The position numbers and the translations under genes are program-made. From NCBI GenBank assembly GCA_947500415.1, contig CANMRT010000001.1:1452982-1516981 (forward strand): a stretch of DNA of 64,000 nucleotides. The letters are read 5' to 3'. Below, piece by piece: positions 1-64,000 of this stretch. The DNA comes from an uncultured Roseicyclus sp. (GTDB lineage Bacteria; Pseudomonadota; Alphaproteobacteria; Rhodobacterales; Rhodobacteraceae). The first letter of the stretch is position 1. Each line of letters opens with the position of its first letter. The notes beneath the pieces are model-generated. The model was not told where the DNA came from and searched no databases. It saw only the letters and a list, made by a program, of their open reading frames with translations.

Positions 1-1
1 G

Positions 2-1288
2 GAAATGCCCTTTATGGGCACGACGGCGGCGGAAACGTTCGAGACCGGCACCTTTGCCGCGGCGGCGGGCGGGACCACGATGCTGGTCGATTTCTGCCTG
101 CCCGGTGAGGATGGTTCGCTTCTGAACGCAATCGACGAATGGGACCGGAAGTCGAAGGACCAGATCTGCGTCGACATCTCGTACCACATGGCCATCACCG
201 GCTGGAACGAGAGCATTTTCAATGAGATGGAAGCCGTTGTTAAGGAACGCGGCATCAACACGTTCAAGCATTTCATGGCCTATAAGGGCGCGCTGATGAT
301 CGAGGATGACGAGATGTTCGCCTCGTTCAAGCGCTGCGCGGAACTAGGCGCGCTGCCGCTGGTCCATGCCGAGAACGGCGATATCGTGGCGGAGCTTCAG
401 CAGAAGTATCTGGCCGAAGGTGTGTTCGGGCCGGAAGGCCACGCGTATAGCCGACCACCCGAGGTGGAGGGTGAGGCCGCGAACCGAGCGATCATGATTG
501 CCGATGCAGCGGGCACACCTTTGTACATCGTGCATGTGTCCTGCGAGCAGGCCCATGAGGCGATCCGGCGCGCGCGGCAGAAGGGGATGCGGGTCTACGG
601 CGAGCCGTTGATCCAGCACCTGACACTGGATGAGACGGAATACTTCGACAAGGATTGGCAATATGCCGCGCGCCGGGTGATGTCGCCGCCGTTCCGGTCG
701 AAGGACCATCAGGACGGGCTTTGGAATGGCCTCGCAGCGGGCTCGTTGCAGGTGGTGGCGACCGACCACGCGGCCTTCACCGATGAGCAGAAGCGCATGG
801 GCGTGGACAACTTCGCCATGATCCCCAACGGGACTGGCGGGCTTGAAGAACGGATGGCGATGCTCTGGACGCGCGGTGTCGAGACGGGCCGCCTGACGCC
901 TGAGGAATTTGTAGCGGTGACGTCGAGCAACATCGCGAAGATCCTGAATATCTATCCGATGAAAGGTGGCATTAACGTGGGCGGCGACGCCGATGTGGTG
1001 GTCTGGGACCCGAAACTGGGCCGCACGATCTCGACGGCGACGGCGAAATCTATCCTTGATTACAATGTGTTCGAGGGGATGGAGGTAAGTGCGTCGCCTC
1101 GCTACACGCTGAGCCGTGGCGATGTGGTTTGGGCGGCGGGCCAGAATAGCCAGCCGCAACCCGGTCGTGGGCGTTTCGTGAAACGGCCCCCGGCGGCGAG
1201 CCCGTCTCAGGCGCTGAGCAAGTGGAAGGCGCTGAATACGCCGCGGAAGATTGAGCGGGATCCGTTGAATATTCCGGCGGGGGTTTGA
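2..1288 (+). CDS. hydA: Dihydropyrimidinase (5' end outside window)
   Basis: This is the C-terminal bulk of a cyclic amidohydrolase that opens dihydrouracil/dihydrothymine rings in reductive pyrimidine breakdown. The reading frame is already open at base 2 and reads E-MPFMGT, which in the family follows the missing N-terminal metal-binding HxHxE segment, so the ATG at 5 is internal. Visible family marks are FKHFMAYKG (the lysine is the expected carboxylated metal bridge), VHAENGD, IVHVSCEQA and ATDHAAF, the usual order of metal ligands. The C-terminal tail after residue 380 is long and basic, as in bacterial dihydropyrimidinases. The downstream importer operon suggests a pyrimidine utilisation locus. 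A hydantoinase with different substrate range is the alternative. Confidence 0.93.
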   Translation, partial: EMPFMGTTAAETFETGTFAAAAGGTTMLVDFCLPGEDGSLLNAIDEWDRKSKDQICVDISYHMAITGWNESIFNEMEAVVKERGINTFKHFMAYKGALMIEDDEMFASFKRCAELGALPLVHAENGDIVAELQQKYLAEGVFGPEGHAYSRPPEVEGEAANRAIMIADAAGTPLYIVHVSCEQAHEAIRRARQKGMRVYGEPLIQHLTLDETEYFDKDWQYAARRVMSPPFRSKDHQDGLWNGLAAGSLQVVATDHAAFTDEQKRMGVDNFAMIPNGTGGLEERMAMLWTRGVETGRLTPEEFVAVTSSNIAKILNIYPMKGGINVGGDADVVVWDPKLGRTISTATAKSILDYNVFEGMEVSASPRYTLSRGDVVWAAGQNSQPQPGRGRFVKRPPAASPSQALSKWKALNTPRKIERDPLNIPAGV

Positions 1289-1312
1289 GGCACTTAGTTT
1301 ACCAGATGAAGC

Positions 1313-1386
1313 GCCCGGCGGCCCGCCGGGCAGCCCCCGACCGCTCCCATGGGCGGGGGCTTTACCCCCACCCGCGGTCGGGGGCT
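1313..1386. repeat. Nested GC-rich inverted repeats after hydA
   Basis: Two hairpins stand back to back. The first has arms GCCCGGCG/CGCCGGGC with a 3-nt loop. The second has perfect 12-nt arms (AGCCCCCGACCG/CGGTCGGGGGCT) enclosing further complementary C and G runs. It could end hydA transcription, though there is no T tract. It also finishes only five bases before the start of the next gene, so it could hide that gene's translation start. It resembles the dispersed structured intergenic repeats common in Rhodobacteraceae. Confidence 0.7.
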
Positions 1387-1391
1387 TCCCT

Positions 1392-1901
1392 ATGAGAGTT
1401 TCATTGGCTTTTCCGCGCCTCGCCGACCTCTGGGCCAACCTCCCCTCCATCGAGTCCATCGAGCCTTACGCCACAACCTTTGCGGCTTTCGCGATCATCG
1501 GGATTGCCATTCAGGTGCTGCTCCAGCGCCGCTCGGTCAATGCAGACGAAGCACGTCTTGCGCGGGAAAGTGCCGTGTTCCTCTACTCAGTCTTCGGCGA
1601 CGAAGCCTTCCGCGAAGAGCGGCGGGTTTTGGGGGCGAAGGCGGAGCAGCCACAAGAGAAGATGAGTGAGGAGACGCGGGCCGCCTTTAAAGCGGTGCTG
1701 CATCGATATGGTCTCGTATCGCTGGCCCATGTGCATGGTGGGGTGAAGGCCGAGATGATCAATTCTTACTGGGGCAATGTGCTTTTGAAGGATTGGGAGC
1801 GGCTCGAGCCATTCGTAAGGGCCGAGCGGGTGAAATACCCGTTTCTGCACCGCAATACCGAGCTTATGGTGGCGCGCATCCGTGAGATGGACCGCGCCTG
1901 A
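1392..1901 (+). CDS. Small membrane-anchored protein (DUF4760-like)
   Basis: A 169-residue protein with one predicted membrane segment near residues 30-45 (FAAFAIIGIAIQVLLQ), preceded by a short N-terminal stretch and followed by a soluble charged region. The layout and the tryptophan/charged C-terminal part resemble DUF4760-type proteins, whose role is unknown. The only reasonable ATG lies directly after a strong hairpin and has no visible Shine-Dalgarno sequence outside the hairpin arm, so expression may be weak or structure-controlled. It sits between hydA and the importer operon, but nothing in it points to pyrimidine metabolism. Confidence 0.7.
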   Translation: MRVSLAFPRLADLWANLPSIESIEPYATTFAAFAIIGIAIQVLLQRRSVNADEARLARESAVFLYSVFGDEAFREERRVLGAKAEQPQEKMSEETRAAFKAVLHRYGLVSLAHVHGGVKAEMINSYWGNVLLKDWERLEPFVRAERVKYPFLHRNTELMVARIREMDRA

Positions 1902-1956
1902 CGGCGTGCGCTTTCCGGGGAGACTGGCTCGAAAAATGGGCGCATTCTGACTTTTT

Positions 1957-1972
1957 TTGACCTAACGATCAA
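1957..1972. promoter_or_regulatory. Candidate RutR/PydR-type operator
   Basis: TTGACC-TAAC-GATCAA is a 16-bp near-palindrome 54 bp before the ATPase start. It matches 11 of the 12 outer positions of the RutR consensus known from Escherichia coli (TTGACCANNTGGTCAA). Flanking A/T runs extend the symmetry to TTTTTTGA/TCAAAAAA. No regulator gene for it lies in the window, so the assignment is an inference from the motif and from the neighbouring dihydropyrimidinase. Confidence 0.5.
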
Positions 1973-2025
1973 AAAATGTGCTGGTGGGCTTGCCGGGAGG
2001 GACGGGAAGGGCAAAACTCCGCGCC

Positions 2026-2802
2026 ATGAGTGTGATATCTGCCAGCCAACTGGACCTGACCTTCGAAACGAATGACGGGCCGGTGCAAGCGCTTTCCGAC
2101 GTGTCTTTGAACATCGAGAAGGGTGACTTCGTGTCGTTCATCGGGCCGTCCGGCTGCGGGAAGACCACTTTCCTACGGGTTATCGCAGCGCTGGAGCAAC
2201 CCACGGGCGGCGAGGTTTTGGTCAACGGGATGACCCCGGACGAGGCGCGGCGGGCGCGGGCTTATGGGTATGTGTTCCAAGCCGCCGGTTTGTATCCTTG
2301 GCGAACGATTGAGAAGAACATCAAGCTGCCGCTGGAGATCATGGGATACTCCGCCAAGGACCAGAAGGATCGCGTGAACCACGTCTTGCAACTGGTTGAT
2401 CTGGAAGGATTTGGAAAGAAGTTCCCGTGGCAATTGAGCGGAGGGATGCAACAGCGTGCCTCCATCGCTCGGGCGCTGGCGTTTGATGCGGATATCCTTC
2501 TGATGGATGAACCGTTCGGCGCGCTGGATGAGATCGTGCGGGACCGGTTGAATGAGGAGCTTCTGAAGCTTTGGGCGCGGACGGAGAAGACGATTGGCTT
2601 TGTGACCCACTCGATCCCGGAGGCCGTTTATCTAAGCACGAAGATTGTGGTGATGAGCCCGCGACCGGGGCGGATCACGGATGTGATCGAGAGTAACCTG
2701 CCGCGCGAACGCCCGCTTGATATCCGCGACACGCCGGAATTTTTGGCGCTGGCGCATCGTGTGCGGGAAGGTCTGCGCGAGGGGCACGCTTACGATGAAT
2801 GA
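2026..2802 (+). CDS. ABC transporter ATP-binding protein (nitrate/sulfonate/pyrimidine type)
   Basis: This is the cytoplasmic ATPase of the importer encoded by the next genes. It is 258 residues long, with Walker A GPSGCGKTT at about 40-48, a Q-loop at VFQAAGLYPW, signature LSGGMQQR, Walker B ILLMDEPFGALD and the switch histidine in FVTHS. It is closest in layout to the SsuB/TauB/ThiZ class. I chose the ATG at 2026 (MSVISA) rather than the track's GTG at 1978 because family members start there. The 3' end overlaps the GNAT gene by 8 nt. Substrate is inferred from the RutR-like box and hydA to be a pyrimidine or a breakdown product; hydroxymethylpyrimidine is also possible. Confidence 0.9.
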   Translation: MSVISASQLDLTFETNDGPVQALSDVSLNIEKGDFVSFIGPSGCGKTTFLRVIAALEQPTGGEVLVNGMTPDEARRARAYGYVFQAAGLYPWRTIEKNIKLPLEIMGYSAKDQKDRVNHVLQLVDLEGFGKKFPWQLSGGMQQRASIARALAFDADILLMDEPFGALDEIVRDRLNEELLKLWARTEKTIGFVTHSIPEAVYLSTKIVVMSPRPGRITDVIESNLPRERPLDIRDTPEFLALAHRVREGLREGHAYDE

Positions 2803-3235
2803 GCTGCCTGACATCCGACCGGCCCGCGTAGAGGACACGGATGCTTGCGCCGATATTCTGAACGATTGGATCGACGGGCGCGATTGGATGCCCCGGGTGC
2901 ATACACCGCAAGCGGTGCGGGATTTCTACCGCGATTTCGTCTTTCCCAGGCGCGACCTCTACGTGGCGGGTGAACCGCCGGTTGGGTTTATGGCGCTGGA
3001 CCGGGATGAGGATTTTGTGACGGCCCTTTATGTCGCTGAACCGGGCAGGGGGCTTGGCAAACGGTTCCTTGATTTCGCCAAGGCCGGGCGAGCGGTGCTG
3101 CGGCTTTGGACGTTTCAAGCGAACCTCGCCGCGCAGGCTTTCTACAAGCGTGAGGGTTTCGTGGAGGAGCGACGGACGGACGGCGAAAATGAGGAAGCTC
3201 TGCCGGATGTCTTGCTGAGGTGGGAGGCCGCATGA
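2795..3235 (+). CDS. GNAT family N-acetyltransferase
   Basis: A 146-residue GNAT-fold acyltransferase starting MNELPDIRPA. The acetyl-CoA-binding motif A is seen around VAEPGRGLGKRFLD and the late motif around NLAAQAFYKREGF, both typical. The start overlaps the ATPase stop by 8 nt and its stop overlaps the permease start (ATGA), so it is a true member of the transporter operon. Its substrate is unknown. An amine released during pyrimidine breakdown, such as beta-alanine or a related compound, is a guess from context only. Confidence 0.85.
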   Translation: MNELPDIRPARVEDTDACADILNDWIDGRDWMPRVHTPQAVRDFYRDFVFPRRDLYVAGEPPVGFMALDRDEDFVTALYVAEPGRGLGKRFLDFAKAGRAVLRLWTFQANLAAQAFYKREGFVEERRTDGENEEALPDVLLRWEAA

Positions 3236-4179
3236 GCGCAATCGACGCCAACCCGCCTTGCGCCTTCTGTTTGCGGATGCGCGCGATCAGCATGGCGGTT
3301 CTGCCGGTGCTTGTGGTGGTCGGTGTGATCGTGGCGATCTGGTACGGCGGCGCGTATTTGATGAACCGATGGGTCACGCTGGATACGGCGGAACGGCGGG
3401 GCGTTGAGATGACCTTTGAGGAGGTCTTTGCCGACACCATGGCGCAGGAGCGCCCAAGGTTGCCCGCGCCGCACCAGGTGGCGGTGGAGTTGTGGAACAC
3501 GACGGCGGGTGAAGAGATTTTCCGCGAACGAAGGGGGGAGCTTCGGCCAAATCCGCGCAGTCTGTTTTTCCATGCCTATCAGACGCTTGCGCCGACTTTG
3601 CTTGGGTTCGTGATCGGGTCGTTGGCGGGGCTGATGCTGGCCATCGGGATCGTGCACAACCGGGCGATGGACCTGAGCGTGATGCCCTGGGCGATTGCCT
3701 CGCAGACCATTCCGATCCTGGCCGTGGCGCCGATTGTGATTGTGGTGCTGAATGCGGTGGGGCTTACCGGGATGGTGCCGAAATCGCTGATCTCGGCTTA
3801 CTTGAGCTTTTTCCCGGTGGTCGTGGGCATGGTGAAGGGCCTGCGGTCGCCCGGCGCGATGGATTTGGATTTGTTGCGGACCTATTCGGCGAGCCAGCCT
3901 GAGACGTTGTTCAAGCTGCGCCTGCCTGCGTCGGTGCCGTTTCTTTTTGCCTCGCTGAAGGTTGGGATCGCGGCGGCTTTGGTGGGGACGATTGTGGCGG
4001 AGTTGCCTACCGGCGCGCGGTTCGGGCTTGGTGCGCGGTTGCTAACGGGGAGCTACTACGGGCAGACGATCCAGATTTGGAGCGCGCTTTTCATGGCGGC
4101 GATTTGCGCGGCCTGTTTGGTGGCGATCCTTGGGCTTGTTGAGCGGGCCACGCTGCGCCGGATGGGGTTGGACCGATGA
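3232..4179 (+). CDS. ABC transporter permease 1
   Basis: A 315-residue integral membrane subunit of the importer, of the SsuC/TauC type. An N-terminal transmembrane helix (about 20-45) is followed by a roughly 80-residue soluble insert and then a bundle of about five helices. The coupling EAA-like loop is seen near TYSASQPETLFKLRLPAS. The start overlaps the GNAT stop by ATGA and its own stop overlaps the next permease by ATGA, which implies translational coupling. It presumably pairs with permease 2 as a heterodimer. Confidence 0.88.
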   Translation: MSAIDANPPCAFCLRMRAISMAVLPVLVVVGVIVAIWYGGAYLMNRWVTLDTAERRGVEMTFEEVFADTMAQERPRLPAPHQVAVELWNTTAGEEIFRERRGELRPNPRSLFFHAYQTLAPTLLGFVIGSLAGLMLAIGIVHNRAMDLSVMPWAIASQTIPILAVAPIVIVVLNAVGLTGMVPKSLISAYLSFFPVVVGMVKGLRSPGAMDLDLLRTYSASQPETLFKLRLPASVPFLFASLKVGIAAALVGTIVAELPTGARFGLGARLLTGSYYGQTIQIWSALFMAAICAACLVAILGLVERATLRRMGLDR

Positions 4180-5099
4180 TGGCGCGGCTCGCCAATCTGC
4201 CGCGTCACGGTGCATGGCCCGGGCTTATCATTCTGGGCATTGTCTTCGTCTGGGCGATGGATTGGCGTGCGGCCTTGATGTTGGCGGTTTGGCTCACGGC
4301 CTGGGGGATAAACGTGATCCTGTCCAAGTCAGACATGTCCGGCGCGCGCATCCTTGTGCCGGTGATCTTTGGCGTGACGCTGCTGGCGCTGTGGGAAATG
4401 GCGGTGGTTTTGTATGACATCTCACCCGTGATCCTGCCCGCGCCAAGCGACATTGGCGTGGCCTTCTGGGAGAACCGAGGCATCCTTTGGGCGGACTTCG
4501 TGCAGACGATCCTGAAAGGCGCACTGGTGGGCTATGTGATCGGCTGCGGGGCTGCGTTTCTGGTGGGTTTGGCGGTGGATCGCTCGATGTTCTTGCAAAG
4601 GGGGCTGCTGCCAGTGGGGGCGTTTCTTGCGGCGCTGCCGATTGTGGGCACGGCCCCGATTTTCGTGATGTGGCTGGGGTTTGGACCTGCGTCGAAAGCG
4701 GCGGTGGTCGTGGCCATGGTGTTCTTCCCGATGCTGGTGAATGCGGTGCAGGGGCTGAAGGCCAGTGACGCGATGCAGCGCGATTTGATGCACACCTATG
4801 CGGCGAGCTACTGGCAATCGCTGATCAAACTGCGCTTGCCCACGGCGCTGCCATTCCTGTTCAACGGGTTGAAAATTTGCACAACCCTTGCGCTCATTGG
4901 TGCTATCGTTGCTGAATTCTTCGGCTCCCCCACGGTTGGCATGGGCTTTCGGATCAAGATTGAGGTGGGGCGGCTGGCCATGGATGTGGTCTGGGCCGAG
5001 ATTACCGTGGCGGCACTGGCGGGAACCGGGTTTTATGGCCTGATGACGCTGTTGGAACGGCAACTGACATTCTGGCACCCGTCGCAAAGGCGGGGCTAA
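4176..5099 (+). CDS. ABC transporter permease 2
   Basis: The 307-residue second membrane subunit, with about seven hydrophobic segments and the coupling loop near TYAASYWQSLIKLRLPTALPF, closely parallel to the loop in permease 1. The two permeases look like old paralogues, though this one has two extra N-terminal helices. It starts at ATGATG overlapping the previous stop. It forms the membrane pore with permease 1, driven by the ATPase at 2026. Confidence 0.88.
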   Translation: MMARLANLPRHGAWPGLIILGIVFVWAMDWRAALMLAVWLTAWGINVILSKSDMSGARILVPVIFGVTLLALWEMAVVLYDISPVILPAPSDIGVAFWENRGILWADFVQTILKGALVGYVIGCGAAFLVGLAVDRSMFLQRGLLPVGAFLAALPIVGTAPIFVMWLGFGPASKAAVVVAMVFFPMLVNAVQGLKASDAMQRDLMHTYAASYWQSLIKLRLPTALPFLFNGLKICTTLALIGAIVAEFFGSPTVGMGFRIKIEVGRLAMDVVWAEITVAALAGTGFYGLMTLLERQLTFWHPSQRRG

Positions 5100-5135
5100 T
5101 ACCAAATAATAGAGTCCAACTTGGAGGGAAAAACG

Positions 5136-6131
5136 ATGAAGAAACTGACACTTGCGGGGGCCGCACTTCTGGCCTCGGGCGGTATGGCCGCGGCTGACGG
5201 GCACCTCGATGAGGTGAACTTGCAGCTTCAGTGGGTCACCCAGGCGCAATTCGCAGGCTACTATGTGGCGCTAGAGAATGGCTACTATGAGGACGAAGGT
5301 CTGGCCGTGAACATCATTCCCGGCGGGCCGGATATTGCCCCGCCGCAGGTTCTGGCCGGTGGCGGCGCGGACGTGATGCTGAATTGGATGCCATCGGCGC
5401 TTGCCGCGCGTGAAGGTGGTCTACCGGTGGTCAACATCGCGCAACCGTTTGTCCGCTCGGGCCTGATGCTGACGTGTTGGGCCGACAGCGGCATTGTGGA
5501 ACCTGCCGATCTGGCCGGACACACGGTCGCGCATTGGTTCTTCGGAAACGAATATCCGTTCCTGAGCTGGATGTCGCAGCTTGGCATCGGCGTTGAAGGC
5601 GGCGACGACGGTGTGACCTTGCTGCAGGCCGGTTTCAACGTTGACCCGCTGATCCAACGGCAGGCTGATTGCATGTCGACCATGACCTACAACGAATATG
5701 GTCAGGTCCTGGATGCCGGTGTGTCGGAGGATGAGCTGGTGACGTTCCGCTATGAAGACTATGGCGTTTCGACGCTGGAGGATGGCATCTGGGCGCTGGA
5801 AGAGAATCTGGAAGACCCTGAGTTCGTTGATCGGATGACCCGCTTTGTCCGCGCCTCCATGGCCGGTTGGACCTGGGCCGCTGCGAACCCCGACGACGCG
5901 GCGATGATCGTGCTCGACTATGACGAGACCGGCGCCCAGACCGAGGCGCACCAGCTGCGCATGATGGGTGAGATCGCGCTTCTGGTTGAGGGTGGCGATG
6001 GCCGCCTGGACGAAGAGGCCTATCAGCGCACGGTTGATACGCTTCTGGCGGGTGGCTCGGATCCAGTGATCTCTGCCGCGCCTGAAGGTGCCTTTACGCA
6101 TGCGATCACGGATGCGGCGCTGGCCGAATAA
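5136..6131 (+). CDS. Periplasmic substrate-binding protein, NMT1/THI5-like
   Basis: A 331-residue exported binding protein. A Sec signal peptide (MKKLTLAGAALLASGGMAAA, then DG) is followed by the NMT1/THI5-type fold, with LQWVTQAQFAGYYVA at the start and GGADVMLNWMPSALAAREG later, typical of the pyrimidine/thiamine-precursor branch. GGAGG lies 8 nt before the ATG at 5136, so the TTG start of the track is too early. As the last gene of the operon it captures the ligand and delivers it to the two permeases. Confidence 0.9.
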   Translation: MKKLTLAGAALLASGGMAAADGHLDEVNLQLQWVTQAQFAGYYVALENGYYEDEGLAVNIIPGGPDIAPPQVLAGGGADVMLNWMPSALAAREGGLPVVNIAQPFVRSGLMLTCWADSGIVEPADLAGHTVAHWFFGNEYPFLSWMSQLGIGVEGGDDGVTLLQAGFNVDPLIQRQADCMSTMTYNEYGQVLDAGVSEDELVTFRYEDYGVSTLEDGIWALEENLEDPEFVDRMTRFVRASMAGWTWAAANPDDAAMIVLDYDETGAQTEAHQLRMMGEIALLVEGGDGRLDEEAYQRTVDTLLAGGSDPVISAAPEGAFTHAITDAALAE

Positions 6132-6154
6132 GCCTGTAAACACGCGTTAGAATT

Positions 6155-6186
6155 GGCCTCGTGCGATGGATCGTGCGGGGCCTTTT
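6155..6186 (+). terminator. Terminator of the importer operon
   Basis: A 13-bp stem with three G-U pairs (GGCCTCGTGCGAT / ATCGTGCGGGGCC) around a 2-nt loop, followed directly by TTTT. It begins 24 nt after the stop of the binding-protein gene. Confidence 0.8.
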
Positions 6187-6210
6187 CATGCGATGCGCCC
6201 CTGCGGGGGT

Positions 6211-6627
6211 TTAACGTCGGATGTCGACGGTTGGGTTCACAGGCTCCGCTGTTCCGCTCTGATAAGGCTCAGCGGCAAGGGCTGGGTCGCGCGTCGGCGC
6301 CGCAGCTACTTGCTGCGGAATGTCCGAGGGTTCCTCAGCCTCGGGATCCGGCTCGGACGGTTCCAGTTGTGCCACGGCGACCATCGCAAGCGATTGGCGC
6401 GGCGGGTCGGGTGGCACGGGCAGGTCGTCGTTGTCGCCGACCTGAAACACATCAAGCGGTTCCGGTCCCTGGCGCGCCACTGCACTGGGATCGCCGGTTT
6501 TCGCGGCAGCAGTCACGGGGTTGGCCGTTTCCGGGCGACCCGTCATGGCTTGATCCGGCAAACGGGCCTCTTTCGGGGCCAGCGGCACGGCGATTTCCAC
6601 CCTCGGGGGGGCATTGGTGATATCCAT
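6211..6627 (-). CDS. Pro/Ala-rich hypothetical protein
   Basis: A 138-residue protein of low complexity, rich in Pro, Ala, Asp and Glu, with no signal peptide and no membrane segment. It is probably largely disordered. I keep it because a good ribosome-binding site (GAGGAGAG, 6 nt before ATG) precedes MDITNAP and because the competing plus-strand ORFs have no such signal. No domain is recognised. An overlapping plus-strand ORF of similar length is the alternative. Confidence 0.55.
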   Translation of the reverse strand: MDITNAPPRVEIAVPLAPKEARLPDQAMTGRPETANPVTAAAKTGDPSAVARQGPEPLDVFQVGDNDDLPVPPDPPRQSLAMVAVAQLEPSEPDPEAEEPSDIPQQVAAAPTRDPALAAEPYQSGTAEPVNPTVDIRR

Positions 6628-6738
6628 CTCTCGCTCTCCTCAATTGCAAAATGCACTGAGTTTCCCACGACATGATTTTTTATCGGTCGTGTGTAAACGC
6701 AAGGTTAACGGCGAGCCGTGGAGTGAGCGGCTTTTGAC

Positions 6739-6770
6739 GCAAATTGTGGCGTGCGGAGGGGCGGCCTACC
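6739..6770 (+). repeat. 32-bp repeat, copy A
   Basis: GCAAATTGTGGCG.GCGGAGG is the core of a 32-bp stretch that agrees at 28 of 32 positions with copy B at 8896, in the same orientation. It covers the stop codon of the porin relic. It may be a fragment of an XRE-type gene 3' end. Confidence 0.55.
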
Positions 6771-7491
6771 AGCGCGCGTGAAGACCGAGGAACAGGCCGT
6801 GGATCAAAAGATCAGAGGAGCCTTCATTGCCTCCGACGCCTGTATTGTCGCTGGTTGCAACCGTGACATCTTGCCAGAGTTGGGCTTGATAGCCACCGAC
6901 CAAATCGAGGCCGCTGGTCAATTCATACTGCGCTGCAAGCCGAAGATCCGCCCCAAAGGCCGTGACATCGGTTGGTGTGGCGTCAGAGAAAAACCAAGCG
7001 CCGCGGCCGGATGATTCGATTGTTCCTGGCACAAGAGAAAGGCCCGCAGCGCCGGACCACGAAAGACCTTGTACAGCACCAATCTCACCCCCCGTATCAG
7101 CGCCAATGCGCACGCCTGTTCCGGAGAAATCGTGGACCGGACCGTTGCCTGCGGAAAAGTTGTCGGTCATCGTCGTGAATTCAACGTAACGCAGGCCTGC
7201 GGACCAGGCGAAATCCATATTGCCGAGCATGATGTCGCGAGAGTAGGCGAGATCGATGATCGTACCGTCGATGCCCATTTCCGGTGCAGCACCACCGAAA
7301 AAGGGCACACCAGTATCGACGTCGATGTTTTGGATAACAAGAGAAATATCGTAGCTACCCGGCCCGTAAGACACGCCAGCCTCGGTCCAGAGACCACCGC
7401 CTGAGACGCTCTCAGGTTGGTTGGCCAACACGACCGGTCCGAAGTGGAGGTGCCCTTGTGGGGCATTTTCCATTCGGGGCAGATGGGCCAA
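6766..7491 (-). pseudogene. 5'-truncated outer-membrane beta-barrel protein
   Basis: The translation shows alternating hydrophobic/polar beta-strand patterns (GLRYVEFTTM, RLAAQYELTSGLDLVGGYQAQLW) and ends GLFLGLHARW, with the C-terminal aromatic residue typical of outer-membrane barrels. It resembles the C-terminal half of Lpg1974/MOMP-type pore proteins. There is no signal peptide: the first codons (MAHLPRMENAPQG) run straight into barrel sequence and no start with a ribosome-binding site was found. I read it as the remnant of a porin gene whose 5' part is lost. Confidence 0.6.
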
Positions 7492-7606
7492 GATTTAGCA
7501 TGTCTCCCTTGCGTCAAGAACTGATCAAAGACTCCAGTACGCGCGAGTGTCGCCTTGATGCCACAGAGCGGATCGCCTTGGCGCCAAGGCGTGTTGCGCA
7601 AGAGTC

Positions 7607-7644
7607 ATTGCAAATTCAGTAAAGAAATTGAAAACTCTGTAAAG
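7607..7644 (+). promoter_or_regulatory. Tandem operator-like repeats before XRE regulator
   Basis: Two 18-bp direct repeats, ATTGCAAATTCAGTAAAG and ATTGAAAACTCTGTAAAG (15 of 18 identical), lie exactly 20 bp apart, about two helical turns. The second ends at the base before the ATG of the regulator. They fit an autoregulatory binding site for the XRE protein. TTGCAAA-type sites are known for the related RamB/ScfR regulators. Confidence 0.6.
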
Positions 7645-8937
7645 ATGGCCATTGACACGAGCACAGATCTGACCGGCAGCCGCATTCGCGAGCAGCGGAT
7701 GGCGCGTGGCCTAAAGCAGGGCGCGTTGGCGGAAGCGGTCGGCGTCTCACCGTCGTATCTGAACCTGATCGAACACAACCACCGTCGCATCGGCGGCAAG
7801 CTGTTGCTGAAGCTGGCGCGGGTGTTGGATGTCGAGCCCTCAACCTTGACGGAGGGCGCCGATGCGGAGCTAAGCGCGCTACTGGACGCTTCGGCGCGGG
7901 CGCAGGCTGGATTGGGGGCAGAGACGGACCGGATTGATGAGATGGCCGCGCGCTTTCCCGGTTGGACCGCGTTGATAGCAGCGCAGGAGCGGCGGGTGCA
8001 GCGGTTGGATGCCCAAATCGAGGCGCTGCGGGATCGTCTAGCCCATGATCCGGTGCTGTCGGAGGCAATGCATGAGGTCCTGTCCTCCGTCGCGGCGATC
8101 CGGTCGACGGCGGATATTCTGGTGCGGGAGGCGGATCTTGATCCGGCCTGGCGCGGGCGGTTCCACCGAAACCTCCACGAGGAAGCCGAGCGATTGTCGG
8201 AACAGGCGACGGGGCTGCTGGCGCAGTTTGAGGCGCCGGATGCGGAAGGCGGCTCCCCCGCGGAATCGGTTGAGGCAATGTTTGAGGCGGCGGGACACTT
8301 CTTTCCGGCGGTTGAGGCGGAGGGGCAGGCGGCGATTGCCGGCATTTTGGATCAGGCGCCGGGCATGGACAGTGCGGCGGCGCGCGCGATGGGGCAGACG
8401 CGGCTTGAGGAGTATGCCGAGGATGCGAGCGCCCTTCCGATGGAACGCTTTGCGGAGGCGGCGGAGGCCTGCAATTTCGATCCGGTGCGTTTGGTGATGC
8501 GGCTAGGGGCCGAGGTGGCCCCGGTGCTGCGACGAATGGCGAGCCTGCAGCCCGAAAGCGGTGTGCGGCCCCTTGGGCTGGCGATCTGCGATGCAGCTGG
8601 TGCGATGGTGCATCGGCGGCGGCTATCAGGGTTTGCGCTGCCGCGGGTGGCGGCGGGCTGTCCGCTTTGGCCGCTTTACACGGCACTGGCCCGCCCCGGT
8701 CAGGCGGAGGTGGCCGAGATTGAGATGCCGCATGGTGCAAGGTTCCAATCCTGGGCGGTGGCAGAGATGCGCGGCGGCGCCGGTTTCGGCGTGGCCCCGC
8801 AGGTGCGCGGGGTGATGCTGGTGATGCAGATGCCGCCCGATGCAACGGGTGCTCAGGCGATTGCGGCGGGGCCGGGATGCGAAACCTGTACGCGCGCAAA
8901 TTGTGGCGCGCGGAGGAGCGGCGCACCCGCCGTTTAA
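7645..8937 (+). CDS. XRE-family regulator, short-chain fatty acid (ScfR/RamB) type
   Basis: A 430-residue regulator. An N-terminal helix-turn-helix at about 8-62 has the family sequence VSPSYLNLIEHNHRRIGGKLL. The long C-terminal part includes the domain seen in RamB/ScfR/PrpR-like regulators of acetate and propionate metabolism and ends with a CxxCxxxxC cluster (CETCTRANC). The ATG at 7645 fits the family start, but no Shine-Dalgarno sequence is visible because the second operator-like repeat abuts the ATG, so leaderless or repressed translation is possible. It lies upstream of a sensor-kinase system that may sense related compounds. Confidence 0.82.
   Translation: MAIDTSTDLTGSRIREQRMARGLKQGALAEAVGVSPSYLNLIEHNHRRIGGKLLLKLARVLDVEPSTLTEGADAELSALLDASARAQAGLGAETDRIDEMAARFPGWTALIAAQERRVQRLDAQIEALRDRLAHDPVLSEAMHEVLSSVAAIRSTADILVREADLDPAWRGRFHRNLHEEAERLSEQATGLLAQFEAPDAEGGSPAESVEAMFEAAGHFFPAVEAEGQAAIAGILDQAPGMDSAAARAMGQTRLEEYAEDASALPMERFAEAAEACNFDPVRLVMRLGAEVAPVLRRMASLQPESGVRPLGLAICDAAGAMVHRRRLSGFALPRVAAGCPLWPLYTALARPGQAEVAEIEMPHGARFQSWAVAEMRGGAGFGVAPQVRGVMLVMQMPPDATGAQAIAAGPGCETCTRANCGARRSGAPAV
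8896..8927 (+). repeat. 32-bp repeat, copy B
   Basis: This copy lies inside the 3' end of the XRE gene and encodes part of its cysteine cluster (ANCGARRSGAP). It matches copy A at 28 of 32 positions. Together the copies bracket the porin relic and the regulator gene. Confidence 0.55.
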
Positions 8938-9027
8938 CGCTTATTTCTTGTGCGGAGCCATGGCTTTGGGCAAAGTAACGCGACCTGGCCCGGGATGAAC
9001 GACCACTACCCGGGGGGAGGACTGGGT

Positions 9028-9477
9028 ATGAAACAAGACAACGACACCCTTGGGGCGGCGCAACCGCTTGGAACAGGGCCGGGCACAATCCTGATCGTCG
9101 AGGATGAAAGCAACATCCTTGAGGCGCTAACCTTTATCCTGAGCCGTGCGGGTTGGGACGTGCGGGGGCATGGCAAAGGCGATAGTGCCCTTGGCGAAGT
9201 GGCGAGGCTTGGGCCGGATTTGCTGGTGCTGGACGTGATGCTACCGGGCATGTCGGGGTTTGACATCCTGCGAAGCCTGCGCGCCGCGCCTGAGACAAAG
9301 GATTTGCCGGTTGTTATGCTAACAGCGAAGGGGCAATCCCAGGACCGCGATCAGGCGCGTGCGCTTGGGGCGGACGCCTTTCTGACGAAGCCGTTCTCGA
9401 ATGACGAGCTATTGCAGGTAATAACAGAATTGACCCCGAGCATCGCGGCGCGGCGGGCCGTAGCAGGGCAGGGCTGA
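9028..9477 (+). CDS. Single-domain response regulator
   Basis: A 149-residue protein consisting of one receiver domain. The phosphorylation site is Asp69 (LLVLDVMLPG), with the acidic pair in VEDE, the conserved threonine in VMLTAKG and the lysine in FLTKPFS. There is no output domain. I chose the ATG at 9028 because GGGGAGGA stands 6 nt before it; two upstream ATGs lack such a site. It is followed within 3 nt by a small membrane protein gene and then by the kinase, so it is the likely partner of that kinase. How it passes the signal on is not visible. Confidence 0.9.
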   Translation: MKQDNDTLGAAQPLGTGPGTILIVEDESNILEALTFILSRAGWDVRGHGKGDSALGEVARLGPDLLVLDVMLPGMSGFDILRSLRAAPETKDLPVVMLTAKGQSQDRDQARALGADAFLTKPFSNDELLQVITELTPSIAARRAVAGQG

Positions 9478-9480
9478 GCG

Positions 9481-9759
9481 ATGGCGCGGCACTTGTTTCT
9501 GGAACGACGCAATTACCGCCGCAATCGCCTGCAGGATGCGGCGCGGCTGCTGCCGCTGCTGGGGCTCGTGCTGATTTTTGGGCCGATCTTCATTCGCGGG
9601 GCAGGGGCCGAAGCTGAAAGTCTATCGGTCACGCTGGTCTATTACTTTGGCATCTGGTTGGGGCTGATTGTCCTGTCTGCACTGGTTAGTCGCGCGCTGA
9701 CCGCGATGTCCGGCCCAGACGAGCCCGTTCCCACGCCGCCCGCGTCAGAGGACAGCTGA
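9481..9759 (+). CDS. Small two-helix membrane protein of the kinase operon
   Basis: A 92-residue protein with a basic N-terminus (HLFLERRNYRRNR), two hydrophobic segments at about 22-40 and 50-70, and a proline-rich tail. It is squeezed between the response regulator and the kinase (3 nt and 1 nt gaps). This arrangement is familiar from other Rhodobacteraceae, and similar small DUF proteins accompany SSS-type transporters and kinases. It may stabilise or modulate the symporter-like sensor domain. No named family is claimed. Confidence 0.8.
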   Translation: MARHLFLERRNYRRNRLQDAARLLPLLGLVLIFGPIFIRGAGAEAESLSVTLVYYFGIWLGLIVLSALVSRALTAMSGPDEPVPTPPASEDS

Positions 9760-9760
9760 G

Positions 9761-12442
9761 ATGTTGGGCTTCAACGGTCTTGTTGCGGTCTGTATCGTCT
9801 ATGTTTTGGTCCTGTTCGCGGTGGCGTTCTGGGCCGAACGCTCAGCCAAAGCGGGGCAGGTGCGGTGGCTGAATTCGCCGATCACCTACACGCTATCACT
9901 TTCGATCTACGCAACGGCCTGGACATTCTACGGCGCCGTCGGATCGGCGGCGCGCTCTGGGCTCGAATATCTGACGATCTACCTTGGCCCCACGCTGATT
10001 TTCGTGGGCTGGTTCTGGCTGCTGCGCAAGATGGTGCGGATTGGGCGCGCGCAGCGCGTGACGTCGATTGCGGACATGATTTCAAGCCGTTACGGAAAGT
10101 CGAGCGGGCTGGCCGTGATGGTGACGCTGCTCGCGGTACTGGGAACCACGCCCTACATTGCTCTGCAATTGCAGTCCGTCACCCTGTCGTTTTCCGTTTT
10201 CACCAGTGCGGGTGCTGAAGGAGGGCAGGATACGGTTAATACGGCAGTCTGGATCGCGGCGGGATTGGCTCTGTTTACAATCATTTTCGGCACCCGGTCG
10301 CTCGATCTGAATGAACGCCACCCCGGCCTCGTCAGTGCTATTGCGGCGGAGGCCATTGTGAAACTGGCGGCGATATTGGCGGTGGGGGCTTACGTGGTGT
10401 GGGGCGTGGCCGATGGGCCGGCGGATATGCTGGCGCAGATTGAAGCCTCACCGATTGCAGCAGCGCCCCTGAATGGCGCGCGGTGGATTGGCCTGACAGC
10501 GCTGGCCGGGGCCGCGATCCTGTGCCTGCCACGCATGTTTCAGGTGCTGGTGGTTGAGAATTCCGACGAGCGGCATCTGGCGACGGCAGGGTGGGCCTTT
10601 CCGCTGTACCTGATGCTGATCTCGCTGTTTGTGGTTCCGATTGCCGTGACGGGGATGAGCTTGCCGGGAACGGGCGACAACCCCGATCTCTACGTTCTGA
10701 CCGTGCCCTTGAGCCTTGGTCAGGATGGTTTGGCGCTGCTGGTCTTCCTGGGAGGTTTTTCAGCGGCCACGTCGATGGTGATTGTCGCGGCTTTGGCCCT
10801 TTCGACGATGGTGTCGAACCACATCATCATGCCGCTGTGGCTGCGATCTGCCCACGGGAACAATCCGTTCAGTCGCGATATGCGCTCGGTCGCGCTGACA
10901 GCGCGGCGCGTCTCTATCGCGGCAATCCTGTTTCTGGGATGGGTATACTACCGCTTGTCCGGAGGGACGGCGGCGTTGGCGTCGATTGGCTTGATCTCGT
11001 TTCTGGGCGTGGCGCAAATCCTGCCCGCATTGGTCGGCGGTATCCTGTGGAGGGGGGCGACAAGGATTGGGGCGGCGCTTGGCATCGGCGCAGGCTTCGT
11101 CGTCTGGGCGTGGCTGTTGCTGCTGCCCAACATCGCGGAAAGCGGTGGGCTGATGCCTATCGTGATGGCGGAAGGGCCGTTCGGGATTGGTTGGCTTGCG
11201 CCATCTTCGCCGCTCGGGCTGCAGGCAAGCGACCCGCTTTTGACGGCTATGGTGCTGTCGTTGGGGATCAACACAACGCTGTTCATTCTGGGCTCGCTTT
11301 TCAGCTTTCCCAGCCCGTTGGAGCGGTTGCAGGGTGCGCAATTTGTCAACGTTTTCGACCATTCGCGGGCGGTGCGGGGTTGGACAGGGGCGGCGGGGGC
11401 GGCTGATGATTTGCGGATCATGGCGCAGCGGATCATGGGGGATGAGCGCGCGATTGCGCTGTTCCGCGTGGCGGCGGAGAAGCAGGGATTGGACGGTGGT
11501 TTGCCCGAACCCACGCCGGATTTCCTGGATGAGCTGGAGCGGGAACTTGCGGGCTCGGTTGGGGTAGCGACTGCTCACGCCATGGTGGCGCAGATTACAG
11601 GTGCTGCGAGCGTTTCGGTCCGCGATCTATTGGCGGTGGCCGATGAGACCGCGCAGATCATGGAATATTCGAGCCAGTTGGAGGCGAAATCTGAGGAACT
11701 TGCCCAAACCGCTGGCCGCTTGCGCGATGTGAACGCCAAGCTGACGGAATTGTCGGTGCAGAAAGACGCGTTTCTCAGCCAGATCAGCCATGAATTGCGC
11801 ACGCCGATGACGTCGATCCGGTCATTTTCGGAAATTCTGATGCAAACCGAGACGGTCGATGATGCGGCCCGCGCGCGGTTCAGCCGGATTATCCACGACG
11901 AAAGCCTGCGCCTGACGCGGCTGCTGGATGATTTGCTGGACCTGAGCGTGCTGGAAAGCGGGCATGTGACCCTGAACAACGGTCAGGCCCGGTTGGGCGA
12001 TGTGCTGGACCGCGCGATCAATGCGGCGGGCGCCGAGGCGGGCGGTGGGATCACGATCAGCCGCGACCGAGCGCAGGAGAATGTGACGCTTTGGACGGAT
12101 GCGGATCGGTTGGCGCAGGTGTTCATCAACCTGATCTCCAACGCGCGAAAATACTGCGACGCGGAGGTGCCGGAGCTGGTTATTTCCGTGATTGACCGGG
12201 GGCAAGGAGTGGATGTGGAATTCCGCGACAACGGAAGCGGCATCCCGACCCGGCAGGAAGCGCTGATTTTTGAGAAGTTTGCGCGACTTGAGACGGCGAA
12301 GGGTGCGCCGGGGGCTGGTCTTGGTCTGGCGATTAGCCGTGAGATCATGACCCGGTTGGATGGCGATCTGCGTTATGTGCCGAGGGAGGGTGGGGCCACG
12401 TTCCGCGTGCGTCTTCCGGCCCGCGCGAGCCAGGCGGCTTGA
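9761..12442 (+). CDS. Hybrid symporter-like sensor histidine kinase (CbrA/CrbS type)
   Basis: An 893-residue inner-membrane kinase. Residues 1 to about 520 form a 12-13-helix sodium/solute-symporter-like domain (SSS family). A linker at about 540-625 resembles a STAC domain, followed by a coiled coil. HisKA has the phospho-acceptor His677 (QISHELRTP), then the ATPase domain with N-box FINLISNARKY, G1 box DNGSGIP and G2 box GAGLGLAI. Known relatives, CbrA and CrbS, control histidine/amino acid or acetate use. Here the upstream ScfR-like regulator makes a short-chain organic acid a plausible signal. It has no receiver domain of its own; the partner is the regulator at 9028. Confidence 0.9.
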   Translation: MLGFNGLVAVCIVYVLVLFAVAFWAERSAKAGQVRWLNSPITYTLSLSIYATAWTFYGAVGSAARSGLEYLTIYLGPTLIFVGWFWLLRKMVRIGRAQRVTSIADMISSRYGKSSGLAVMVTLLAVLGTTPYIALQLQSVTLSFSVFTSAGAEGGQDTVNTAVWIAAGLALFTIIFGTRSLDLNERHPGLVSAIAAEAIVKLAAILAVGAYVVWGVADGPADMLAQIEASPIAAAPLNGARWIGLTALAGAAILCLPRMFQVLVVENSDERHLATAGWAFPLYLMLISLFVVPIAVTGMSLPGTGDNPDLYVLTVPLSLGQDGLALLVFLGGFSAATSMVIVAALALSTMVSNHIIMPLWLRSAHGNNPFSRDMRSVALTARRVSIAAILFLGWVYYRLSGGTAALASIGLISFLGVAQILPALVGGILWRGATRIGAALGIGAGFVVWAWLLLLPNIAESGGLMPIVMAEGPFGIGWLAPSSPLGLQASDPLLTAMVLSLGINTTLFILGSLFSFPSPLERLQGAQFVNVFDHSRAVRGWTGAAGAADDLRIMAQRIMGDERAIALFRVAAEKQGLDGGLPEPTPDFLDELERELAGSVGVATAHAMVAQITGAASVSVRDLLAVADETAQIMEYSSQLEAKSEELAQTAGRLRDVNAKLTELSVQKDAFLSQISHELRTPMTSIRSFSEILMQTETVDDAARARFSRIIHDESLRLTRLLDDLLDLSVLESGHVTLNNGQARLGDVLDRAINAAGAEAGGGITISRDRAQENVTLWTDADRLAQVFINLISNARKYCDAEVPELVISVIDRGQGVDVEFRDNGSGIPTRQEALIFEKFARLETAKGAPGAGLGLAISREIMTRLDGDLRYVPREGGATFRVRLPARASQAA

Positions 12443-12546
12443 GGCGGAAAACCGAGGCTCTCGTAAGGGGTTCGTTAACGGCTTTCGTGCAATAGCTTGC
12501 GCGCCCGAGATCCCGTTTCCCTGCGCCAGAAGGCCGCCCTGCACCC

Positions 12547-13716
12547 ATGTCTGAGTCCTCTCCACGTTCCGTTCTGGCCCGCAAGATCGCGGCTCACAAT
12601 GGTGTAGGTGCGCGACCCGATAATCTGGTGCCCGCGCTTGAGGCCGGGTTGACGCGGGCCGTGCGGCGGGCCGGTGCGCCGCTGGACGGATTGGCGGTCA
12701 CCGTCGGAAAGCTCGACATTGCGTTGGAAGCCAGCCTTGATGCGGCGCTTGAGGCTTTGCCGGAGCAGGGCTTGGTGGCCGCGACGGAGGATCACGAAGG
12801 GCGTCGCGGTTTGCTTGCGCTGGAACACTCTCTGGTCGATGCGCTGATTGAGGTGCAGACCACCGGCCGCGTTGAAGAGGTGCAGGGACCGCCTCGCCGC
12901 GTTACGCGCATCGACGAGGCCTTGTGCCGCGATTTCATCGATCTTCTGTTCAGCGCATTTGCCCATGAAACATCCGGGATCACGGGTCGCGATTGGCCGG
13001 ATCGCATGGGCTACGGAAGCCAGCTGAAGGAGCGCAGCCAGATCAACCTGTTGCTGCCCGCGCGCGGCTATCATCTGTTGCAAGTTGAGGTGACGGCGGC
13101 AGGATTGAAAACTGGGAAATTGTTGATCCTGTTGCCTGCCGATCCGGAGTTGGCGCGGCGTACGGCGAAACCAGCGAAGGCAACGCCGCCGCGCCCAGAG
13201 ACGTGGCGCGAAGATGTATTACGCGCGCTCGGTCAGGCCCCTTTGGCGCTGGATGCGGTGTTGATGCGCCTGCACATGCCGCTGTCAAAGGTAGAGGCGT
13301 TGGTGGACGGCGATCTGATCCCCTTCGACCATGCGGACCTGAGCAGCGTCACATTGGAAGGGGACGGGGCCCATGTGCTGGCCCGTGGCAAACTGGGCCA
13401 GATGAGCGGACGCCGCGCGTTGCGGCTGGCTTCGGGCAAGGAGGCGCCCAAGGCAGGAAGGCCGGCACAACAGGCAGTGGCAAAGACGCCGACTATGCCG
13501 AACCCGGAAGCGATGGCAGGTCAGAATGCGTCAGACCCCGCAGGTCTAGCCGATATTCCTGGGCTTGGGGCGGATGTGGCTTCCGGCTCTGCACCTGATA
13601 TGCAGAGCAATCTCGGCTCTGGGGGGATGGCGGGTGACGGCCCACCGATGGATATGGCGTCGGCGCTGCCAGATTTGCCGATGGGCGAATTTGACCCGGA
13701 CGCGCCGATCGCCTGA
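12547..13716 (+). CDS. FliM/FliN-family motor switch-like protein (unlinked)
   Basis: A 389-residue protein. Residues 1 to about 210 follow the FliM middle-domain pattern (SYGSQLKERSQINLLLPARGYHLLQVEV), and about 225-300 is a SpoA/FliN-type C-terminal domain (LDAVLMRLHMPLSKVEALVDGDLIP). The last 90 residues are Pro/Gly/Met/Ala-rich and probably disordered. The N-terminal CheY-binding EIDALL motif of classical FliM is absent. No other flagellar gene is adjacent; the only other one in the window is the FliG-like gene near 41 kb. It could be a C-ring component encoded away from the main cluster or a divergent paralogue. Confidence 0.78.
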   Translation: MSESSPRSVLARKIAAHNGVGARPDNLVPALEAGLTRAVRRAGAPLDGLAVTVGKLDIALEASLDAALEALPEQGLVAATEDHEGRRGLLALEHSLVDALIEVQTTGRVEEVQGPPRRVTRIDEALCRDFIDLLFSAFAHETSGITGRDWPDRMGYGSQLKERSQINLLLPARGYHLLQVEVTAAGLKTGKLLILLPADPELARRTAKPAKATPPRPETWREDVLRALGQAPLALDAVLMRLHMPLSKVEALVDGDLIPFDHADLSSVTLEGDGAHVLARGKLGQMSGRRALRLASGKEAPKAGRPAQQAVAKTPTMPNPEAMAGQNASDPAGLADIPGLGADVASGSAPDMQSNLGSGGMAGDGPPMDMASALPDLPMGEFDPDAPIA

Positions 13717-13920
13717 TCCAAATTGGAACGATTGCGGTGCTGCGGGCAGTGATTGTATCGGCGAATATTCAGCCCAATAGCTCCAAGTGCTGCCATGAAC
13801 CGCACGAGCAGATGGTGGCGGCACGCGCCCCACTTGGCAGTTGCCTTCCCTACCACGTCCGGCCAATCTGCTGCCCGCATGCGTGGGCTAAAACCGCGCC
13901 CCAACAAAGAGTGCGCGCCT
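13717..13920. other. Intergenic region, 204 bp
   Basis: No gene, hairpin terminator or clear operator is seen between the FliM-like gene and the aldolase gene. The ORF track extends the aldolase frame through it from 13753, but that segment lacks family similarity and a ribosome-binding site. Confidence 0.5.
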
Positions 13921-14685
13921 ATGTCGATTGCTGATTTCCGCTCCAAGGTGCTGGCTGGAACGCCGTTGGCCGGAACCTTCATGAAGACCCCAACGGTCGA
14001 CATGCTTGAAGTGCTGATCCTTTCGGGCCTCGATTTCGTATGTCTCGATTGCGAACATGCGCCCTTTGACCGGGGCGCAATCAGCGCCTGCATGGCCCTG
14101 TCCAGGGCGGCTGACTTTCCGGTGTTGGTTCGCGTGCCATCGTCGGCCCCTGAGAACATCAGCAAAGCCTTGGACGACGGGGCCTGTGGTGTCGTAGTGC
14201 CCCATGTCACCAGCGCCGAAGTCGCGCAACAGGTCGCGCGCGCGTCGCGGTTCGGCCGTGGCGGGCGGGGCTATGCGGGTTCGACACGGTGGTCTGGCTA
14301 CACAACCAGCGCAATGCCGGACCTTTTGGAAAGAAGCGCATCCGAAACACTTGTGATCGCCCAGATTGAAGACCCCGAAGGCGTCGAGGCCGCTGACGCA
14401 ATCGCCGCGACCGACGGCATTGATGCGTTGTTTTTGGGGCCTGCGGACTTATCAGTGGCCTACGGGCATTCACACCAGGAAAGCGATGACCTCTTCGCCG
14501 CGATGGAGAAAACCGGCAAGGCCGCGCAGGCCCACGGCAAGGGATACGTCACCTTCGTGGCCAATGCCGAACGGGCGAGCGCATTGCGCAAATACGGCTT
14601 CTCAATGTTCTTCATCGCGTCGGAGCACACGTGGATCATGCAAGGGGCGCGGGCCCAGGTTGCGGGCATTCGCGCCCTCGATTGA
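13921..14685 (+). CDS. HpcH/HpaI-family aldolase
   Basis: A 254-residue class II pyruvate aldolase of the HpaI/RhmA type, which cleaves or makes 2-keto-4-hydroxy acids with a divalent metal. Visible marks are DFVCLDCEHAPFD with the active-site His, VLVRVPS with the pyruvate-binding Arg, GACGVVVPHV, AQIED and DALFLGPADLS with the metal-binding Glu and Asp. The start at 13921 (MSIADFRSK) fits the family; the ORF-track start 168 nt upstream does not. No pathway genes flank it, so the natural substrate cannot be named. Confidence 0.9.
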   Translation: MSIADFRSKVLAGTPLAGTFMKTPTVDMLEVLILSGLDFVCLDCEHAPFDRGAISACMALSRAADFPVLVRVPSSAPENISKALDDGACGVVVPHVTSAEVAQQVARASRFGRGGRGYAGSTRWSGYTTSAMPDLLERSASETLVIAQIEDPEGVEAADAIAATDGIDALFLGPADLSVAYGHSHQESDDLFAAMEKTGKAAQAHGKGYVTFVANAERASALRKYGFSMFFIASEHTWIMQGARAQVAGIRALD

Positions 14686-14921
14686 CGCCTGTCTGACTGG
14701 CCGTTTCGCCACAAACCTGCCGCATTTGTCTAAAATCTGCCTCAAACTGGGCGGATTGTTTCCATTCATTCACCCTGCAATGAACGCATCCGCACCGCCT
14801 TTGCGCCCTGTATCACCTGCATAACTCATGTGTGGCGGCACCAAACGACCGCAACGCGTAAAGTATAGTTGAGTTCGGCAAGACAGGATGCGCGTGACGC
14901 ATCCAGTGCAGGAGAAGACCA
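14686..14921. other. Intergenic region, 236 bp
   Basis: It presumably holds the promoter of the lipoprotein gene. No coding ORF, strong hairpin or repeat was recognised. A ribosome-binding site (GGAGAAG) stands just before the following ATGATG. Confidence 0.5.
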
Positions 14922-15548
14922 ATGATGAAGATCCGTTTCATCCCCGCAATCATCCTCGGCGCAGCGCTGGCAGTGTCCGGTTGTGTTGGAGGCACAGACG
15001 TGTCGCGCGACCTTGGGTTTGACGCACCGCCCGTGATCCAGAACGTCGCCATCCAGGATTGGGACGTCGTGGCCGTTGAGGTCGAAGTGCCCTATACCTT
15101 GAGCGTTTCCGAGGCCAACACCATCAAGCCGCGCGCTGATATCGTTTGGCGCGAAGACCCATATGGCGACCGCCATCAACAGGTCGATGCCCTGATGACC
15201 GAGGCGCTTGAGCCCGTCTTTGAAAGCGTCACCGGCGCGATCCCGGTCGTTGTCACCCTCGACGTGACGCGGTTCCATGCCCAGACCCAGCGCGTGCGCT
15301 ACTCGAACCTGCCCTCGGAGCAGGAAATCGAATTCGTATTGACCGTCCGCCACGCTGAAACTGGTCAGATCCTGTCCGGACCGCGCGACATGGACCTGAC
15401 CTTCCCGGCCCTTGGTGGCCAGGATGCCGTTGCTGCAGATGCCCGTGGCGAGACGCAGCGCGTCCGGATCACGCAGCGCTTGCAGAATTGGGTGATCGAA
15501 GACTTCATCGGCCCGGCGCAGGACCTGTTGCTGGCCGAAGCAGGCTAA
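14922..15548 (+). CDS. Exported lipoprotein, DUF6778-like
   Basis: A 208-residue protein with a lipoprotein signal peptide (lipobox LAVSGC, cysteine at about residue 21), so it is membrane-anchored in the cell envelope. The mature part is a compact alpha/beta domain with no catalytic motif that I recognise; it matches the Rhodobacteraceae DUF6778 pattern by eye. Two adjacent ATG codons (14922 and 14925) follow GGAGAAG. It appears monocistronic, with a hairpin downstream that also covers the next start codon. Confidence 0.8.
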   Translation: MMKIRFIPAIILGAALAVSGCVGGTDVSRDLGFDAPPVIQNVAIQDWDVVAVEVEVPYTLSVSEANTIKPRADIVWREDPYGDRHQQVDALMTEALEPVFESVTGAIPVVVTLDVTRFHAQTQRVRYSNLPSEQEIEFVLTVRHAETGQILSGPRDMDLTFPALGGQDAVAADARGETQRVRITQRLQNWVIEDFIGPAQDLLLAEAG

Positions 15549-15578
15549 GCCTTCCCCCCCATTGAAGAACCCGGTAGA

Positions 15579-15605
15579 GGGGGCGCCATGACAGCGCCCC
15601 CTTTT
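15579..15605 (+). terminator. Terminator-like hairpin enclosing the next start codon
   Basis: GGGGGCGC pairs perfectly with GCGCCCCC, followed by TTTT. The 7-nt loop is C-ATG-ACA, so the ATG of the following methyltransferase gene lies in the loop. It looks like the terminator of the lipoprotein gene and could also control translation of the methyltransferase. Confidence 0.75.
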
Positions 15606-16784
15606 CCCGTTTTGCGCCTGAAACCAAAGGCCGACGCCCGCCGTATCCGTTTTGGCCATCCTTGGGCTTGGGCCGATGACCTCGTGCTTGATCGGCGCTC
15701 AAAGGCCATTCCCGCTGGCGCTTTGGCGGTTTTGCAGGACGCAGATCGCGCGCCGATTGGGCTGGGCGTGGCAACGGTTGAGGCGCGCATCGGGTTACGT
15801 GTGCTGGATCGTAACCCGGACGCGGTGATTGATCGGGATTGGTTGGCTGAAAAGGTGACGCGTGCGCTGACCTTGCGCGAGGCACTTTATGACGCGCACT
15901 TCTATCGCATGATCCATGCCGAGGGTGACGGCCTTCCGGGACTGATCGTCGACCGCTTCGGCGATACGCTGGTTGTGCAACCCAACGCGATCTGGCTGGA
16001 GGAACGGCTGGACGATCTTGTTGCGGTGCTGAGCGATGCCACCGGCTGCTCCAACATCCTGAAAAACGGAACGTCGCGCGCGCGCGCTGCTGAGGGCCTG
16101 CCGGAGGAGATGGTCGTTTTGGCCGGTGATGCGCCCGAAGGCCCGATTGAGGTGCCGATGAACGGGGCCACCTACATGGCGGACGTCATGGGCGGCCAGA
16201 AAACGGGGCTCTTCTACGATCAACGCCCGAACCATGCTTTCGCGGCGCGGCTGGCCGAAGGTGCGCGCGTTCTGGATGTTTTCAGCCACGTGGGGGGCTT
16301 CGCGTTGGCAGGTCTTGCAGCGGGCGCAAAATCGGCACTTGCTGTCGATGCCTCCGCGCCCGCATTGGCATTGGCCGACGCCGGTGCAGAGGCGATGGGT
16401 GCGAGCGACCGCTTCACGACACGCGCGGGTGACGCCTTCGCGGTGATGGAGGCGCTGGCCGGGGAAGGCGCCCAATTCGAGCTGGTCATCGCCGACCCAC
16501 CGGCCTTCGCGCCGTCCAAACCCGCGCTCGAAAAGGGCCTGCGTGCCTATGAACGTGTGGCCCGACTGGCCGCGCCTTTGGTGGCCGAGGGCGGAACTCT
16601 GATCCTGTGTTCCTGTTCCCACGCAGCCAGCCTCGACAAGTTCCGCGCGTCTTGTCTGCGGGGCATTGGCCGCGCAGGACGTGAGGCGCGCGTGATCCAC
16701 ACAGGCTTTGCCGGGCCGGACCACCCGGTGCACCCAAGCCTGAGTGAGACCGGCTACCTCAAGGCCATCGCGTTCCGCCTATGA
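15588..16784 (+). CDS. rlmI: Class I SAM-dependent 23S rRNA (cytosine-C5) methyltransferase, RlmI-like
   Basis: A 398-residue RNA methyltransferase. The N-terminal PUA domain covers about 1-75, the EEHD-like middle segment runs to about 185, and the Rossmann methyltransferase domain follows with the family mark GQKTGLFYDQRPNH, SAM motif I VLDVFSHVGGFAL, motif IV ADPPAFAP and the catalytic cysteine region LILCSCSHA. RlmI makes m5C1962 in 23S rRNA in Escherichia coli; whether this orthologue has the same site is inferred. The start codon sits in a terminator-like hairpin loop. The 3' end overlaps the PIN gene by ATGA. Confidence 0.88.
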   Translation: MTAPPFPVLRLKPKADARRIRFGHPWAWADDLVLDRRSKAIPAGALAVLQDADRAPIGLGVATVEARIGLRVLDRNPDAVIDRDWLAEKVTRALTLREALYDAHFYRMIHAEGDGLPGLIVDRFGDTLVVQPNAIWLEERLDDLVAVLSDATGCSNILKNGTSRARAAEGLPEEMVVLAGDAPEGPIEVPMNGATYMADVMGGQKTGLFYDQRPNHAFAARLAEGARVLDVFSHVGGFALAGLAAGAKSALAVDASAPALALADAGAEAMGASDRFTTRAGDAFAVMEALAGEGAQFELVIADPPAFAPSKPALEKGLRAYERVARLAAPLVAEGGTLILCSCSHAASLDKFRASCLRGIGRAGREARVIHTGFAGPDHPVHPSLSETGYLKAIAFRL

Positions 16785-17320
16785 TCGCGGTGCTTGACGC
16801 CAATGTCCTTTACCCGACGGTGCTGCGTGAAGTGCTGTTGGGCTGTGCGGGGCGGGGCCTCTTCCAGCCGATCTGGTCAGACCGCCTGCTTGAAGAATGG
16901 CGCCGCGCCGCTGATCGCAACGGGGGTGCGGCGGACGCCCAGATCGCCGCTGCTGAAGCTGCGCGCGCGAACCGCCGCTTTCCGGAGGCGCTGGTGTCAC
17001 CCGGCGATGAGGCGCCCCTTTGGCTGCCCGATCCTGCCGACATCCACGTCCTTGCCACCGCTATCGCTGCGCGTGCGGAAACCATCATCACCATGAACCT
17101 GCGCGATTTTCCGGCGCGAGAATTGTCAGGCCACGGGGTTGTGGCACGGCATCCGGACGCTGTTTTGATGGATCTTTGGCTGGAGCATGCAGATTCGGTG
17201 GAGGTCGTCGTGCGCGGCGTGCATGCGGAGGCGGAGCGGCTATCGGGCGAGGCGCTTGCCCTTCGGGCGCTGATGAAACGGGCGCGGTTGCCACGGTTGG
17301 GAAAGGCGCTTTCGCGCTGA
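16781..17320 (+). CDS. PIN-domain protein (putative ribonuclease)
   Basis: A 179-residue PIN-fold protein. The first acidic residue is Asp6 (AVLDANVLYP), followed by Glu in the helix EEWRRA, then DPADIHVLATA and TMNLRDF supplying the remaining acidic residues of the metal site. The family (RSP_2648-like in Rhodobacter) is longer than VapC toxins. No antitoxin gene is adjacent; instead it is translationally coupled to the rRNA methyltransferase. A role in RNA processing is more likely than a toxin role, but this is inference. Confidence 0.83.
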   Translation: MIAVLDANVLYPTVLREVLLGCAGRGLFQPIWSDRLLEEWRRAADRNGGAADAQIAAAEAARANRRFPEALVSPGDEAPLWLPDPADIHVLATAIAARAETIITMNLRDFPARELSGHGVVARHPDAVLMDLWLEHADSVEVVVRGVHAEAERLSGEALALRALMKRARLPRLGKALSR

Positions 17321-17354
17321 TCGCTCCTCGAGCCTTCCGGCTCTCCTCGCAGCT

Positions 17355-18053
17355 TTATTGAGGTTGATCGCTTGTGCGCCACCGCGCTTCCAGCGCTTCG
17401 ATGGCCGAAATCCGTTCTGCCGTTTTCGGATGGCTCATCAACCAAGCTGGCGCGCCGCCGCCTTTGAGGCCGACCAACCCTTCCAGCTTCTCGAACAACG
17501 ACTTCTGCGGTGCGGTCCCAACGCCTGCTGAGACAAGCAAGGCCGAGGCATAGGCGTCGGCCTCATATTCATCCTGCCGCGACAAGCGCGCTGCAAGAAG
17601 CGAGGCGACAAGGCCTGCGATCCATGGACCAATTCCGGGAATGAACCGGCCAAGCACCCCCGCCAGCACCGCGCGGATGGCATTTTGGCCCGAGAAATCG
17701 ATCATGCGGCGCCGCGAATGGCCCAAGGCCACATGGCCCAATTCATGGGCGATTACGCTGGCCAATTCCTCGGCGCTGACTTCGCCCGCCTGATAGCGAT
17801 TGTAGAAGCCGCGCGTGATGAAGATACGCCCGTCCGGAGCCGCGAGCCCGTTCACAGCGTCCACCTCGTATAGGTTCACGCGGATACGTTCGACATCCAG
17901 CACTTCGGCGAATTTGTCGGTGATCCGTTTCAGGCGCGCATCGGCCAGTTCGGTCGAGCGCTGGTCCAGCTCGCGCTTGGTGCGCCAGGACGAGAACAGA
18001 TACATCACCAGGCCATAGCCCACGGCCAAAAGGATCGGAGTCAGTTTCAACAT
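17355..18053 (-). CDS. M48-family membrane metalloprotease
   Basis: A 232-residue zinc protease. It has one N-terminal membrane helix (LTPILLAVGYGLVMYLF), the HExxH motif at His103-His107 (AHELGHVALGH) and the third ligand in EYEADAYA. A hydrophobic stretch between (GVLGRFIPGIGPWIAGLVASLLAA) fits a membrane loop of HtpX/Oma1-type enzymes. I moved the start to MLKLTP at 18053; the track's extra 40 residues have no family support. It is convergent with the PIN gene. A role in envelope protein quality control is the family expectation. Confidence 0.87.
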   Translation of the reverse strand: MLKLTPILLAVGYGLVMYLFSSWRTKRELDQRSTELADARLKRITDKFAEVLDVERIRVNLYEVDAVNGLAAPDGRIFITRGFYNRYQAGEVSAEELASVIAHELGHVALGHSRRRMIDFSGQNAIRAVLAGVLGRFIPGIGPWIAGLVASLLAARLSRQDEYEADAYASALLVSAGVGTAPQKSLFEKLEGLVGLKGGGAPAWLMSHPKTAERISAIEALEARWRTSDQPQ

Positions 18054-18093
18054 GGCACTGATATGGGGCGCGGGAGGGGCTTCGGCAATGCGG

Positions 18094-19260
18094 TCATTGC
18101 ACGGAAAGCAGTCCGGTCCCGTGTCGTGACAGTCGTTCGACCCCGCCTTCGCGCACCAGCACCGTGTGGCCAAGCGTCATGGCAAGGCCCGCGTCGCTGT
18201 CCATCACGATCATATGCAGAAAGAACGCCTGATTTTCCTGCATGATCTGGGGGTTGCCCTCATAAAACATCGGGAATTCCACCCAGATCGGATTGTAGGC
18301 AATGCCCATCCCGTATCCGCAGGCCTGAAGGCGGGCGTGGCCGAGGCCGCGTTTGTCGAACACTTCTGCGTGGGCGGTGTAGACCTCAGACATTGGCGCG
18401 CCGGGGCGGATGGCAGCCTCGCAGGCCTCAAGCGTTTCATCGCAGGCAGCGTGCATCGCGCGTTGCTGGTCCGAAACTTCGCCGACCACGATCGTGCGCA
18501 TCGCGGCAGCATGGTAACGCGCAGCGGAACCGGACCATTCGAGCGTCAGTTGATCATTGGCGTCCAACCGTCTGCGCCCCGCGAAGGAACGACAGAGGAG
18601 CGCGTTGGGACCGGAGCCGATGACGGTTTCGTTGCCCGCAGGCTCGCCCCCCATCGACAGGATGGCGCCTTGCATTGCGGCGTGGATGTCGCCCTCATAT
18701 GCGCCCGGAGTGGTGGTTTCCAGGGCCGCATCAAGCGCGGCATCGGTCATCTGCGCTGCCTGGCGGATCATTGAAACTTCAGCGTCGGATTTCACCCGGC
18801 GCAGCCCTGCGATTAGCTCGGAGGCGTCGGTCAACCCAGGCACGGCGTCTGAGACCGCAAGCCCATTGGCGTGGGTCAGCCCGGCGGTGCGTGTCTCCCA
18901 GCCGATGCGTTTGCTGCTAAGCCCGAGGGTGCCGAGGAGGGCGGCTAGGTCACGTGCGGGGTTTGCACCCTGATGCTCGGGCCAGATGTGGATACGGTCG
19001 TGTGGAATGACAGAGGTATTCTGCGCCTGTCGCAGGTCGGGCAGGCGGGTCAGCAAGTCGATGCGCCCGTTGGCATCCAGCACCATCGCTTGAAACATGG
19101 CGAAACCAAAGGTGTCATACCCCGTTAGCCAGACCATACTTTCGGGGGCGAAAATCAGAAGGGCGTCGAGGCCGCGCTCACGCAGGGCGGCAGCGGCCCG
19201 TGCTTGTCGATCGGCGTATTCAGTGTCGGAGAATAGCGGTGGATTGGCTTCAAAGATCAT
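18094..19260 (-). CDS. M24-fold hydrolase without metal ligands (creatinase/ectoine hydrolase-like)
   Basis: A 388-residue protein with the two-domain pita-bread layout of M24 peptidases: creatinase N-domain at about 1-150 and catalytic fold after. The five metal-binding residues of true M24 aminopeptidases are not conserved. The Asp region reads LEWSGSAARYHAAAMRT, the His region GYGMGIAYNP, and the two Glu positions fall in FFLHMIV and LGHTVLV. The same pattern is seen in ectoine hydrolase (DoeA/EutD) and creatinase, which work without metal. I infer a C-N hydrolase acting on a small amidine or amide. Its stop is adjacent to no partner genes of ectoine breakdown. Confidence 0.8.
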   Translation of the reverse strand: MIFEANPPLFSDTEYADRQARAAAALRERGLDALLIFAPESMVWLTGYDTFGFAMFQAMVLDANGRIDLLTRLPDLRQAQNTSVIPHDRIHIWPEHQGANPARDLAALLGTLGLSSKRIGWETRTAGLTHANGLAVSDAVPGLTDASELIAGLRRVKSDAEVSMIRQAAQMTDAALDAALETTTPGAYEGDIHAAMQGAILSMGGEPAGNETVIGSGPNALLCRSFAGRRRLDANDQLTLEWSGSAARYHAAAMRTIVVGEVSDQQRAMHAACDETLEACEAAIRPGAPMSEVYTAHAEVFDKRGLGHARLQACGYGMGIAYNPIWVEFPMFYEGNPQIMQENQAFFLHMIVMDSDAGLAMTLGHTVLVREGGVERLSRHGTGLLSVQ

Positions 19261-20445
19261 CTATTTCCCAAGCTCCCGCATCCCGCGATCAATCCCTTCG
19301 AGCGTCATCGGCACCATGCGACCCTCGAAAATTTCGTCGATCATCTGCGTCGATTGCGTGTAACGCCAGTGCCGCTCCGGTGTCGGGTTGATCCAAAGAT
19401 GGTCGGGCCATTGCGTTCGAGCGCGTTGCAGCCAGGTGCTGCCGGCTTCCTCGTTCCAATGCTCATTCGCGCCGCCTGGGAAGGCGATCTCATAGGGCGA
19501 CATCGCCGCGTCCCCCACGAAGATGCATTTGTAGTCTGAGCCGTAGGTGTTCATCACCTCGAAGGTCGGGATTTGCTCGGACCACCGGCGGCGGTTGTCG
19601 CGCCAGACGGCCTCATAAAGGCAATTGTGGAAGTAGTAGTATTCGAGGTGTTTGAATTCGGCTTTGGCGGCGGAGAACAGTTCTTCGACGACCTTCACGT
19701 GATCGTCCATTGAGCCGCCCACGTCGAGGAACAGGATCACTTTCACCGCATTGCGGCGTTCGGGGCGGGTCTTCACATCCAGCCAGCCTTGTTCGGCGGT
19801 GGCACGGATAGTGCCGTCGAGGTCGAGCTCTTCCGCGGCCCCATCGCGGGCCCATTGGCGCAGGCGTTTGAGGGCGACCTTGATGTTGCGGGTGCCCAGT
19901 TCCACATCGCCGTCGAGGTTCTTGAATTCGCGTTGGTCCCAGACCTTCACCGCGCGTCTATGGCGCGATTCATCCTGCCCGATGCGGACACCTTCGGGGT
20001 TGTAGCCATACGCGCCAAAAGGGGAGGTGCCAGCGGTGCCGATCCATTTTGAGCCGCCCTGATGGCGTTTTTCCTGTTCCTTCAGGCGCTCGCGCAGGGT
20101 CTCCATCAGTTTGTCGAACCCGCCAAGTGCTTCAATTTCCGCGCGCTCTTCCTCGGACAGGTGCTTTTCGGCCAGCTTCTCCAGCCACTCGTGCGGGATT
20201 TCGGTCGCTTCCATCACGTCGTCCATGGTGATGGCCTCCAGCCCGCCGAAGGCATGGGCGAAGGCTTGGTCGAAGCGGTCGAGGTGGCGTTCGTCCTTCA
20301 CCATCGCTGTGCGGGCGAGGTAGTAGAAGCCATCAACGTCATAGGTCACGAGGCCGCGCGACATGCCTTCAAGGAACGCGAGGTATTCACGCAAGGAAAC
20401 GGGGATGCGGGCGGTACGAAGGGTCTCGAAAAACGGCAGGAACAT
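19261..20445 (-). CDS. VWA-domain protein (CoxE-like), partner of MoxR ATPase
   Basis: A 394-residue cytosolic protein. The N-terminal half is helical and charged, and the VWA domain occupies about 225-394. The metal-site motif reads DVGGSM, a DxGxS variant also seen in this subfamily. Such proteins act with MoxR-type AAA ATPases as chaperones for metal-cofactor insertion or complex assembly. The ATPase gene lies 2.3 kb upstream on the same strand with three genes between. Its stop touches the start of the M24 gene (no gap), so the two may be cotranscribed. Confidence 0.85.
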   Translation of the reverse strand: MFLPFFETLRTARIPVSLREYLAFLEGMSRGLVTYDVDGFYYLARTAMVKDERHLDRFDQAFAHAFGGLEAITMDDVMEATEIPHEWLEKLAEKHLSEEERAEIEALGGFDKLMETLRERLKEQEKRHQGGSKWIGTAGTSPFGAYGYNPEGVRIGQDESRHRRAVKVWDQREFKNLDGDVELGTRNIKVALKRLRQWARDGAAEELDLDGTIRATAEQGWLDVKTRPERRNAVKVILFLDVGGSMDDHVKVVEELFSAAKAEFKHLEYYYFHNCLYEAVWRDNRRRWSEQIPTFEVMNTYGSDYKCIFVGDAAMSPYEIAFPGGANEHWNEEAGSTWLQRARTQWPDHLWINPTPERHWRYTQSTQMIDEIFEGRMVPMTLEGIDRGMRELGK

Positions 20446-20547
20446 GGGCGTTTTCTAGCCTGTGAAACGGCCCGCGTCGAATAGGGAATTTGGGTGCGTT
20501 CAGCGAGTGCAAAACAGAACGGTTGCAAGGAGCGCGTGAGGTGACGC

Positions 20548-20712
20548 CTACGTCGGCGCCGGGACGATCAACATGACGATGGTGCCCATCAAAAACCCGA
20601 TCAGCGCGAAGACCGCCGCCCATTGTGCGATGTCCTGAAAGTTACCCTTGCGTCGCCAGGCCAGCAAAGCGCCAACGACAAGGCCAATGCCTGCCCCGAT
20701 GAAATTCAGCAT
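20548..20712 (-). CDS. 54-residue membrane protein
   Basis: This small gene is below the ORF-track cutoff. It reads MLNFIGAGIGLVV... and ends IVPAPT, with two hydrophobic segments (about 4-18 and 31-50) separated by a basic loop WRRKGNF. It starts 18 nt after the stop of the DUF2927 lipoprotein gene on the same strand, behind a weak ribosome-binding site (GGAACGG). The hydrophobicity pattern and intact frame support a real gene. The function is unknown; it is probably part of the envelope-related operon. Confidence 0.65.
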   Translation of the reverse strand: MLNFIGAGIGLVVGALLAWRRKGNFQDIAQWAAVFALIGFLMGTIVMLIVPAPT

Positions 20713-20730
20713 GATCCGTTCCGGTATGGT

Positions 20731-22101
20731 TTACGAGCGACCCGGCGACAATGCCGCCACTTCCGTCAGGCGTGCGCCAACGGCCGCCTGACCGCCGAAG
20801 CCATACCGGCCCCAGGCGAGGCTGTCGAGACGCACGGTCCGTGCCTCGGACGCGCGGCCTGCATCTTCCAGCGCTTCTGCGCGGATCATCAGAAGCGTCG
20901 ACAGGAGCGAGGCGTTTTGTGCCCGCGTGGCTGCTGGCATAGCCCGGGCCGTCAGGCTCAGCGCCTGATCGGTTTGCCCGGCGCTCAACGCGAAGGCCGC
21001 AAGTTGCATGTCCACATGGGCAGAATGAATGCCGCCAGGGGCCACGCGATCGAAGATGCCGGAGGCCTGTTGGAACGCCTGGATAGAGGCCTCCACATCG
21101 CGGCTGAGGGTCAAACGGCCAAGCGCGAAGTAAGCGAAGGCCAGCCGAGTGTCGGACCAGTTTTGTTGCTGAGCCAGACGAACGGCCCGTTCGGCGGCTT
21201 GAATGCGCGCGCTGTCGGACGACCCCGGCCCAAGGGCCGTCTCAATCGCGGTAATCCACGGTCGCGGTGTCTGCGATCCGCGTCCGCCGCCGACGGCCGA
21301 ACCACCACGCGGGTTCAGACGTGACAGGATCGCGGGAAGGCGCGCCGCCACCTCACCCCGTGACATGCCCGATTGCAGCGCATCATCGTAGTAGGTGCGC
21401 AGGATAAGCATGTCGAAACCGGTTAGTACGGCGTTGAAATTGTCGTCGTTGAAGACGCTATCGGGCAAGCGGTAGAGGTCATTGAGCGGGCCGAGCGCCT
21501 GGGCAATTTCCTCATGCAGGCAATCGCGCATCTCTTGGGGTGAGACGTCAGAAGGGATGAAAACCGCAACCCGTTCGCGGGTGTCCAAGGTGGTCCAATC
21601 CAACGTGCCGCCCGAGCGGTTGCGCCGGAACTCCGCCCAAGAGCTGACCCGTGGCACCACGAAACAAGCGGCCTGCGGCACAACACGCTGCATCCGGGCG
21701 CGGGGCATCGTCTCGATGGTGATCGAAGCGCCGGAGGAGACACGGCTGATGGAAATTCCCGCTTCACCGCGCAGGCGCACGAGCAGTTGATCGAGATCCG
21801 CGCTCATCGAAGGGGGCACAGTGCCGGTGATGGCCACGGTCACGGGCCCCTCGAACCGGCTGAGGTTCTCGATCACACGTCCCGATTCCATCTGAAAGCT
21901 GAGGTCTAGGAAATCGGCAGCGATGGATGTGTTTGACCGCGTAGGCCCCGGAACACGGGCTTGGCCAAAGGTGTTCATCGGCGGCAGGTCCGCCGGAAGG
22001 GCGGCTGCGCGCCGCTCAGCGACATCGGCACCGGTCGTGGGCGCACACGCGGCGAGGGCCAAGGCAAATACAGGCGCAACAAGGGTCAGGATACGGGACA
22101 A
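20731..22101 (-). CDS. DUF2927-domain lipoprotein with repeat C-terminus
   Basis: A 456-residue envelope lipoprotein. The signal peptide ends in the lipobox LAAC (Cys at about 19). About 55-260 is the DUF2927 domain, with the sequence HEEIAQALGPLNDLYRLPDSVFNDDN, which recalls metalloprotease-like helices. The C-terminal 170 residues are helical and look like TPR-type repeats. The function of DUF2927 is not established. It is followed on the same strand by the 54-aa membrane protein and preceded by a GNAT gene 10 nt away. Confidence 0.83.
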   Translation of the reverse strand: MSRILTLVAPVFALALAACAPTTGADVAERRAAALPADLPPMNTFGQARVPGPTRSNTSIAADFLDLSFQMESGRVIENLSRFEGPVTVAITGTVPPSMSADLDQLLVRLRGEAGISISRVSSGASITIETMPRARMQRVVPQAACFVVPRVSSWAEFRRNRSGGTLDWTTLDTRERVAVFIPSDVSPQEMRDCLHEEIAQALGPLNDLYRLPDSVFNDDNFNAVLTGFDMLILRTYYDDALQSGMSRGEVAARLPAILSRLNPRGGSAVGGGRGSQTPRPWITAIETALGPGSSDSARIQAAERAVRLAQQQNWSDTRLAFAYFALGRLTLSRDVEASIQAFQQASGIFDRVAPGGIHSAHVDMQLAAFALSAGQTDQALSLTARAMPAATRAQNASLLSTLLMIRAEALEDAGRASEARTVRLDSLAWGRYGFGGQAAVGARLTEVAALSPGRS

Positions 22102-22111
22102 ATCAGGCGCC

Positions 22112-22561
22112 TCATACTCGGGAATATTTCATAAAGTCAGTAGGTTGCGCTACGCGGTCGTAAAGCGTGCGCGCCGTGGTGTTCGACTGCCTAGTCATCC
22201 AATAGACCGTTCCGCGACCGGCCGCATCGGCATCGGCATAGACCTTCTCAATCAAGGCTCGACCCACACCGGAGCCGCGAACGCGGGGCAGGGCGTAGAG
22301 GTCTTGCAAGTAAGTCACATCCTCGGCCCGCCACGTATGCGCATGCACGATGATCTGCACGAGCCCCATCAATCCGCCATCATCTTCGGCCACCCAGGCC
22401 TGCATCGCGGTGTTTTCAGGGTCGGTGAGCCGATCAAAAAGCCCATCATCATGGGATGCGTCGATCTCAGCGCTGTAGAAATCCAGATACCCACGCCAAA
22501 GCACGCCCCATTGGGACCGATCCCGCCGCCCGAGGGGGCGGATATCGAAAGCTTTGGTCAA
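22112..22561 (-). CDS. GNAT family N-acetyltransferase
   Basis: A 149-residue GNAT enzyme. The acetyl-CoA motif is VRGSGVGRALIEKV, preceded by the beta4 strand YLQDLYALP, and the motif B region is NTTARTLYDRV. Its stop is 10 nt before the DUF2927 lipoprotein start, so the two are probably cotranscribed. The acceptor substrate is unknown. Confidence 0.87.
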   Translation of the reverse strand: MTKAFDIRPLGRRDRSQWGVLWRGYLDFYSAEIDASHDDGLFDRLTDPENTAMQAWVAEDDGGLMGLVQIIVHAHTWRAEDVTYLQDLYALPRVRGSGVGRALIEKVYADADAAGRGTVYWMTRQSNTTARTLYDRVAQPTDFMKYSRV

Positions 22562-22716
22562 ATTGCGGCTACCTTGATCCAGGGTGCGGCGATGGGTGTT
22601 TCACTACGCACGATGCCGCTGGATTATGGCAGGAATCGGGCAACGTGGTAGTGGGTGGGTCGCTTTTTGCGCGCAGGTTGTGGCGCGCGCGCCATGGGCA
22701 TCGGCAAAAGCCCGCC

Positions 22717-23556
22717 TCAGCGCTGTCCGCGCGCCATGAAAGCCAGCCGTTCAAACAGTGCCACGTCCTGCTCATTCTTCAAAAGCGCACCATGTAGCTT
22801 CGGCAAGGCATTGGCCCCGTCACGACGCAGATCTTCTGGCGAGAGATCTTCGGCCAGCAGCAGCTTCAACCAATCAAGCACTTCCGAGGTAGAAGGCTTT
22901 TTCTTCAACCCCTGTTGCTCCCGGATCTCGTAGAATTGGGTCAACGCGGCGGTCAAAAGGTCTTGTTTGATTTTCGGATGATGGACCTCAACGATTTTGC
23001 GCATCACATCGGCGTCGGGGAAACGGATGTAGTGGAAGAAGCAGCGCCGCAGGAAAGCGTCAGGCAGCTCTTTTTCGTTGTTGGATGTGATGATGACGAT
23101 GGGGCGGACCTTGGCGCTGATCGTCTCGCCCGTCTCGTAGACGAAGAACTCCATACGATCGAGTTCCTGCAGCAAGTCGTTCGGGAATTCGATGTCGGCC
23201 TTGTCGACTTCATCAATCAGGAGGACGCATTTCCCCTCAGCCTCAAACGCCTGCCAAAGCTTGCCCTTGCGGATGTAGTTCTTGACGTCGTGCACACGCT
23301 CCTCACCCAACTGACTGTCGCGCAAGCGGGAGACGGCGTCATATTCATAAAGCCCCTGCTGGGCGCGGGTGGTGGATTTCACGTGCCATTCGATGATCGG
23401 GAGGCCAAGGCTTTGAGCAACCTGGCGCGCGAGTTCCGTCTTGCCGGTACCGGGTTCACCTTTCACCAGAAGCGGGCGTTCCAACGTGACGGCGGCATTT
23501 ACCGCAACAGTCAGATCGTCGGTGGCAACATAATCCTCGGTGCCCTGAAACTGCAT
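22717..23556 (-). CDS. MoxR-family AAA ATPase
   Basis: A 279-residue AAA+ ATPase. Walker A is GEPGTGKTE at about 37-45, Walker B is VLLIDEVDKAD, sensor 1 lies in VIITSNNEKELPDAFLRRC with the arginine finger. It belongs to the subfamily that pairs with CoxE-like VWA proteins, and the VWA gene follows downstream at 19261. Together they are expected to remodel or activate a metalloenzyme or envelope complex. The target is not visible in the window. Confidence 0.92.
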   Translation of the reverse strand: MQFQGTEDYVATDDLTVAVNAAVTLERPLLVKGEPGTGKTELARQVAQSLGLPIIEWHVKSTTRAQQGLYEYDAVSRLRDSQLGEERVHDVKNYIRKGKLWQAFEAEGKCVLLIDEVDKADIEFPNDLLQELDRMEFFVYETGETISAKVRPIVIITSNNEKELPDAFLRRCFFHYIRFPDADVMRKIVEVHHPKIKQDLLTAALTQFYEIREQQGLKKKPSTSEVLDWLKLLLAEDLSPEDLRRDGANALPKLHGALLKNEQDVALFERLAFMARGQR

Positions 23557-23827
23557 GACCTATTCCCCACGTGTGAGTTGCGCAAATTCAGGTATTCGCC
23601 GCCGCACGGAAAGGCAAGGCGACGGGGTTTTTCACGGAACCGGCTGTTTTTGCCCAAGATTGCAGCCAATCGGGCGTTCAACCAAAATTCATTTCGTCTG
23701 AAACGAGATTCGGGCTTATCGATGCGTGACAAACCGGCCCGGCTTGTGTAATCGACGCGCCAAGGGCTGCATGGACTGGCAAAGGTTAGACACCATGAAC
23801 GACACCAGCCCCGTTGAGGGGAGCACG
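23557..23827. other. Divergent promoter region moxR/dksA, 271 bp
   Basis: It separates the minus-strand MoxR gene from plus-strand dksA and must hold both promoters. The track frame before dksA (from 23726) has no family similarity. No hairpin or clear operator was recognised. GAGGGGAG stands just before the dksA ATG. Confidence 0.5.
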
Positions 23828-24250
23828 ATGAAAGCAGAGATTTTCCTGCCGGACGATTACCGTCCTGCCGAGAACGAACCATTTATGAACGACAAGCAGC
23901 TGGAGTATTTCCGGCGCAAGTTGCTGAACTGGAAGAACGACCTTCTTGATGAAAGCCGTTCGACCGTCACCACCCTGCAAGATGGCACGCGCAACATTCC
24001 GGACGTCGCAGACCGCGCCTCGGAAGAGACCGACCGCGCGCTCGAACTGCGCACACGGGACCGCCAGCGTAAGCTGATCGCCAAGATCGACCAGGCGCTG
24101 CGCCGCGTGGAAGAAGGCGAATACGGCTACTGCGAAGTGACGGGTGAGCCGATTTCGCTGAAGCGCTTGGACGCCCGCCCGATCGCCACGATGAGCCTTG
24201 AGGCGCAAGAGCGCCACGAGCGCCGTGAAAAGGTCCACCGCGACGACTGA
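23828..24250 (+). CDS. dksA: RNA polymerase-binding protein DksA
   Basis: A 140-residue transcription factor that binds the RNA polymerase secondary channel and acts with ppGpp. The coiled-coil helices span about 20-105 with the tip motif DVADRASEE containing the conserved acidic residues. The C-terminal globular region is in place (GEYGYCEVTGEPISLKRL) but three of the four zinc-binding cysteines are replaced: only the first remains. Zinc-free DksA proteins are known in Rhodobacter. I set the start at MKAEIFLP, behind GAGGGGAG. A terminator follows. Confidence 0.93.
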   Translation: MKAEIFLPDDYRPAENEPFMNDKQLEYFRRKLLNWKNDLLDESRSTVTTLQDGTRNIPDVADRASEETDRALELRTRDRQRKLIAKIDQALRRVEEGEYGYCEVTGEPISLKRLDARPIATMSLEAQERHERREKVHRDD

Positions 24251-24274
24251 CCGCTTGGTCACGGAAGCATTTGA

Positions 24275-24301
24275 AGGGCATCCCCAGCGGGTGCCCTTTT
24301 T
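24275..24301 (+). terminator. Terminator of dksA
   Basis: AGGGCATCC pairs with GGGTGCCCT (one T-G pair), followed by TTTTT. It begins 25 nt after the dksA stop and ends 15 nt before the next gene. Confidence 0.85.
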
Positions 24302-24316
24302 CATTGGAGGTGGCCC

Positions 24317-25468
24317 TTGTTGATCGGAAAACCCATCACCGTGATCGGCGGCGGCATTGGCGGGCTGGCGGTGGCCTTGGCCTGCGCGCAGCGGGGCGCG
24401 TCCGTGACTGTGCTGGAGCAGGCGGCGGAGATTTCCGAGGTGGGGGCCGGCCTGCAGATTTCCCCCAATGGCTGGGTGGTGCTGGAGGCTTTGGGTGTCG
24501 CTGACCGGATTGCGGAAAATGCACCGCGTGCGACGGCCGTGCGCCTGCGCGATTTTCGCCGTGGGGCGGAGGTCTTTGCGATGAAGCTGTCGGGTCCGTT
24601 CCACCTGACGCACCGCGCGGATTTGATCGATGCTTTGCACGGCGCCTGCATTGAGGCCGGCGTCACCATCCGTCTGGGCATTCAAGTGACAGAGGTTGCG
24701 GTCGAAGACACCGAAACCACGCTGACGCTCGCGGACGGAAGCCCGGAAACCCACGGCCTGACACTCGCCGCCGACGGGATCAACTCCGCTGCCCGCCGTG
24801 TTCTGAACCCGAAAAGCCGCGCCTTCTTCACCGGTCAGGTTGCCTGGCGTGCCACGTTGCCCGGGGCCGATCTGCCGCCTGAAGCGCATGTTTTCATGGG
24901 GCCGGGCCGCCATTTGGTCCGCTACCCGCTGCGCGGTGGGGCGCTCACCAATATCGTGGCGGTCGAAGAGCGTGATAGTTGGGCTGCCGAGGGCTGGCAC
25001 CACGCAGATGACCCCAAGAACTTGCGCGCTGCTTTCACAGACTTCTGCCCAGAAATCAGGGATTTTCTGGCCGACGTTGAAGCCCCAAACCTATGGGGCC
25101 TGTACCGCCACTCCGTGGCGTCTAACTGGCACAGCGGTGCCTTGGCGCTTTTGGGCGACGCAGCCCATCCGACACTTCCGTTCCTGGCACAGGGCGCAAA
25201 CCTCGCGCTTGAAGACGCTTATACGCTGGCCCGCTTTCTTGGCGATGAGGCGGACACGTCCACGGCGCTTGCCTCATACCAGGCCGCCCGCAAACCCCGC
25301 GCCTTCAAGGTCATCGAGGCGGCAAACGATAATGCCACCAACTATCATCTGCGCCCGGGGCCATTCCGCTTCGCTGCGCACTCGGCATTGCGATTGGCTT
25401 CGCGCTATGCCCCTCACGTCGTCGCCAACCGCTACCGCTGGATCCACACCTACGATGTAACGCGCTGA
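24317..25468 (+). CDS. FAD-dependent monooxygenase (salicylate/6-hydroxynicotinate type)
   Basis: A 383-residue class A flavin monooxygenase. The dinucleotide motif is VIGGGIGGLAVALA at about 9-22, the DG motif is AADGINSAARR, and the FAD ribityl motif is LLGDAAHPTLPFLAQGANLALEDA. Substrates in this group are aromatic acids such as salicylate or 3/6-hydroxybenzoate-like rings. The start is TTG: GGAGG lies 6 nt before TTG 24317 and 9 nt before TTG 24320, and no ATG is near. It stands alone between dksA and the convergent Anbu operon, so the substrate cannot be inferred from neighbours. Confidence 0.87.
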   Translation: MLIGKPITVIGGGIGGLAVALACAQRGASVTVLEQAAEISEVGAGLQISPNGWVVLEALGVADRIAENAPRATAVRLRDFRRGAEVFAMKLSGPFHLTHRADLIDALHGACIEAGVTIRLGIQVTEVAVEDTETTLTLADGSPETHGLTLAADGINSAARRVLNPKSRAFFTGQVAWRATLPGADLPPEAHVFMGPGRHLVRYPLRGGALTNIVAVEERDSWAAEGWHHADDPKNLRAAFTDFCPEIRDFLADVEAPNLWGLYRHSVASNWHSGALALLGDAAHPTLPFLAQGANLALEDAYTLARFLGDEADTSTALASYQAARKPRAFKVIEAANDNATNYHLRPGPFRFAAHSALRLASRYAPHVVANRYRWIHTYDVTR

Positions 25469-25505
25469 CGAAACCGCCCTTTGATGGGGGCGCATCCAAC
25501 TTAAA

Positions 25506-26246
25506 CTAGTCGAGGGAATAATCCGGCAGAGTGTCGAAGGCTTCGCGCAACTTCTGGCCCCAGCCTGAAGAGATTTCCGCAAAGAATGCATCCTCCGCGT
25601 CGATCCGCCGTTTAGCGCCGTGACGGAAGCTATCGGCCTCATAGAGATGAAGATCGAGGGGCATGCCGACGCTCAAATTCGCCTTGATGGTGGAATCGAA
25701 ACTCAGAAGCAGCAGCTTCACCGCCTCTTCAAACCGCATCTTGGGGTCATAGGCCCGCACTAGAATGGGCTTGCCGTATTTCGTTTCACCGATTTGGAAG
25801 AACGGCGTGTCATCGCAGGCCTCAACGAAATTGCCTTCTGGGTATACCAGAAACATCCGCGGCTCCCCGCCGCGCACTTGGCCGCCGAGGATGATGGTCG
25901 CTCCAAACGGGCTGTCGGCTTGCGGGCCTTCGCGACCGGATTGTTCCGAGATCACCTCGCGCAGGGTCTCGCCCACCAGCCGCGCCACTTGAAACATCGA
26001 GGGCGCTTCGAGAATCGACAAAACCCCGCGTTCATCGGCGGGCAGGGCGCGTTCGTTGAGCAGGCTGACGACGGCCTGGGTGGTGGCCAGATTGCCCGCC
26101 GTCATCATGGTGATGGAGCGTTCGCCCTCCACCTCCCACTGGAACATCTTCTTGAAAACACTGATATTATCGACGCCAGCATTGGTGCGGGTGTCCGACA
26201 TGAACACCAGCCCGCGATCAAGCTTCATTCCAACGCAATAGGTCAC
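25506..26246 (-). CDS. Anbu proteasome-like peptidase
   Basis: A 246-residue member of the Anbu (ancestral beta subunit/BPH) branch of the Ntn-hydrolase proteasome superfamily. I take the GTG at 26246 as start, giving M-TYCVGMKLDRG; removal of Met would expose Thr as the expected nucleophile. SDTRTNAGVDN and the lysine-bearing strand VFKKMFQWE follow the family pattern. Known Anbu proteins form open helical or ring-like assemblies and no protein substrate has been firmly established. It is the last gene of a four-gene operon with a transglutaminase, an alpha-E protein and an ATP-grasp, the classical Anbu context. Confidence 0.9.
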   Translation of the reverse strand: MTYCVGMKLDRGLVFMSDTRTNAGVDNISVFKKMFQWEVEGERSITMMTAGNLATTQAVVSLLNERALPADERGVLSILEAPSMFQVARLVGETLREVISEQSGREGPQADSPFGATIILGGQVRGGEPRMFLVYPEGNFVEACDDTPFFQIGETKYGKPILVRAYDPKMRFEEAVKLLLLSFDSTIKANLSVGMPLDLHLYEADSFRHGAKRRIDAEDAFFAEISSGWGQKLREAFDTLPDYSLD

Positions 26247-26301
26247 TGCGCGATCCCCCGAATGCCAGCGGTCATTGTTGTGCCGTCTGGTTAATTTCGG
26301 T

Positions 26302-27105
26302 TTACTGCTGCGCGACCTGAATGTCGACGGCCATCGCTTCGCCTTCCGCCCCGTAATGGAGCCCGGAAATCGGCGCGGCCTCGGCGTAGTCGAGCCCCGT
26401 CGCAACCCGCACGTAACGCGGATCAGGCGAGATGCCGTTGGACACATCGAAGCCCACCCATCCTAGGCCTGACACATGGGCCTCCGCCCAAGCGTGAGAG
26501 GCATCTTGGTGCACGCGGTCGTTCATCATCAGATAGCCCGAGACATAGCGCGCGGGATGCCCTAGCGCGCGGGCGGCGGACAGGAAGATATGCGTGTGGT
26601 CCTGGCAGACACCGGCGCCTTCCGCGATGGCATCTTCGGCAGAGGTTTCCGCCCCGGTACGCCCAATCTCATAGGGCACGGCCTCAAGTATACGCGCCGA
26701 CAGAGCGTGCAAGCGGGCAACATCCTCAGCTTGCTCTTCGGCCAGCCCGGCCACCAGCGCGCGCACGCGATTGCCGGCTTGGGTTAATTCGGTAGAGCGC
26801 TGGAAGTACCACAGAGGGGCGAAGCCGCCGTGTTTGCCGATCACGCCGGCGATGTCGTCGGTTTCCACCACACCTTCGCAGACCAGACGCACCTCATGCG
26901 CGTCCGGGTCCAACGACACAAGGCTTACCCGGTTCTGGTTCTGGTCCATGAACGCGGTTTCCACTTTGGCGCCATCGACTCTCATCTCCCATTCAACAAC
27001 GTTCTGGCCGTTGTGGGATTTGGGCGTCAGCCGCAGCTGTTGCAGCCCGTAGGCGGCAGGCGCGTCGAAGCGGTAGGTGGTGGTATGAAGGATCGAAAGT
27101 CGCAT
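26302..27105 (-). CDS. Transglutaminase-like protease of the Anbu operon
   Basis: A 267-residue protein with an N-terminal beta domain (bacterial transglutaminase-like N-terminal region, about 1-75) and a papain-fold transglutaminase core. The triad is visible: Cys in GAGVCQDHTHIF, His in ASHAWAE and Asp in VGFDVSNG. Bacterial members usually act as peptidases rather than cross-linkers. It lies 55 nt upstream of Anbu and 7 nt downstream of the alpha-E gene, so the cluster is one transcription unit. Confidence 0.92.
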   Translation of the reverse strand: MRLSILHTTTYRFDAPAAYGLQQLRLTPKSHNGQNVVEWEMRVDGAKVETAFMDQNQNRVSLVSLDPDAHEVRLVCEGVVETDDIAGVIGKHGGFAPLWYFQRSTELTQAGNRVRALVAGLAEEQAEDVARLHALSARILEAVPYEIGRTGAETSAEDAIAEGAGVCQDHTHIFLSAARALGHPARYVSGYLMMNDRVHQDASHAWAEAHVSGLGWVGFDVSNGISPDPRYVRVATGLDYAEAAPISGLHYGAEGEAMAVDIQVAQQ

Positions 27106-27112
27106 CAGTTCA

Positions 27113-28054
27113 TCACCCCAAAAACCTGTAGTCTTGTTCGATCTGCCCGCCCAAATGACCCAGATCGTTCATGATCTCGGTCAGGAATTCGTGCAGACCC
27201 TCATCAAAGACGTCATCGATGGTGCCATGGCGCAGGCGCGCCTCCAGCACGTCCACCTGATCGTGGCACGCGTGGCGTGTGCCGTAGTTTTCTTCCAGAT
27301 AAGACAGATTCGATTTGATCTTGCGCGCGGCGAAGCGAAGGCTGCGCGGCATGCGTCCGTCGAAGATCAGGAACTCCGCGATGCCGCGTGGCGTGATTTC
27401 CCCCTGCGTCAACCAGCGGTAGGATCGTGCCCCCGCAACGGACCGCAGGATCGTCTCCCACTGCACATTGTCGAGGCTTGAGCCGATCTGCGTGACCGAC
27501 GGCAACAGGACGTAATACTTCACATCCAAGATGCGGGCTGTGTTGTCGGCGCGTTCCAGAAATGTGCCCAAACGGCAGAAATCGAAGATGTCATTGCGCA
27601 GCATCGTGCCGTGCATCGCCCCGCGCACTTGCGCGGAATGCTGGCGGATCTGGTTGAGCACCTCGGGCAGATGCTTCGGTGGTACGGGACGCGACAGCGT
27701 TTCTTTCAGGCCCATGTAGGCGTCGTTGATCGCCTCCCACACCTCGCGCGTCAACGCGGTACGGGTCAGACGTGCATTCTGGCGGGCGTTGGCAATGGCT
27801 GACAGCACAGAGGACGGATTGTCCTTGTCGCGCAGCAGGAAATCGATGGCTTGGGCCTGGTCGATCTCATCATATTTGGTGGCGTAGAGCTGATCGACGG
27901 CTGCGGTCTGCAGCACCGATTGCCATTCATCATCCGAGCCAGAGGGCCGGGTCAAAGCGATGCGAAAGCCGGTTTCAATGAGCCGCGCGGAATTCTCCGA
28001 GCGTTCGAGGTAACGGAAGAGCCAGAAGAGGCCACCTGCGGTTTTGCCTAACAT
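27113..28054 (-). CDS. Alpha-E domain protein (DUF403)
   Basis: A 313-residue all-helical protein starting MLGKTAGGLFWLFRYLERSE, the hallmark of the alpha-E family. These proteins occur with circularly permuted ATP-grasp enzymes and are thought to support peptide or amide-bond synthesis, without a shown activity of their own. The gene is 4 nt downstream of the ATP-grasp gene and 7 nt upstream of the transglutaminase gene. Confidence 0.93.
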   Translation of the reverse strand: MLGKTAGGLFWLFRYLERSENSARLIETGFRIALTRPSGSDDEWQSVLQTAAVDQLYATKYDEIDQAQAIDFLLRDKDNPSSVLSAIANARQNARLTRTALTREVWEAINDAYMGLKETLSRPVPPKHLPEVLNQIRQHSAQVRGAMHGTMLRNDIFDFCRLGTFLERADNTARILDVKYYVLLPSVTQIGSSLDNVQWETILRSVAGARSYRWLTQGEITPRGIAEFLIFDGRMPRSLRFAARKIKSNLSYLEENYGTRHACHDQVDVLEARLRHGTIDDVFDEGLHEFLTEIMNDLGHLGGQIEQDYRFLG

Positions 28055-28058
28055 GTGC

Positions 28059-29486
28059 CTATTCCTCCAACACCCAAGTGTCCTTGGTGCCGCCGCCCTG
28101 GCTTGAGTTCACCACAAGCGACCCTTCCTTGAGCGCCACGCGGGTCAATCCGCCCGGCGTCATGGTGATCTGTTCGGGCGACATCAGCACGTAAGGTCTC
28201 AGGTCCACATGGCGCGGGGCGAGGCCCTTGGAGGTCAGGATCGGGCAGGTCGAGAGCGCCAGAGTGGGCTGCGCGATGTAGTTCGACGGGCGTGCGGTCA
28301 GTTTGGCGCGGAACTCCTCGATCTCGCGTTTCGAAGCTGCGGGGCCAACAAGCATTCCGTATCCGCCAGACCCATGCACCTCTTTCACGACCAGCTCTGC
28401 CAGGTTGTCGAGCACGTATTTCAGCGCCTCTGGTTCTGAGCAGCGATGGGTTGGCACGTTCTGCAGGATCGCCTTCTCACCCGTATAGAACTCAACGATA
28501 TCAGGCATGTAGCTGTAGATCGCCTTATCGTCCGAGATGCCGGTGCCGGGTGCATTGGCGATGGTGATCCCGCCTGCCCGGTAGACATCCATGATGCCGG
28601 GCACGCCAAGCATCGAGTCCGGGTTGAAATTCAGCGGGTCGAGGAAATCGTCATCCACGCGGCGGTAAAGGACGTCGATGGCCTTGTAGCCTTCCGTCGT
28701 GCGCATGGCGATCCGCCCATCGACGACGCGCAAATCGTTGCCTTCAACAAGCTCCACGCCCATCTGGTCCGCAAGAAACGCATGCTCGAAGTAGGCGGAG
28801 TTGTGGATGCCGGGCGTCAGTACCGCAACCGTGCAATCGCCATCGCAGGCCTGGGGCGAACAAGCCGCAAGCGAACGACGCAAGCTGGCGGGGTAGGTGC
28901 CCACAGGCTGCACCTTGATCCGGCTGAAGAGCTCGGGGAACATCTGCAGCATCGTCTCACGGTTCTCCAGCATGTAGCTGACGCCGGAAGGCGTGCGGGC
29001 ATTGTCTTCCAGGACGTAGAACTGGTCTTCGCCGGTGCGCACCAGATCTGTGCCCACGATATGGGTATAGACGCCGCCGGGGGGCGAGACACCGATCATC
29101 TGGGGCAGGAACGCTTCGTTCTTGTCAATCAACTCGCGCGGTACACGGCCTGCGCGCAGGATTTCTTGGCGGTGATAAATGTCATAAAGGAACGCATTGA
29201 TCGCGCGCACGCGCTGCTCGATGCCTTTGGTCAGCTTCGACCATTCGCGGGCAGAGATAATGCGGGGCACGATATCGAAGGGGATCAGGCGTTCGTCGGC
29301 CTCAGCCGCGCCATAGACGTTGAAGGTGATCCCCGTGCGGCGAAAGAAGCTTTCGGCCTCAGCAGATTTCTTGCGCAGGTCCTTCAGGTTCTCTCCGCAG
29401 AACCACTCATCGTATGGGCCGTAGGGTTGGCGCGGGCGATCTTGCCCGCCGGTCATTTCGTCGAAAAATCGGCTTTGATCAGTCAT
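28059..29486 (-). CDS. Circularly permuted ATP-grasp protein (DUF404/DUF407)
   Basis: A 475-residue putative ATP-dependent amide ligase with permuted ATP-grasp order. Typical stretches are YGPYDEWF near the N-terminus, RIIPFD-type PFDIVPRIIS, FLYDIYHRQEILRAG, YVLEDNARTPSGVSYMLENR, YRRVDDDFLDPLNF, and VKEVHGSGGYGMLVGP near the ATP site. It is the first gene of the Anbu operon and follows a 107-bp non-coding gap. The joint presence of a ligase and two peptidase-like enzymes suggests a cycle of peptide tag or peptide synthesis and removal; this is inference. Confidence 0.93.
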   Translation of the reverse strand: MTDQSRFFDEMTGGQDRPRQPYGPYDEWFCGENLKDLRKKSAEAESFFRRTGITFNVYGAAEADERLIPFDIVPRIISAREWSKLTKGIEQRVRAINAFLYDIYHRQEILRAGRVPRELIDKNEAFLPQMIGVSPPGGVYTHIVGTDLVRTGEDQFYVLEDNARTPSGVSYMLENRETMLQMFPELFSRIKVQPVGTYPASLRRSLAACSPQACDGDCTVAVLTPGIHNSAYFEHAFLADQMGVELVEGNDLRVVDGRIAMRTTEGYKAIDVLYRRVDDDFLDPLNFNPDSMLGVPGIMDVYRAGGITIANAPGTGISDDKAIYSYMPDIVEFYTGEKAILQNVPTHRCSEPEALKYVLDNLAELVVKEVHGSGGYGMLVGPAASKREIEEFRAKLTARPSNYIAQPTLALSTCPILTSKGLAPRHVDLRPYVLMSPEQITMTPGGLTRVALKEGSLVVNSSQGGGTKDTWVLEE

Positions 29487-29593
29487 TGGTCCTCCAAGCC
29501 CCTGACCCTAACAGACAGGCCCTTGAGCGAAAGGGCCAGCCTTTTTGGGTGTGTTTGCAGGGGTTTGCAGGGCGGATGCCCGAAATTTGTGCG

Positions 29594-30037
29594 CTATGCG
29601 GACGTGTCGAGCCAGAGCGTGACAGGCCCATCATTCACAAGGCTCACCGCCATATCTGCACCGAATTGGCCGGTTTCAACGGCGATCCCATGGCTGCGCA
29701 GGGCCTCGGCGAAGGCAAGGTAAAGCGTTTCACCCTCGTCGGGGCGCGCGGCGGTAGAAAATCCGGGCCGGTTGCCGCGAGAGGTGTCGCCCGCAAGTGT
29801 GAACTGGCTGACCACAAGGGCCGAGCCGCCGATGTCCAACAGCGAGCGGTTCATCTTGCCGGCGTCGTCTTTGAAGATCCGCAGCTTGGCGATTTTCGCG
29901 GCAAGCTTTTCGCCCTCCGCCTGCGTGTCGCCCTGCATCGCGCAAACCAGCACAAGCAAGCCCCGGCCACATTGCCCAATGGTCGCGCCGTCGACATCCA
30001 CGCGGGCTTCCGTGACCCGTTGGATAAGCGCCCTCAT
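29594..30037 (-). CDS. dtd: D-aminoacyl-tRNA deacylase
   Basis: A 147-residue enzyme that removes D-amino acids (and glycine) mischarged onto tRNA. The family marks are complete: [12 protein letters not shown] at the start, the [17 protein letters not shown] motif with the active-site threonine area, and the Gly-cisPro-type loop [13 protein letters not shown] at the end. The start ATG overlaps the stop of the PfkB kinase gene by ATGA, so both are translated from one message. Confidence 0.95.
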
Positions 30038-30963
30038 GCAAGCTCATCCAAACGGGGCGGATTTGCGCCTGCGCGGCTGACTGTGACGGCGGCGGCTTTC
30101 ACGCCAAGCGTCATCGCCTCGCGCAGGGTGTCATCGGTCAGCCCTTGGCGCACGAGGCCCTTTTCCAACGCGCCGGCCTGCGCCAGCCCGGCCAGAACGC
30201 CTGCGTTGAAGGTGTCGCCTGCGCCTACGGTATCAACGACTTGAACCATCTGCGCATCTACATGAACCGCACCGCCCGCATGGTAACCGGTGACGCCATC
30301 CTTGCCCTGCGTGACCAATACCAACGCAGGGCCCTTCGCGAGCATCTTTTCCGCCAGCATCGGCAGACCCTGATCCTCACCCATGAGCCAGTGCAGGTCT
30401 TCGTCCGAAGCCTTCACGATGTCAGAGGCCGCGAGCATCCGATCCATCCGGGCACGGAAGCGGTCTTCATCGGCAATGAAAGAGGGGCGGATATTCGGGT
30501 CAAGCATCACGACACGGTTACGTGTCGCGGCCTCAGCCAGGGCGACGTAAGCCTCGGCGCAGGGCTCCACAGCGAGAGAGATGCCACCGAAGAAGCAGGC
30601 CTTTGCTTCCTCGGGGACTTCAGGCAGATCGGCCTGCGTCAGCATCCGACCAGCGGTGTTCTCATCGTAAAAGGCATAGCTGGCTTGGCCATCGGTCAGG
30701 GTCACAAAAGCCAGTGTCGTGGGTCGATCCGCGCGATGGGCCAGCGAGGAGCCCACGCCATTGGCCATCAGCACACCTTCCAGCCGCTCTCCGAACAGGT
30801 CGGTCGAGAGGCCGGTGAAGAATTCCACCCTTTGCTCCAGCCGCGACAGCGCCACGGCGGTGTTGAAGACCGATCCGCCGGGGTAAGGCGCAAAGGCGGC
30901 CTCTCCGCTTTCGGTCTGGCGGGGCAACATGTCGATCAGGGCTTCGCCGGCACACAGGATCAT
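30034..30963 (-). CDS. PfkB-family carbohydrate kinase (fructokinase-like)
   Basis: A 309-residue ribokinase-fold kinase. It starts [14 protein letters not shown], has the sugar-binding [14 protein letters not shown] region and the ATP-site signature [19 protein letters not shown] with the catalytic Asp. The pattern is fructokinase-like. GGAGG lies 5 nt before the ATG at 30963, so the track start 12 nt earlier is rejected. It is coupled to dtd downstream. No sugar transporter is next to it. Confidence 0.88.
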
Positions 30964-31092
30964 GGGAACCTCCATCGTTCGGCCCCCGTGTTAGCGGTAA
31001 CGCACGCGATGGGGAAGCCCGACAACGCAACTGATGCGAGGAGGTGACAAGCCCCAGCGCAGGCGCGCAGCCGAGGAGCGGTTGAGGGGCCG

Positions 31093-32214
31093 CTACTGGT
31101 CCATCAGCTCAAGACCGTAGAAGACCGCCGCCGCAAGGGCCACTGCGCCAACCACCGCGATCGCGATCTTGATCGCGCTCCAGGGCCGTTCGCCCTGCAC
31201 CTTGCCGGATTGGGCGTTGACCACAAAGCGGTAGCTCTTGCCGCGATACTTATAGGCCGCAATCCAGACCGGCAGCAGAATGTGTTTAAAGGTCGTCTTG
31301 TCGACATGGGTGTTCATCGAGTCGATACGTTGCGCGTCGCCGCCGATGTCGCGGCGGATGTCACGCTGGATCTGCGCATCCATGATCTGACGCGCCTCGT
31401 TCATGCCTTCGTCCAGCTCAACCGTGTAGCCTTCAGCCCGGAAACCGGACAGGAACTCAGGCTTGTATTCGGCCAAGGCAGACAGGTCCCAAGGAGCCAA
31501 GGCATCGGTGTAGCGCTTGGGTAGGGACTTGGAGGCCAGCACAAGAATGTCGTCAAAGAACCGGCTGACCCGCCCCCGAGCCGGGCTCCAGCGGATACGG
31601 CGCTCTTGCCTGGGTTTGCCGTCGGGGCCATTGACAGTCACATAGTACGCCGTCCCGCGCTGGCCGCGATATTGCGTGTCGGTGTCGGCGTCGTAGGTCC
31701 AGTAGGGCACATAGATGCCGTTCAACTCGCGCCCCTGACGGGCGTATTCCTTCAGGCCATTGGGCGCGAACCAGAGCTTGCCGAGCCAGTCGTTCATCGC
31801 CTTGTGCGCCTCGCGCTCCTCAAGTTGGAACGGGACGAGACCCTTGGGTTTGATATGGCGGTGCGTGCCGGTGTCGGTCACCACTGGCGTGGCGCAGAAG
31901 GGGCACTCCTGACTGTGGGTGTCTGCGTCGAACTGGACCTGAGCGCCACAGGAGGGGCATTGCGATACGCGGGTTTCTTCGATCTCCAACCCGTCCATCT
32001 GGCCACGTACGGCGGCCTCGAAGTCATTCTCGACATTGGCCTCGCCAGCCATGTCTTCGGGCACCTCGATGGCTTCTTCATTGCCGCAATGGTCGCAGAC
32101 CATTTTCCCCTCGGTCGGCGCATAGCGCATGTCCGAGCCGCAATTGGAGCACGGAAAGCGATGTTCGTCAGCGGGGCGGGCCGTTTCCGGCTCTTGATCA
32201 AATGTATCGGACAT
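31093..32214 (-). CDS. Double zinc-ribbon membrane-anchored protein
   Basis: A 373-residue protein. Two CxxC pairs near the N-terminus (CSNCGSD...CDHCG) form one zinc ribbon and a second set (CPSCGA...CPFCA) follows at about 85-110, as in the proteins often mislabelled 'primosomal protein N-prime-like' or TFIIB-type zinc finger proteins. A long alpha/beta region follows and a C-terminal membrane helix (AIKIAIAVVGAVALAAAVFYG) ends the chain, so it is tail-anchored with the ribbons in the cytosol. The start could be 32223 or 32214; neither has a strong ribosome-binding site. The role is unknown. Confidence 0.78.
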   Translation of the reverse strand: MSDTFDQEPETARPADEHRFPCSNCGSDMRYAPTEGKMVCDHCGNEEAIEVPEDMAGEANVENDFEAAVRGQMDGLEIEETRVSQCPSCGAQVQFDADTHSQECPFCATPVVTDTGTHRHIKPKGLVPFQLEEREAHKAMNDWLGKLWFAPNGLKEYARQGRELNGIYVPYWTYDADTDTQYRGQRGTAYYVTVNGPDGKPRQERRIRWSPARGRVSRFFDDILVLASKSLPKRYTDALAPWDLSALAEYKPEFLSGFRAEGYTVELDEGMNEARQIMDAQIQRDIRRDIGGDAQRIDSMNTHVDKTTFKHILLPVWIAAYKYRGKSYRFVVNAQSGKVQGERPWSAIKIAIAVVGAVALAAAVFYGLELMDQ

Positions 32215-32301
32215 GAAGGGCATTTCGTTTCGATGAAGGGTGAATGCACCTTCCCGTGAGTTGGGCCGCGATTCAAGCAAGGAAAACCCGATGTTGGCGG
32301 G

Positions 32302-32847
32302 CTAAAGATACCGGTGGAGCGCGCGCGGGGCCATGATGCGCAGCGCGTTGTCGCGCAGCGCGACATGCCGCCAGACATGGAATGCCGCGTGGGCCGCCAC
32401 AATCAGGGCCAGCGCATAGAACTGGTAGATGTGCAGCCACGAGACGATTGCATGGGCCTGCGGCAGGTTCAGCGGTGGCGCGATGGGCAGGACGCCACCC
32501 GCACGCAGAAGAACGGCGGATGTTAGCCCCAAACCAAAGCCCGTAAGCGCCACGAAAAAAAGTCCCCAAATCAGGGTCTTATGCAGAATTGGATGTATGA
32601 CGCGCGCCGTCTGCGGCAGTTTCGGGCCGGGGCGGGACGCCAAGCCCTTTTGTAGATAAGTGCCCGTCCAGATCAGCGCCAAAGTCACAAAGATCAGACC
32701 GTTGACCGAATGCAGTTGGAACCAGCCGGGACCCATCCGCCGCAGCGCATCAGGGTCCGCAAACATGAACCAGATGAAGAACGGCACGATCCCCCAATGG
32801 AGCACCTTCAGCACCGTTCGGCGGTGGGGCAGGCGGATCGCGGGCAT
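32302..32847 (-). CDS. Cytochrome b561-like membrane protein
   Basis: A 181-residue protein with four hydrophobic helices and histidines placed for haem b binding: VLKVLHWG in helix 1, QLHSVNG in helix 2, and HAIVSWLHIYQF and VAAHAAFHVWRHV in helices 3-4. The layout fits the prokaryotic cytochrome b561 / Ni-Fe hydrogenase cytochrome b fold. I chose the ATG at 32847 behind GGAGTG. It lies 79 nt downstream of the P450 gene on the same strand, so a redox link to the P450 is possible but not shown. Confidence 0.82.
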   Translation of the reverse strand: MPAIRLPHRRTVLKVLHWGIVPFFIWFMFADPDALRRMGPGWFQLHSVNGLIFVTLALIWTGTYLQKGLASRPGPKLPQTARVIHPILHKTLIWGLFFVALTGFGLGLTSAVLLRAGGVLPIAPPLNLPQAHAIVSWLHIYQFYALALIVAAHAAFHVWRHVALRDNALRIMAPRALHRYL

Positions 32848-32926
32848 GGGCGGGTCACTCCGGGAATGGTGGGCTTTGGTTAGGGTAGCCACGAGACGGA
32901 GAGCGGAAAAGTTGCAGATGTTGCCA

Positions 32927-34117
32927 TCATAGGTGCAAACGAAGGGTTGCTGGCGCGCGCAGACCGGGGCGACGCAGGTAAGCCGGGGTTTGTGCCAATT
33001 GCAGATCAGGGTGACGCGCAACCAGGCGCTCTAGCGCCACGCTTGCTTCGATCCGGGCCAGTTGCATCCCAAGGCAAACATGGGGGCCGAACCCAAATCC
33101 CAGATGTGCGTTCGGACGGCGATCGGGGACGAAGTCCTCTGGCGCGTCGAAATGGGCGGGGTCGTGGTTCGCTCCTATCAGCAGCGGGGCCACCATCTCT
33201 CCCTTTTTGATGGGCGCGCCGAGGATTTCGGTGTCCCGCGCTGCAAACATCATTTTGGTGGTCATCACCGGCGACGCATGACGGACGACCTCTTCCACGA
33301 ACAAGTGCCGCGTTTGTGGGTTGTCCGTGAAATGCGTGCGCAAGCCCGACTCCGTTGCCAGCGTCACAATGGCGTTGTTGATCAGATGCACGGTCGTCTC
33401 ATGGCCCGCGAGGAACAGCAGCAGGACCATCGCCAGCAATTCCTGTTCGTTCAGCTGCGCGCCGTCCTCTTCCGCGTGGACGAGGGCGGAGATCAAGCCC
33501 GGACGCGGGTGCGCGCGGGCTTCCGCAAAGAGCGCACGGAAGTCGGCCAACACGCCGCGCAATCGGAGGATGGCGTAGATCGCGCCAAAGGGGTTCGTGA
33601 CGGAGGAAAGTGGCGCGACCCGTTTGGCGAGTGAGGCGCGTGCGTCGTCGGGGATGCCCAGAAGCGCGCAGATCGCGAGGAAGGGCAGGGGGCGGGTGTA
33701 GTGGCGCACAATATCGACCTCTCCACCCGGCAGCTCGTCAAGCAGTCGGTCGGCCATCGCCTCCAGCTCCGGCCGCAAATCCTCCATCGTCGTGCGGGCA
33801 AAGGCCTGATCCACCAGCCCGCGCAGGCGTTTGTGCTTCGGGTCATCCGCGACGATCATCGTGTCGAGCAGCGGTTTGAAGAAACCCGGCATCCACCAGA
33901 ACCGCTGCGCAAGGGGTTTGCCGGTGATCGGGCCGGGGTCACGGCGGAAAAGGTCGGGGTTCTTCAACAAAGCTCGCGCGCCCGCATCGTCTGTGGTCAT
34001 CCAGATCTTGCCGACAATCGGCATTTTGACCTGCACCAAAGGCCCCTCGGCCCGCATCTGAGCTAGCACGGGCGCGGGTTCGTTCAGGAAGCTGGGATCA
34101 TTCAGGCGGTAGATCAT
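32927..34117 (-). CDS. Cytochrome P450
   Basis: A 396-residue soluble bacterial P450. The I-helix oxygen-binding motif is LFLAGHETTV, the K-helix ExxR is EEVVRH, and the haem loop FGFGPHVCLGMQLAR carries the thiolate Cys348. The track frame reads upstream to 34984, but the homologous part starts MIYRLNDPSF at 34117. The gene is divergent from the amidotransferase gene. No ferredoxin or reductase is adjacent, so electron partners must be elsewhere. The substrate is unknown. Confidence 0.92.
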   Translation of the reverse strand: MIYRLNDPSFLNEPAPVLAQMRAEGPLVQVKMPIVGKIWMTTDDAGARALLKNPDLFRRDPGPITGKPLAQRFWWMPGFFKPLLDTMIVADDPKHKRLRGLVDQAFARTTMEDLRPELEAMADRLLDELPGGEVDIVRHYTRPLPFLAICALLGIPDDARASLAKRVAPLSSVTNPFGAIYAILRLRGVLADFRALFAEARAHPRPGLISALVHAEEDGAQLNEQELLAMVLLLFLAGHETTVHLINNAIVTLATESGLRTHFTDNPQTRHLFVEEVVRHASPVMTTKMMFAARDTEILGAPIKKGEMVAPLLIGANHDPAHFDAPEDFVPDRRPNAHLGFGFGPHVCLGMQLARIEASVALERLVARHPDLQLAQTPAYLRRPGLRAPATLRLHL

Positions 34118-34234
34118 GGCGGTGCCTATTTCGGCGTCATGTGCGCAAATGCGCCGCACTCTGCGCGCGGCCACGCCTTTTCCTTCGGGCGCTTCACCGT
34201 TAGGTAAGGTTTCATCTGCAAAGTTGGAAGAAGC

Positions 34235-35014
34235 ATGCGCAAACCTGTCATCGGTATCATCGGAAACTTTTACCTCCTCAATGATGAGTATCCGACCCAT
34301 GCGGGCGGGACGATGAATTCCGAGGCTGTGGCCGAGGTCTGCGGTGGTTTGCCCATGATCATCCCTTCCGACCCTCGTTTCGTGGATGTGGACGAGTTGA
34401 TGGAGGTCTGCGATGGCTTCCTCTTCACCGGCGGACGGCCCAACGTGCATCCCGAAGAATATGGCGAGACTTATACCGAGGCGCACGGAACGATGGACCG
34501 GGCCCGCGACGGTGTGGCCCTGCCACTGGTCCGCGCTTGCGTGGATCGCGGCCAGCCGTTCCTCGGTGTCTGCCGCGGTTTTCAGGAGGTGAACGTGGCC
34601 ATGGGCGGCTCGCTTTACCCTGAGATCCGGGACCTGCCCGGGCGGATGAACCACCGGATGCCGCCCGATGGCACAATTGAAGAGAAATTCGCCCTGCGCC
34701 ACGATGTGACCTTCTCCGAAAACGGGCCGTTCCATCGGCTGATGGGATCTCAAACGGTGCTGACCAACACGCTGCACGGGCAAGGCATAAAAGTCCCGGG
34801 GCCACGCATCGTGATTGACGGCCACGCGCCCGATGGCACGCCCGAGGCGATCTATGTGGCCGATGCGCCCGGCTTTACGCTCGCCGTTCAGTGGCACCCC
34901 GAATATCGCGCCGCCGATGATCCAGTCAGCCGTCCGCTCTTCGCAGCTTTTGGTGAGGCTGCGAAGGCATGGGCTGCGGGCCAACGCCCAGTGGCCGTCA
35001 GCGACGTTGCCTGA
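34235..35014 (+). CDS. Class I glutamine amidotransferase-like hydrolase (PuuD type)
   Basis: A 259-residue gamma-glutamyl hydrolase of the PuuD/peptidase C26 group, which releases glutamate from gamma-glutamyl-GABA or similar amides. The nucleophile is Cys113 (GVCRGFQE), with His221 and Glu223 in QWHPEY completing the triad. RKPVIGIIG at the start is typical. Other genes of the gamma-glutamyl putrescine pathway are not in the window. It is divergent from the P450 across a 117-bp gap that holds both promoters. Confidence 0.9.
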   Translation: MRKPVIGIIGNFYLLNDEYPTHAGGTMNSEAVAEVCGGLPMIIPSDPRFVDVDELMEVCDGFLFTGGRPNVHPEEYGETYTEAHGTMDRARDGVALPLVRACVDRGQPFLGVCRGFQEVNVAMGGSLYPEIRDLPGRMNHRMPPDGTIEEKFALRHDVTFSENGPFHRLMGSQTVLTNTLHGQGIKVPGPRIVIDGHAPDGTPEAIYVADAPGFTLAVQWHPEYRAADDPVSRPLFAAFGEAAKAWAAGQRPVAVSDVA

Positions 35015-35190
35015 CAGGTCAGGTTTTCCTTATGCCAGATAACCCTTGCCCGCCCAACACCGCTCGGGGCAGGCTCGGAGCCATGAAACGGCAATAGACG
35101 CGCTGTGCGCTGTCTTCCCTTTTGCCGTGATCGCCTATGCTTGGTCTGCCACGCGATGCCCAAGCGCGACGAATTTGAAAGGCTCGCCTT

Positions 35191-35877
35191 ATGATCCCAC
35201 GCATTTTCAGCACAACCTTGGCCGCATTGGCCTGTATGACGGCCCCCGCGCTTGCCGATTGGGGCGCCAGCGCGATTTCACTGGGCGCTGACGGCGCAGG
35301 CGCGACCGGCACCGTGGAGTGCACCCCCGGCGGTGTAACAGGTGCCGTCTGGGGCACCGGTACGTATACCTCCGACAGCTCCATCTGTTCGGCCGCGGTG
35401 CATTTCGGCTGGATCACCCAAGCTGAGGGTGGGCGCGTCAGCTTCCGCCAAGTGCCTGGAATGGACGCTTATTCCGGGTCGGTGCAGAACGGCGTGACTT
35501 CGTCCGACTACGGCAGTTGGTCATCCAGCTTTCAGATCACCGGGGCCGAGCCCATTGGCGGCGGTGCAGCGATCGAGGCCATTGATTGGTCCACCAGCAT
35601 CGACAGCACGGGCTACGCCGAGGATGCAGGCGCAACCCACAGCTTCTTGTGCCCACCCGGCGGCAGCACAACTTCGAGCATTTGGGGCGTTGACGTCTAC
35701 ACCTCCGACAGCGCGATTTGCGTGGCAGCGGTGCATCGCGGATTGATTGATGCAGCAACAGGCGGCCCCGTGACGGTCATGGTTCTAGGCAACCAGCCTG
35801 CCTATGGCGCGTCTGATCGCAACGGCGTGGGGTCCTCCGAATACCCCGAATGGCCGCGCAGCTACGTGTTCCAATAA
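35191..35877 (+). CDS. Secreted double-LCCL-domain protein 1
   Basis: A 228-residue exported protein. A Sec signal peptide ends ALA-DWG at about residue 22. Two LCCL domains follow (about 40-115 and 150-226), each with the signature YTSDSSICxAAVH, a GG-V central part and a Y-xGS-xNGV-S-Y-W-S ending. LCCL domains are known from animal and apicomplexan extracellular proteins and from some bacteria; the bacterial role is unknown. A second two-LCCL gene lies 450 bp downstream, so the two are likely paralogues. Confidence 0.85.
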   Translation: MIPRIFSTTLAALACMTAPALADWGASAISLGADGAGATGTVECTPGGVTGAVWGTGTYTSDSSICSAAVHFGWITQAEGGRVSFRQVPGMDAYSGSVQNGVTSSDYGSWSSSFQITGAEPIGGGAAIEAIDWSTSIDSTGYAEDAGATHSFLCPPGGSTTSSIWGVDVYTSDSAICVAAVHRGLIDAATGGPVTVMVLGNQPAYGASDRNGVGSSEYPEWPRSYVFQ

Positions 35878-35931
35878 TCTGAAATGCTTCCGCCCCGATG
35901 CTATGATTGGCCGGGGCGGAAATCGCTCTCC

Positions 35932-36105
35932 TCAAGTCTGATGCGCGCCGCGCATTTCCTTGATGTGAAGCCGTATCTTCTCCCACTTCTTGCTTTCGGC
36001 GGCATTCTGCGCATTGCGCGCGTTTTGGGCCGCTTCGGCCTCTGCCTTGTCGCCGTGGACAGCGTAGAGCGCGTGGGCGTGTTGAGTGATATCACTTTGA
36101 AGCAT
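35932..36105 (-). CDS. 57-residue conserved hypothetical protein
   Basis: A small soluble protein, MLQSDITQHAHAL... with an Ala/Glu/Gln-rich helical middle (DKAEAEAAQNARNAQNAAE) and a basic end (KKWEKIRLHIKEMRGAHQT). GGAGG stands 9 nt before the ATG at 36105; the track's earlier start has no such site. I recognise the pattern from small conserved proteins of Rhodobacteraceae, but no function is known. It lies antisense between the two LCCL genes. Confidence 0.75.
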   Translation of the reverse strand: MLQSDITQHAHALYAVHGDKAEAEAAQNARNAQNAAESKKWEKIRLHIKEMRGAHQT

Positions 36106-36331
36106 CTTCCAAATCCTCCAGGTCCGGGGTTCGGGAGGGCCAATATAGCAGATTTTGGATGGATTTTGCAGGGGCGAGGCCCGGCACCTCAATATGGGGA
36201 GTCTCCCCCAGTGCTGGGCAAAGGCGGGTTGGATAGGAATGGGACATACCGCAAGACATCGCGGTTCTTGAGATACCTGAACCCCTTCTGATCCGGCAAA
36301 ACCGGACGCCCTTCATTTGAAAGACACTACC
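36106..36331. other. Intergenic region, 226 bp
   Basis: It lies between the divergent 57-aa gene and the second LCCL gene and must hold both promoters. No repeat or hairpin stands out. Confidence 0.5.
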
Positions 36332-37063
36332 ATGTTTAAACCCCTTCTTCTGTCTGCCGTCACCCTTGCAAGCCTTGCCTTTGGAACCGGTGCCGCCGTT
36401 GCTAACACTGGGCTCACGATCATAGGCGGCGGTCACGCCCAAGCCGCTGGCGCCTGGGCCGTTTCGCCCGACAGCCTGAACCTGAATTCGCACGGTGGAA
36501 CGGTTACGCACGTCTGCCCGCCCGGCGGCTCGGCCCATACGATCTGGGGCGCGGGGGATTATACCTCCGACAGCTCCATCTGTACCGCAGCGGTTCACGC
36601 AGGCCACATCAGCTTTGCCAACGGCGGGCGTGTGACGATCCAGGTGAACCAGGGACTTGCGTCATTTTCGGGCGCGACCTGGAACGGTGTGACGTCGCAC
36701 AGCTATGGCTCCTGGCCGCGCAGCTTCCGTGTGCTTGGGTCACAATATGTGCAGCCCGCCCCCGTTATCGGAGCAACGACGAACCTGATCGACCTTGGGA
36801 TCGATGGGCAAGCGGGCTCGGTCCATTCCTTTGTCTGCCAGCCATTTGGCGCCGCCACTTCGACGATCTGGGGGGACGGCATCTACACCTCCGACAGCGC
36901 GATCTGTGTGGCAGCGGTCCATGCGGGCCGAATTTCGGCGAGCACGGGTGGCCGCGTGTCGATTGACGTGAGCGGCGGGCGGTCGGCCTATTCCGGGTCG
37001 TTCCGCAATGGCATCTCTTCGCAGCCCTATGCGGCGTGGGGTTCCTCTTATAGCTTCCGCTGA
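36332..37063 (+). CDS. Secreted double-LCCL-domain protein 2
   Basis: A 243-residue exported protein with a signal peptide ending AVA-NTG at about residue 25. Two LCCL domains (about 58-132 and 168-243) repeat the signature YTSDSSICTAAVHAG / YTSDSAICVAAVHAG and the NGV/NGI-S endings. It shares layout and many positions with the protein at 35191, which points to gene duplication plus internal domain duplication. I start it at ATG 36332; the TTG at 36317 is upstream of the signal peptide proper. A strong bidirectional hairpin follows. Confidence 0.85.
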   Translation: MFKPLLLSAVTLASLAFGTGAAVANTGLTIIGGGHAQAAGAWAVSPDSLNLNSHGGTVTHVCPPGGSAHTIWGAGDYTSDSSICTAAVHAGHISFANGGRVTIQVNQGLASFSGATWNGVTSHSYGSWPRSFRVLGSQYVQPAPVIGATTNLIDLGIDGQAGSVHSFVCQPFGAATSTIWGDGIYTSDSAICVAAVHAGRISASTGGRVSIDVSGGRSAYSGSFRNGISSQPYAAWGSSYSFR

Positions 37064-37094
37064 TGCCATAACTTTTTGATTTTCATAAGCTTCC

Positions 37095-37120
37095 GCCGCG
37101 CGAGGGTTCTTTCGCGCGGC
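37095..37120. terminator. Bidirectional terminator between LCCL2 and DNA ligase
   Basis: GCCGCGCGA and TCGCGCGGC form a perfect 9-bp stem with an 8-nt loop, followed by AATTTCT on the plus strand. It lies between two convergent genes and can serve both. Confidence 0.8.
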
Positions 37121-37131
37121 AATTTCTCGTT

Positions 37132-38730
37132 CTATCCGTATTGCGCAAGCATCTGGTTCAGATCGTCCAATGTATTGGCCTCCTGCAACGGCTTGTCCTT
37201 GCGCCAGCGGGCCATTCGGGGGAACCGCAGTGCTACGCCGGATTTGTGGCGGGGGGAGGCCTGGATGCCCTCAAACGCGATCTCGAACACATGGTGTGGC
37301 GTGACCTGCCGCACGGGTCCGAAGCGGTCGGTGGTGTTCTTGCGGACCCATGCAGTGATCTCGCGGAATTCGGCATCGGTCAGGCCGGAATAGGCCTTGG
37401 TGAAGGGGACCAGATCGTTCCCGTTCCAGACCGCAAAGGTGAAATCAGTGTAAAGCGTCGCGCGCCTGCCGGACCCTGCCTGCGCGTAGATCATCACGGC
37501 GTCGATGGTCAGCGGATCGACCTTCCATTTCCACCAATCCCCCTTCTTTCGGCCCGCCAGATAGGGGGCGTTCAGTCGTTTGAGCATTAGCCCCTCGGCC
37601 CCGATATCGCGGCTGATCGCACGCGCCTCGGCCAAACCGTCCCATGTCGTCGCGTTTACGCGAGGCGAGATGCGGATGGGCAGGTCTTTCGGAAGGGCGT
37701 CGATGGCCTCCTCAAGGATTGCTCGACGATCCGCCAGCGGTGTCTGCCGCAGGTCCGCGCCCTGCCATTCCAGCAGATCGTAGGCCATCAGGATGCAGGG
37801 CGCCTCGGCCAGAAGCTTTTTGGGCACCGTCTTGCGCCCAATGCGCGGCTGCAGCTTGTTGAAACTGAGCGGGGCCTCTGCGTCACGGTCATAGGCCAAA
37901 ACTTCGCCGTCCATAACGGTGCCGGAGGGGAGGAAATCGACGAGCTGCGCGAATTCCGGGAAGCGTTCCGTCATCAACTCCTCCCCGCGCGACCAGAGGT
38001 AACGTTCCCCGCCGCGAAGGATCAATTGGCCCCGGATGCCATCCCATTTTCTCTCTGCCAACCAATCGTTTACGTCGCCAAGCTCATGCGGTTCCTGTTC
38101 CAACTGATAAGCAAGGTAGAACGGATACGGGCGGCTGAGGTCGGCGGTCGGATCAGGCGCTTCGATCAGGCTTTCCCAAGACACATTGTCAGGCGACCAA
38201 TCCCCCATCAGCCGGTGCGTCAGTTCCGCCTCTTCAATGCCAGTGGCCTTGGCCAGCGCCCGTGTCATCAGCTTTTGCGACACGCCCATACGCCAGCCGC
38301 CGGTGATGAGCTTGTTGAAAACGAACCGCTCGATGGGCGGCAGCCCATCCCACGCTTCTAGGATGGCGGCCTTACGCGCGTCTTCCTCGGCGTTGTCGAG
38401 ACCGCGGAGTGTGGCAATCCAGCCGCTCAGCGACTTCTCGATGCGGTTCTTGGGCTCGGGCAGGACAAGGGCGATCGTTTCCGAAAGGTCGCCCACGACC
38501 GGGTAGCAGGCTTCGAACAACCAAAGCGGGATGCCCGCGTGTTCCGCGGCCCATTCGCGCAGCTTGGTTGTGGTGATCGCGCGCCGAGGGCGGCGACCGG
38601 ACAACAACGCGATGGTCCAGATCTTATCGTCTTCGGGGGCCGTGGCGAAGTAGTCAGCCAGCGCTGCCGTTTTCACACTGGTCTTGGTGGTTTGGTCCAG
38701 CGCAGTGAAAAGGGCCGCGAACTCCTTCAC
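37132..38730 (-). CDS. ATP-dependent DNA ligase (cisplatin-damage-response/ligase-associated type)
   Basis: A 532-residue ligase. The N-terminal DNA-binding region (about 1-200) precedes the adenylation domain with the nucleophile Lys228 in ERKWDGIRG, MDGEVLAYD (motif III/IIIa region) and EGLMLKR (motif IV); the OB-fold follows with WWKWKVDPLTIDAV (motif V). It belongs to the group found with an MBL exonuclease, a DEXH helicase and a phosphoesterase in a bacterial DNA-damage cluster. Here the exonuclease is in the same operon; helicase and phosphoesterase are not in the window. The start overlaps the stop of the hydrolase gene by ATGA. Confidence 0.92.
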   Translation of the reverse strand: MKEFAALFTALDQTTKTSVKTAALADYFATAPEDDKIWTIALLSGRRPRRAITTTKLREWAAEHAGIPLWLFEACYPVVGDLSETIALVLPEPKNRIEKSLSGWIATLRGLDNAEEDARKAAILEAWDGLPPIERFVFNKLITGGWRMGVSQKLMTRALAKATGIEEAELTHRLMGDWSPDNVSWESLIEAPDPTADLSRPYPFYLAYQLEQEPHELGDVNDWLAERKWDGIRGQLILRGGERYLWSRGEELMTERFPEFAQLVDFLPSGTVMDGEVLAYDRDAEAPLSFNKLQPRIGRKTVPKKLLAEAPCILMAYDLLEWQGADLRQTPLADRRAILEEAIDALPKDLPIRISPRVNATTWDGLAEARAISRDIGAEGLMLKRLNAPYLAGRKKGDWWKWKVDPLTIDAVMIYAQAGSGRRATLYTDFTFAVWNGNDLVPFTKAYSGLTDAEFREITAWVRKNTTDRFGPVRQVTPHHVFEIAFEGIQASPRHKSGVALRFPRMARWRKDKPLQEANTLDDLNQMLAQYG

Positions 38731-39608
38731 AAGCGGGCCTTGATGAAGTCGGCCAGTTGCCCAATGGCGCCGTCTGCTGAGGGCATGAAACCCGCATGAA
38801 GGTGCCAGACGTGCATCAGGCCAGGCCAGAGGTCGAGCGTGGCGTCGCCCATCGCCTCTGCAACGCGTGCGCTGTCTTGGGCGAGCGCCTCCCCCTCTGC
38901 CGCCTGGATCAGGGTCGGCGGCAAGCCAGTCAGGTCGCCGTGAAGTGGCGAGACGATGGGATCTGTCGGGTGAATTCCGGGCAAGTAGACCTGTTCAATG
39001 CGGGCAGGCCATTCGGGCGGGATAAGCAGCTCGTTCGTGGCCCCGGCGAAGCGTTCCTCAATACCACCGGACAGATCCGCAACTGGGCCGATCAAGCAGG
39101 CGGCTTTGGGTAAGGGCAGGCCCGCGTCCCGGGCGTGTTGCAAGACACTGAGCGCAAGGCATCCGCCCGCGCTGTCGCCTGCGATAGCGACCGGGGGCGT
39201 GCCAGCCTCAACCAATCGCTCATAGGCGGCGATGACATCGTCGCGCGCGGCCGGGAACGGGTGTTCGGGGGCAAGCCGATAGCGCGCGGCGTAGGCGCGC
39301 AGGCCCGTGGCCTTAGCCAAAGCGCCGACCAGAGGGGCGTGGGTGCGGGGGCTGCCAATCGTGAAGCCGCCACCGTGGATGTAGAGGATGACGGGCGCGT
39401 CGCGATCCACACCATCGGGGCGAAACCAAAGGCCGTCGTGTTCGTCTCGTATAGGGATCATCCCGCGCGGCATTTTTCCGCCAAGGCGCGTGCTGATCGC
39501 GAAAAGCACGCGCAAAACACGCTGGGGGGCGACGAACCGCAAGACGGCACGTTCCAAGGTGCGGGCTTGGAACACAAAGAAGCGGTCTGCGAAGGACAAT
39601 TCAGTCAT
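38727..39608 (-). CDS. Alpha/beta hydrolase (HSL-type esterase)
   Basis: A 293-residue esterase/lipase-like enzyme. The oxyanion motif HGGGF is at 78-82, the nucleophile Ser146 lies in GDSAGG, and the acid/histidine region is near HVWHLHAGF. It is fused into a repair operon by ATGA overlaps on both sides: with the exonuclease before it and the ligase after it. This is not a usual member of the ligase-associated cluster, so its presence may be accidental or may mark a lineage-specific addition. The substrate is unknown. Confidence 0.88.
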   Translation of the reverse strand: MTELSFADRFFVFQARTLERAVLRFVAPQRVLRVLFAISTRLGGKMPRGMIPIRDEHDGLWFRPDGVDRDAPVILYIHGGGFTIGSPRTHAPLVGALAKATGLRAYAARYRLAPEHPFPAARDDVIAAYERLVEAGTPPVAIAGDSAGGCLALSVLQHARDAGLPLPKAACLIGPVADLSGGIEERFAGATNELLIPPEWPARIEQVYLPGIHPTDPIVSPLHGDLTGLPPTLIQAAEGEALAQDSARVAEAMGDATLDLWPGLMHVWHLHAGFMPSADGAIGQLADFIKARL

Positions 39609-40615
39609 GCGGCGGATTCCTCTGCTTCATCAAGGTCTTCACCGCCGAATTCGGTCTGGACGATGCCCGCGTCGTAGCCTTGCTCGCGCAGCCATTGGCT
39701 GAATTGCGCAGTGTAGCCGTGGGTCACGAAGACGCGCTCGGCCCCGGTTTGCGCGATGGCCCAGTTGAGACCCTTCCAATCGGCATGGTCACTGACGACA
39801 AAGCCCCGATCGGCCGCACGACGTCGGCGCACCCCGCGCAGGCGCATCCAGCCGGACGCGAATCCGGTGGAGACCGCGCCGAAGCGTTTCATCCAATTGG
39901 ACCCAAGGGCAGAGGGCGGGGCCAAGACGATGGCGTTGGGATGCGATTTGGCATCGACGCCGTCCACGACAGGCACGGTTTCGGGCAAGATAAGACCCTG
40001 ACCTCGAAGCACTTTGTTCGTGGCTTCAACCGCGCCGTGGGTCAGGATTGGGCCGATGGACGGGTCCAGAAGCTTCATGATCCGTTGCGCTTTCCCCAGA
40101 GCATAAACACCAAGCACCGCGCGTTTACCTTCAGCCACGCACTGCGCCCACCAAGCGTTCAAATCGCGGGCGAGCACATCTTGCTCGGGCCAGTCGTATA
40201 TCGGCAGGCCAAAGGTGCTTTCCGTGATGAAGGTGTGGCATTTGACTGGCTCAAACGGCTCACTCAGCCCATCGTCGATCACCTTGTAGTCGCCCGAAGC
40301 GACCCAGACCTCGCCATCAACCTCAACCCGGATCTGGGCCGAGCCCGGCACATGGCCTGCGGGATGAAAGCTGATATTGGCGTCGCCGATGCGATGCGTG
40401 ACACCATAAGGTGTTGTTTCCATACGAATATCTGCGCCAAGCCGGTGATGGATCACGGGGGCTGCGGCCTGCGTTGCCATGTAGGCGCCCATGCCGGGGC
40501 GGGCGTGGTCGGAATGGCCGTGCGTGATCAACGCGCGGGGCACGGGGCGCCACGGGTCGATATAGGCATCGGCGGGAGGGCAGTAGATGCCTGCTTCGGT
40601 AAATTCCAGAACCAT
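39605..40615 (-). CDS. Ligase-associated DNA damage response exonuclease (MBL fold)
   Basis: A 336-residue metallo-beta-lactamase/beta-CASP-type nuclease. It opens FTEAGIYCPPADAYIDPW and has the metal motif HGHSDH at about 32-37; later ligands are in PAGHVPGS, ASGDYK and VSDHADW. The pattern matches the exonuclease of the ligase-associated repair cluster. I prefer the ATG at 40615 to the track start at 40645, because family members begin a few residues before FTEAGIYC, though neither has a clear ribosome-binding site. It is the first gene of the three-gene operon. Confidence 0.9.
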   Translation of the reverse strand: MVLEFTEAGIYCPPADAYIDPWRPVPRALITHGHSDHARPGMGAYMATQAAAPVIHHRLGADIRMETTPYGVTHRIGDANISFHPAGHVPGSAQIRVEVDGEVWVASGDYKVIDDGLSEPFEPVKCHTFITESTFGLPIYDWPEQDVLARDLNAWWAQCVAEGKRAVLGVYALGKAQRIMKLLDPSIGPILTHGAVEATNKVLRGQGLILPETVPVVDGVDAKSHPNAIVLAPPSALGSNWMKRFGAVSTGFASGWMRLRGVRRRRAADRGFVVSDHADWKGLNWAIAQTGAERVFVTHGYTAQFSQWLREQGYDAGIVQTEFGGEDLDEAEESAA

Positions 40616-40701
40616 GGGGGAAAGATAGGGTGAAGCGTAGCCCATGGCGAGGGCCGTCCCTGAGAAGGGTGTTGTAACGTCATCGAGATTCAGCGCGCGC
40701 G

Positions 40702-41781
40702 TTACTCTCCCGGCGGTAACAACGTGATCTCGCCTGCCGACTCCAACTCTCGGATCGCGGCGATAACCTCTGCCATGGCAGCTTCGCCCTCTTCCGGTTT
40801 GGTGGCTGAGCGCGCCTCTGCGTCGTCGCGCAACTGCTCGGCTAGGCGTTTTGACATGTTTTCCAACAAGAATTCGACTGTCAGGGGTGCACTCGTTTTG
40901 CCTGCGGCCAATGCCGTGACGGCCGTATCACCATCCACTTTGCGCATGATGAGGGGCACATCCGCCGGTTCCACGCGCGTTGGGATGTGTGGGAAGGCAA
41001 AGATGGATTTGCGAACTTCGGATGCGAAAGGTGCATCACGAGATTCCAGCCCTTCAAGCATTCGATCCCGCGCTTCTTGCGGCGTGGCATTAAGGATGGC
41101 ACCGACCCTTTCGGCGGCTGCTTTGTCAAATGCGCTGACCGGTTCGGCATCCAGCACGCCTGCAATATGCAAACCGATCCTGTCCACGATGTCAGGCGTG
41201 ATGGTTTCGGTCAGTGCCATGGAGTGGGCTACGATTTCGGACCGGTCCGGCGGCACATCAGCCAGCAATTCTGCCGCCTTCACCACACTGAGTTTCGATA
41301 GCATTACGGCACAAACCTCAGCGCTTTCGCTGGAAAGGAGCGGGCGCAAACGCTCAACCGGTTGGCGCGCGATGCGGCCCCAAGGATCGGTTGTGTCGCG
41401 TTGTTCAGCCGTTGCTCGCAATTTGCTGAGCGTTCCTGGTGCGAGGTAAGGTTCAAGCAATTCAACAGTTTCGGAAAGGTCCTGCGGAAAGCTGAGCGCG
41501 AGATTGTCGATCTGCCGAGTGAATTCATGGACCACTTCGGCCAGCGTCGGCTTGTCGATATTTCCAAGCGCGGCGATGGTGTAGGCCAACTTTGTTTGAT
41601 CATCTGGGGACAGTTTACTGACGCCAAGGGACACGCCGTGGCCTAGAAGCAGGCGCACGATCACGGCGGCCTTCTGCTTCTTCGACAGATTGCGTGGCGT
41701 CACATCAAGCATGTGAAGGCCGTCTTCGACCTCTCCATCCAGAATGAATGTGGAATGATCCGATGCCACGGCAGATTGCAT
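40702..41781 (-). CDS. fliG: FliG-like flagellar motor switch protein
   Basis: A 359-residue protein with the armadillo-like helical layout of FliG: N-domain LSKKQKAAVIVRLLLGHG, middle region with repeated helix pairs, and a C-terminal domain where PADVPLIMRKVDGDTAVTALA and NMSKRLAEQLRDDAEA correspond to the FliG motor part. FliG forms the rotor ring that meets the stator. It is divergent from typical FliG and no other flagellar gene is adjacent. The start may be 41781 or one of two ATGs upstream; none has a strong ribosome-binding site. Confidence 0.82.
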   Translation of the reverse strand: MQSAVASDHSTFILDGEVEDGLHMLDVTPRNLSKKQKAAVIVRLLLGHGVSLGVSKLSPDDQTKLAYTIAALGNIDKPTLAEVVHEFTRQIDNLALSFPQDLSETVELLEPYLAPGTLSKLRATAEQRDTTDPWGRIARQPVERLRPLLSSESAEVCAVMLSKLSVVKAAELLADVPPDRSEIVAHSMALTETITPDIVDRIGLHIAGVLDAEPVSAFDKAAAERVGAILNATPQEARDRMLEGLESRDAPFASEVRKSIFAFPHIPTRVEPADVPLIMRKVDGDTAVTALAAGKTSAPLTVEFLLENMSKRLAEQLRDDAEARSATKPEEGEAAMAEVIAAIRELESAGEITLLPPGE

Positions 41782-41876
41782 GTGGGAGACCCCGTTTCGA
41801 TACCCTTGTCCTTGCATAGGCAATTCGGGTTAACGCGAGGTTTTTCTGGTCGGAGTCGCTAATATTCGAATGAAAA

Positions 41877-41908
41877 GGGCCGGGACGCGATTGCGCGGCC
41901 CCGGCCCG
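41877..41908 (-). terminator. Terminator of the small secreted peptide gene
   Basis: Read on the minus strand, GGGCCGGG pairs with CCCGGCCC around a GC-rich loop and is followed by TTTTC. It starts about 20 nt after the stop of the gene at 41928. Confidence 0.75.
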
Positions 41909-41927
41909 AAAAGTCGTGTTGCGCGGA

Positions 41928-42095
41928 TCAGCTAGAGGCGACAGCCACGCAAGTCATTGAGGTGGCGTCCCACGTCGTGCCTTCGGCACAGCTGATCGCG
42001 GCTTCCTGTGTGCCGTAGTCCCACATGCATTGGGCGTTGGCCATCAAAGGTGTGGCCACAAGCACCGCTGCCGTCAGAAGGGTCTTGATCGTCAT
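41928..42095 (-). CDS. Small exported cysteine-containing peptide
   Basis: A 55-residue precursor. A signal peptide (MTIKTLLTAAVLVATPLMANA) leaves a mature chain of about 34 residues beginning QCMWDYG, with three cysteines and the end CAEGTTWDATSMTCV. The C-x-x-G-x-x-W-D-x4-C pattern recalls the last part of chitin-binding CBM14 modules, but the peptide is too short for a full module. GGGAGAA lies 6 nt before the ATG. A terminator follows. The function is unknown. Confidence 0.7.
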   Translation of the reverse strand: MTIKTLLTAAVLVATPLMANAQCMWDYGTQEAAISCAEGTTWDATSMTCVAVASS

Positions 42096-42157
42096 ATCAT
42101 TCTCCCGTTCGAAACCGTTGCACCTGAAAGGTAGCACGAGGAGGCGGTTGGTCAAAA

Positions 42158-43465
42158 TCAACTGTCGCCAAAGACCCGGGCGAAGATCGTGTCGACGTGT
42201 TTGGTGTGGTAGCCCATGTCGAATTTCTCGCGGATCGCGTCTTCGCCAAGGGCCGCGACGACCTCTGGATCATCCAAAAGCAAAGTCTGGAAATCGAGGC
42301 GTTCTTCCCAAACCTTCAGCGCATTGCGTTGCACCATTGCATAGGCATCTTCACGGCTGACACCTGCTTGCGTGAGCGCCAGAAGCACACGCTGCGACAT
42401 TACGAGGCCGGGGAATTTATTCATATTCTCCAGCATGTTCTCGGGGAAGACTAGCATCTTCTCGACTACGCCAGCCAGGCGATGCAGCGCGAAATCGAGG
42501 GTAACCGTCGAGTCCGGCCCGATCATCCGCTCAACGGAGGAATGCGAGATGTCGCGCTCATGCCAAAGCGCGACGTTTTCCATCGCGGGCACCACGCCCA
42601 TGCGCACCAGACGCGCAAGGCCGGTGAGGTTTTCGGTCAGAACTGGGTTCTTCTTGTGCGGCATTGCACTTGAACCCTTTTGGCCCATGGAGAAAAATTC
42701 AGCGCCTTCCAGAACTTCCGTCCGCTGCATGTGGCGGATTTCCACGGCGATGTTTTCGATGCTGGACGCAATCACGCCGAGCGTTGCAAAGAAGGCCGCG
42801 TGGCGATCGCGGGGGATGACCTGGGTGGAAATGGGTTCAGGCTCCAGCCCCAATTGCGCGCAAACATGCTCTTCCACGCGCGGGTCGATGTTGGCGAATG
42901 TGCCCACGGCGCCAGAAATGGCCCCTGTCGCGATTTCAGCGCGCGCGGCCTGCATCCGGGTCCTGTTGCGATCCATCTCGGCGTAGAAACGCGCGAAGGT
43001 CAGGCCCATGGTCGTGGGCTCGGCGTGGATGCCGTGGGAGCGGCCAACACGCAGTGTGTCCTTGTGCTCCATCGCGCGCGTCTTCAGGGCGGCGAGGACG
43101 CGGTCGAGACCGGCCAGCAGGATGTCCGCCGCGCGCACCAGTTGTACGTTGAAGCAGGTGTCGAGCACGTCCGAAGACGTCATGCCCTGATGCACAAATC
43201 GCGCCTCTTCAGATCCCACATGTTCCGCCAGATGGGTCAGGAAAGCGATGACGTCATGTTTCGTCACGGCCTCAATTTCATCAATCCTCGCAACGTCGAA
43301 CTCCACATCCTTGGCTTTCCACACCGCCTCCGCGTTCTCACGCGGGATCACGCCCAGATCGGCCATGGCATCGCAGGCGTGCGCCTCGATCTCGTACCAG
43401 ATGCGGAACTTTGTGGCGGGCTCCCAGATGGCGGTCATCTCGGGGCGGGAATAGCGGGGGATCAT
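42158..43465 (-). CDS. purB: Adenylosuccinate lyase
   Basis: A 435-residue enzyme of purine synthesis that cleaves SAICAR and adenylosuccinate. It starts MIPRYSRPEM and shows the family marks FVHQGMTSSDVLDT (His/Ser region), GRSHGIHAEPTT and the flexible signature loop GSSAMPHKKNP with the catalytic serine. The track frame begins 59 residues earlier, without support. It is divergent from the small exported protein at 43530. Nothing suggests special regulation here. Confidence 0.96.
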   Translation of the reverse strand: MIPRYSRPEMTAIWEPATKFRIWYEIEAHACDAMADLGVIPRENAEAVWKAKDVEFDVARIDEIEAVTKHDVIAFLTHLAEHVGSEEARFVHQGMTSSDVLDTCFNVQLVRAADILLAGLDRVLAALKTRAMEHKDTLRVGRSHGIHAEPTTMGLTFARFYAEMDRNRTRMQAARAEIATGAISGAVGTFANIDPRVEEHVCAQLGLEPEPISTQVIPRDRHAAFFATLGVIASSIENIAVEIRHMQRTEVLEGAEFFSMGQKGSSAMPHKKNPVLTENLTGLARLVRMGVVPAMENVALWHERDISHSSVERMIGPDSTVTLDFALHRLAGVVEKMLVFPENMLENMNKFPGLVMSQRVLLALTQAGVSREDAYAMVQRNALKVWEERLDFQTLLLDDPEVVAALGEDAIREKFDMGYHTKHVDTIFARVFGDS

Positions 43466-43529
43466 GGGCTTGCCTTTCGCGGTGGCTTTCGGCTGTCTGA
43501 TAGGCGGATGCAGCGGAGGGAACAAGGCG

Positions 43530-43868
43530 ATGCGGGCGATATTGGTGGCTTTGATGGTGTTGTCTGGCCCGGCGGTGGCGCAGGACTGGATCGTGATGAA
43601 CGGCGAAGAGATTGCGGAGGTTCTGACCGACCGTTCCGTCACCTATGACAACGGGGCCACACAGCGATTCTTTTCGTCAGGTCGTACGCTTTACTCCCAC
43701 GGAGAACCTTCATGGGGTTCGTGGGAGGTGCGCGGCAACGATTACTGCTCCCTCTGGCCGCCGTCGCCCACCTGGGACTGCTACGCCGTGCAAAGCGCAA
43801 ACCCCGACGGGATCGTGTTTCTGGACGGGTTCGGCAATCGCTTCGAAGGGCGGATCGAGGCGGAATGA
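43530..43868 (+). CDS. Small exported hypothetical protein
   Basis: A 112-residue protein with a signal peptide ending AVA-QDW at about 17. The mature part has NGEEIAEVLTDRSVTYDNGATQRFF and later GSWEVRGNDYCSLWPPSPTWDCY, a pattern seen in exported proteins that fold as small beta sandwiches with one disulfide. GGAGGG precedes the ATG at 43530. Its stop overlaps the DUF6314 start by ATGA. I do not assign a function. Confidence 0.78.
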   Translation: MRAILVALMVLSGPAVAQDWIVMNGEEIAEVLTDRSVTYDNGATQRFFSSGRTLYSHGEPSWGSWEVRGNDYCSLWPPSPTWDCYAVQSANPDGIVFLDGFGNRFEGRIEAE

Positions 43869-44272
43869 TCCGATTGGATGATCTGGAAGGCCGTTGGCTT
43901 TTGTCGCGCGTGATCGACGATGCGCGTGCGGGCGTGACGGGGCGGCTGGTGGGGGAGGCCGAGTGGCGCGCGGGCGCGAATGGCCTCATTCAGGAAGAGC
44001 AGGGCACCTTGCACTATGGCGCGGCCGCGCCGATGCAGGCGTCGCGGCGCTACTTGTGGCGCCAGACTGGGTCTTGCGTTGAGGTTCTATTTGAAGATGG
44101 GCGTCACTTTCACATCGTGCCGGACCCGGGAGCGGAGGCAGTGCATCTCTGCGATCCGGACCTTTACCGCGTGACCTACGATTTCTTCCTTCCGCAAGCC
44201 TTCACCCAAACCTGGCGCGTGACCGGCCCGCGCAAAGATGCGCGGATTACCAGCAAGTTCCGGCGCGCTTGA
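43865..44272 (+). CDS. DUF6314-like protein
   Basis: A 135-residue soluble protein, MIRLDDLEGRWLLSRVIDD, with a lipocalin/FABP-like run of beta strands: GEAEWRAGANGLIQEEQGTL, YLWRQTGSCVEVLFEDGRHFH and YDFFLPQAFTQTWRVTGPRKD. Family members are small single-domain proteins of unknown role, often annotated DUF6314. The ATG overlaps the upstream stop (ATGA), so it is co-translated with the exported protein. Confidence 0.8.
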   Translation: MIRLDDLEGRWLLSRVIDDARAGVTGRLVGEAEWRAGANGLIQEEQGTLHYGAAAPMQASRRYLWRQTGSCVEVLFEDGRHFHIVPDPGAEAVHLCDPDLYRVTYDFFLPQAFTQTWRVTGPRKDARITSKFRRA

Positions 44273-44338
44273 GGGAATCCTTGCCTCGCGCAGGGTGAGC
44301 CGCGAAACTGCTGATATTTCCGCCTCAGGAGTTTTCAT

Positions 44339-45721
44339 ATGCGCCTTTTCCACGCCTTGCCTCTCGCTCTTTGCCTCGCCGCGCCTGTATCGGCGCAGGA
44401 GGCTTTCACCTGGGTTTTCAACGCCCATCACCCCTTCTCGGGCGGTGGTCCCGCGCTGGATTTGGTGGCCACCCAGACATTTGATGCGGGCCAAGCGGAA
44501 GCCGCAGGTGCCCGTATCCCAAGAGGCTTGATCTGGGCCACATGCACAGGCGGGGGTTCCGCGAACATCCGGTTTGAGGCTTTTGCCGGCGCTGCCGTCG
44601 CAGGCGATCTGGTGGCGTTCCAGATGACCGACGATGCAGGCACGGTGCTGACCTTGGAGGCGCAGATTTTCAATGCGGAGGATGACCCCGTCGGCGGGCC
44701 GGAGATCAATGTGCTGGCTGAAGGCCCAGAGCTGGCCATGCTCGCCACAGCACCTGTGGTGCGCTACGGCCTTGTGGGGCTGACGGATTTCAACATCCCC
44801 TTCAATCTGACGACTAACCAGAGCTATGTGGCGGAGTTCGTGACGGCCTGTGCTGCGGCAAGCACGGCCGCTGATCCCGTGGTGCCAGCAACAGAAGAAC
44901 CGGTGGCTGAGGTTCTGACACCCGATCTGGGCCCCGATATCTCGGGCCATGTCTGGGCGCGGGCGACACTTGTTGATGAGGGCAATCCCGAAGGCACCGT
45001 TGTGAGCATGGGATACGGCGTGCCGGAAACCGATGACATCGTGATCTCTGGGCAATGCATCTATGACGCCGAAGATCCGTTCGTTCAGCTGCAGGTCAGC
45101 GCGGACGTGGCGGGTCTGACCAATGGCGCGCCTGCGCAATTGCGGGCCAGTATACCCGACGGACGTTCGGTGGTGCTGGACGGCTCCGTCGTGGGCGTTG
45201 ACGCGGAAGTTGGCATCAGCGGGATTGAGTATATCGCCTCGGTCTCTGACCCCGCGTGGCTCGTGATTGCGGGCGACAACACGGTGCGGTTTGACCGACC
45301 AGACACAGGCACCGGCCTTACGATCACCGGCAATGGTCCCAACACCATCGGCCCGTTCCTCGCCGATTGCGCCGAAATTGCGCGGCTGACGCCCGAAAGC
45401 GGCGGTCGGCCCAGTGCGCCGATTGAGGCCCAGGCGGGATATCTGGCGTGTGACAACTTCGGCCGTGTTTCTTCACGCGATACCGGGCCAGTGCAGGTGG
45501 TGAATTTCATCAATGCGACTGACGACTACCGAGTTTTGATGTGGATCGATCCCGAGGGCAGTGTGGTCGATGTGACGAACCTCACCTCTGGGCAGGCGGC
45601 GGCCTTCAATACGAACCCCGGACATATTTGGATGGCCACCGATGGCATCGGAAATTGCCAAGAGATGATGCAAGTACCCGCTGGTGTCACGGACTATCGG
45701 ATAACAGCGGTGTCCCAATAA
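44339..45721 (+). CDS. Exported three-domain protein with VHL-beta-like C-terminus
   Basis: A 460-residue exported protein. The signal peptide ends VSA-QEAF at about 19. Two related beta-rich domains follow (about 20-175 and 197-348), each closing on an AC/DC cysteine. The C-terminal part, about 365-455, matches the pVHL beta domain: VQVVNFINAT, MWIDPEGSVVDVTNLTSGQ and PGHIWMATD correspond to the human segments around the hydroxyproline pocket, including the conserved GHxW. CAGGAG precedes the ATG. The protein is likely periplasmic or secreted; ligand unknown. Confidence 0.78.
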   Translation: MRLFHALPLALCLAAPVSAQEAFTWVFNAHHPFSGGGPALDLVATQTFDAGQAEAAGARIPRGLIWATCTGGGSANIRFEAFAGAAVAGDLVAFQMTDDAGTVLTLEAQIFNAEDDPVGGPEINVLAEGPELAMLATAPVVRYGLVGLTDFNIPFNLTTNQSYVAEFVTACAAASTAADPVVPATEEPVAEVLTPDLGPDISGHVWARATLVDEGNPEGTVVSMGYGVPETDDIVISGQCIYDAEDPFVQLQVSADVAGLTNGAPAQLRASIPDGRSVVLDGSVVGVDAEVGISGIEYIASVSDPAWLVIAGDNTVRFDRPDTGTGLTITGNGPNTIGPFLADCAEIARLTPESGGRPSAPIEAQAGYLACDNFGRVSSRDTGPVQVVNFINATDDYRVLMWIDPEGSVVDVTNLTSGQAAAFNTNPGHIWMATDGIGNCQEMMQVPAGVTDYRITAVSQ

Positions 45722-45770
45722 ATCATTTAGGGTTGGGGTATTGCGGGAATAAGTTCATGCATCACTTGAA

Positions 45771-46196
45771 CTATTCCGCAGCGTCCTCCGCCGCCCGGGC
45801 CTCGGCCATCAGGCGGTCTGCTTTCTTGCGCACCAATACTCCGCGCAAATCGTGCATTGCCAGCAGCAGGCGGTCTGTCACATCCTCCAGATCCTCGTCC
45901 GAGGCGCGGCTCTGCGCCCAATGGGTCGTGAGGTTCAGGTAGTCAACGGCCCGGTGGATGTCGTCGATGTCGCGCTCGGCCAGAACCGCGCGCCGTTCTT
46001 CCATCCAATCGGCGATAACCGCGCTTTCCTCGTCACTCAGAACGTGATCGCCGTGGGGTTTGACGTTGCCGTTGCGGGTATTCACGACGGCGATCTCGTC
46101 CATCTCGATCCGGCGCTGCCGGTTCTCGGTCGATACCCGAAAGACCGCCGCGCCGTTTTCACGGATACGGAAGTAGAATTCGGGAAGTTCCGTCAT
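45771..46196 (-). CDS. Conserved hypothetical protein
   Basis: A 141-residue soluble protein, MTELPEFYFRIRENGAAVFRV, with an N-terminal beta part (about 1-45) and a long helical, acidic/basic C-terminal part (about 55-141). No enzymatic motif is recognised. I chose ATG 46196; the track's 17 extra residues look non-coding. It stands alone between the VHL-like gene (convergent) and the methyltransferase gene. Confidence 0.7.
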   Translation of the reverse strand: MTELPEFYFRIRENGAAVFRVSTENRQRRIEMDEIAVVNTRNGNVKPHGDHVLSDEESAVIADWMEERRAVLAERDIDDIHRAVDYLNLTTHWAQSRASDEDLEDVTDRLLLAMHDLRGVLVRKKADRLMAEARAAEDAAE

Positions 46197-46275
46197 GTTT
46201 AAGGGCCTGATCTGCGCGATTATTGTTGCTTCGGACAATCCGCCCAAAGCACGCGCAGGTCAAGGCAAGGCGGCG

Positions 46276-46911
46276 TCAAGGTTTGCGAGCCACAATGAAG
46301 TGTGAGGGCATTTTGTTGGGGTAGTCACCGGTTTCTACGATCTCGAACCCGGTTTCGGTTATAATCTGCTCCAACTCTGCCACGCGGAAGAAACGCACAT
46401 CTGGTGCTTTGCCGACCATACGCATCGCGCCGACCAATGGCCCAAGAAACCAGCGCTTTCCTGCCATGCAGGGCGTTTTCGAGATGAAATGCCCGCCCGA
46501 GGGCAGTTGCGCAAAGGCCTGCGCGATGGCGCGTTCGGCCTCGGGCATGAGATGCAACAGGTTGAAGGCGAGGATCGCATCATAAGGGCCATCGAGGCCT
46601 GGATCGCCGATCACACCATGGACGGGCGTGACATTGGTGATGCCGTCGTCCCAAACCTTCTCCTTGCCTATCGCGATCATCTCACCGGAGATGTCGGAGG
46701 CGGTGATATGGGCCACATCCGGGGCGAGGAGCAGGGCGGTCGAAGCCGTGCCGCAACCCATCTCTAGCACCCGATCCGTGGCGCGCAGATGCACGCGGGT
46801 GCGGGCCATTGTGGTCTCATAGGCAGGAACGTCACCGATCTTGCTTTTCGCATATTTGCGCGCGGCGCGGTCCCAGAAACTGGCGTGATCGGTTCGGGTC
46901 ATGGCGGTCAT
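46276..46911 (-). CDS. Class I SAM-dependent methyltransferase
   Basis: A 211-residue small-molecule methyltransferase. Motif I is VLEMGCGTASTAL, followed by ASDISGEMI, and the post-motif region DAILAFNLLHLMPEAE. The C-terminal part resembles UbiE/COQ5-type enzymes. The start MTAMTRTDHASFWD at 46911 follows GGAGCC. It is divergent from a LysR regulator that may control it. The substrate is unknown. Confidence 0.88.
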   Translation of the reverse strand: MTAMTRTDHASFWDRAARKYAKSKIGDVPAYETTMARTRVHLRATDRVLEMGCGTASTALLLAPDVAHITASDISGEMIAIGKEKVWDDGITNVTPVHGVIGDPGLDGPYDAILAFNLLHLMPEAERAIAQAFAQLPSGGHFISKTPCMAGKRWFLGPLVGAMRMVGKAPDVRFFRVAELEQIITETGFEIVETGDYPNKMPSHFIVARKP

Positions 46912-46967
46912 TGCAGGCTCCGGTTTTGATGTAGCCGTTGTAACCTGTGTCGATGTCAAACGAAATT

Positions 46968-47001
46968 GCATGGTTTGGAATGTATGCTATGCACTAATGC
47001 A
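46968..47001. promoter_or_regulatory. Repeated ATGC motifs before the LysR gene
   Basis: An inverted pair TGCAT/ATGCA spans this stretch and a direct repeat TATGCTATGC lies between. It sits between the divergent methyltransferase and LysR genes and touches the LysR start, as expected for an autoregulatory LysR site. No exact T-N11-A box can be claimed. Confidence 0.35.
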
Positions 47002-47888
47002 TGAATTGGGATGCGATCAGCTTTGACTGGAATCAGGTTCGCGCCTTTTTGGCGACGGCGGAAGAGGGGAGTCTTTCGGGAGCAGCTCGCGTGTTGCAAA
47101 CGACGCAACCCACGGTTGGCCGGCAGGTCAGCGCGCTGGAGGCCGCCCTTGGTGTGGCTCTGTTTGAGCGGGTGGGGCGTGGCTTGATGCTGACGCCCTC
47201 GGGCGCTGAAGTGTTGGAGCAGGTCCGCGCAATGGGCGACGCAGCGGCGCGTGTGTCGCTGGTGGCGGCGGGGCGCAACGACGACATCGCCGGGCGCGTG
47301 GCGATCAGCGTGTCTGACATGATGGCGATCCATGTAATGCCGGAGGTGCTTGGCAAGCTGACAGAGGTTGCGCCTGCGTTGGAGATCGAGCTGATCGTGA
47401 CAAACGACATCTCGGATCTGTTGCGCCGGGAGGCAGATATTGCCGTGCGCCATCTGGCCCCGACCGAGCCGGAACTGATCGGGCGCGAGTTGGAGGGCAG
47501 CAAAGCGCGGTTCTACGCCAGCGAGAGTTTCGTTCAGCGTCACGGCAATCCGCGCACCATGGAAGACGCGCGGGAGATGCCCTTCATCGGCTTCGGCCCG
47601 CCCGAGGATATGGCGCGCGAGATGGGCTTGCGCGGGATCGACCTGCCGCCGGGGTCAGGCAAGCTTTATTCCAAGACGATCTTCGCGGCCTGGCAAATGG
47701 TCTGCGCGGGCCTTGGTATCGGGATCATGGCGGATGATATCGCAGGGCGCAGTCGCGGGATTGTGCCCGTACTGGCGGACGCCAAGCCGATGCCCGTGGA
47801 TCTATGGATTGTGACCCACAGGGAGTTGCGCAATTCGCGCCGGATCAGGGTTGTTTGGGATATTTTGCTGGAGCATTTCGGAGCTTAG
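47001..47888 (+). CDS. LysR-family transcriptional regulator
   Basis: A 295-residue regulator. The winged helix-turn-helix occupies about 8-66 (FLATAEEGSLSGAARVLQTTQPTVGRQVSALE), and the rest is the two-lobe effector-binding domain. It lies divergent from the methyltransferase gene, the usual target arrangement. Its stop overlaps the stop of the convergent permease gene. The effector is unknown. Confidence 0.93.
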   Translation: MNWDAISFDWNQVRAFLATAEEGSLSGAARVLQTTQPTVGRQVSALEAALGVALFERVGRGLMLTPSGAEVLEQVRAMGDAAARVSLVAAGRNDDIAGRVAISVSDMMAIHVMPEVLGKLTEVAPALEIELIVTNDISDLLRREADIAVRHLAPTEPELIGRELEGSKARFYASESFVQRHGNPRTMEDAREMPFIGFGPPEDMAREMGLRGIDLPPGSGKLYSKTIFAAWQMVCAGLGIGIMADDIAGRSRGIVPVLADAKPMPVDLWIVTHRELRNSRRIRVVWDILLEHFGA

Positions 47889-48643
47889 TCGCGCACCGGT
47901 GCGAGCCCCCGCACGATCCAGCGTTGCGCGATAATGAAGACCACGAGCGGCGGCAGCATAGCCACCGCGGCGAGCGCCAGAGACGGGGGAGATCCGATCC
48001 GCATCAGCGCCAGCCCGCTGACCACCGTGGCGCGGTCCGGCACCGATGGGCTGGCGACCAGGGGCCAGAGGTATTGGTTCCATCCCAGCACGAAGAAAAA
48101 CGCCAGAAGGGCGGCGATCGAGGGCAGGCTGAGGGGCAGGTAGATGTCCACCATGGCCCGCATGGGTCCTGCGCCGTCGAGGCGGGCGGCCTCAAGGATT
48201 TCTGGCGGCATCTGCTTGAACTGCGCGCGCAGGATCAAGGTGCCGAGGCCGGTGGCGACGACGGGCAGGATCAAGCCGGTGTAGGTGTTCAGAAGGCCCA
48301 GGGCGTCGGTCACGAGAATGGTCGGCAGCAAGCGCGACTCGATGGGCAGGAACAGCGGAAGCAACAGAAGCGCCATCAGCGCGGATGTATAGGGCACGCG
48401 GAAGACGGATAGGGCAAAGGCCGCAAGAAAGGAGACGGCTGTTTTCAAGACTGCGACGCCCACGGCAATGGCAAGCGACGTGCCGAGCATCTGCCAAAGC
48501 GACGGGCGATGGGGCGCGTCGGCCACAAGCGGGGCCATGGCGTCAGTACTGAATCCCGCACTTAGCACAAGCGCCACGGGGCCGATCATCACGACGCAGC
48601 CGAGGATCAGGATCAAGTGGTCGGTGAAGCGCGCGCGGGGCAT
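47885..48643 (-). CDS. Solitary ABC sugar/glycerol-3-phosphate permease (UgpE-like)
   Basis: A 252-residue membrane protein with six hydrophobic segments and the coupling motif EAARLDGAG of MalG/UgpE-type CUT1 permeases. Genes for the partner permease, ATPase and binding protein are absent from both flanks: a LysR gene lies downstream and a TetR gene upstream. It may be an orphan left from a ugp-like operon, or it may use partners encoded elsewhere. The gene itself appears intact. Confidence 0.85.
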   Translation of the reverse strand: MPRARFTDHLILILGCVVMIGPVALVLSAGFSTDAMAPLVADAPHRPSLWQMLGTSLAIAVGVAVLKTAVSFLAAFALSVFRVPYTSALMALLLLPLFLPIESRLLPTILVTDALGLLNTYTGLILPVVATGLGTLILRAQFKQMPPEILEAARLDGAGPMRAMVDIYLPLSLPSIAALLAFFFVLGWNQYLWPLVASPSVPDRATVVSGLALMRIGSPPSLALAAVAMLPPLVVFIIAQRWIVRGLAPVRD

Positions 48644-48692
48644 GGGATCGGCCTATAGGGAGGCGGGGCGGGGGACAAGGTTCTCAAGGTTG

Positions 48693-48704
48693 ATCACGCG
48701 TGAT
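48693..48704. promoter_or_regulatory. Perfect 12-bp palindrome upstream of the permease gene
   Basis: ATCACGCGTGAT, extended imperfectly to TTGATCACGCGTGATAA, lies about 50 bp before the permease start. It may be an operator. No matching regulator is identified. Confidence 0.4.
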
Positions 48705-48760
48705 AACGAGGCAAAGAAAAAGGGAAACAAATAAAAATCAGATACTTACGATTTCAAACA

Positions 48761-48778
48761 TTTCTATGATTATAGAAA
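48761..48778. promoter_or_regulatory. Inverted repeat TTTCTAT-N4-ATAGAAA
   Basis: Perfect 7-bp arms in an AT-rich context, between TetR and the solitary permease. It could be an operator or part of a TetR-gene terminator; the T content is not arranged as a clear tract. Confidence 0.4.
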
Positions 48779-48869
48779 CGTCCTGTGCGTGGTTAACGGG
48801 CGGAGAGCGGCATCGGTCCGCGTCCATCGTGTGCCGCAACCTTTCATGGCGAGGGAGGTTGAAATACAA

Positions 48870-49424
48870 TCACCTGGTCGGCTCAGGCCCTAAAATCCGA
48901 TCCATCAGAGCCACCAAGGCCCCGCCCGTATCCACGCGCCCGCGCGCCTGGAGATCATCGAGGCCGAGAAAGGCTCCGTAAAACAGCACAGCGAGGGCGC
49001 GGGGCTGACCACAGGCCTCCAGCAGGTCGGCGGTGTAGTCGATGCGTTTGCCGTCGATCTCGACCACCGCCTCGGCCACGTTCGGGTCATGCAACGACCA
49101 TGCGCGGATGGCAGGCTCGATGAGGAGCCCCCCAAAACGATCCGGCGCGCCGTCATTGGCGATCTGTGCCAGTGCGCGCAGCTTGCTCTCTGCGTTCGGG
49201 ATATCGGCCAGCCCTTCGACAATGCCGGTGAATGCCTTTTCCTGCCAAAGCGCCAGCATGGCGGCGTGGTAGGCGGGGACATCCTTGAAGTGGTGGTAAA
49301 AGCTGCCTTTGGTTGTCTTCAGGCGGCGGGCCAAAGCCTCGGCCTTGAGCGCTTGTGGACCGGTTTCGGCGAGCGCGCGAAAGCCCGCAGCGACCCAATC
49401 TTCCTTGGTGAGGCGATTTGACAT
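48870..49424 (-). CDS. TetR-family transcriptional regulator
   Basis: A 184-residue repressor. The N-terminal helix-turn-helix is at about 8-50 (ALKAEALARRLKTTKGSFYHHF) and the helical ligand domain follows. The start MSNRLTKEDW at 49424 is better than the track's 28-residue extension, which runs through the operator region. It is divergent from the small membrane protein gene, with two palindromic operators between. Confidence 0.92.
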   Translation of the reverse strand: MSNRLTKEDWVAAGFRALAETGPQALKAEALARRLKTTKGSFYHHFKDVPAYHAAMLALWQEKAFTGIVEGLADIPNAESKLRALAQIANDGAPDRFGGLLIEPAIRAWSLHDPNVAEAVVEIDGKRIDYTADLLEACGQPRALAVLFYGAFLGLDDLQARGRVDTGGALVALMDRILGPEPTR

Positions 49425-49431
49425 CCACACA

Positions 49432-49486
49432 CCATACGGTTGCGTATTGTTTTGCGCAATGAGATGTTCCATACGGTAGCGTATGG
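49432..49486. promoter_or_regulatory. Twin palindromic operators of the TetR regulator
   Basis: CCATACG-GTTG-CGTATTG (49432-49449) and CCATACG-GTAG-CGTATGG (49469-49486) are two copies of one 18-bp palindrome, the second with perfect 7-bp arms and the first with one mismatch. They lie 37 bp apart between the divergent TetR and membrane protein genes, the usual place for autoregulation and control of the target. Confidence 0.75.
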
Positions 49487-49506
49487 AATCAATTGGAGGA
49501 TATCCC

Positions 49507-49902
49507 ATGGACCAGAAACGGTTGAACCTTGGCTACGCGATTGCGGGCGGATTGTTTGTGGCGACGGCCGCGATTCACGCCTTTGTGGGCGGACCGGAAG
49601 TGAATGCGCCAGTGCAGGGCAGCGGCCTTGACCCGCTGGTGCGCGCGGTCTCTGCCGTGGTGTGGCACGCGCTGACGGCGTTGTTTGTGGTGTTCGGGGT
49701 GGCGCTGCTGTGGACAGCACGGAGGCCAAGCGCGGCGCTGGTCTGGGTGGTGCTGGCGGTGTCGCTGGCGTTTGTGGGGTTGTTTTTGGGGGTCGGCATT
49801 GCGGCGCTGGGGAGCGTGTGGCCGATGCCGCAGTGGGTGCTGTTTGGGGGGATTGCGGGGGTTTTGGTTTGGGGGGTGAGGGGTGGTGAAATTCGGGAAT
49901 GA
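49507..49902 (+). CDS. Small integral membrane protein controlled by TetR
   Basis: A 131-residue protein with four hydrophobic segments (about 6-24, 42-64, 72-96 and 103-121) and little polar sequence between. GGAGGA lies 6 nt before the ATG at 49507. No named family is certain. The divergent TetR gene and the shared operators suggest that it is the regulated target, perhaps a transport or membrane-stress protein. Confidence 0.8.
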   Translation: MDQKRLNLGYAIAGGLFVATAAIHAFVGGPEVNAPVQGSGLDPLVRAVSAVVWHALTALFVVFGVALLWTARRPSAALVWVVLAVSLAFVGLFLGVGIAALGSVWPMPQWVLFGGIAGVLVWGVRGGEIRE

Positions 49903-50106
49903 AGCGGATTTACTTGCTAGCGTCACAAATCAAAAGGGTAGCAAAGAGTATAGAACAGATTAAGAGTCACCAATGCCACTCCAAACAGAACTTTAGGCTC
50001 GAGTGCAAACCGCCTCTAATTGTATCTTGCCAGTCGCAACGTTCGGCGAGTAGCCTTTTAAGGATTGACGGGATTCCCTCGTCCATTTTTTCGAAAAGGA
50101 TTCTAG

Positions 50107-50475
50107 ATGCCCGAGATTCAGAATAGCCCCCTATATACGAATGAAGAAGCAAGCTTTGATGGCACTCTTCAGATCGAGCACGATATTGAAGCTGTAACTC
50201 ATTCGAAGGGAGGCATCACAAGTCTCCTTCATGTTCTCCCAAGAACATATCGTGGGTCCACCGAGCTCAGGCTCAATAACCTACCAGCAGGTCTGAAAGT
50301 ATTTCATGCCGAAGCAACTGAAATAGACATTCATACTGGACTGCCTTATCGCGGTGGCGCGGTGGTCTTCACAACTAGCGTCAATTTGCACTCTGATCAA
50401 AGGTTTGCTGTGATTAGGTTCAACGTTTCTTGGCGAGCGCCATTGAAAACTGGTCTAATGATTTTAATGTCGTAA
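50107..50475 (+). CDS. Unrecognised ORF in an AT-rich patch
   Basis: A 122-residue protein, MPEIQNSPLYTNEEA, with no signal peptide, no membrane helix and no known motif; a run of beta-like stretches (GSTELRLNNLPAGLKVFHAEATEIDIHTG, AVVFTTSVNLHSDQRFAVIRFNVSW) suggests a small beta-rich domain. AAGGA lies 7 nt before the ATG. The base composition is clearly poorer in GC than neighbouring genes and codon use differs, both signs of recent acquisition. Alternatively it may be a chance ORF in a non-coding patch. Confidence 0.5.
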   Translation: MPEIQNSPLYTNEEASFDGTLQIEHDIEAVTHSKGGITSLLHVLPRTYRGSTELRLNNLPAGLKVFHAEATEIDIHTGLPYRGGAVVFTTSVNLHSDQRFAVIRFNVSWRAPLKTGLMILMS

Positions 50476-50617
50476 GTCACTGAACGAAGCCCAAGAAAAA
50501 AATACCTCGCACTGAACGTAAGATCCAATATCAAGTCTTTGAATTTCAGCTTTAAATGTAGGATTTAGCCGCAATGCCGCTATGGCTTCGGTTAAGGCTA
50601 TTCAATTCACTGCACTC
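50476..50617. other. Non-coding tail of the AT-rich patch
   Basis: It continues the AT-rich composition after the unrecognised ORF. No gene or repeat is recognised before the structured repeats begin at 50618. Confidence 0.5.
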
Positions 50618-50640
50618 CTGCCAAATCTTTGATTTGGCAG
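50618..50640. repeat. Perfect 10-bp hairpin
   Basis: CTGCCAAATC-TTT-GATTTGGCAG is a perfect inverted repeat with a 3-nt loop. It marks the edge between the AT-rich patch and the GC-rich repeat that follows. It has no T tract on either strand. Confidence 0.75.
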
Positions 50641-50722
50641 CGCCCGAACCGCCCCCGTCGTGCCCAAGGCACGCCTTTGGCGCGACGCGGGCGCTTTACG
50701 CCCACCCCATCGGTTCGGGCGC
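50640..50722. repeat. Complex GC-rich structured repeat
   Basis: Perfect 12-bp arms GCGCCCGAACCG and CGGTTCGGGCGC enclose 59 bp that hold an inner hairpin (CGTGCC-CAA-GGCACG) and further complementary blocks, so the transcript could fold into a branched structure. It resembles dispersed intergenic repeats of Rhodobacteraceae. Confidence 0.7.
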
Positions 50723-50755
50723 GGTGGCGCGTAGGGGTGAGGTTGGGTTTCGGTA

Positions 50756-50773
50756 GGCGGGACAAGTCCCGCC
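50756..50773 (-). terminator. Hairpin after aatA
   Basis: GGCGGGAC-TT-GTCCCGCC on the minus strand starts 9 nt after the aatA stop. The stem is perfect but there is no T tract, so termination would depend on the stem alone or on Rho. Confidence 0.5.
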
Positions 50774-50781
50774 CCGACCGT

Positions 50782-52008
<1,227 letters not shown>

Positions 52009-52089
52009 TTACCCGAATTCGGGCTATATGAACGTGGGCACTGATACGGGCGTGCCTGCACGCATTCAACCTATCTAAAGGACATTCTC

Positions 52090-52488
52090 ATGGGCGATCT
52101 GTCGCTATCCGCCGTCGATTGGTTCGACGCTGAGACCACTACCTTTGGCGATCGTGTCACTGGCGCGCGCGAGGCGGCCGGTTTGGGCCAGGCGGAATTG
52201 GCCAAGCGGCTTGGCGTGAAGGTCAAGACCGTGCGTGGCTGGGAGAATGACCAGAACGAGCCGCGGGCCAATAAACTGTCTATGCTTGCGGGCATTTTGG
52301 GCGTATCGATGATGTGGCTGCTGAGCGGGCAGGGTGAGGGGCTTGATAGCCCCGAACAATCAGAGCCGGTGGATGAGGATATGGAGCGCTTGCTGCTCGA
52401 TATTCGCCAGATGCGTCAGGAACAGACGCAATTGGCCGAGCAGATGGGACGTCTGGAAAAGCGCCTGCGCGCGGCGATGGCGGGCTGA
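52090..52488 (+). CDS. XRE-family regulator with C-terminal coiled coil
   Basis: A 132-residue regulator. The helix-turn-helix lies at about 20-75 (GLGQAELAKRLGVKVKTVRGWENDQ) and the C-terminal 45 residues are a likely coiled coil (LLLDIRQMRQEQTQLAEQMGRLEKRL), probably for dimer formation. Its stop overlaps the start of sdhE by one base (TGATG), so the two are co-translated. This pairing suggests that it may respond to the state of succinate dehydrogenase or flavin supply, but no evidence is in the sequence. Confidence 0.88.
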   Translation: MGDLSLSAVDWFDAETTTFGDRVTGAREAAGLGQAELAKRLGVKVKTVRGWENDQNEPRANKLSMLAGILGVSMMWLLSGQGEGLDSPEQSEPVDEDMERLLLDIRQMRQEQTQLAEQMGRLEKRLRAAMAG

Positions 52489-52763
52489 TGGTCGAGACGC
52501 CGGAGATACGGCTAAAGCGGTTGCGGATGCGGGCGTGGCACCGGGGCATCAAGGAGATGGACCTGATCTTGGGCGGTTGGGCGGACCGGTTTATGGCGGA
52601 TGCGGATGCGGCGACCGTCGATGCCTTTGAAGTGGTGTTGGCCGAGGCCGATCACGACCTTTATCAATGGGTGTCAGGGCAGGCAGAAGCCCCGGCTGAA
52701 TTGGCGCCGATGATTGAACGTCTTGCAGCAGACATGAAGCCCACATTGGGCCAAGGCGCCTGA
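52488..52763 (+). CDS. sdhE: FAD assembly factor SdhE
   Basis: A 91-residue helical protein that promotes covalent flavin attachment to the SdhA subunit of succinate dehydrogenase. The signature RGxxE is present (HRGIKEMDLILG), followed by the conserved helices VDAFEVVLAEADHDLYQWVSG. The start overlaps the XRE stop by one base. No sdh genes lie in the window. Confidence 0.93.
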   Translation: MVETPEIRLKRLRMRAWHRGIKEMDLILGGWADRFMADADAATVDAFEVVLAEADHDLYQWVSGQAEAPAELAPMIERLAADMKPTLGQGA

Positions 52764-52847
52764 TTTCAAAGGCTTTTTCCGGTTTAACGGAATTTTTTCG
52801 TTTTTGAGCGAATCTTTGGCGAAAGCAGTGATTGCGGAGCCAAAATC

Positions 52848-53345
52848 ATGAGTATGCACGCGCCCCTAGCGACGCCCGCCCAGACCGGTTTTCTGGCGTC
52901 GTATCTGGATTCCCTTTCTATGGTGGAGCGCCTGCATCGGCTGCTTCTCGACGTCATCAAGGATGAATTCGAACGCCTCGGAATCCTCGACATCAACGCC
53001 GTTCAGGCGCTGTTGTTGTTCAACATTGGCGAGAATGAAGTGACCGCGGGGGAGTTGAAGTCTCGCGGTTACTATCAGGGCTCAAACGTCAGCTACAATC
53101 TTAAGAAGCTGGTCGACATGGGTTACATGCACCACCAGCGTTGTGAAATCGATCGCCGCTCGGTCCGTGTGCGCCTGACGGAAAAGGGCCGCCACGTGCG
53201 CGAAACGGTGGATTTATTGTTTGCGCGCCACGCTGAAGGTTTGGAGAAGCAGGGTGTTCTTGACGCCGATGGTGTCGACCGGATGAACCATTCGCTCAAG
53301 CGCGTGGAGCGGTTCTGGACCGATCAGATTCGCTACATCTATTGA
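52848..53345 (+). CDS. MarR-like winged-helix regulator
   Basis: A 165-residue regulator. The winged helix occupies about 45-115, with GELKSRGYYQGSNVSYNLKKLVDMGYMHHQ and the wing DRRSVRVRLTEKGR; flanking helices form the dimer interface. The pattern is that of LdtR-type MarR proteins of alphaproteobacteria, which are known to control an L,D-transpeptidase gene and stress traits in other genera; this role is not shown here. Convergent with ccmG. Confidence 0.88.
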   Translation: MSMHAPLATPAQTGFLASYLDSLSMVERLHRLLLDVIKDEFERLGILDINAVQALLLFNIGENEVTAGELKSRGYYQGSNVSYNLKKLVDMGYMHHQRCEIDRRSVRVRLTEKGRHVRETVDLLFARHAEGLEKQGVLDADGVDRMNHSLKRVERFWTDQIRYIY

Positions 53346-53384
53346 GGCGCGCTGCTCAGGTCGCGGCATAGGGCCAAGACAGGT

Positions 53385-53984
53385 TTAGTTGGTTTCGATA
53401 TCCGAAATGGGGGCAATAGGCGGAAGTATGTAGCCAGCTTCTTCTAACGCTGGTCGGACCTGATTTTCCAAAGACCGACGTACAATCGGTCCGCGGAAGT
53501 GGAGCACCACTACTCCTTCCGCATTCACAAAGAACGTCTCCGGCATCGCGATGACACCCCAATCCCGACCATTGGTGGCAGAGGGATCTGCACCGATCAG
53601 GTCGTAGGGATTGCCTAATTCTTCCAAAAAACCCAACGCCTGCGGATCGCGGTCGCGATAGTTGACACCGTAAAGCGGCACGCCGGCTTCGGCCAATGCT
53701 GTCAGGGTGGGGTGTTCGGCGCGACATGGTGGACACCAAGACGCGAAGAAATTCACGATCGCGATCTCTTCGCCTTCTAGTGCCTCGCGGGTCAAAACCG
53801 GAGTGTCGCCCAAGGCGACAAGATCGAGTGGCGGGGCAGGGAGACCCTCTTGCGCCGAACGAAGAGCGGTCGTGTCGACACCTGCCGTCAGATCATCGCG
53901 GTTGTTGGCAAGCTGCCAGCCGGCGATACCGAAAAACCCGGTCGTCAGTGCCAGCGGCAATACCATGAGCCAATTGATTTTCAT
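53385..53984 (-). CDS. ccmG: Cytochrome c maturation thioredoxin CcmG/DsbE
   Basis: A 199-residue membrane-anchored periplasmic thioredoxin. An N-terminal helix (WLMVLPLALTTGFFGIAGW) is followed by the thioredoxin fold with active-site Cys84 and Cys87 in FFASWCPPCRAEH and the cis-proline region AMPETFFV. It keeps apocytochrome c cysteines reduced before haem attachment. It is the last gene of the ccm operon; its ATG overlaps the ccmD stop. Confidence 0.94.
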   Translation of the reverse strand: MKINWLMVLPLALTTGFFGIAGWQLANNRDDLTAGVDTTALRSAQEGLPAPPLDLVALGDTPVLTREALEGEEIAIVNFFASWCPPCRAEHPTLTALAEAGVPLYGVNYRDRDPQALGFLEELGNPYDLIGADPSATNGRDWGVIAMPETFFVNAEGVVVLHFRGPIVRRSLENQVRPALEEAGYILPPIAPISDIETN

Positions 53985-54142
53985 CTCTGCCGGGCCGCCC
54001 TGCGTTCTTCAGTTTCAGCTAAACGACGGGCAACACTGCGCGCGCGGACAACAGAGGCCGCAATGACACCGGCCAAGAGGATCAGGGCACCAGCATAGGC
54101 CGACAGAACCTCAATCGCGTATCGGCCCAGATCGACGCTCAT
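53981..54142 (-). CDS. ccmD: Haem exporter small subunit CcmD
   Basis: A 53-residue protein missed by the ORF track: MSVDLGRYAIEVLSAYAGALILLAGV..., with one membrane helix and a basic tail ending RRAARQR, the usual layout of CcmD. It helps release holo-CcmE from the CcmABC complex. Its ATG overlaps the ccmC stop (ATGA) and its stop overlaps the ccmG start, so the chain ccmC-ccmD-ccmG is translationally coupled. Confidence 0.9.
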   Translation of the reverse strand: MSVDLGRYAIEVLSAYAGALILLAGVIAASVVRARSVARRLAETEERRAARQR

Positions 54143-54885
54143 GCCATCTGCTCCTGCGCGATAAGCGCCTTGAGACGACGGGCGCGGATTTCAGTCCGAG
54201 TGCGATAAAGGACGAGGGCCAGGAACAGGAATGCAAAACCCGCAAGCGACGTGAGCATCGGATAGAGGAAGACACTGGAAACGCCCTCGCTCTCCTCCAC
54301 CCCCACGCCGACTGTGCTTACGGTTGTTCCCTGATGCAGGCCCTCGTTCCAAAACACCAAAGCGTAGCGAGAAATCACTGCAAAGACCGATCCCACAAGG
54401 CACAGGACGGAGGTCAGGTCGGCGCCCTGATCGGGGTTCTCGATCGCTTCCCACAGCGCCATGTAGCCCAGATAAAACAGGAACAGGATTAGGAACGATG
54501 TCAGACGTGGGTCCCACTCCCACCACGAGCCCCACATCGGTTGGCCCCAAACGGCCCCGGTGAACAGCGCGATCAGTGTAAACACCATGCCTACGGGTGC
54601 CGCAGCCTTCGCGGCCAAAGCGCTGACGTGGTGACGACGGATCAGCCAGATCAGCGAGCAGACCAGCATCATGAACCAGGCGTTGATTGCCATGACTGCA
54701 GACGGCACATGAATGTAGATGATCTTGACCGTTGCCCCTTGCCGGAAATCGTTGGGTGTGTAGAAAAAGCCCCAGATCAATCCGCCGATCAGGCAGATCG
54801 CCGCAATCACGCTAACCCAGGGCAACAGCGCGGCGGAGGTGGCCATGAAGCGGCGCGGATTGGCATATTCCCAGATCGACGACAT
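54139..54885 (-). CDS. ccmC: Haem transporter CcmC
   Basis: A 248-residue membrane protein with six helices that presents haem to CcmE. The tryptophan-rich signature is VWGQPMWGSWWEWDPRLTS, and histidines for haem are in KIIYIHVPSA and near the end of the fifth loop. I use MSSIWEYANPRRF (54885) as start because the family begins there; the track start is four residues earlier and neither has a ribosome-binding site. It lies 99 nt after ccmB. Confidence 0.93.
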   Translation of the reverse strand: MSSIWEYANPRRFMATSAALLPWVSVIAAICLIGGLIWGFFYTPNDFRQGATVKIIYIHVPSAVMAINAWFMMLVCSLIWLIRRHHVSALAAKAAAPVGMVFTLIALFTGAVWGQPMWGSWWEWDPRLTSFLILFLFYLGYMALWEAIENPDQGADLTSVLCLVGSVFAVISRYALVFWNEGLHQGTTVSTVGVGVEESEGVSSVFLYPMLTSLAGFAFLFLALVLYRTRTEIRARRLKALIAQEQMA

Positions 54886-54984
54886 GTGCGCGAACATAGG
54901 CAGGGGCGTGCAACCTCACAATGGGGCGTTCCGGCGCGGGGGCCAGACAAAGGGTCGCGGGTCAACCAATGGATTTTCGAGTGG

Positions 54985-55641
54985 TCAGCGCAGGTTAACA
55001 CGCAGGACGGCTGCTGCGGCAAAGGGCAACAAGGCGAGGCATCCGAGCGTGATACCGAGCGTCAGAACCAGCGGCACGGTTGAATCCAGACCCTGGGCAC
55101 CTCGGGTTGCGGCCAAGGCCCCGAATATCAGCGTGGGCACGTAAAGCGGCAGCACGAGCAATGACAGCAAAAGCCCGCCCCGCTTTATTCCCACGGTAAG
55201 CGCTGCGCCGAATGTACCGATGGCCGACAAGGCCGGCGTACCTGCCAGAAGCGATGCAATGAGCGGTAGGTAGGCTGGGCCGGGCAGGTTCAGCATCAGG
55301 CCGAGGATGGGGGCAGCCACCACCAGCGGAAGGCCAGTTGTCAGCCAATGGGCCAGCGCCTTGATCGCAGCCAGGCCTTCGAGGGGGAGGGGGGAGGTGG
55401 CGAGAAGGTCTAGGGAGCCGTCTTCCCAGTCCAGTTGAAAGATTCGGTCCAGAGAAAGGAGGCACGCGAGCAGTGCGCCGAGCCACAGGAGGCCCGGGGC
55501 CATGTCGGCCAGACGCCCGGTCTCGGGCCCGATGCCAAAGGGCACGAGAGCCGTGAAGATCAGGAAAAACGCAAGCGACAGGCCAAAACCACCGCCTGCG
55601 CGGATTGCCAGCGCGAGGTCGCGTTTCAGCAGGCCGATCAT
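54985..55641 (-). CDS. ccmB: Haem exporter permease CcmB
   Basis: A 218-residue membrane protein with six helices that forms the membrane part of the CcmAB ABC unit. It has the family features [41 protein letters not shown] and [14 protein letters not shown]. Its ATG overlaps the ccmA stop by ATGA. Confidence 0.94.
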
Positions 55642-56258
55642 GACAACGCCTCGGCGAATGGATCGGCTTGCGACAGGCCCTTTGCGATAAAGGGCGTGAT
55701 GTCGAGGACACGTGCGGTGGGCAGACCGAGGTCGATGTGCGTTGCGATGACGGCTGAGCCGCCATTGGCCAGGTGGGCTTTAACGGTTGCTGCGAAACGA
55801 GTCGTGTTTTCGGCGTCAAGCGAGACGGTTGGTTCGTCGAGGCACCAGATGGGGCGGCCCGTGACCAAAATGCGCGCGAGGGACAGGCGGCGCTTTTGGC
55901 CTGCCGAAAGCTCTCCGGCGCGGCGATGGGCGAGGGCGGCAAGATCGAATGCCTCGATTGCGTGGGCCGTTGAACTGGTTCCGAAGACTTGCGCCCAGAA
56001 CATCAGGTTCTCAAAAACCGTAAGCTGGGATTTCAGCCCGTCAGCGTGGGCGGCGTAGGCGATGGCGCCCTCTACATGGTTGATTGAGCCGGACATGGGT
56101 GGCGTTAGGCCAGCCAGTGTTCTGAGCAGTGTGGTTTTTCCCGCACCGTTGGGGCCGCGCAGGATCAGGGCCTCTCCGACCGCGACGGAAAAGGACACAT
56201 TCGCAAGGACTTGCGCGGGCCCGCGGGCGCAGGCGAGATCGGTGACGGTGAGCGCCAT
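55638..56258 (-). CDS. ccmA: Haem exporter ATPase CcmA
   Basis: A 206-residue ABC ATPase that drives release of haem-loaded CcmE. Walker A is [18 protein letters not shown], the signature is [10 protein letters not shown] and Walker B is [13 protein letters not shown] take [13 protein letters not shown] (56258) as start; the longer track frame runs through a proline-rich non-coding stretch. It is the first gene of ccmABCDG and is divergent from acnA. Confidence 0.93.
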
Positions 56259-56601
56259 GGGCAAAAGCGGTAGCGGGTTTGGTGGGCTTGGGAAAGGGGC
56301 GGCATGGCACCCCACCCAGCCACCCACCCCGGCGGGCATGCCGCCATAAGGCGTTTGGTGCGTAATTTTCCGAGTATGGGGGCGCTGCCCCCGTCGCCCA
56401 GGGCGACTCTCCGAGGATATTTTTGAACCAAGGAAGGACGCAAGTAGATGCGAACTGCGCTAGGGCTTGCCAATACGGTATGCAATGGCATACAGAGCGC
56501 GGGAGAGACGTTTTGTTCCATTGTTGTGGCGGCCTTTGAGTGGCACTTCGGGACAGAACTTACCCAATTCCGCAGCTAGACCCGGATCAGGAGGCGCTTT
56601 C
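56259..56601. other. Divergent region ccmA/acnA, 343 bp
   Basis: It holds the promoters of ccmA and acnA and a structured repeat at 56378-56407. AGGAGG lies 8 nt before the acnA ATG. No gene was recognised in the rest. Confidence 0.6.
56378..56407. repeat. Double-hairpin dispersed repeat
   Basis: GGGGGC-GCT-GCCCCC is followed at once by GTCGCCC-A-GGGCGAC, two perfect hairpins in tandem, then TCTCCGAGGATATTTTTG. I know this type of motif from many Rhodobacteraceae intergenic regions. It may act as a terminator or attenuator upstream of acnA. Confidence 0.75.
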
Positions 56602-59307
56602 ATGCCCATCACCGTTGGCCACGATTCATCGAACACTCGCAAAACACTGACCGTTGGGGGCCAGTCTGTCGCCTATTATTCCATCGACGCCGCTGAGGCC
56701 GCGGGGCTGGGTGATTTCTCCAAACTGCCCGCCGCGTTGAAGGTGGTGCTTGAGAATATGCTGCGGTTTGAAGACGGCAAAACCGTCTCGGTCGACGACA
56801 TTAAGGCGTTTAGCGAATGGGCCGCCAAAGGCGGCAAGAACCCCCGCGAGATCGCTTACCGCCCCGCGCGCGTGCTTATGCAGGACTTCACCGGCGTGCC
56901 AGCGGTTGTGGACCTCGCCGCCATGCGCGACGGGATCAAGGCGCTGGGCGGTGATCCGCAAAAGATTAACCCACTTAATCCTGTTGATCTGGTCATCGAC
57001 CACTCCGTCATGATCGACGAATTCGGCAACCCGCGCGCGTTCCAGATGAATGTCGACCGTGAGTATGAGCGCAATATGGAGCGCTATACCTTCCTCAAGT
57101 GGGGCCAGACCGCGTTCAACAACTTCCGCGTCGTCCCCCCCGGCACCGGCATCTGCCACCAGGTAAACCTTGAATATCTGTCCCAGACCGTTTGGACCGA
57201 CACGGACCAGAGCGGCGCTGAGGTTGCATACCCCGATACGCTGGTGGGCACGGACTCCCACACCACCATGGTTAACGGCGCCGCCGTTCTGGGCTGGGGT
57301 GTTGGCGGGATTGAAGCTGAAGCTGCAATGCTGGGTCAGCCGATCTCCATGCTGATCCCCGAGGTCGTGGGTTTCGAGCTGACCGGCGCGATGATGGAAG
57401 GCACGACCGGCACCGACCTTGTGCTGAAAGTTGTGGAGATGCTGCGCGAGCGCGGAGTTGTGGGCAAATTCGTGGAGTTCTACGGCAAGGGCCTCGACAC
57501 CCTGCCGCTGGCCGACCGCGCTACAATTGCGAACATGGCACCCGAGTATGGTGCGACCTGTGGCTTCTTCCCGATCGACGGTGAGACGCTGCGTTACCTG
57601 CGCACCACGGGCCGGGACGAGGATCGGATTGCGCTGGTCGAGGCCTACGCCAAGGAGAACGGCTTCTGGCGCGGCGACGATTACGCGCCCGTCTATACCG
57701 ACACGCTGCACCTCGACATGGGCACCATCGTGCCCGCGATCTCGGGCCCCAAGCGGCCCCAGGACTACGTTGCGCTCACCGGCGCAAAAGAGGCGTTCAC
57801 CAAGGAGATGGCAGAGACCTTCAAGCGCCCGATGGGCAAGGAAGTGGCCGTCGACGGCGAAGACTACACGATGGAAAGCGGCAAGGTTGTGATCGCCTCG
57901 ATCACGTCCTGTACCAATACATCGAACCCCTACGTGATGATCGGCGCGGGCCTTGTGGCGCGCAAAGCACGTGAGCTTGGACTTGATCGCAAACCTTGGG
58001 TGAAGACCTCGCTGGCACCTGGTTCCCAAGTGGTGTCGGCTTATCTGGAGGCGGCGGAGTTGCAGGACGATCTTGACGCCATCGGCTTCAACCTTGTGGG
58101 CTATGGCTGCACGACGTGCATCGGTAACTCTGGCCCCTTACAGGAGGAGATCTCCAAGGCCATCCATGAGGGTGATCTGGTCGCCACCTCAGTTCTCTCG
58201 GGCAATCGCAACTTTGAGGGCCGCATCAGCCCTGATGTGCGCGCAAATTACCTCGCTTCTCCTCCGCTGGTCGTCGCCTACGCCTTGGCCGGTACGATGG
58301 ACATCAATCTGGCCACGGACCCGATCGCGCAGACGCCGGACGGCAAGGATGTTTATTTGAAAGATATCTGGCCTTCGACCCAGGAGATCGCGGAGCTGGT
58401 GGAAGAAACCGTGACCCGCGAGAGCTTCCAGGAGAAATACGCAAGCGTCTTCACGGGCGATGAGAAGTGGCAGGGCGTTAGCGTTCCCCAGCAGGAAACC
58501 TACGACTGGCCGGCGACCTCGACATACATCCAGAACCCGCCCTACTTCCAAGGCATGACCATGGCGACCAAAGAGATCGAGAATATCGAAGGCGCGAAAG
58601 TGCTGGCGCTGCTCGGTGACATGATCACGACGGACCACATCTCTCCTGCCGGCTCGTTCAAGGACACGCATCCCGCTGGCCAATATCTGGTGGAGCGCCA
58701 GGTACCGGTGCGGGAGTTCAACTCTTACGGCTCCCGCCGCGGCAACCACGAGGTTATGATGCGCGGCACGTTTGCCAACATTCGCATCAAGAACGAGATG
58801 CTGGATGGCGTGGAAGGCGGCTATACCTTGGGGCCGGACGGCAACCAGACGTCGATCTTTGATGCGGCCATGGCCTATCAAGAAGCGGGCACGCCGCTGG
58901 TGATCTTTGGCGGTGAGCAGTATGGCGCGGGCTCGTCCCGTGACTGGGCCGCAAAGGGGACGAACCTTTTGGGCGTGAAGGCTGTGATCGCGGAGAGCTT
59001 TGAGCGTATCCACCGGTCCAACCTCGTGGGTATGGGTGTAATCCCGTTCGAGTTCACGAATGGTGACACCCGCAAGTCGCTTGGTCTGAAGGGTGATGAG
59101 ACCGTCTCCATCCATGGTCTCGATACCGTGACGCCCCTTGCCGAGGTGCCCTGCACGATCACCATGGGCGACGGTTCCACCAAGGAGATCACGCTTAAAT
59201 GCCGGATCGATACGGGTGTGGAGATCGAATATATTGAGAACGGCGGCGTGCTACACTACGTGCTGCGCAACCTCGCGCGGGAAGACGCGCCCATGGCGGC
59301 TGAGTAA
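56602..59307 (+). CDS. acnA: Aconitate hydratase A
   Basis: A 901-residue TCA-cycle enzyme converting citrate to isocitrate with a [4Fe-4S] cluster. It begins MPITVGHDSSNTRKTL, has the substrate loop region GTDSHTTMVNG, the cluster cysteines in SITSCTNTSNP and GYGCTTCIGNSGP, and the swivel domain signature GAGSSRDWAAKGTNLLGVKAV. The track frame starts 45 residues earlier; AGGAGG before ATG 56602 decides the start. A strong terminator follows. It is divergent from the ccm operon. Confidence 0.97.
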   Translation: MPITVGHDSSNTRKTLTVGGQSVAYYSIDAAEAAGLGDFSKLPAALKVVLENMLRFEDGKTVSVDDIKAFSEWAAKGGKNPREIAYRPARVLMQDFTGVPAVVDLAAMRDGIKALGGDPQKINPLNPVDLVIDHSVMIDEFGNPRAFQMNVDREYERNMERYTFLKWGQTAFNNFRVVPPGTGICHQVNLEYLSQTVWTDTDQSGAEVAYPDTLVGTDSHTTMVNGAAVLGWGVGGIEAEAAMLGQPISMLIPEVVGFELTGAMMEGTTGTDLVLKVVEMLRERGVVGKFVEFYGKGLDTLPLADRATIANMAPEYGATCGFFPIDGETLRYLRTTGRDEDRIALVEAYAKENGFWRGDDYAPVYTDTLHLDMGTIVPAISGPKRPQDYVALTGAKEAFTKEMAETFKRPMGKEVAVDGEDYTMESGKVVIASITSCTNTSNPYVMIGAGLVARKARELGLDRKPWVKTSLAPGSQVVSAYLEAAELQDDLDAIGFNLVGYGCTTCIGNSGPLQEEISKAIHEGDLVATSVLSGNRNFEGRISPDVRANYLASPPLVVAYALAGTMDINLATDPIAQTPDGKDVYLKDIWPSTQEIAELVEETVTRESFQEKYASVFTGDEKWQGVSVPQQETYDWPATSTYIQNPPYFQGMTMATKEIENIEGAKVLALLGDMITTDHISPAGSFKDTHPAGQYLVERQVPVREFNSYGSRRGNHEVMMRGTFANIRIKNEMLDGVEGGYTLGPDGNQTSIFDAAMAYQEAGTPLVIFGGEQYGAGSSRDWAAKGTNLLGVKAVIAESFERIHRSNLVGMGVIPFEFTNGDTRKSLGLKGDETVSIHGLDTVTPLAEVPCTITMGDGSTKEITLKCRIDTGVEIEYIENGGVLHYVLRNLAREDAPMAAE

Positions 59308-59328
59308 CGTCCAATACAGAACAGCGTG

Positions 59329-59352
59329 CGGGGCCCTTTGGGGCCCCGTTTG
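59329..59352 (+). terminator. Terminator of acnA
   Basis: CGGGGCCC and GGGCCCCG form a perfect 8-bp stem with loop TTTG, followed by TTTGCGTTT. It begins 22 nt after the acnA stop and ends just before the convergent phosphatase stop. Confidence 0.85.
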
Positions 59353-59356
59353 CGTT

Positions 59357-59956
59357 TCAGGAGAGCGCGGCCGGATCGTATTGCGTGCGCACCCAGTCTT
59401 CCATCGTTATGCCCGTTTCGGCATTTGCTAACGCGAAAGCATCGAGCAGTCGGTTTACAACCCGCGCCTTGCCCCATGGATTATGGATGAAGCGCAAAGA
59501 CAATTGTTTGCGGGCTTCCTCCAATGGCACATCCTTGAAGGCATGCACGTAGATGGCCGATGCCAACCCGGTGCGGTCCGAGCCAGACTTGCAATGTACG
59601 ACCATGGGTTTCGGCATGTCGCGAAAGGCATCGAACAGGGCAACGAGTTGATCGCGTGCGGGCAGGGCGAGGGCGCGGAGCGAGACGGTCTTGAATGGAA
59701 GGTCGAGCGCGGCGCAGGCCTCGGCCTCCATCTTGCTGACATCTCCATTGGCCCCCCGAAGCGACAAAACCGAGGCCGCGCCCATTGCCTTTAGCTGCGC
59801 GAGGCGTGCGGGGCTGGGATGGTTTTGCCGCCAAACCTGATCGTCGAGCTTCTCGAAATTCGTCCAGATCGTGCGCAAAAAGCCGTGATCTTTCAGCCAA
59901 TACAGCTGTCGCACCTCAGCACGTGAGTAGATGGAAGAGGGGGCAGCAGGCTCCAT
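59357..59956 (-). CDS. Dual-specificity/tyrosine phosphatase-like protein
   Basis: A 199-residue phosphatase of the DSP superfamily. The P-loop is HCKSGSDRTG with nucleophile Cys122 and Arg128. The N-terminal part, KLDDQVWRQNHPSPARL, is typical of bacterial DSP-type proteins involved in envelope or lipid phosphate metabolism. The substrate is not known. It is convergent with acnA. Confidence 0.88.
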   Translation of the reverse strand: MEPAAPSSIYSRAEVRQLYWLKDHGFLRTIWTNFEKLDDQVWRQNHPSPARLAQLKAMGAASVLSLRGANGDVSKMEAEACAALDLPFKTVSLRALALPARDQLVALFDAFRDMPKPMVVHCKSGSDRTGLASAIYVHAFKDVPLEEARKQLSLRFIHNPWGKARVVNRLLDAFALANAETGITMEDWVRTQYDPAALS

Positions 59957-60034
59957 GGCGGGGCGGTATCACGGGTCGCGCCGCGGCGTCCAGCGGACTT
60001 GCGCTATAGATGTTGTCCAGTGCAGATGGTCGAC

Positions 60035-60484
60035 ATGAAGGGTTTTCCTGATCTCCCGCCCCTGTGGCTGCTCCTGTTCATGGCCTTGGCTTGGGGCCTT
60101 GCTCGCTTCGCACCGCTTGCCGAAACGGTCGATCCGCTGCTGCAACGCTTTGGCATGATGATGGCCGGTCTGGGCGTCGCGTTCATTTTTTGGGCGGCGG
60201 CGTGGTTTTGGAAAAAGAAGACCACGATCGAGCCCCACCATGCCCCTGGCACATTGATCGTTGAGGGGCCCTACCGGCTAAGCCGCAATCCCATATACCT
60301 TGGGATGCTTTTGATATTGTTTGGGCAAATCATGTGGCTGTCGGCCCTGACGCCTGCGATCCTGCTGCCATTCTTCTACACGATTCTGACGATCCGTTTT
60401 GCGATCCCTGAGGAAATTGCGCTGGCAGACACCTTCGGCGACGAGGGCGTGGCCTATCTGGAGGCGACAAGACGCTGGATTTGA
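60035..60484 (+). CDS. Isoprenylcysteine carboxyl methyltransferase-like membrane protein
   Basis: A 149-residue membrane protein with about four helices. The SAM-binding signature of the ICMT/PEMT group is present: GTLIVEGPYRLSRNPIYLGM, followed by the late motif FGDEGVAYLEATRRW. In bacteria this group methylates unknown lipids or proteins. The start could be 60026 or 60035; neither has a clear ribosome-binding site. Confidence 0.85.
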   Translation: MKGFPDLPPLWLLLFMALAWGLARFAPLAETVDPLLQRFGMMMAGLGVAFIFWAAAWFWKKKTTIEPHHAPGTLIVEGPYRLSRNPIYLGMLLILFGQIMWLSALTPAILLPFFYTILTIRFAIPEEIALADTFGDEGVAYLEATRRWI

Positions 60485-60579
60485 AGGGGCTTGTTACATC
60501 CCCTCGCAAAGGCTTGATTAGCAAATCTGCCCCCCATGGCCTACTTCAGGCGCGTAGGGACACCAGCAGTACAACAGGC

Positions 60580-61287
60580 ATGAATATGCGACAGCTTACT
60601 TTGATGGCAGCACTGGGCGGCAGCATTGCCGCGGCACCGGCATTGGCCGACGGCCCAGTTGTCGTGGAATTGTTCACCTCACAAGGCTGCGCCTCGTGCC
60701 CGCCGGCGGATGAATTGCTGGCGGAATTGGCGACCCGTGATGATGTCATCGCGTTGGCCCTGCACGTCGACTACTGGGATTATATCGGGTGGGCTGATAC
60801 GTTCGCCGACCCTGCGTTCACCGAGCGACAGCATCACTATGCCCACACCGCTGGGTCTACTGTCGTCTACACGCCTCAGATGGTGATCGGAGGCGTCGAT
60901 CACGTTGTCGGCACCCGACCTATGGAGGTTGCCGATCAGATCGCGGCCCATCGCGCAGCCCCGAACCCGGTCATGGTTGAGGCCGTCGAGGCCGGAGACG
61001 GTTGGCAAGTGCGCGCTACTTGGACTGGTGCCAGCAGCGATATGCCAGAGATGATGGTGCAAGTTGTCAGCTATTTGCCCGCGCAGAATATCGAGATCAC
61101 GCGTGGCGAAAATGCCGGGCTGACAACCGAATACCACAACATTGTACAATCGTGGCAGATGGTGGCGAACTGGGCGGGCAATGTGCCGTTCGAGGCCCAA
61201 GTCGCACCAGCGGGCGATTTGCCCCATGTGGTGATCGTGCAGGCCAGCGGCTACGGGGCCATCCTGGGCGCTGCTCGGCTCGACTAA
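60580..61287 (+). CDS. Exported DUF1223 thioredoxin-fold protein
   Basis: A 235-residue exported protein. The signal peptide ends ALA-DGP at about residue 24. The family mark is VVELFTSQGCASCPPADELLAELA, with Cys37-x-x-Cys40 in a thioredoxin-like position, and later VVYTPQMVIGGVDHVVG. DUF1223 proteins are periplasmic; their role is not settled. The track frame begins 33 residues earlier; ATG 60580 or 60586 are the reasonable starts. Convergent with the acyltransferase gene, 3 nt apart. Confidence 0.87.
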   Translation: MNMRQLTLMAALGGSIAAAPALADGPVVVELFTSQGCASCPPADELLAELATRDDVIALALHVDYWDYIGWADTFADPAFTERQHHYAHTAGSTVVYTPQMVIGGVDHVVGTRPMEVADQIAAHRAAPNPVMVEAVEAGDGWQVRATWTGASSDMPEMMVQVVSYLPAQNIEITRGENAGLTTEYHNIVQSWQMVANWAGNVPFEAQVAPAGDLPHVVIVQASGYGAILGAARLD

Positions 61288-61290
61288 GCT

Positions 61291-62259
61291 TCAGCCGTAA
61301 GTCGCCGCCCTCGTTTCGGCTTTTTCCTTGCGAGCTGGCTTCCAACGATCATGAACCCAAAACCATTGATCCGGTGATGAGAACACCCGTGCGGCCAGGC
61401 TATCGTTGAGTGCTTGGGTCATTGTGCGGGCGTCGGAATGGGGGATGGGTGCTTCAAGCTCAATCGTGAAGTCGAGGCCGTTTTCGCATCGCGTGGAGTA
61501 GATCGGGATCAGGAGCGCGTCGTATTTCAAGGCCATCTCGGCCGCTGCGGGCGAGGTCGGGGCAGGCTGGCCCATGAAATCGTGAATCGGGCCGCCGAAG
61601 AAATATTGGTCGATCAGGATCGCCCCCTGACCTCCGCCGCGCAGGTGTTTGACAAAGCCTGCCAAGCCGCGCCTGTCGCGTGAAAACGCGCCACCGCCGA
61701 CGTTTTCGATTGTCGCGATGTAGTGGTCGTTCAGGAAATCGTTGTTGAGGGGACGGTAAAGCCCACCCATCTGATAGCCGCGCGCATTCAACGCTGCACG
61801 GCCTGCCTGATAATTTCCGAAATGCCCCGAGATGAAGAGGATAGGACGCCCGACAGCGCGCGCCTCCTCTGCTGCGGTCCAACCGGGGCCGGTGGGTTGC
61901 CAGGTTGCGGCGCGGGCCATTTGGTCCTCGGTCGCATAGTTCTCCATCACCACGCGGCCTACGTTATTGGTGACGGAACGGGCAATCTGGCGCCGATCAT
62001 GCTCAGACAATTCCGGCAAGACCATCGCAAGGTTTCGACGCGCCAGCGCCGTCCGTCCGGTGAGGGGGCCAACGACGGTCGCAAAGAACCACCCCATGGA
62101 TGCCACGCGCATACGGTGTGGCAGGCGCAATGCGCACCAGATGAGCCCGCGCCACAGGCGGTCGATCAGCCAATCCCCGGCTGAACGCCCTTGGCGCGGA
62201 TCAGTGGGGGGGCTGGATTGCGCGATGGTTTCGGTTCCGGAATAGCGTCGATGGGGCAA
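61291..62259 (-). CDS. Lysophospholipid/lipid A acyltransferase (LpxL/HtrB-like)
   Basis: A 322-residue membrane-associated acyltransferase of the late lipid A group. An N-terminal amphipathic or membrane segment (LIWCALRLPHRMRVASMGWFFATVVG) leads into the LPLAT fold. The catalytic HX4D/E motif reads HFGNYQ: His146 is present but the acidic residue is Gln151. Downstream marks, GGLYRPLNNDFLN and LIDQYFFGG, are otherwise normal. The family adds secondary acyl chains to lipid A; the Gln makes full activity uncertain. Confidence 0.87.
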   Translation of the reverse strand: MPHRRYSGTETIAQSSPPTDPRQGRSAGDWLIDRLWRGLIWCALRLPHRMRVASMGWFFATVVGPLTGRTALARRNLAMVLPELSEHDRRQIARSVTNNVGRVVMENYATEDQMARAATWQPTGPGWTAAEEARAVGRPILFISGHFGNYQAGRAALNARGYQMGGLYRPLNNDFLNDHYIATIENVGGGAFSRDRRGLAGFVKHLRGGGQGAILIDQYFFGGPIHDFMGQPAPTSPAAAEMALKYDALLIPIYSTRCENGLDFTIELEAPIPHSDARTMTQALNDSLAARVFSSPDQWFWVHDRWKPARKEKAETRAATYG

Positions 62260-62269
62260 GCGCAGACAT

Positions 62270-62288
62270 AAAGCCCACCGTGGGGCTT
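62270..62288 (-). terminator. Terminator of the TIGR01244 gene
   Basis: On the minus strand AAGCCC and GGGCTT pair around a short loop, followed by TATG; the T tract is short. It starts about 25 nt after the stop of the gene at 62314. Confidence 0.55.
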
Positions 62289-62313
62289 CACAAGCGAGGG
62301 CCCGATGTCAGAA

Positions 62314-62748
62314 TTATCCGGTGTTCTGGGCGGCTGCTGCTTCAAGGGCCGGACGCAATTGCTCAAAAGCATAGCCGTAGGACGTGGCCGTCTCGATAAT
62401 CTGGTCCACCGGCACGTGGCCTGCAGCCCCAAAGGCCCAGACAATGGTGCAGCGGTTCCCCGACGCGCAATAGGCGACCACAGGTCCGTCCGAACCTGCG
62501 ATGGCATCGGCCTGTTCATCCACATTATCCTGGGTCAGCGTGTGGCCCTGAAACGGGTTGAACACGTAAGCGATGCCGTGTGCTTCAGCCTCTGCCTGGA
62601 TGGCAGCGGCCTGCAGTGGCGGCGGCACTTCTGTGTCGGGGCGGTTACATATCAGCGTTTTGACGCCCATTTCGGCCAGCGTTGCTACATCCGAGGGCTC
62701 GATCTGAGGGGTGACGGTGTATCCGTCGACAATCTGGCGCAAGTCCAT
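62314..62748 (-). CDS. TIGR01244-family sulfur transferase/phosphatase-like protein
   Basis: A 144-residue protein of the Blh/TIGR01244 group, which has a DSP-like phosphatase fold but is named a sulfur transferase. It starts MDLRQIVDGYTVTPQI and carries the motif CASGNRC. In many alphaproteobacteria these domains lie next to sulfide-oxidation or metallo-hydrolase genes, not the case here. The track's 33-residue extension overlaps the upstream gene and is rejected. Confidence 0.85.
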   Translation of the reverse strand: MDLRQIVDGYTVTPQIEPSDVATLAEMGVKTLICNRPDTEVPPPLQAAAIQAEAEAHGIAYVFNPFQGHTLTQDNVDEQADAIAGSDGPVVAYCASGNRCTIVWAFGAAGHVPVDQIIETATSYGYAFEQLRPALEAAAAQNTG

Positions 62749-62821
62749 GGATGGGGGCTCCGGCTGAGGCGTTTGGATTTCTGCGTGAACCTGCCCGAAA
62801 CCTCGACGAAGGAAAAGGCCT

Positions 62822-63799
62822 TCAACCGCTTGGCAGCAGGTCGACACCCAGTTGTGATGCCATTCCGAGGATGTCGAAAGGCAACCAGTTTTCGATGATC
62901 AGACCGTCTTCATCGAAATGGTAGAAATCCATCACATCCATTCCGACGGATTTGCCGGTGGCTTCGATTCCCAAATAGGGGCCGGTATGAGTGGCATAAA
63001 GGCGTCCGCCCGTCAGTGCGAAAGGACCATCGGCGATGCGCACGAAGTGCCCCCGCGATTCGCGGTCGGGCACCGCGATGCGGAAAGGGATTTGGTGGTT
63101 TTGGCGGAAGCCTTCCACGCCGCGACAGATGCCGATCCCGGCGGCGGCATAATACATGAAATGGGGGTGCCAATGGTCCATGGACAGGTTGGAGACATCG
63201 GCGCCGGGGTTGTTGTTAAGGTTATCGTGCATATCCAGAACGCGGGCCATCGACGCCGCACCACCCGCCGGATCACCTGGCCCCATACGCACTCCTGCGC
63301 CGCCTTTCGGTCCCGGCCAAAGGCCACGTGCGCCAGGCATGGGTGGTAACGGATTGCAGCCCGCCTGATCCATCAGGTCAATCAGGTCTGGCAAGATCCA
63401 ACTGCGTGCGATCTGGCCCGCATCGTTCAGATGATGCACCTCACAAATTCGCAAATGCACCACCCCGCCAGTGGGTTGGATGCCAAGAAGCGGATCCGAG
63501 AATGTGCCCTGCCAATGTCCGAAGGACCCCACAAGCGGCGAATACCGCACCATGTCGGTCCGTGAATCGGGATGATTTTCGCCCGCCAGAAAGATCTCCG
63601 GTCGCCAATCCGCATCGGGCAGGGCACGCGTGAGGGCGCTATAGAACTGGCTGATCTGTTCCGGGCCATGGCTGACTCCCCAGGGATGGGCGATTTGTGC
63701 CTCGGCATCCGGTGCGAAGATCCCCGCAATATCGGCGCCTTGCGCCAAATCCGTTAGATGTGCCCAAATCCGCGCTTTTTCCTGTTCCAAGTCCCGCAT
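62822..63799 (-). CDS. Protein with two SnoaL/NTF2-like domains
   Basis: A 325-residue protein made of two NTF2-like cones (about 15-150 and 195-315), each with the SnoaL-type pattern, for example QISQFYSALTRALPDADWRPEIFL in the first and VEGFRQNHQIPFRIAVPDRE in the second. SnoaL relatives are polyketide cyclases or small-ligand binders; many bacterial members have no known role. The start MRDLEQEKARIW at 63799 follows AGAGGGCAGGC. It is divergent from the ABC ATPase gene at the window end. Confidence 0.85.
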   Translation of the reverse strand: MRDLEQEKARIWAHLTDLAQGADIAGIFAPDAEAQIAHPWGVSHGPEQISQFYSALTRALPDADWRPEIFLAGENHPDSRTDMVRYSPLVGSFGHWQGTFSDPLLGIQPTGGVVHLRICEVHHLNDAGQIARSWILPDLIDLMDQAGCNPLPPMPGARGLWPGPKGGAGVRMGPGDPAGGAASMARVLDMHDNLNNNPGADVSNLSMDHWHPHFMYYAAAGIGICRGVEGFRQNHQIPFRIAVPDRESRGHFVRIADGPFALTGGRLYATHTGPYLGIEATGKSVGMDVMDFYHFDEDGLIIENWLPFDILGMASQLGVDLLPSG

Positions 63800-63906
63800 G
63801 CCTGCCCTCTGGCTTGTCTTTGCAATCCTATGCAAAAGCCTTGCGTCATGGGAAGTCGGCTGTCTAGATGGCTCAAGCGAATTCTCGGGTAAGGGGGGCA
63901 CGACCC

Positions 63907-64000
63907 ATGGCACAGATTCGATTGAAACATGTCTCGAAACGTTGGGGCAGTTTCGTGGGTGTGGATGATTTCCACCTCGATATCGCGGATCAGGAGTTCC
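63907..64000 (+). CDS. ABC transporter ATP-binding protein, CUT1 type (3' end outside window)
   Basis: Only the first 31 codons are visible: MAQIRLKHVSKRWGSF and onward, the usual beginning of MalK/UgpC-like ATPases before Walker A. GGGGGG stands about 8 nt before the ATG. The window ends inside the gene. The divergent SnoaL-like gene may belong to the same locus. Confidence 0.8.
   Translation, partial: MAQIRLKHVSKRWGSFVGVDDFHLDIADQEF

Follow-up and report, generated by a model that had tools for sequence, protein, structure and literature searches.

A diverged VHL-type beta domain at the C-terminus of a predicted exported protein in a genus of Rhodobacteraceae

The C-terminal domain of a protein encoded by an uncultured Roseicyclus sp. 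(Rhodobacteraceae) is a genuine but diverged homologue of the VHL beta domain, although it is not a Pfam-scored member of that family. The hydroxyproline pocket of VHL is familiar from animal oxygen sensing and from drug design (PROTACs). VHL-type domains of bacteria are already known, and the protein described here is an additional, diverged example. From its sequence we read it as an exported protein of two unnamed domains followed by the diverged VHL domain, and we lean, with moderate confidence, towards the VHL domain being a small ligand-binding module. The gene lies in a window of 64,000 nucleotides, the whole stretch of DNA that was analysed, and its features, all on the + strand, are as follows (window coordinates).

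44327..44331, +, Shine-Dalgarno-like AGGAG, 7 bases upstream of the ATG, from sequence
44339..45721, +, exported protein gene, whole ORF, 460 aa
44339..44395, +, Sec signal peptide, residues 1-19 (MRLFHALPLALCLAAPVSA then QEAF), read by eye; full-length orthologues similar
44405..44857, +, domain 1, residues 23-173, beta-rich, with C69 and C171; homologous to domain 2 and missing from short-form orthologues
44930..45388, +, domain 2, residues 198-350, beta-rich, with C240 and C344, unnamed; precedes VHL in 8 proteins outside the genus
45449..45709, +, VHL-beta-type domain, residues 371-457 (Pfam, profile, fold-model and conservation evidence)
45449..45451, +, C371, first Cys flanking the VHL core
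45479..45646, +, residues 381-436, aligned without gaps to human VHL 67-122 (56 columns)
45542..45544, +, W402, equivalent of VHL W88, pocket residue, kept (alignment)
45572..45574, +, V412, equivalent of VHL Y98, pocket residue, lost (alignment)
45611..45616, +, T425 and N426, equivalents of VHL S111 (conservative change) and Y112 (lost) (alignment)
45620..45631, +, GHIW, with H429 = H115 and W431 = W117; kept in 13/13 orthologues with a complete domain
45656..45658, +, C440, second Cys flanking the VHL core

The ORF has exactly the start and end given in the first-pass annotation, which had described its product as an exported bacterial protein ending in a VHL-beta-like domain. Read by eye, the N-terminus carries a Sec-type signal peptide that ends at VSA, followed by QEAF, and has no lipobox; this agrees with export and suggests that the protein is periplasmic or secreted.

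Evidence for VHL homology comes chiefly from profiles. Pfam VHL (PF01847) is the top match of the single protein but is sub-threshold (12.1 bits, E 0.2, residues 386-437), and scores across searches ranged from 12.1 to 15.3 bits against a curated cut-off of 21 bits. A phmmer search of PDB with the single sequence gave no match, VHL being found by profiles only, and the sole NCBIfam result, an amidohydrolase, was rejected as spurious. Among the orthologues, 10 of 13 match Pfam VHL at E <= 0.1, with a best E of 1.3e-5, and the one from the sister genus (L013, also numbered L035) scores 28 bits, above the cut-off. When a profile built from the C-terminal domains of the 13 orthologues alone was searched against all PDB chains, the best 24 matches were all VHL (E 0.0011-0.0046, 56 columns, ungapped) and the next was azurin at E 0.57. 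A profile drawn from 18 diverse VHL domains of bacteria, the present one included, reached human VHL at E of about 1.1e-11, in an alignment that extends to the LRS with which the VHL beta domain begins. Smith-Waterman alignment of the C-terminal 94 aa to VHL 67-122 scored 55, a value reached by 0 of 5000 shuffles (mean 21.2, sd 3.9). Within the 56 columns, 8 of the 10 positions invariant in the 13 orthologues hold the human VHL residue (F76, N78, W88, G93, G104, H115, W117 and D121; hypergeometric P 4.7e-6). The likeness of the last 90 residues to human pVHL, first seen by eye, is thus borne out by shuffling, profiles, invariant positions and the fold model, and the GHxW segment is present as G428 H429 I430 W431. 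The profile search proposed with that observation is sub-threshold for the protein alone, reaches E 1.3e-5 with its orthologues and E of about 1e-11 with a profile.

The domain is also predicted to adopt the VHL beta-sandwich fold. An AlphaFold2 model of the isolated C-terminal domain has seven strands and a mean pLDDT of 75, and Foldseek returned 63 matches to it at E <= 0.001; among the matches listed, 50 of 50 were VHL (probability 1.00, E from 1.6e-4, TM 0.58-0.66, 17-22% identity). The first-pass annotation had held that absence of the sandwich would refute its claim, which on this point stands at the level of prediction, since the listed matches of the domain model are all VHL. The full-length AlphaFold2 model, from five input sequences, is poor (pLDDT 53) and uninformative for domains 1 and 2; despite this low pLDDT, its Foldseek search found VHL chains at probability 0.99-1.00.

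Compared with human pVHL (PDB 1lm8, 6bvb and 4awj), the bacterial domain shares the modelled beta sandwich, the ungapped 56-residue alignment and the eight identical core residues, but it is exported, has an added Cys pair, has changes at Y98, N67, R69 and Y112, and is without the alpha domain. The added cysteines, C371 and C440, do not vary among the orthologues or across the alignment of 18 bacterial sequences; this invariance suggests that they are likely to form a disulfide, as would suit an exported domain. The chain ends 29 residues past the equivalent of W117, which leaves it without the alpha (Elongin C) domain and excludes Elongin C binding. The protein cannot be a ubiquitin-ligase adaptor, since the alpha domain is missing and the host is a bacterium.

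Two further beta domains had been proposed upstream of the VHL-like domain, and hhalign supports this in finding domains 1 and 2 homologous to each other (81%, E 1.2e-5). Neither matches a Pfam family. In the low-confidence full-length model each is predicted to have a Cys pair and a final helix. That they might be additional VHL domains was rejected, because they pair with each other and have no VHL match in Pfam. Outside the genus, 8 VHL-bearing proteins of Rhodobacteraceae (L025, L027, L028, L030, L035, L042, L044 and L046) also have domain 2 followed by VHL, which argues that this pair is the basic architecture and that domain 1 is a gained or lost copy. These eight proteins resemble the present one in being exported, in carrying domain 2 (E down to 1.5e-60) and in having VHL at the C-terminus, but they contain a single copy of the unnamed domain, and position 98 is Y or F in 4 of the 8.

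Orthologues were found in all 12 of the other genomes of the genus that were searched, and one (L013) in another genus; public-record orthologues include those of uncultured Roseicyclus sp. and Rhodobacterales bacterium HKCCE4037. Seven of the genus orthologues are long forms with 49-70% identity to the protein, four are short forms without domain 1, and one, from a draft genome, is a fragment with an internal stop. Estimates of dN (0.17-0.32) are well below those of dS (1.5-3.9), the latter being near saturation. The gene order FliG-like, purB, DUF6314, the VHL-type gene, an unnamed gene, methyltransferase, LysR and ABC permease is common to relatives; vertical descent would keep the gene at one such conserved locus within a Rhodobacteraceae genus. 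We conclude that this is a genuine, inherited gene on which purifying selection acts. Two other frames of the window lie near it. The small ORF at 43464-43868, whose true start is perhaps an internal ATG giving MRAILVALMVLSGPAVAQ, looks as if it encodes a further exported protein, has no Pfam family and is conserved near the VHL-type gene in L016-L018. On the - strand, 45771-46247 encodes a 158-aa protein with no Pfam match and about 85% identity in relatives, a higher conservation than that of the VHL-type protein.

Of 298 Rhodobacteraceae genera, 28 have VHL domains above the Pfam cut-off, as do 6 of 399 species drawn from across the phylum. Among the proteins that carry them are short secreted ones, the domain-2 family, proteins with SH3-like fronts, large RTX proteins and a nine-repeat protein. 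One secreted bacterial VHL protein, EMK97_00595 of Litorilituus sediminis, has been published (PMC9002001); the in-silico data given there do not bear out its claims about tumour suppression. The literature search, in which coverage of subscription journals was thin, found no experimental study of any bacterial VHL domain. Since exported Pfam-level VHL is common in Rhodobacteraceae and one example is published (PMC9002001), the protein is less notable than the first-pass annotation supposed. The bacterial exported members of PF01847 have, like the present protein, a VHL-type beta domain near the C-terminus, and those identified in this analysis keep the W88, T/S111, H115 and W117 positions; the present protein differs from them in its sub-cut-off score, in having neither Y98 nor Y112, and in the two copies of the unnamed domain in front.

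Several of these proteins merit separate description. The RTX-type proteins L037, L038, L039, L041, L045 and L058 have a VHL-type domain and are presumably exported, but they are far larger than the present protein (open frames of 760 to 3031 aa) and contain RTX repeats. L058 (3605-8020) belongs to the same genome as the protein studied here (C1, about 518.6-523.0 kb) and encodes an RTX-repeat protein of 1471 aa that also has a Hint domain and in which the VHL-like stretch is degenerate, scores a sub-cut-off 17.5 bits and by eye has lost W88 and H115. In L037-L039, L041 and L045, from other genera, the VHL domains have intact pockets. The nine-repeat protein (L057, 4709-10375, of the Rhodobacteraceae genome G183) is 1888 aa long, with nine tandem Pfam-level VHL beta domains that together score 316.9 bits. 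The pocket reads W-Y/F-T/S-x-H-W in almost every repeat. Beyond the repeats lies a stretch resembling an I36 inhibitor or a crystallin, then a long C-terminal part, and no signal peptide was seen. L034 and L040 are exported proteins of about 210 aa; by eye, their N-terminal part is SH3-like, and the VHL domain at their C-terminus has the intact pocket W-Y-T-Y-H-W.

The VHL residues that hold hydroxyproline in the HIF-2alpha complex are W88, Y98, I109, S111, Y112, H115 and W117; S111 and H115 bind its hydroxyl, Y98 hydrogen-bonds its carbonyl, and N67 and R69 contact the peptide (PMC6105673). By alignment, the equivalents of W88, Y98, I109, S111, Y112, H115, W117, N67 and R69 in the bacterial domain are W402, V412, F423, T425, N426, H429, W431, D381 and G383. 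For the five canonical pocket residues (W88, Y98, S111, H115 and W117) the protein has W, V, T, H and W, that is, four of five kept or conservatively changed and an incomplete pocket. The equivalents of W88, T111, H115 and W117 are invariant in all 12 complete sequences of the genus, where position 98 is V, I, M or Q and never Y, and position 112 is D or N. This conservation was not imposed by a VHL search, because the orthologues were collected by full-length similarity. The sister-genus orthologue L013 has W-Y-S-F-H-W at positions 88, 98, 111, 112, 115 and 117, with all five canonical residues, and the homologues L023 and L024 likewise keep the whole pocket. The other bacterial VHL domains compared number 49, some of them overlapping copies from a single tandem-repeat protein; T or S stands at position 111 in 48 of these and Y at position 98 in 33, so that the T/S111-H115 pair is steadier than the Y98 contact. 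The search pattern behind this wider set admits only G at 93, only H at 115 and only aromatic residues at 88 and 117, and therefore only the remaining columns are independent evidence. Loss of Y98 seems to have occurred in several bacterial lineages, as judged from a short and weakly resolved VHL-domain tree that has too few columns to support claims on origin.

The ligand-binding reading that we favour starts from this pattern. The aromatic walls (W88 and W117) are kept, as is the T111-H115 pair, whose counterpart in human VHL holds the hydroxyproline hydroxyl, and the residues gripping the peptide backbone (Y98, N67 and R69) are changed. Because the hydroxyl-holding pair and the walls are kept and the backbone-grip residues are not, we would expect the ligand to be a small group, hydroxylated or polar, carried by a peptide or glycan outside the cell or in the periplasm, and not a hydroxyproline peptide like that of HIF.

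The conserved residues could instead be structural rather than pocket-functional, a role that is conceivable because several of them are core residues in VHL. The VHL fold would then be a disulfide-bridged scaffold in a periplasmic multi-domain protein, a former pocket with no ligand. Drift at Y98 and Y112, the added C371/C440 pair, and fixed positions that are probably structural (F76, N78, G93, G104 and D121) are all consistent with this alternative, which we nevertheless regard as somewhat unlikely, given that the pocket-lining W88, T111, H115 and W117 are invariant in the 12 genus sequences and that position 111 is T or S in nearly all bacterial VHL domains.

It is doubtful that the protein is a true hydroxyproline reader, in which the exported domain would bind hydroxyproline peptides (for example those of algal or animal hydroxyproline-rich proteins) as VHL binds HIF. 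This was the claim of the first-pass annotation, and the part of it that holds is the retention of W88, H115 and W117 and of T for S111; Drosophila VHL also has T in place of S111, with the pocket still described as conserved (PMC4195687), and the canonical W-Y-S-H-W of L013 points the same way. The changes at Y112, N67 and R69, residues whose roles are taken from PMC6105673, argue against it, as does the loss of Y98 throughout the 12 complete genus sequences. HIF binding is reportedly abolished when Y98 is mutated (PMC4195687), and canonical binding of a hydroxyproline peptide by this protein is for that reason unlikely. Gene content also counts against this reading. A profile search of the protein's own genome for the PF13640 (2OG-FeII_Oxy_3) family found no prolyl-hydroxylase-type gene, and PF13640 occurs in 5 of 28 VHL-bearing and 67 of 270 other Rhodobacteraceae genera, with no co-occurrence (Fisher p 0.49). 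Production of its own hydroxyproline by a PF13640 enzyme was accordingly rejected for this genome, and the PF13640 results likewise give no support to a place for the protein in a PHD-VHL oxygen-sensing pathway. Feeding on hydroxyproline through a PF05544 epimerase was also considered, and no such gene was found in the genome.

A chance likeness between a bacterial beta sandwich and VHL, to which the Pfam E of 0.2 and the empty phmmer search of the single sequence might point, is highly improbable in view of the orthologue and profile matches, the Foldseek results, and the shuffling and invariant-position statistics.

A broader proposal, which on the sequences compared here we put forward only tentatively and consider unlikely, is that exported bacterial VHL domains are old extracellular readers of hydroxyl-bearing residues (hydroxyproline, for example) that act through the T/S111-H115 pair, outside ubiquitin and oxygen sensing; the present genus would have re-tooled the pocket, with D or N at 112 and no Y98, for a different hydroxylated ligand. 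The ligand question is better addressed with L013, L023 and L024, homologues in which the pocket is complete, than with the diverged protein described here. Rhodobacteraceae carry many exported VHL copies in which the hydroxyl-holding residues are kept with no linked hydroxylase, and the ligand of an exported bacterial VHL domain would reveal a use of this pocket outside the HIF pathway.
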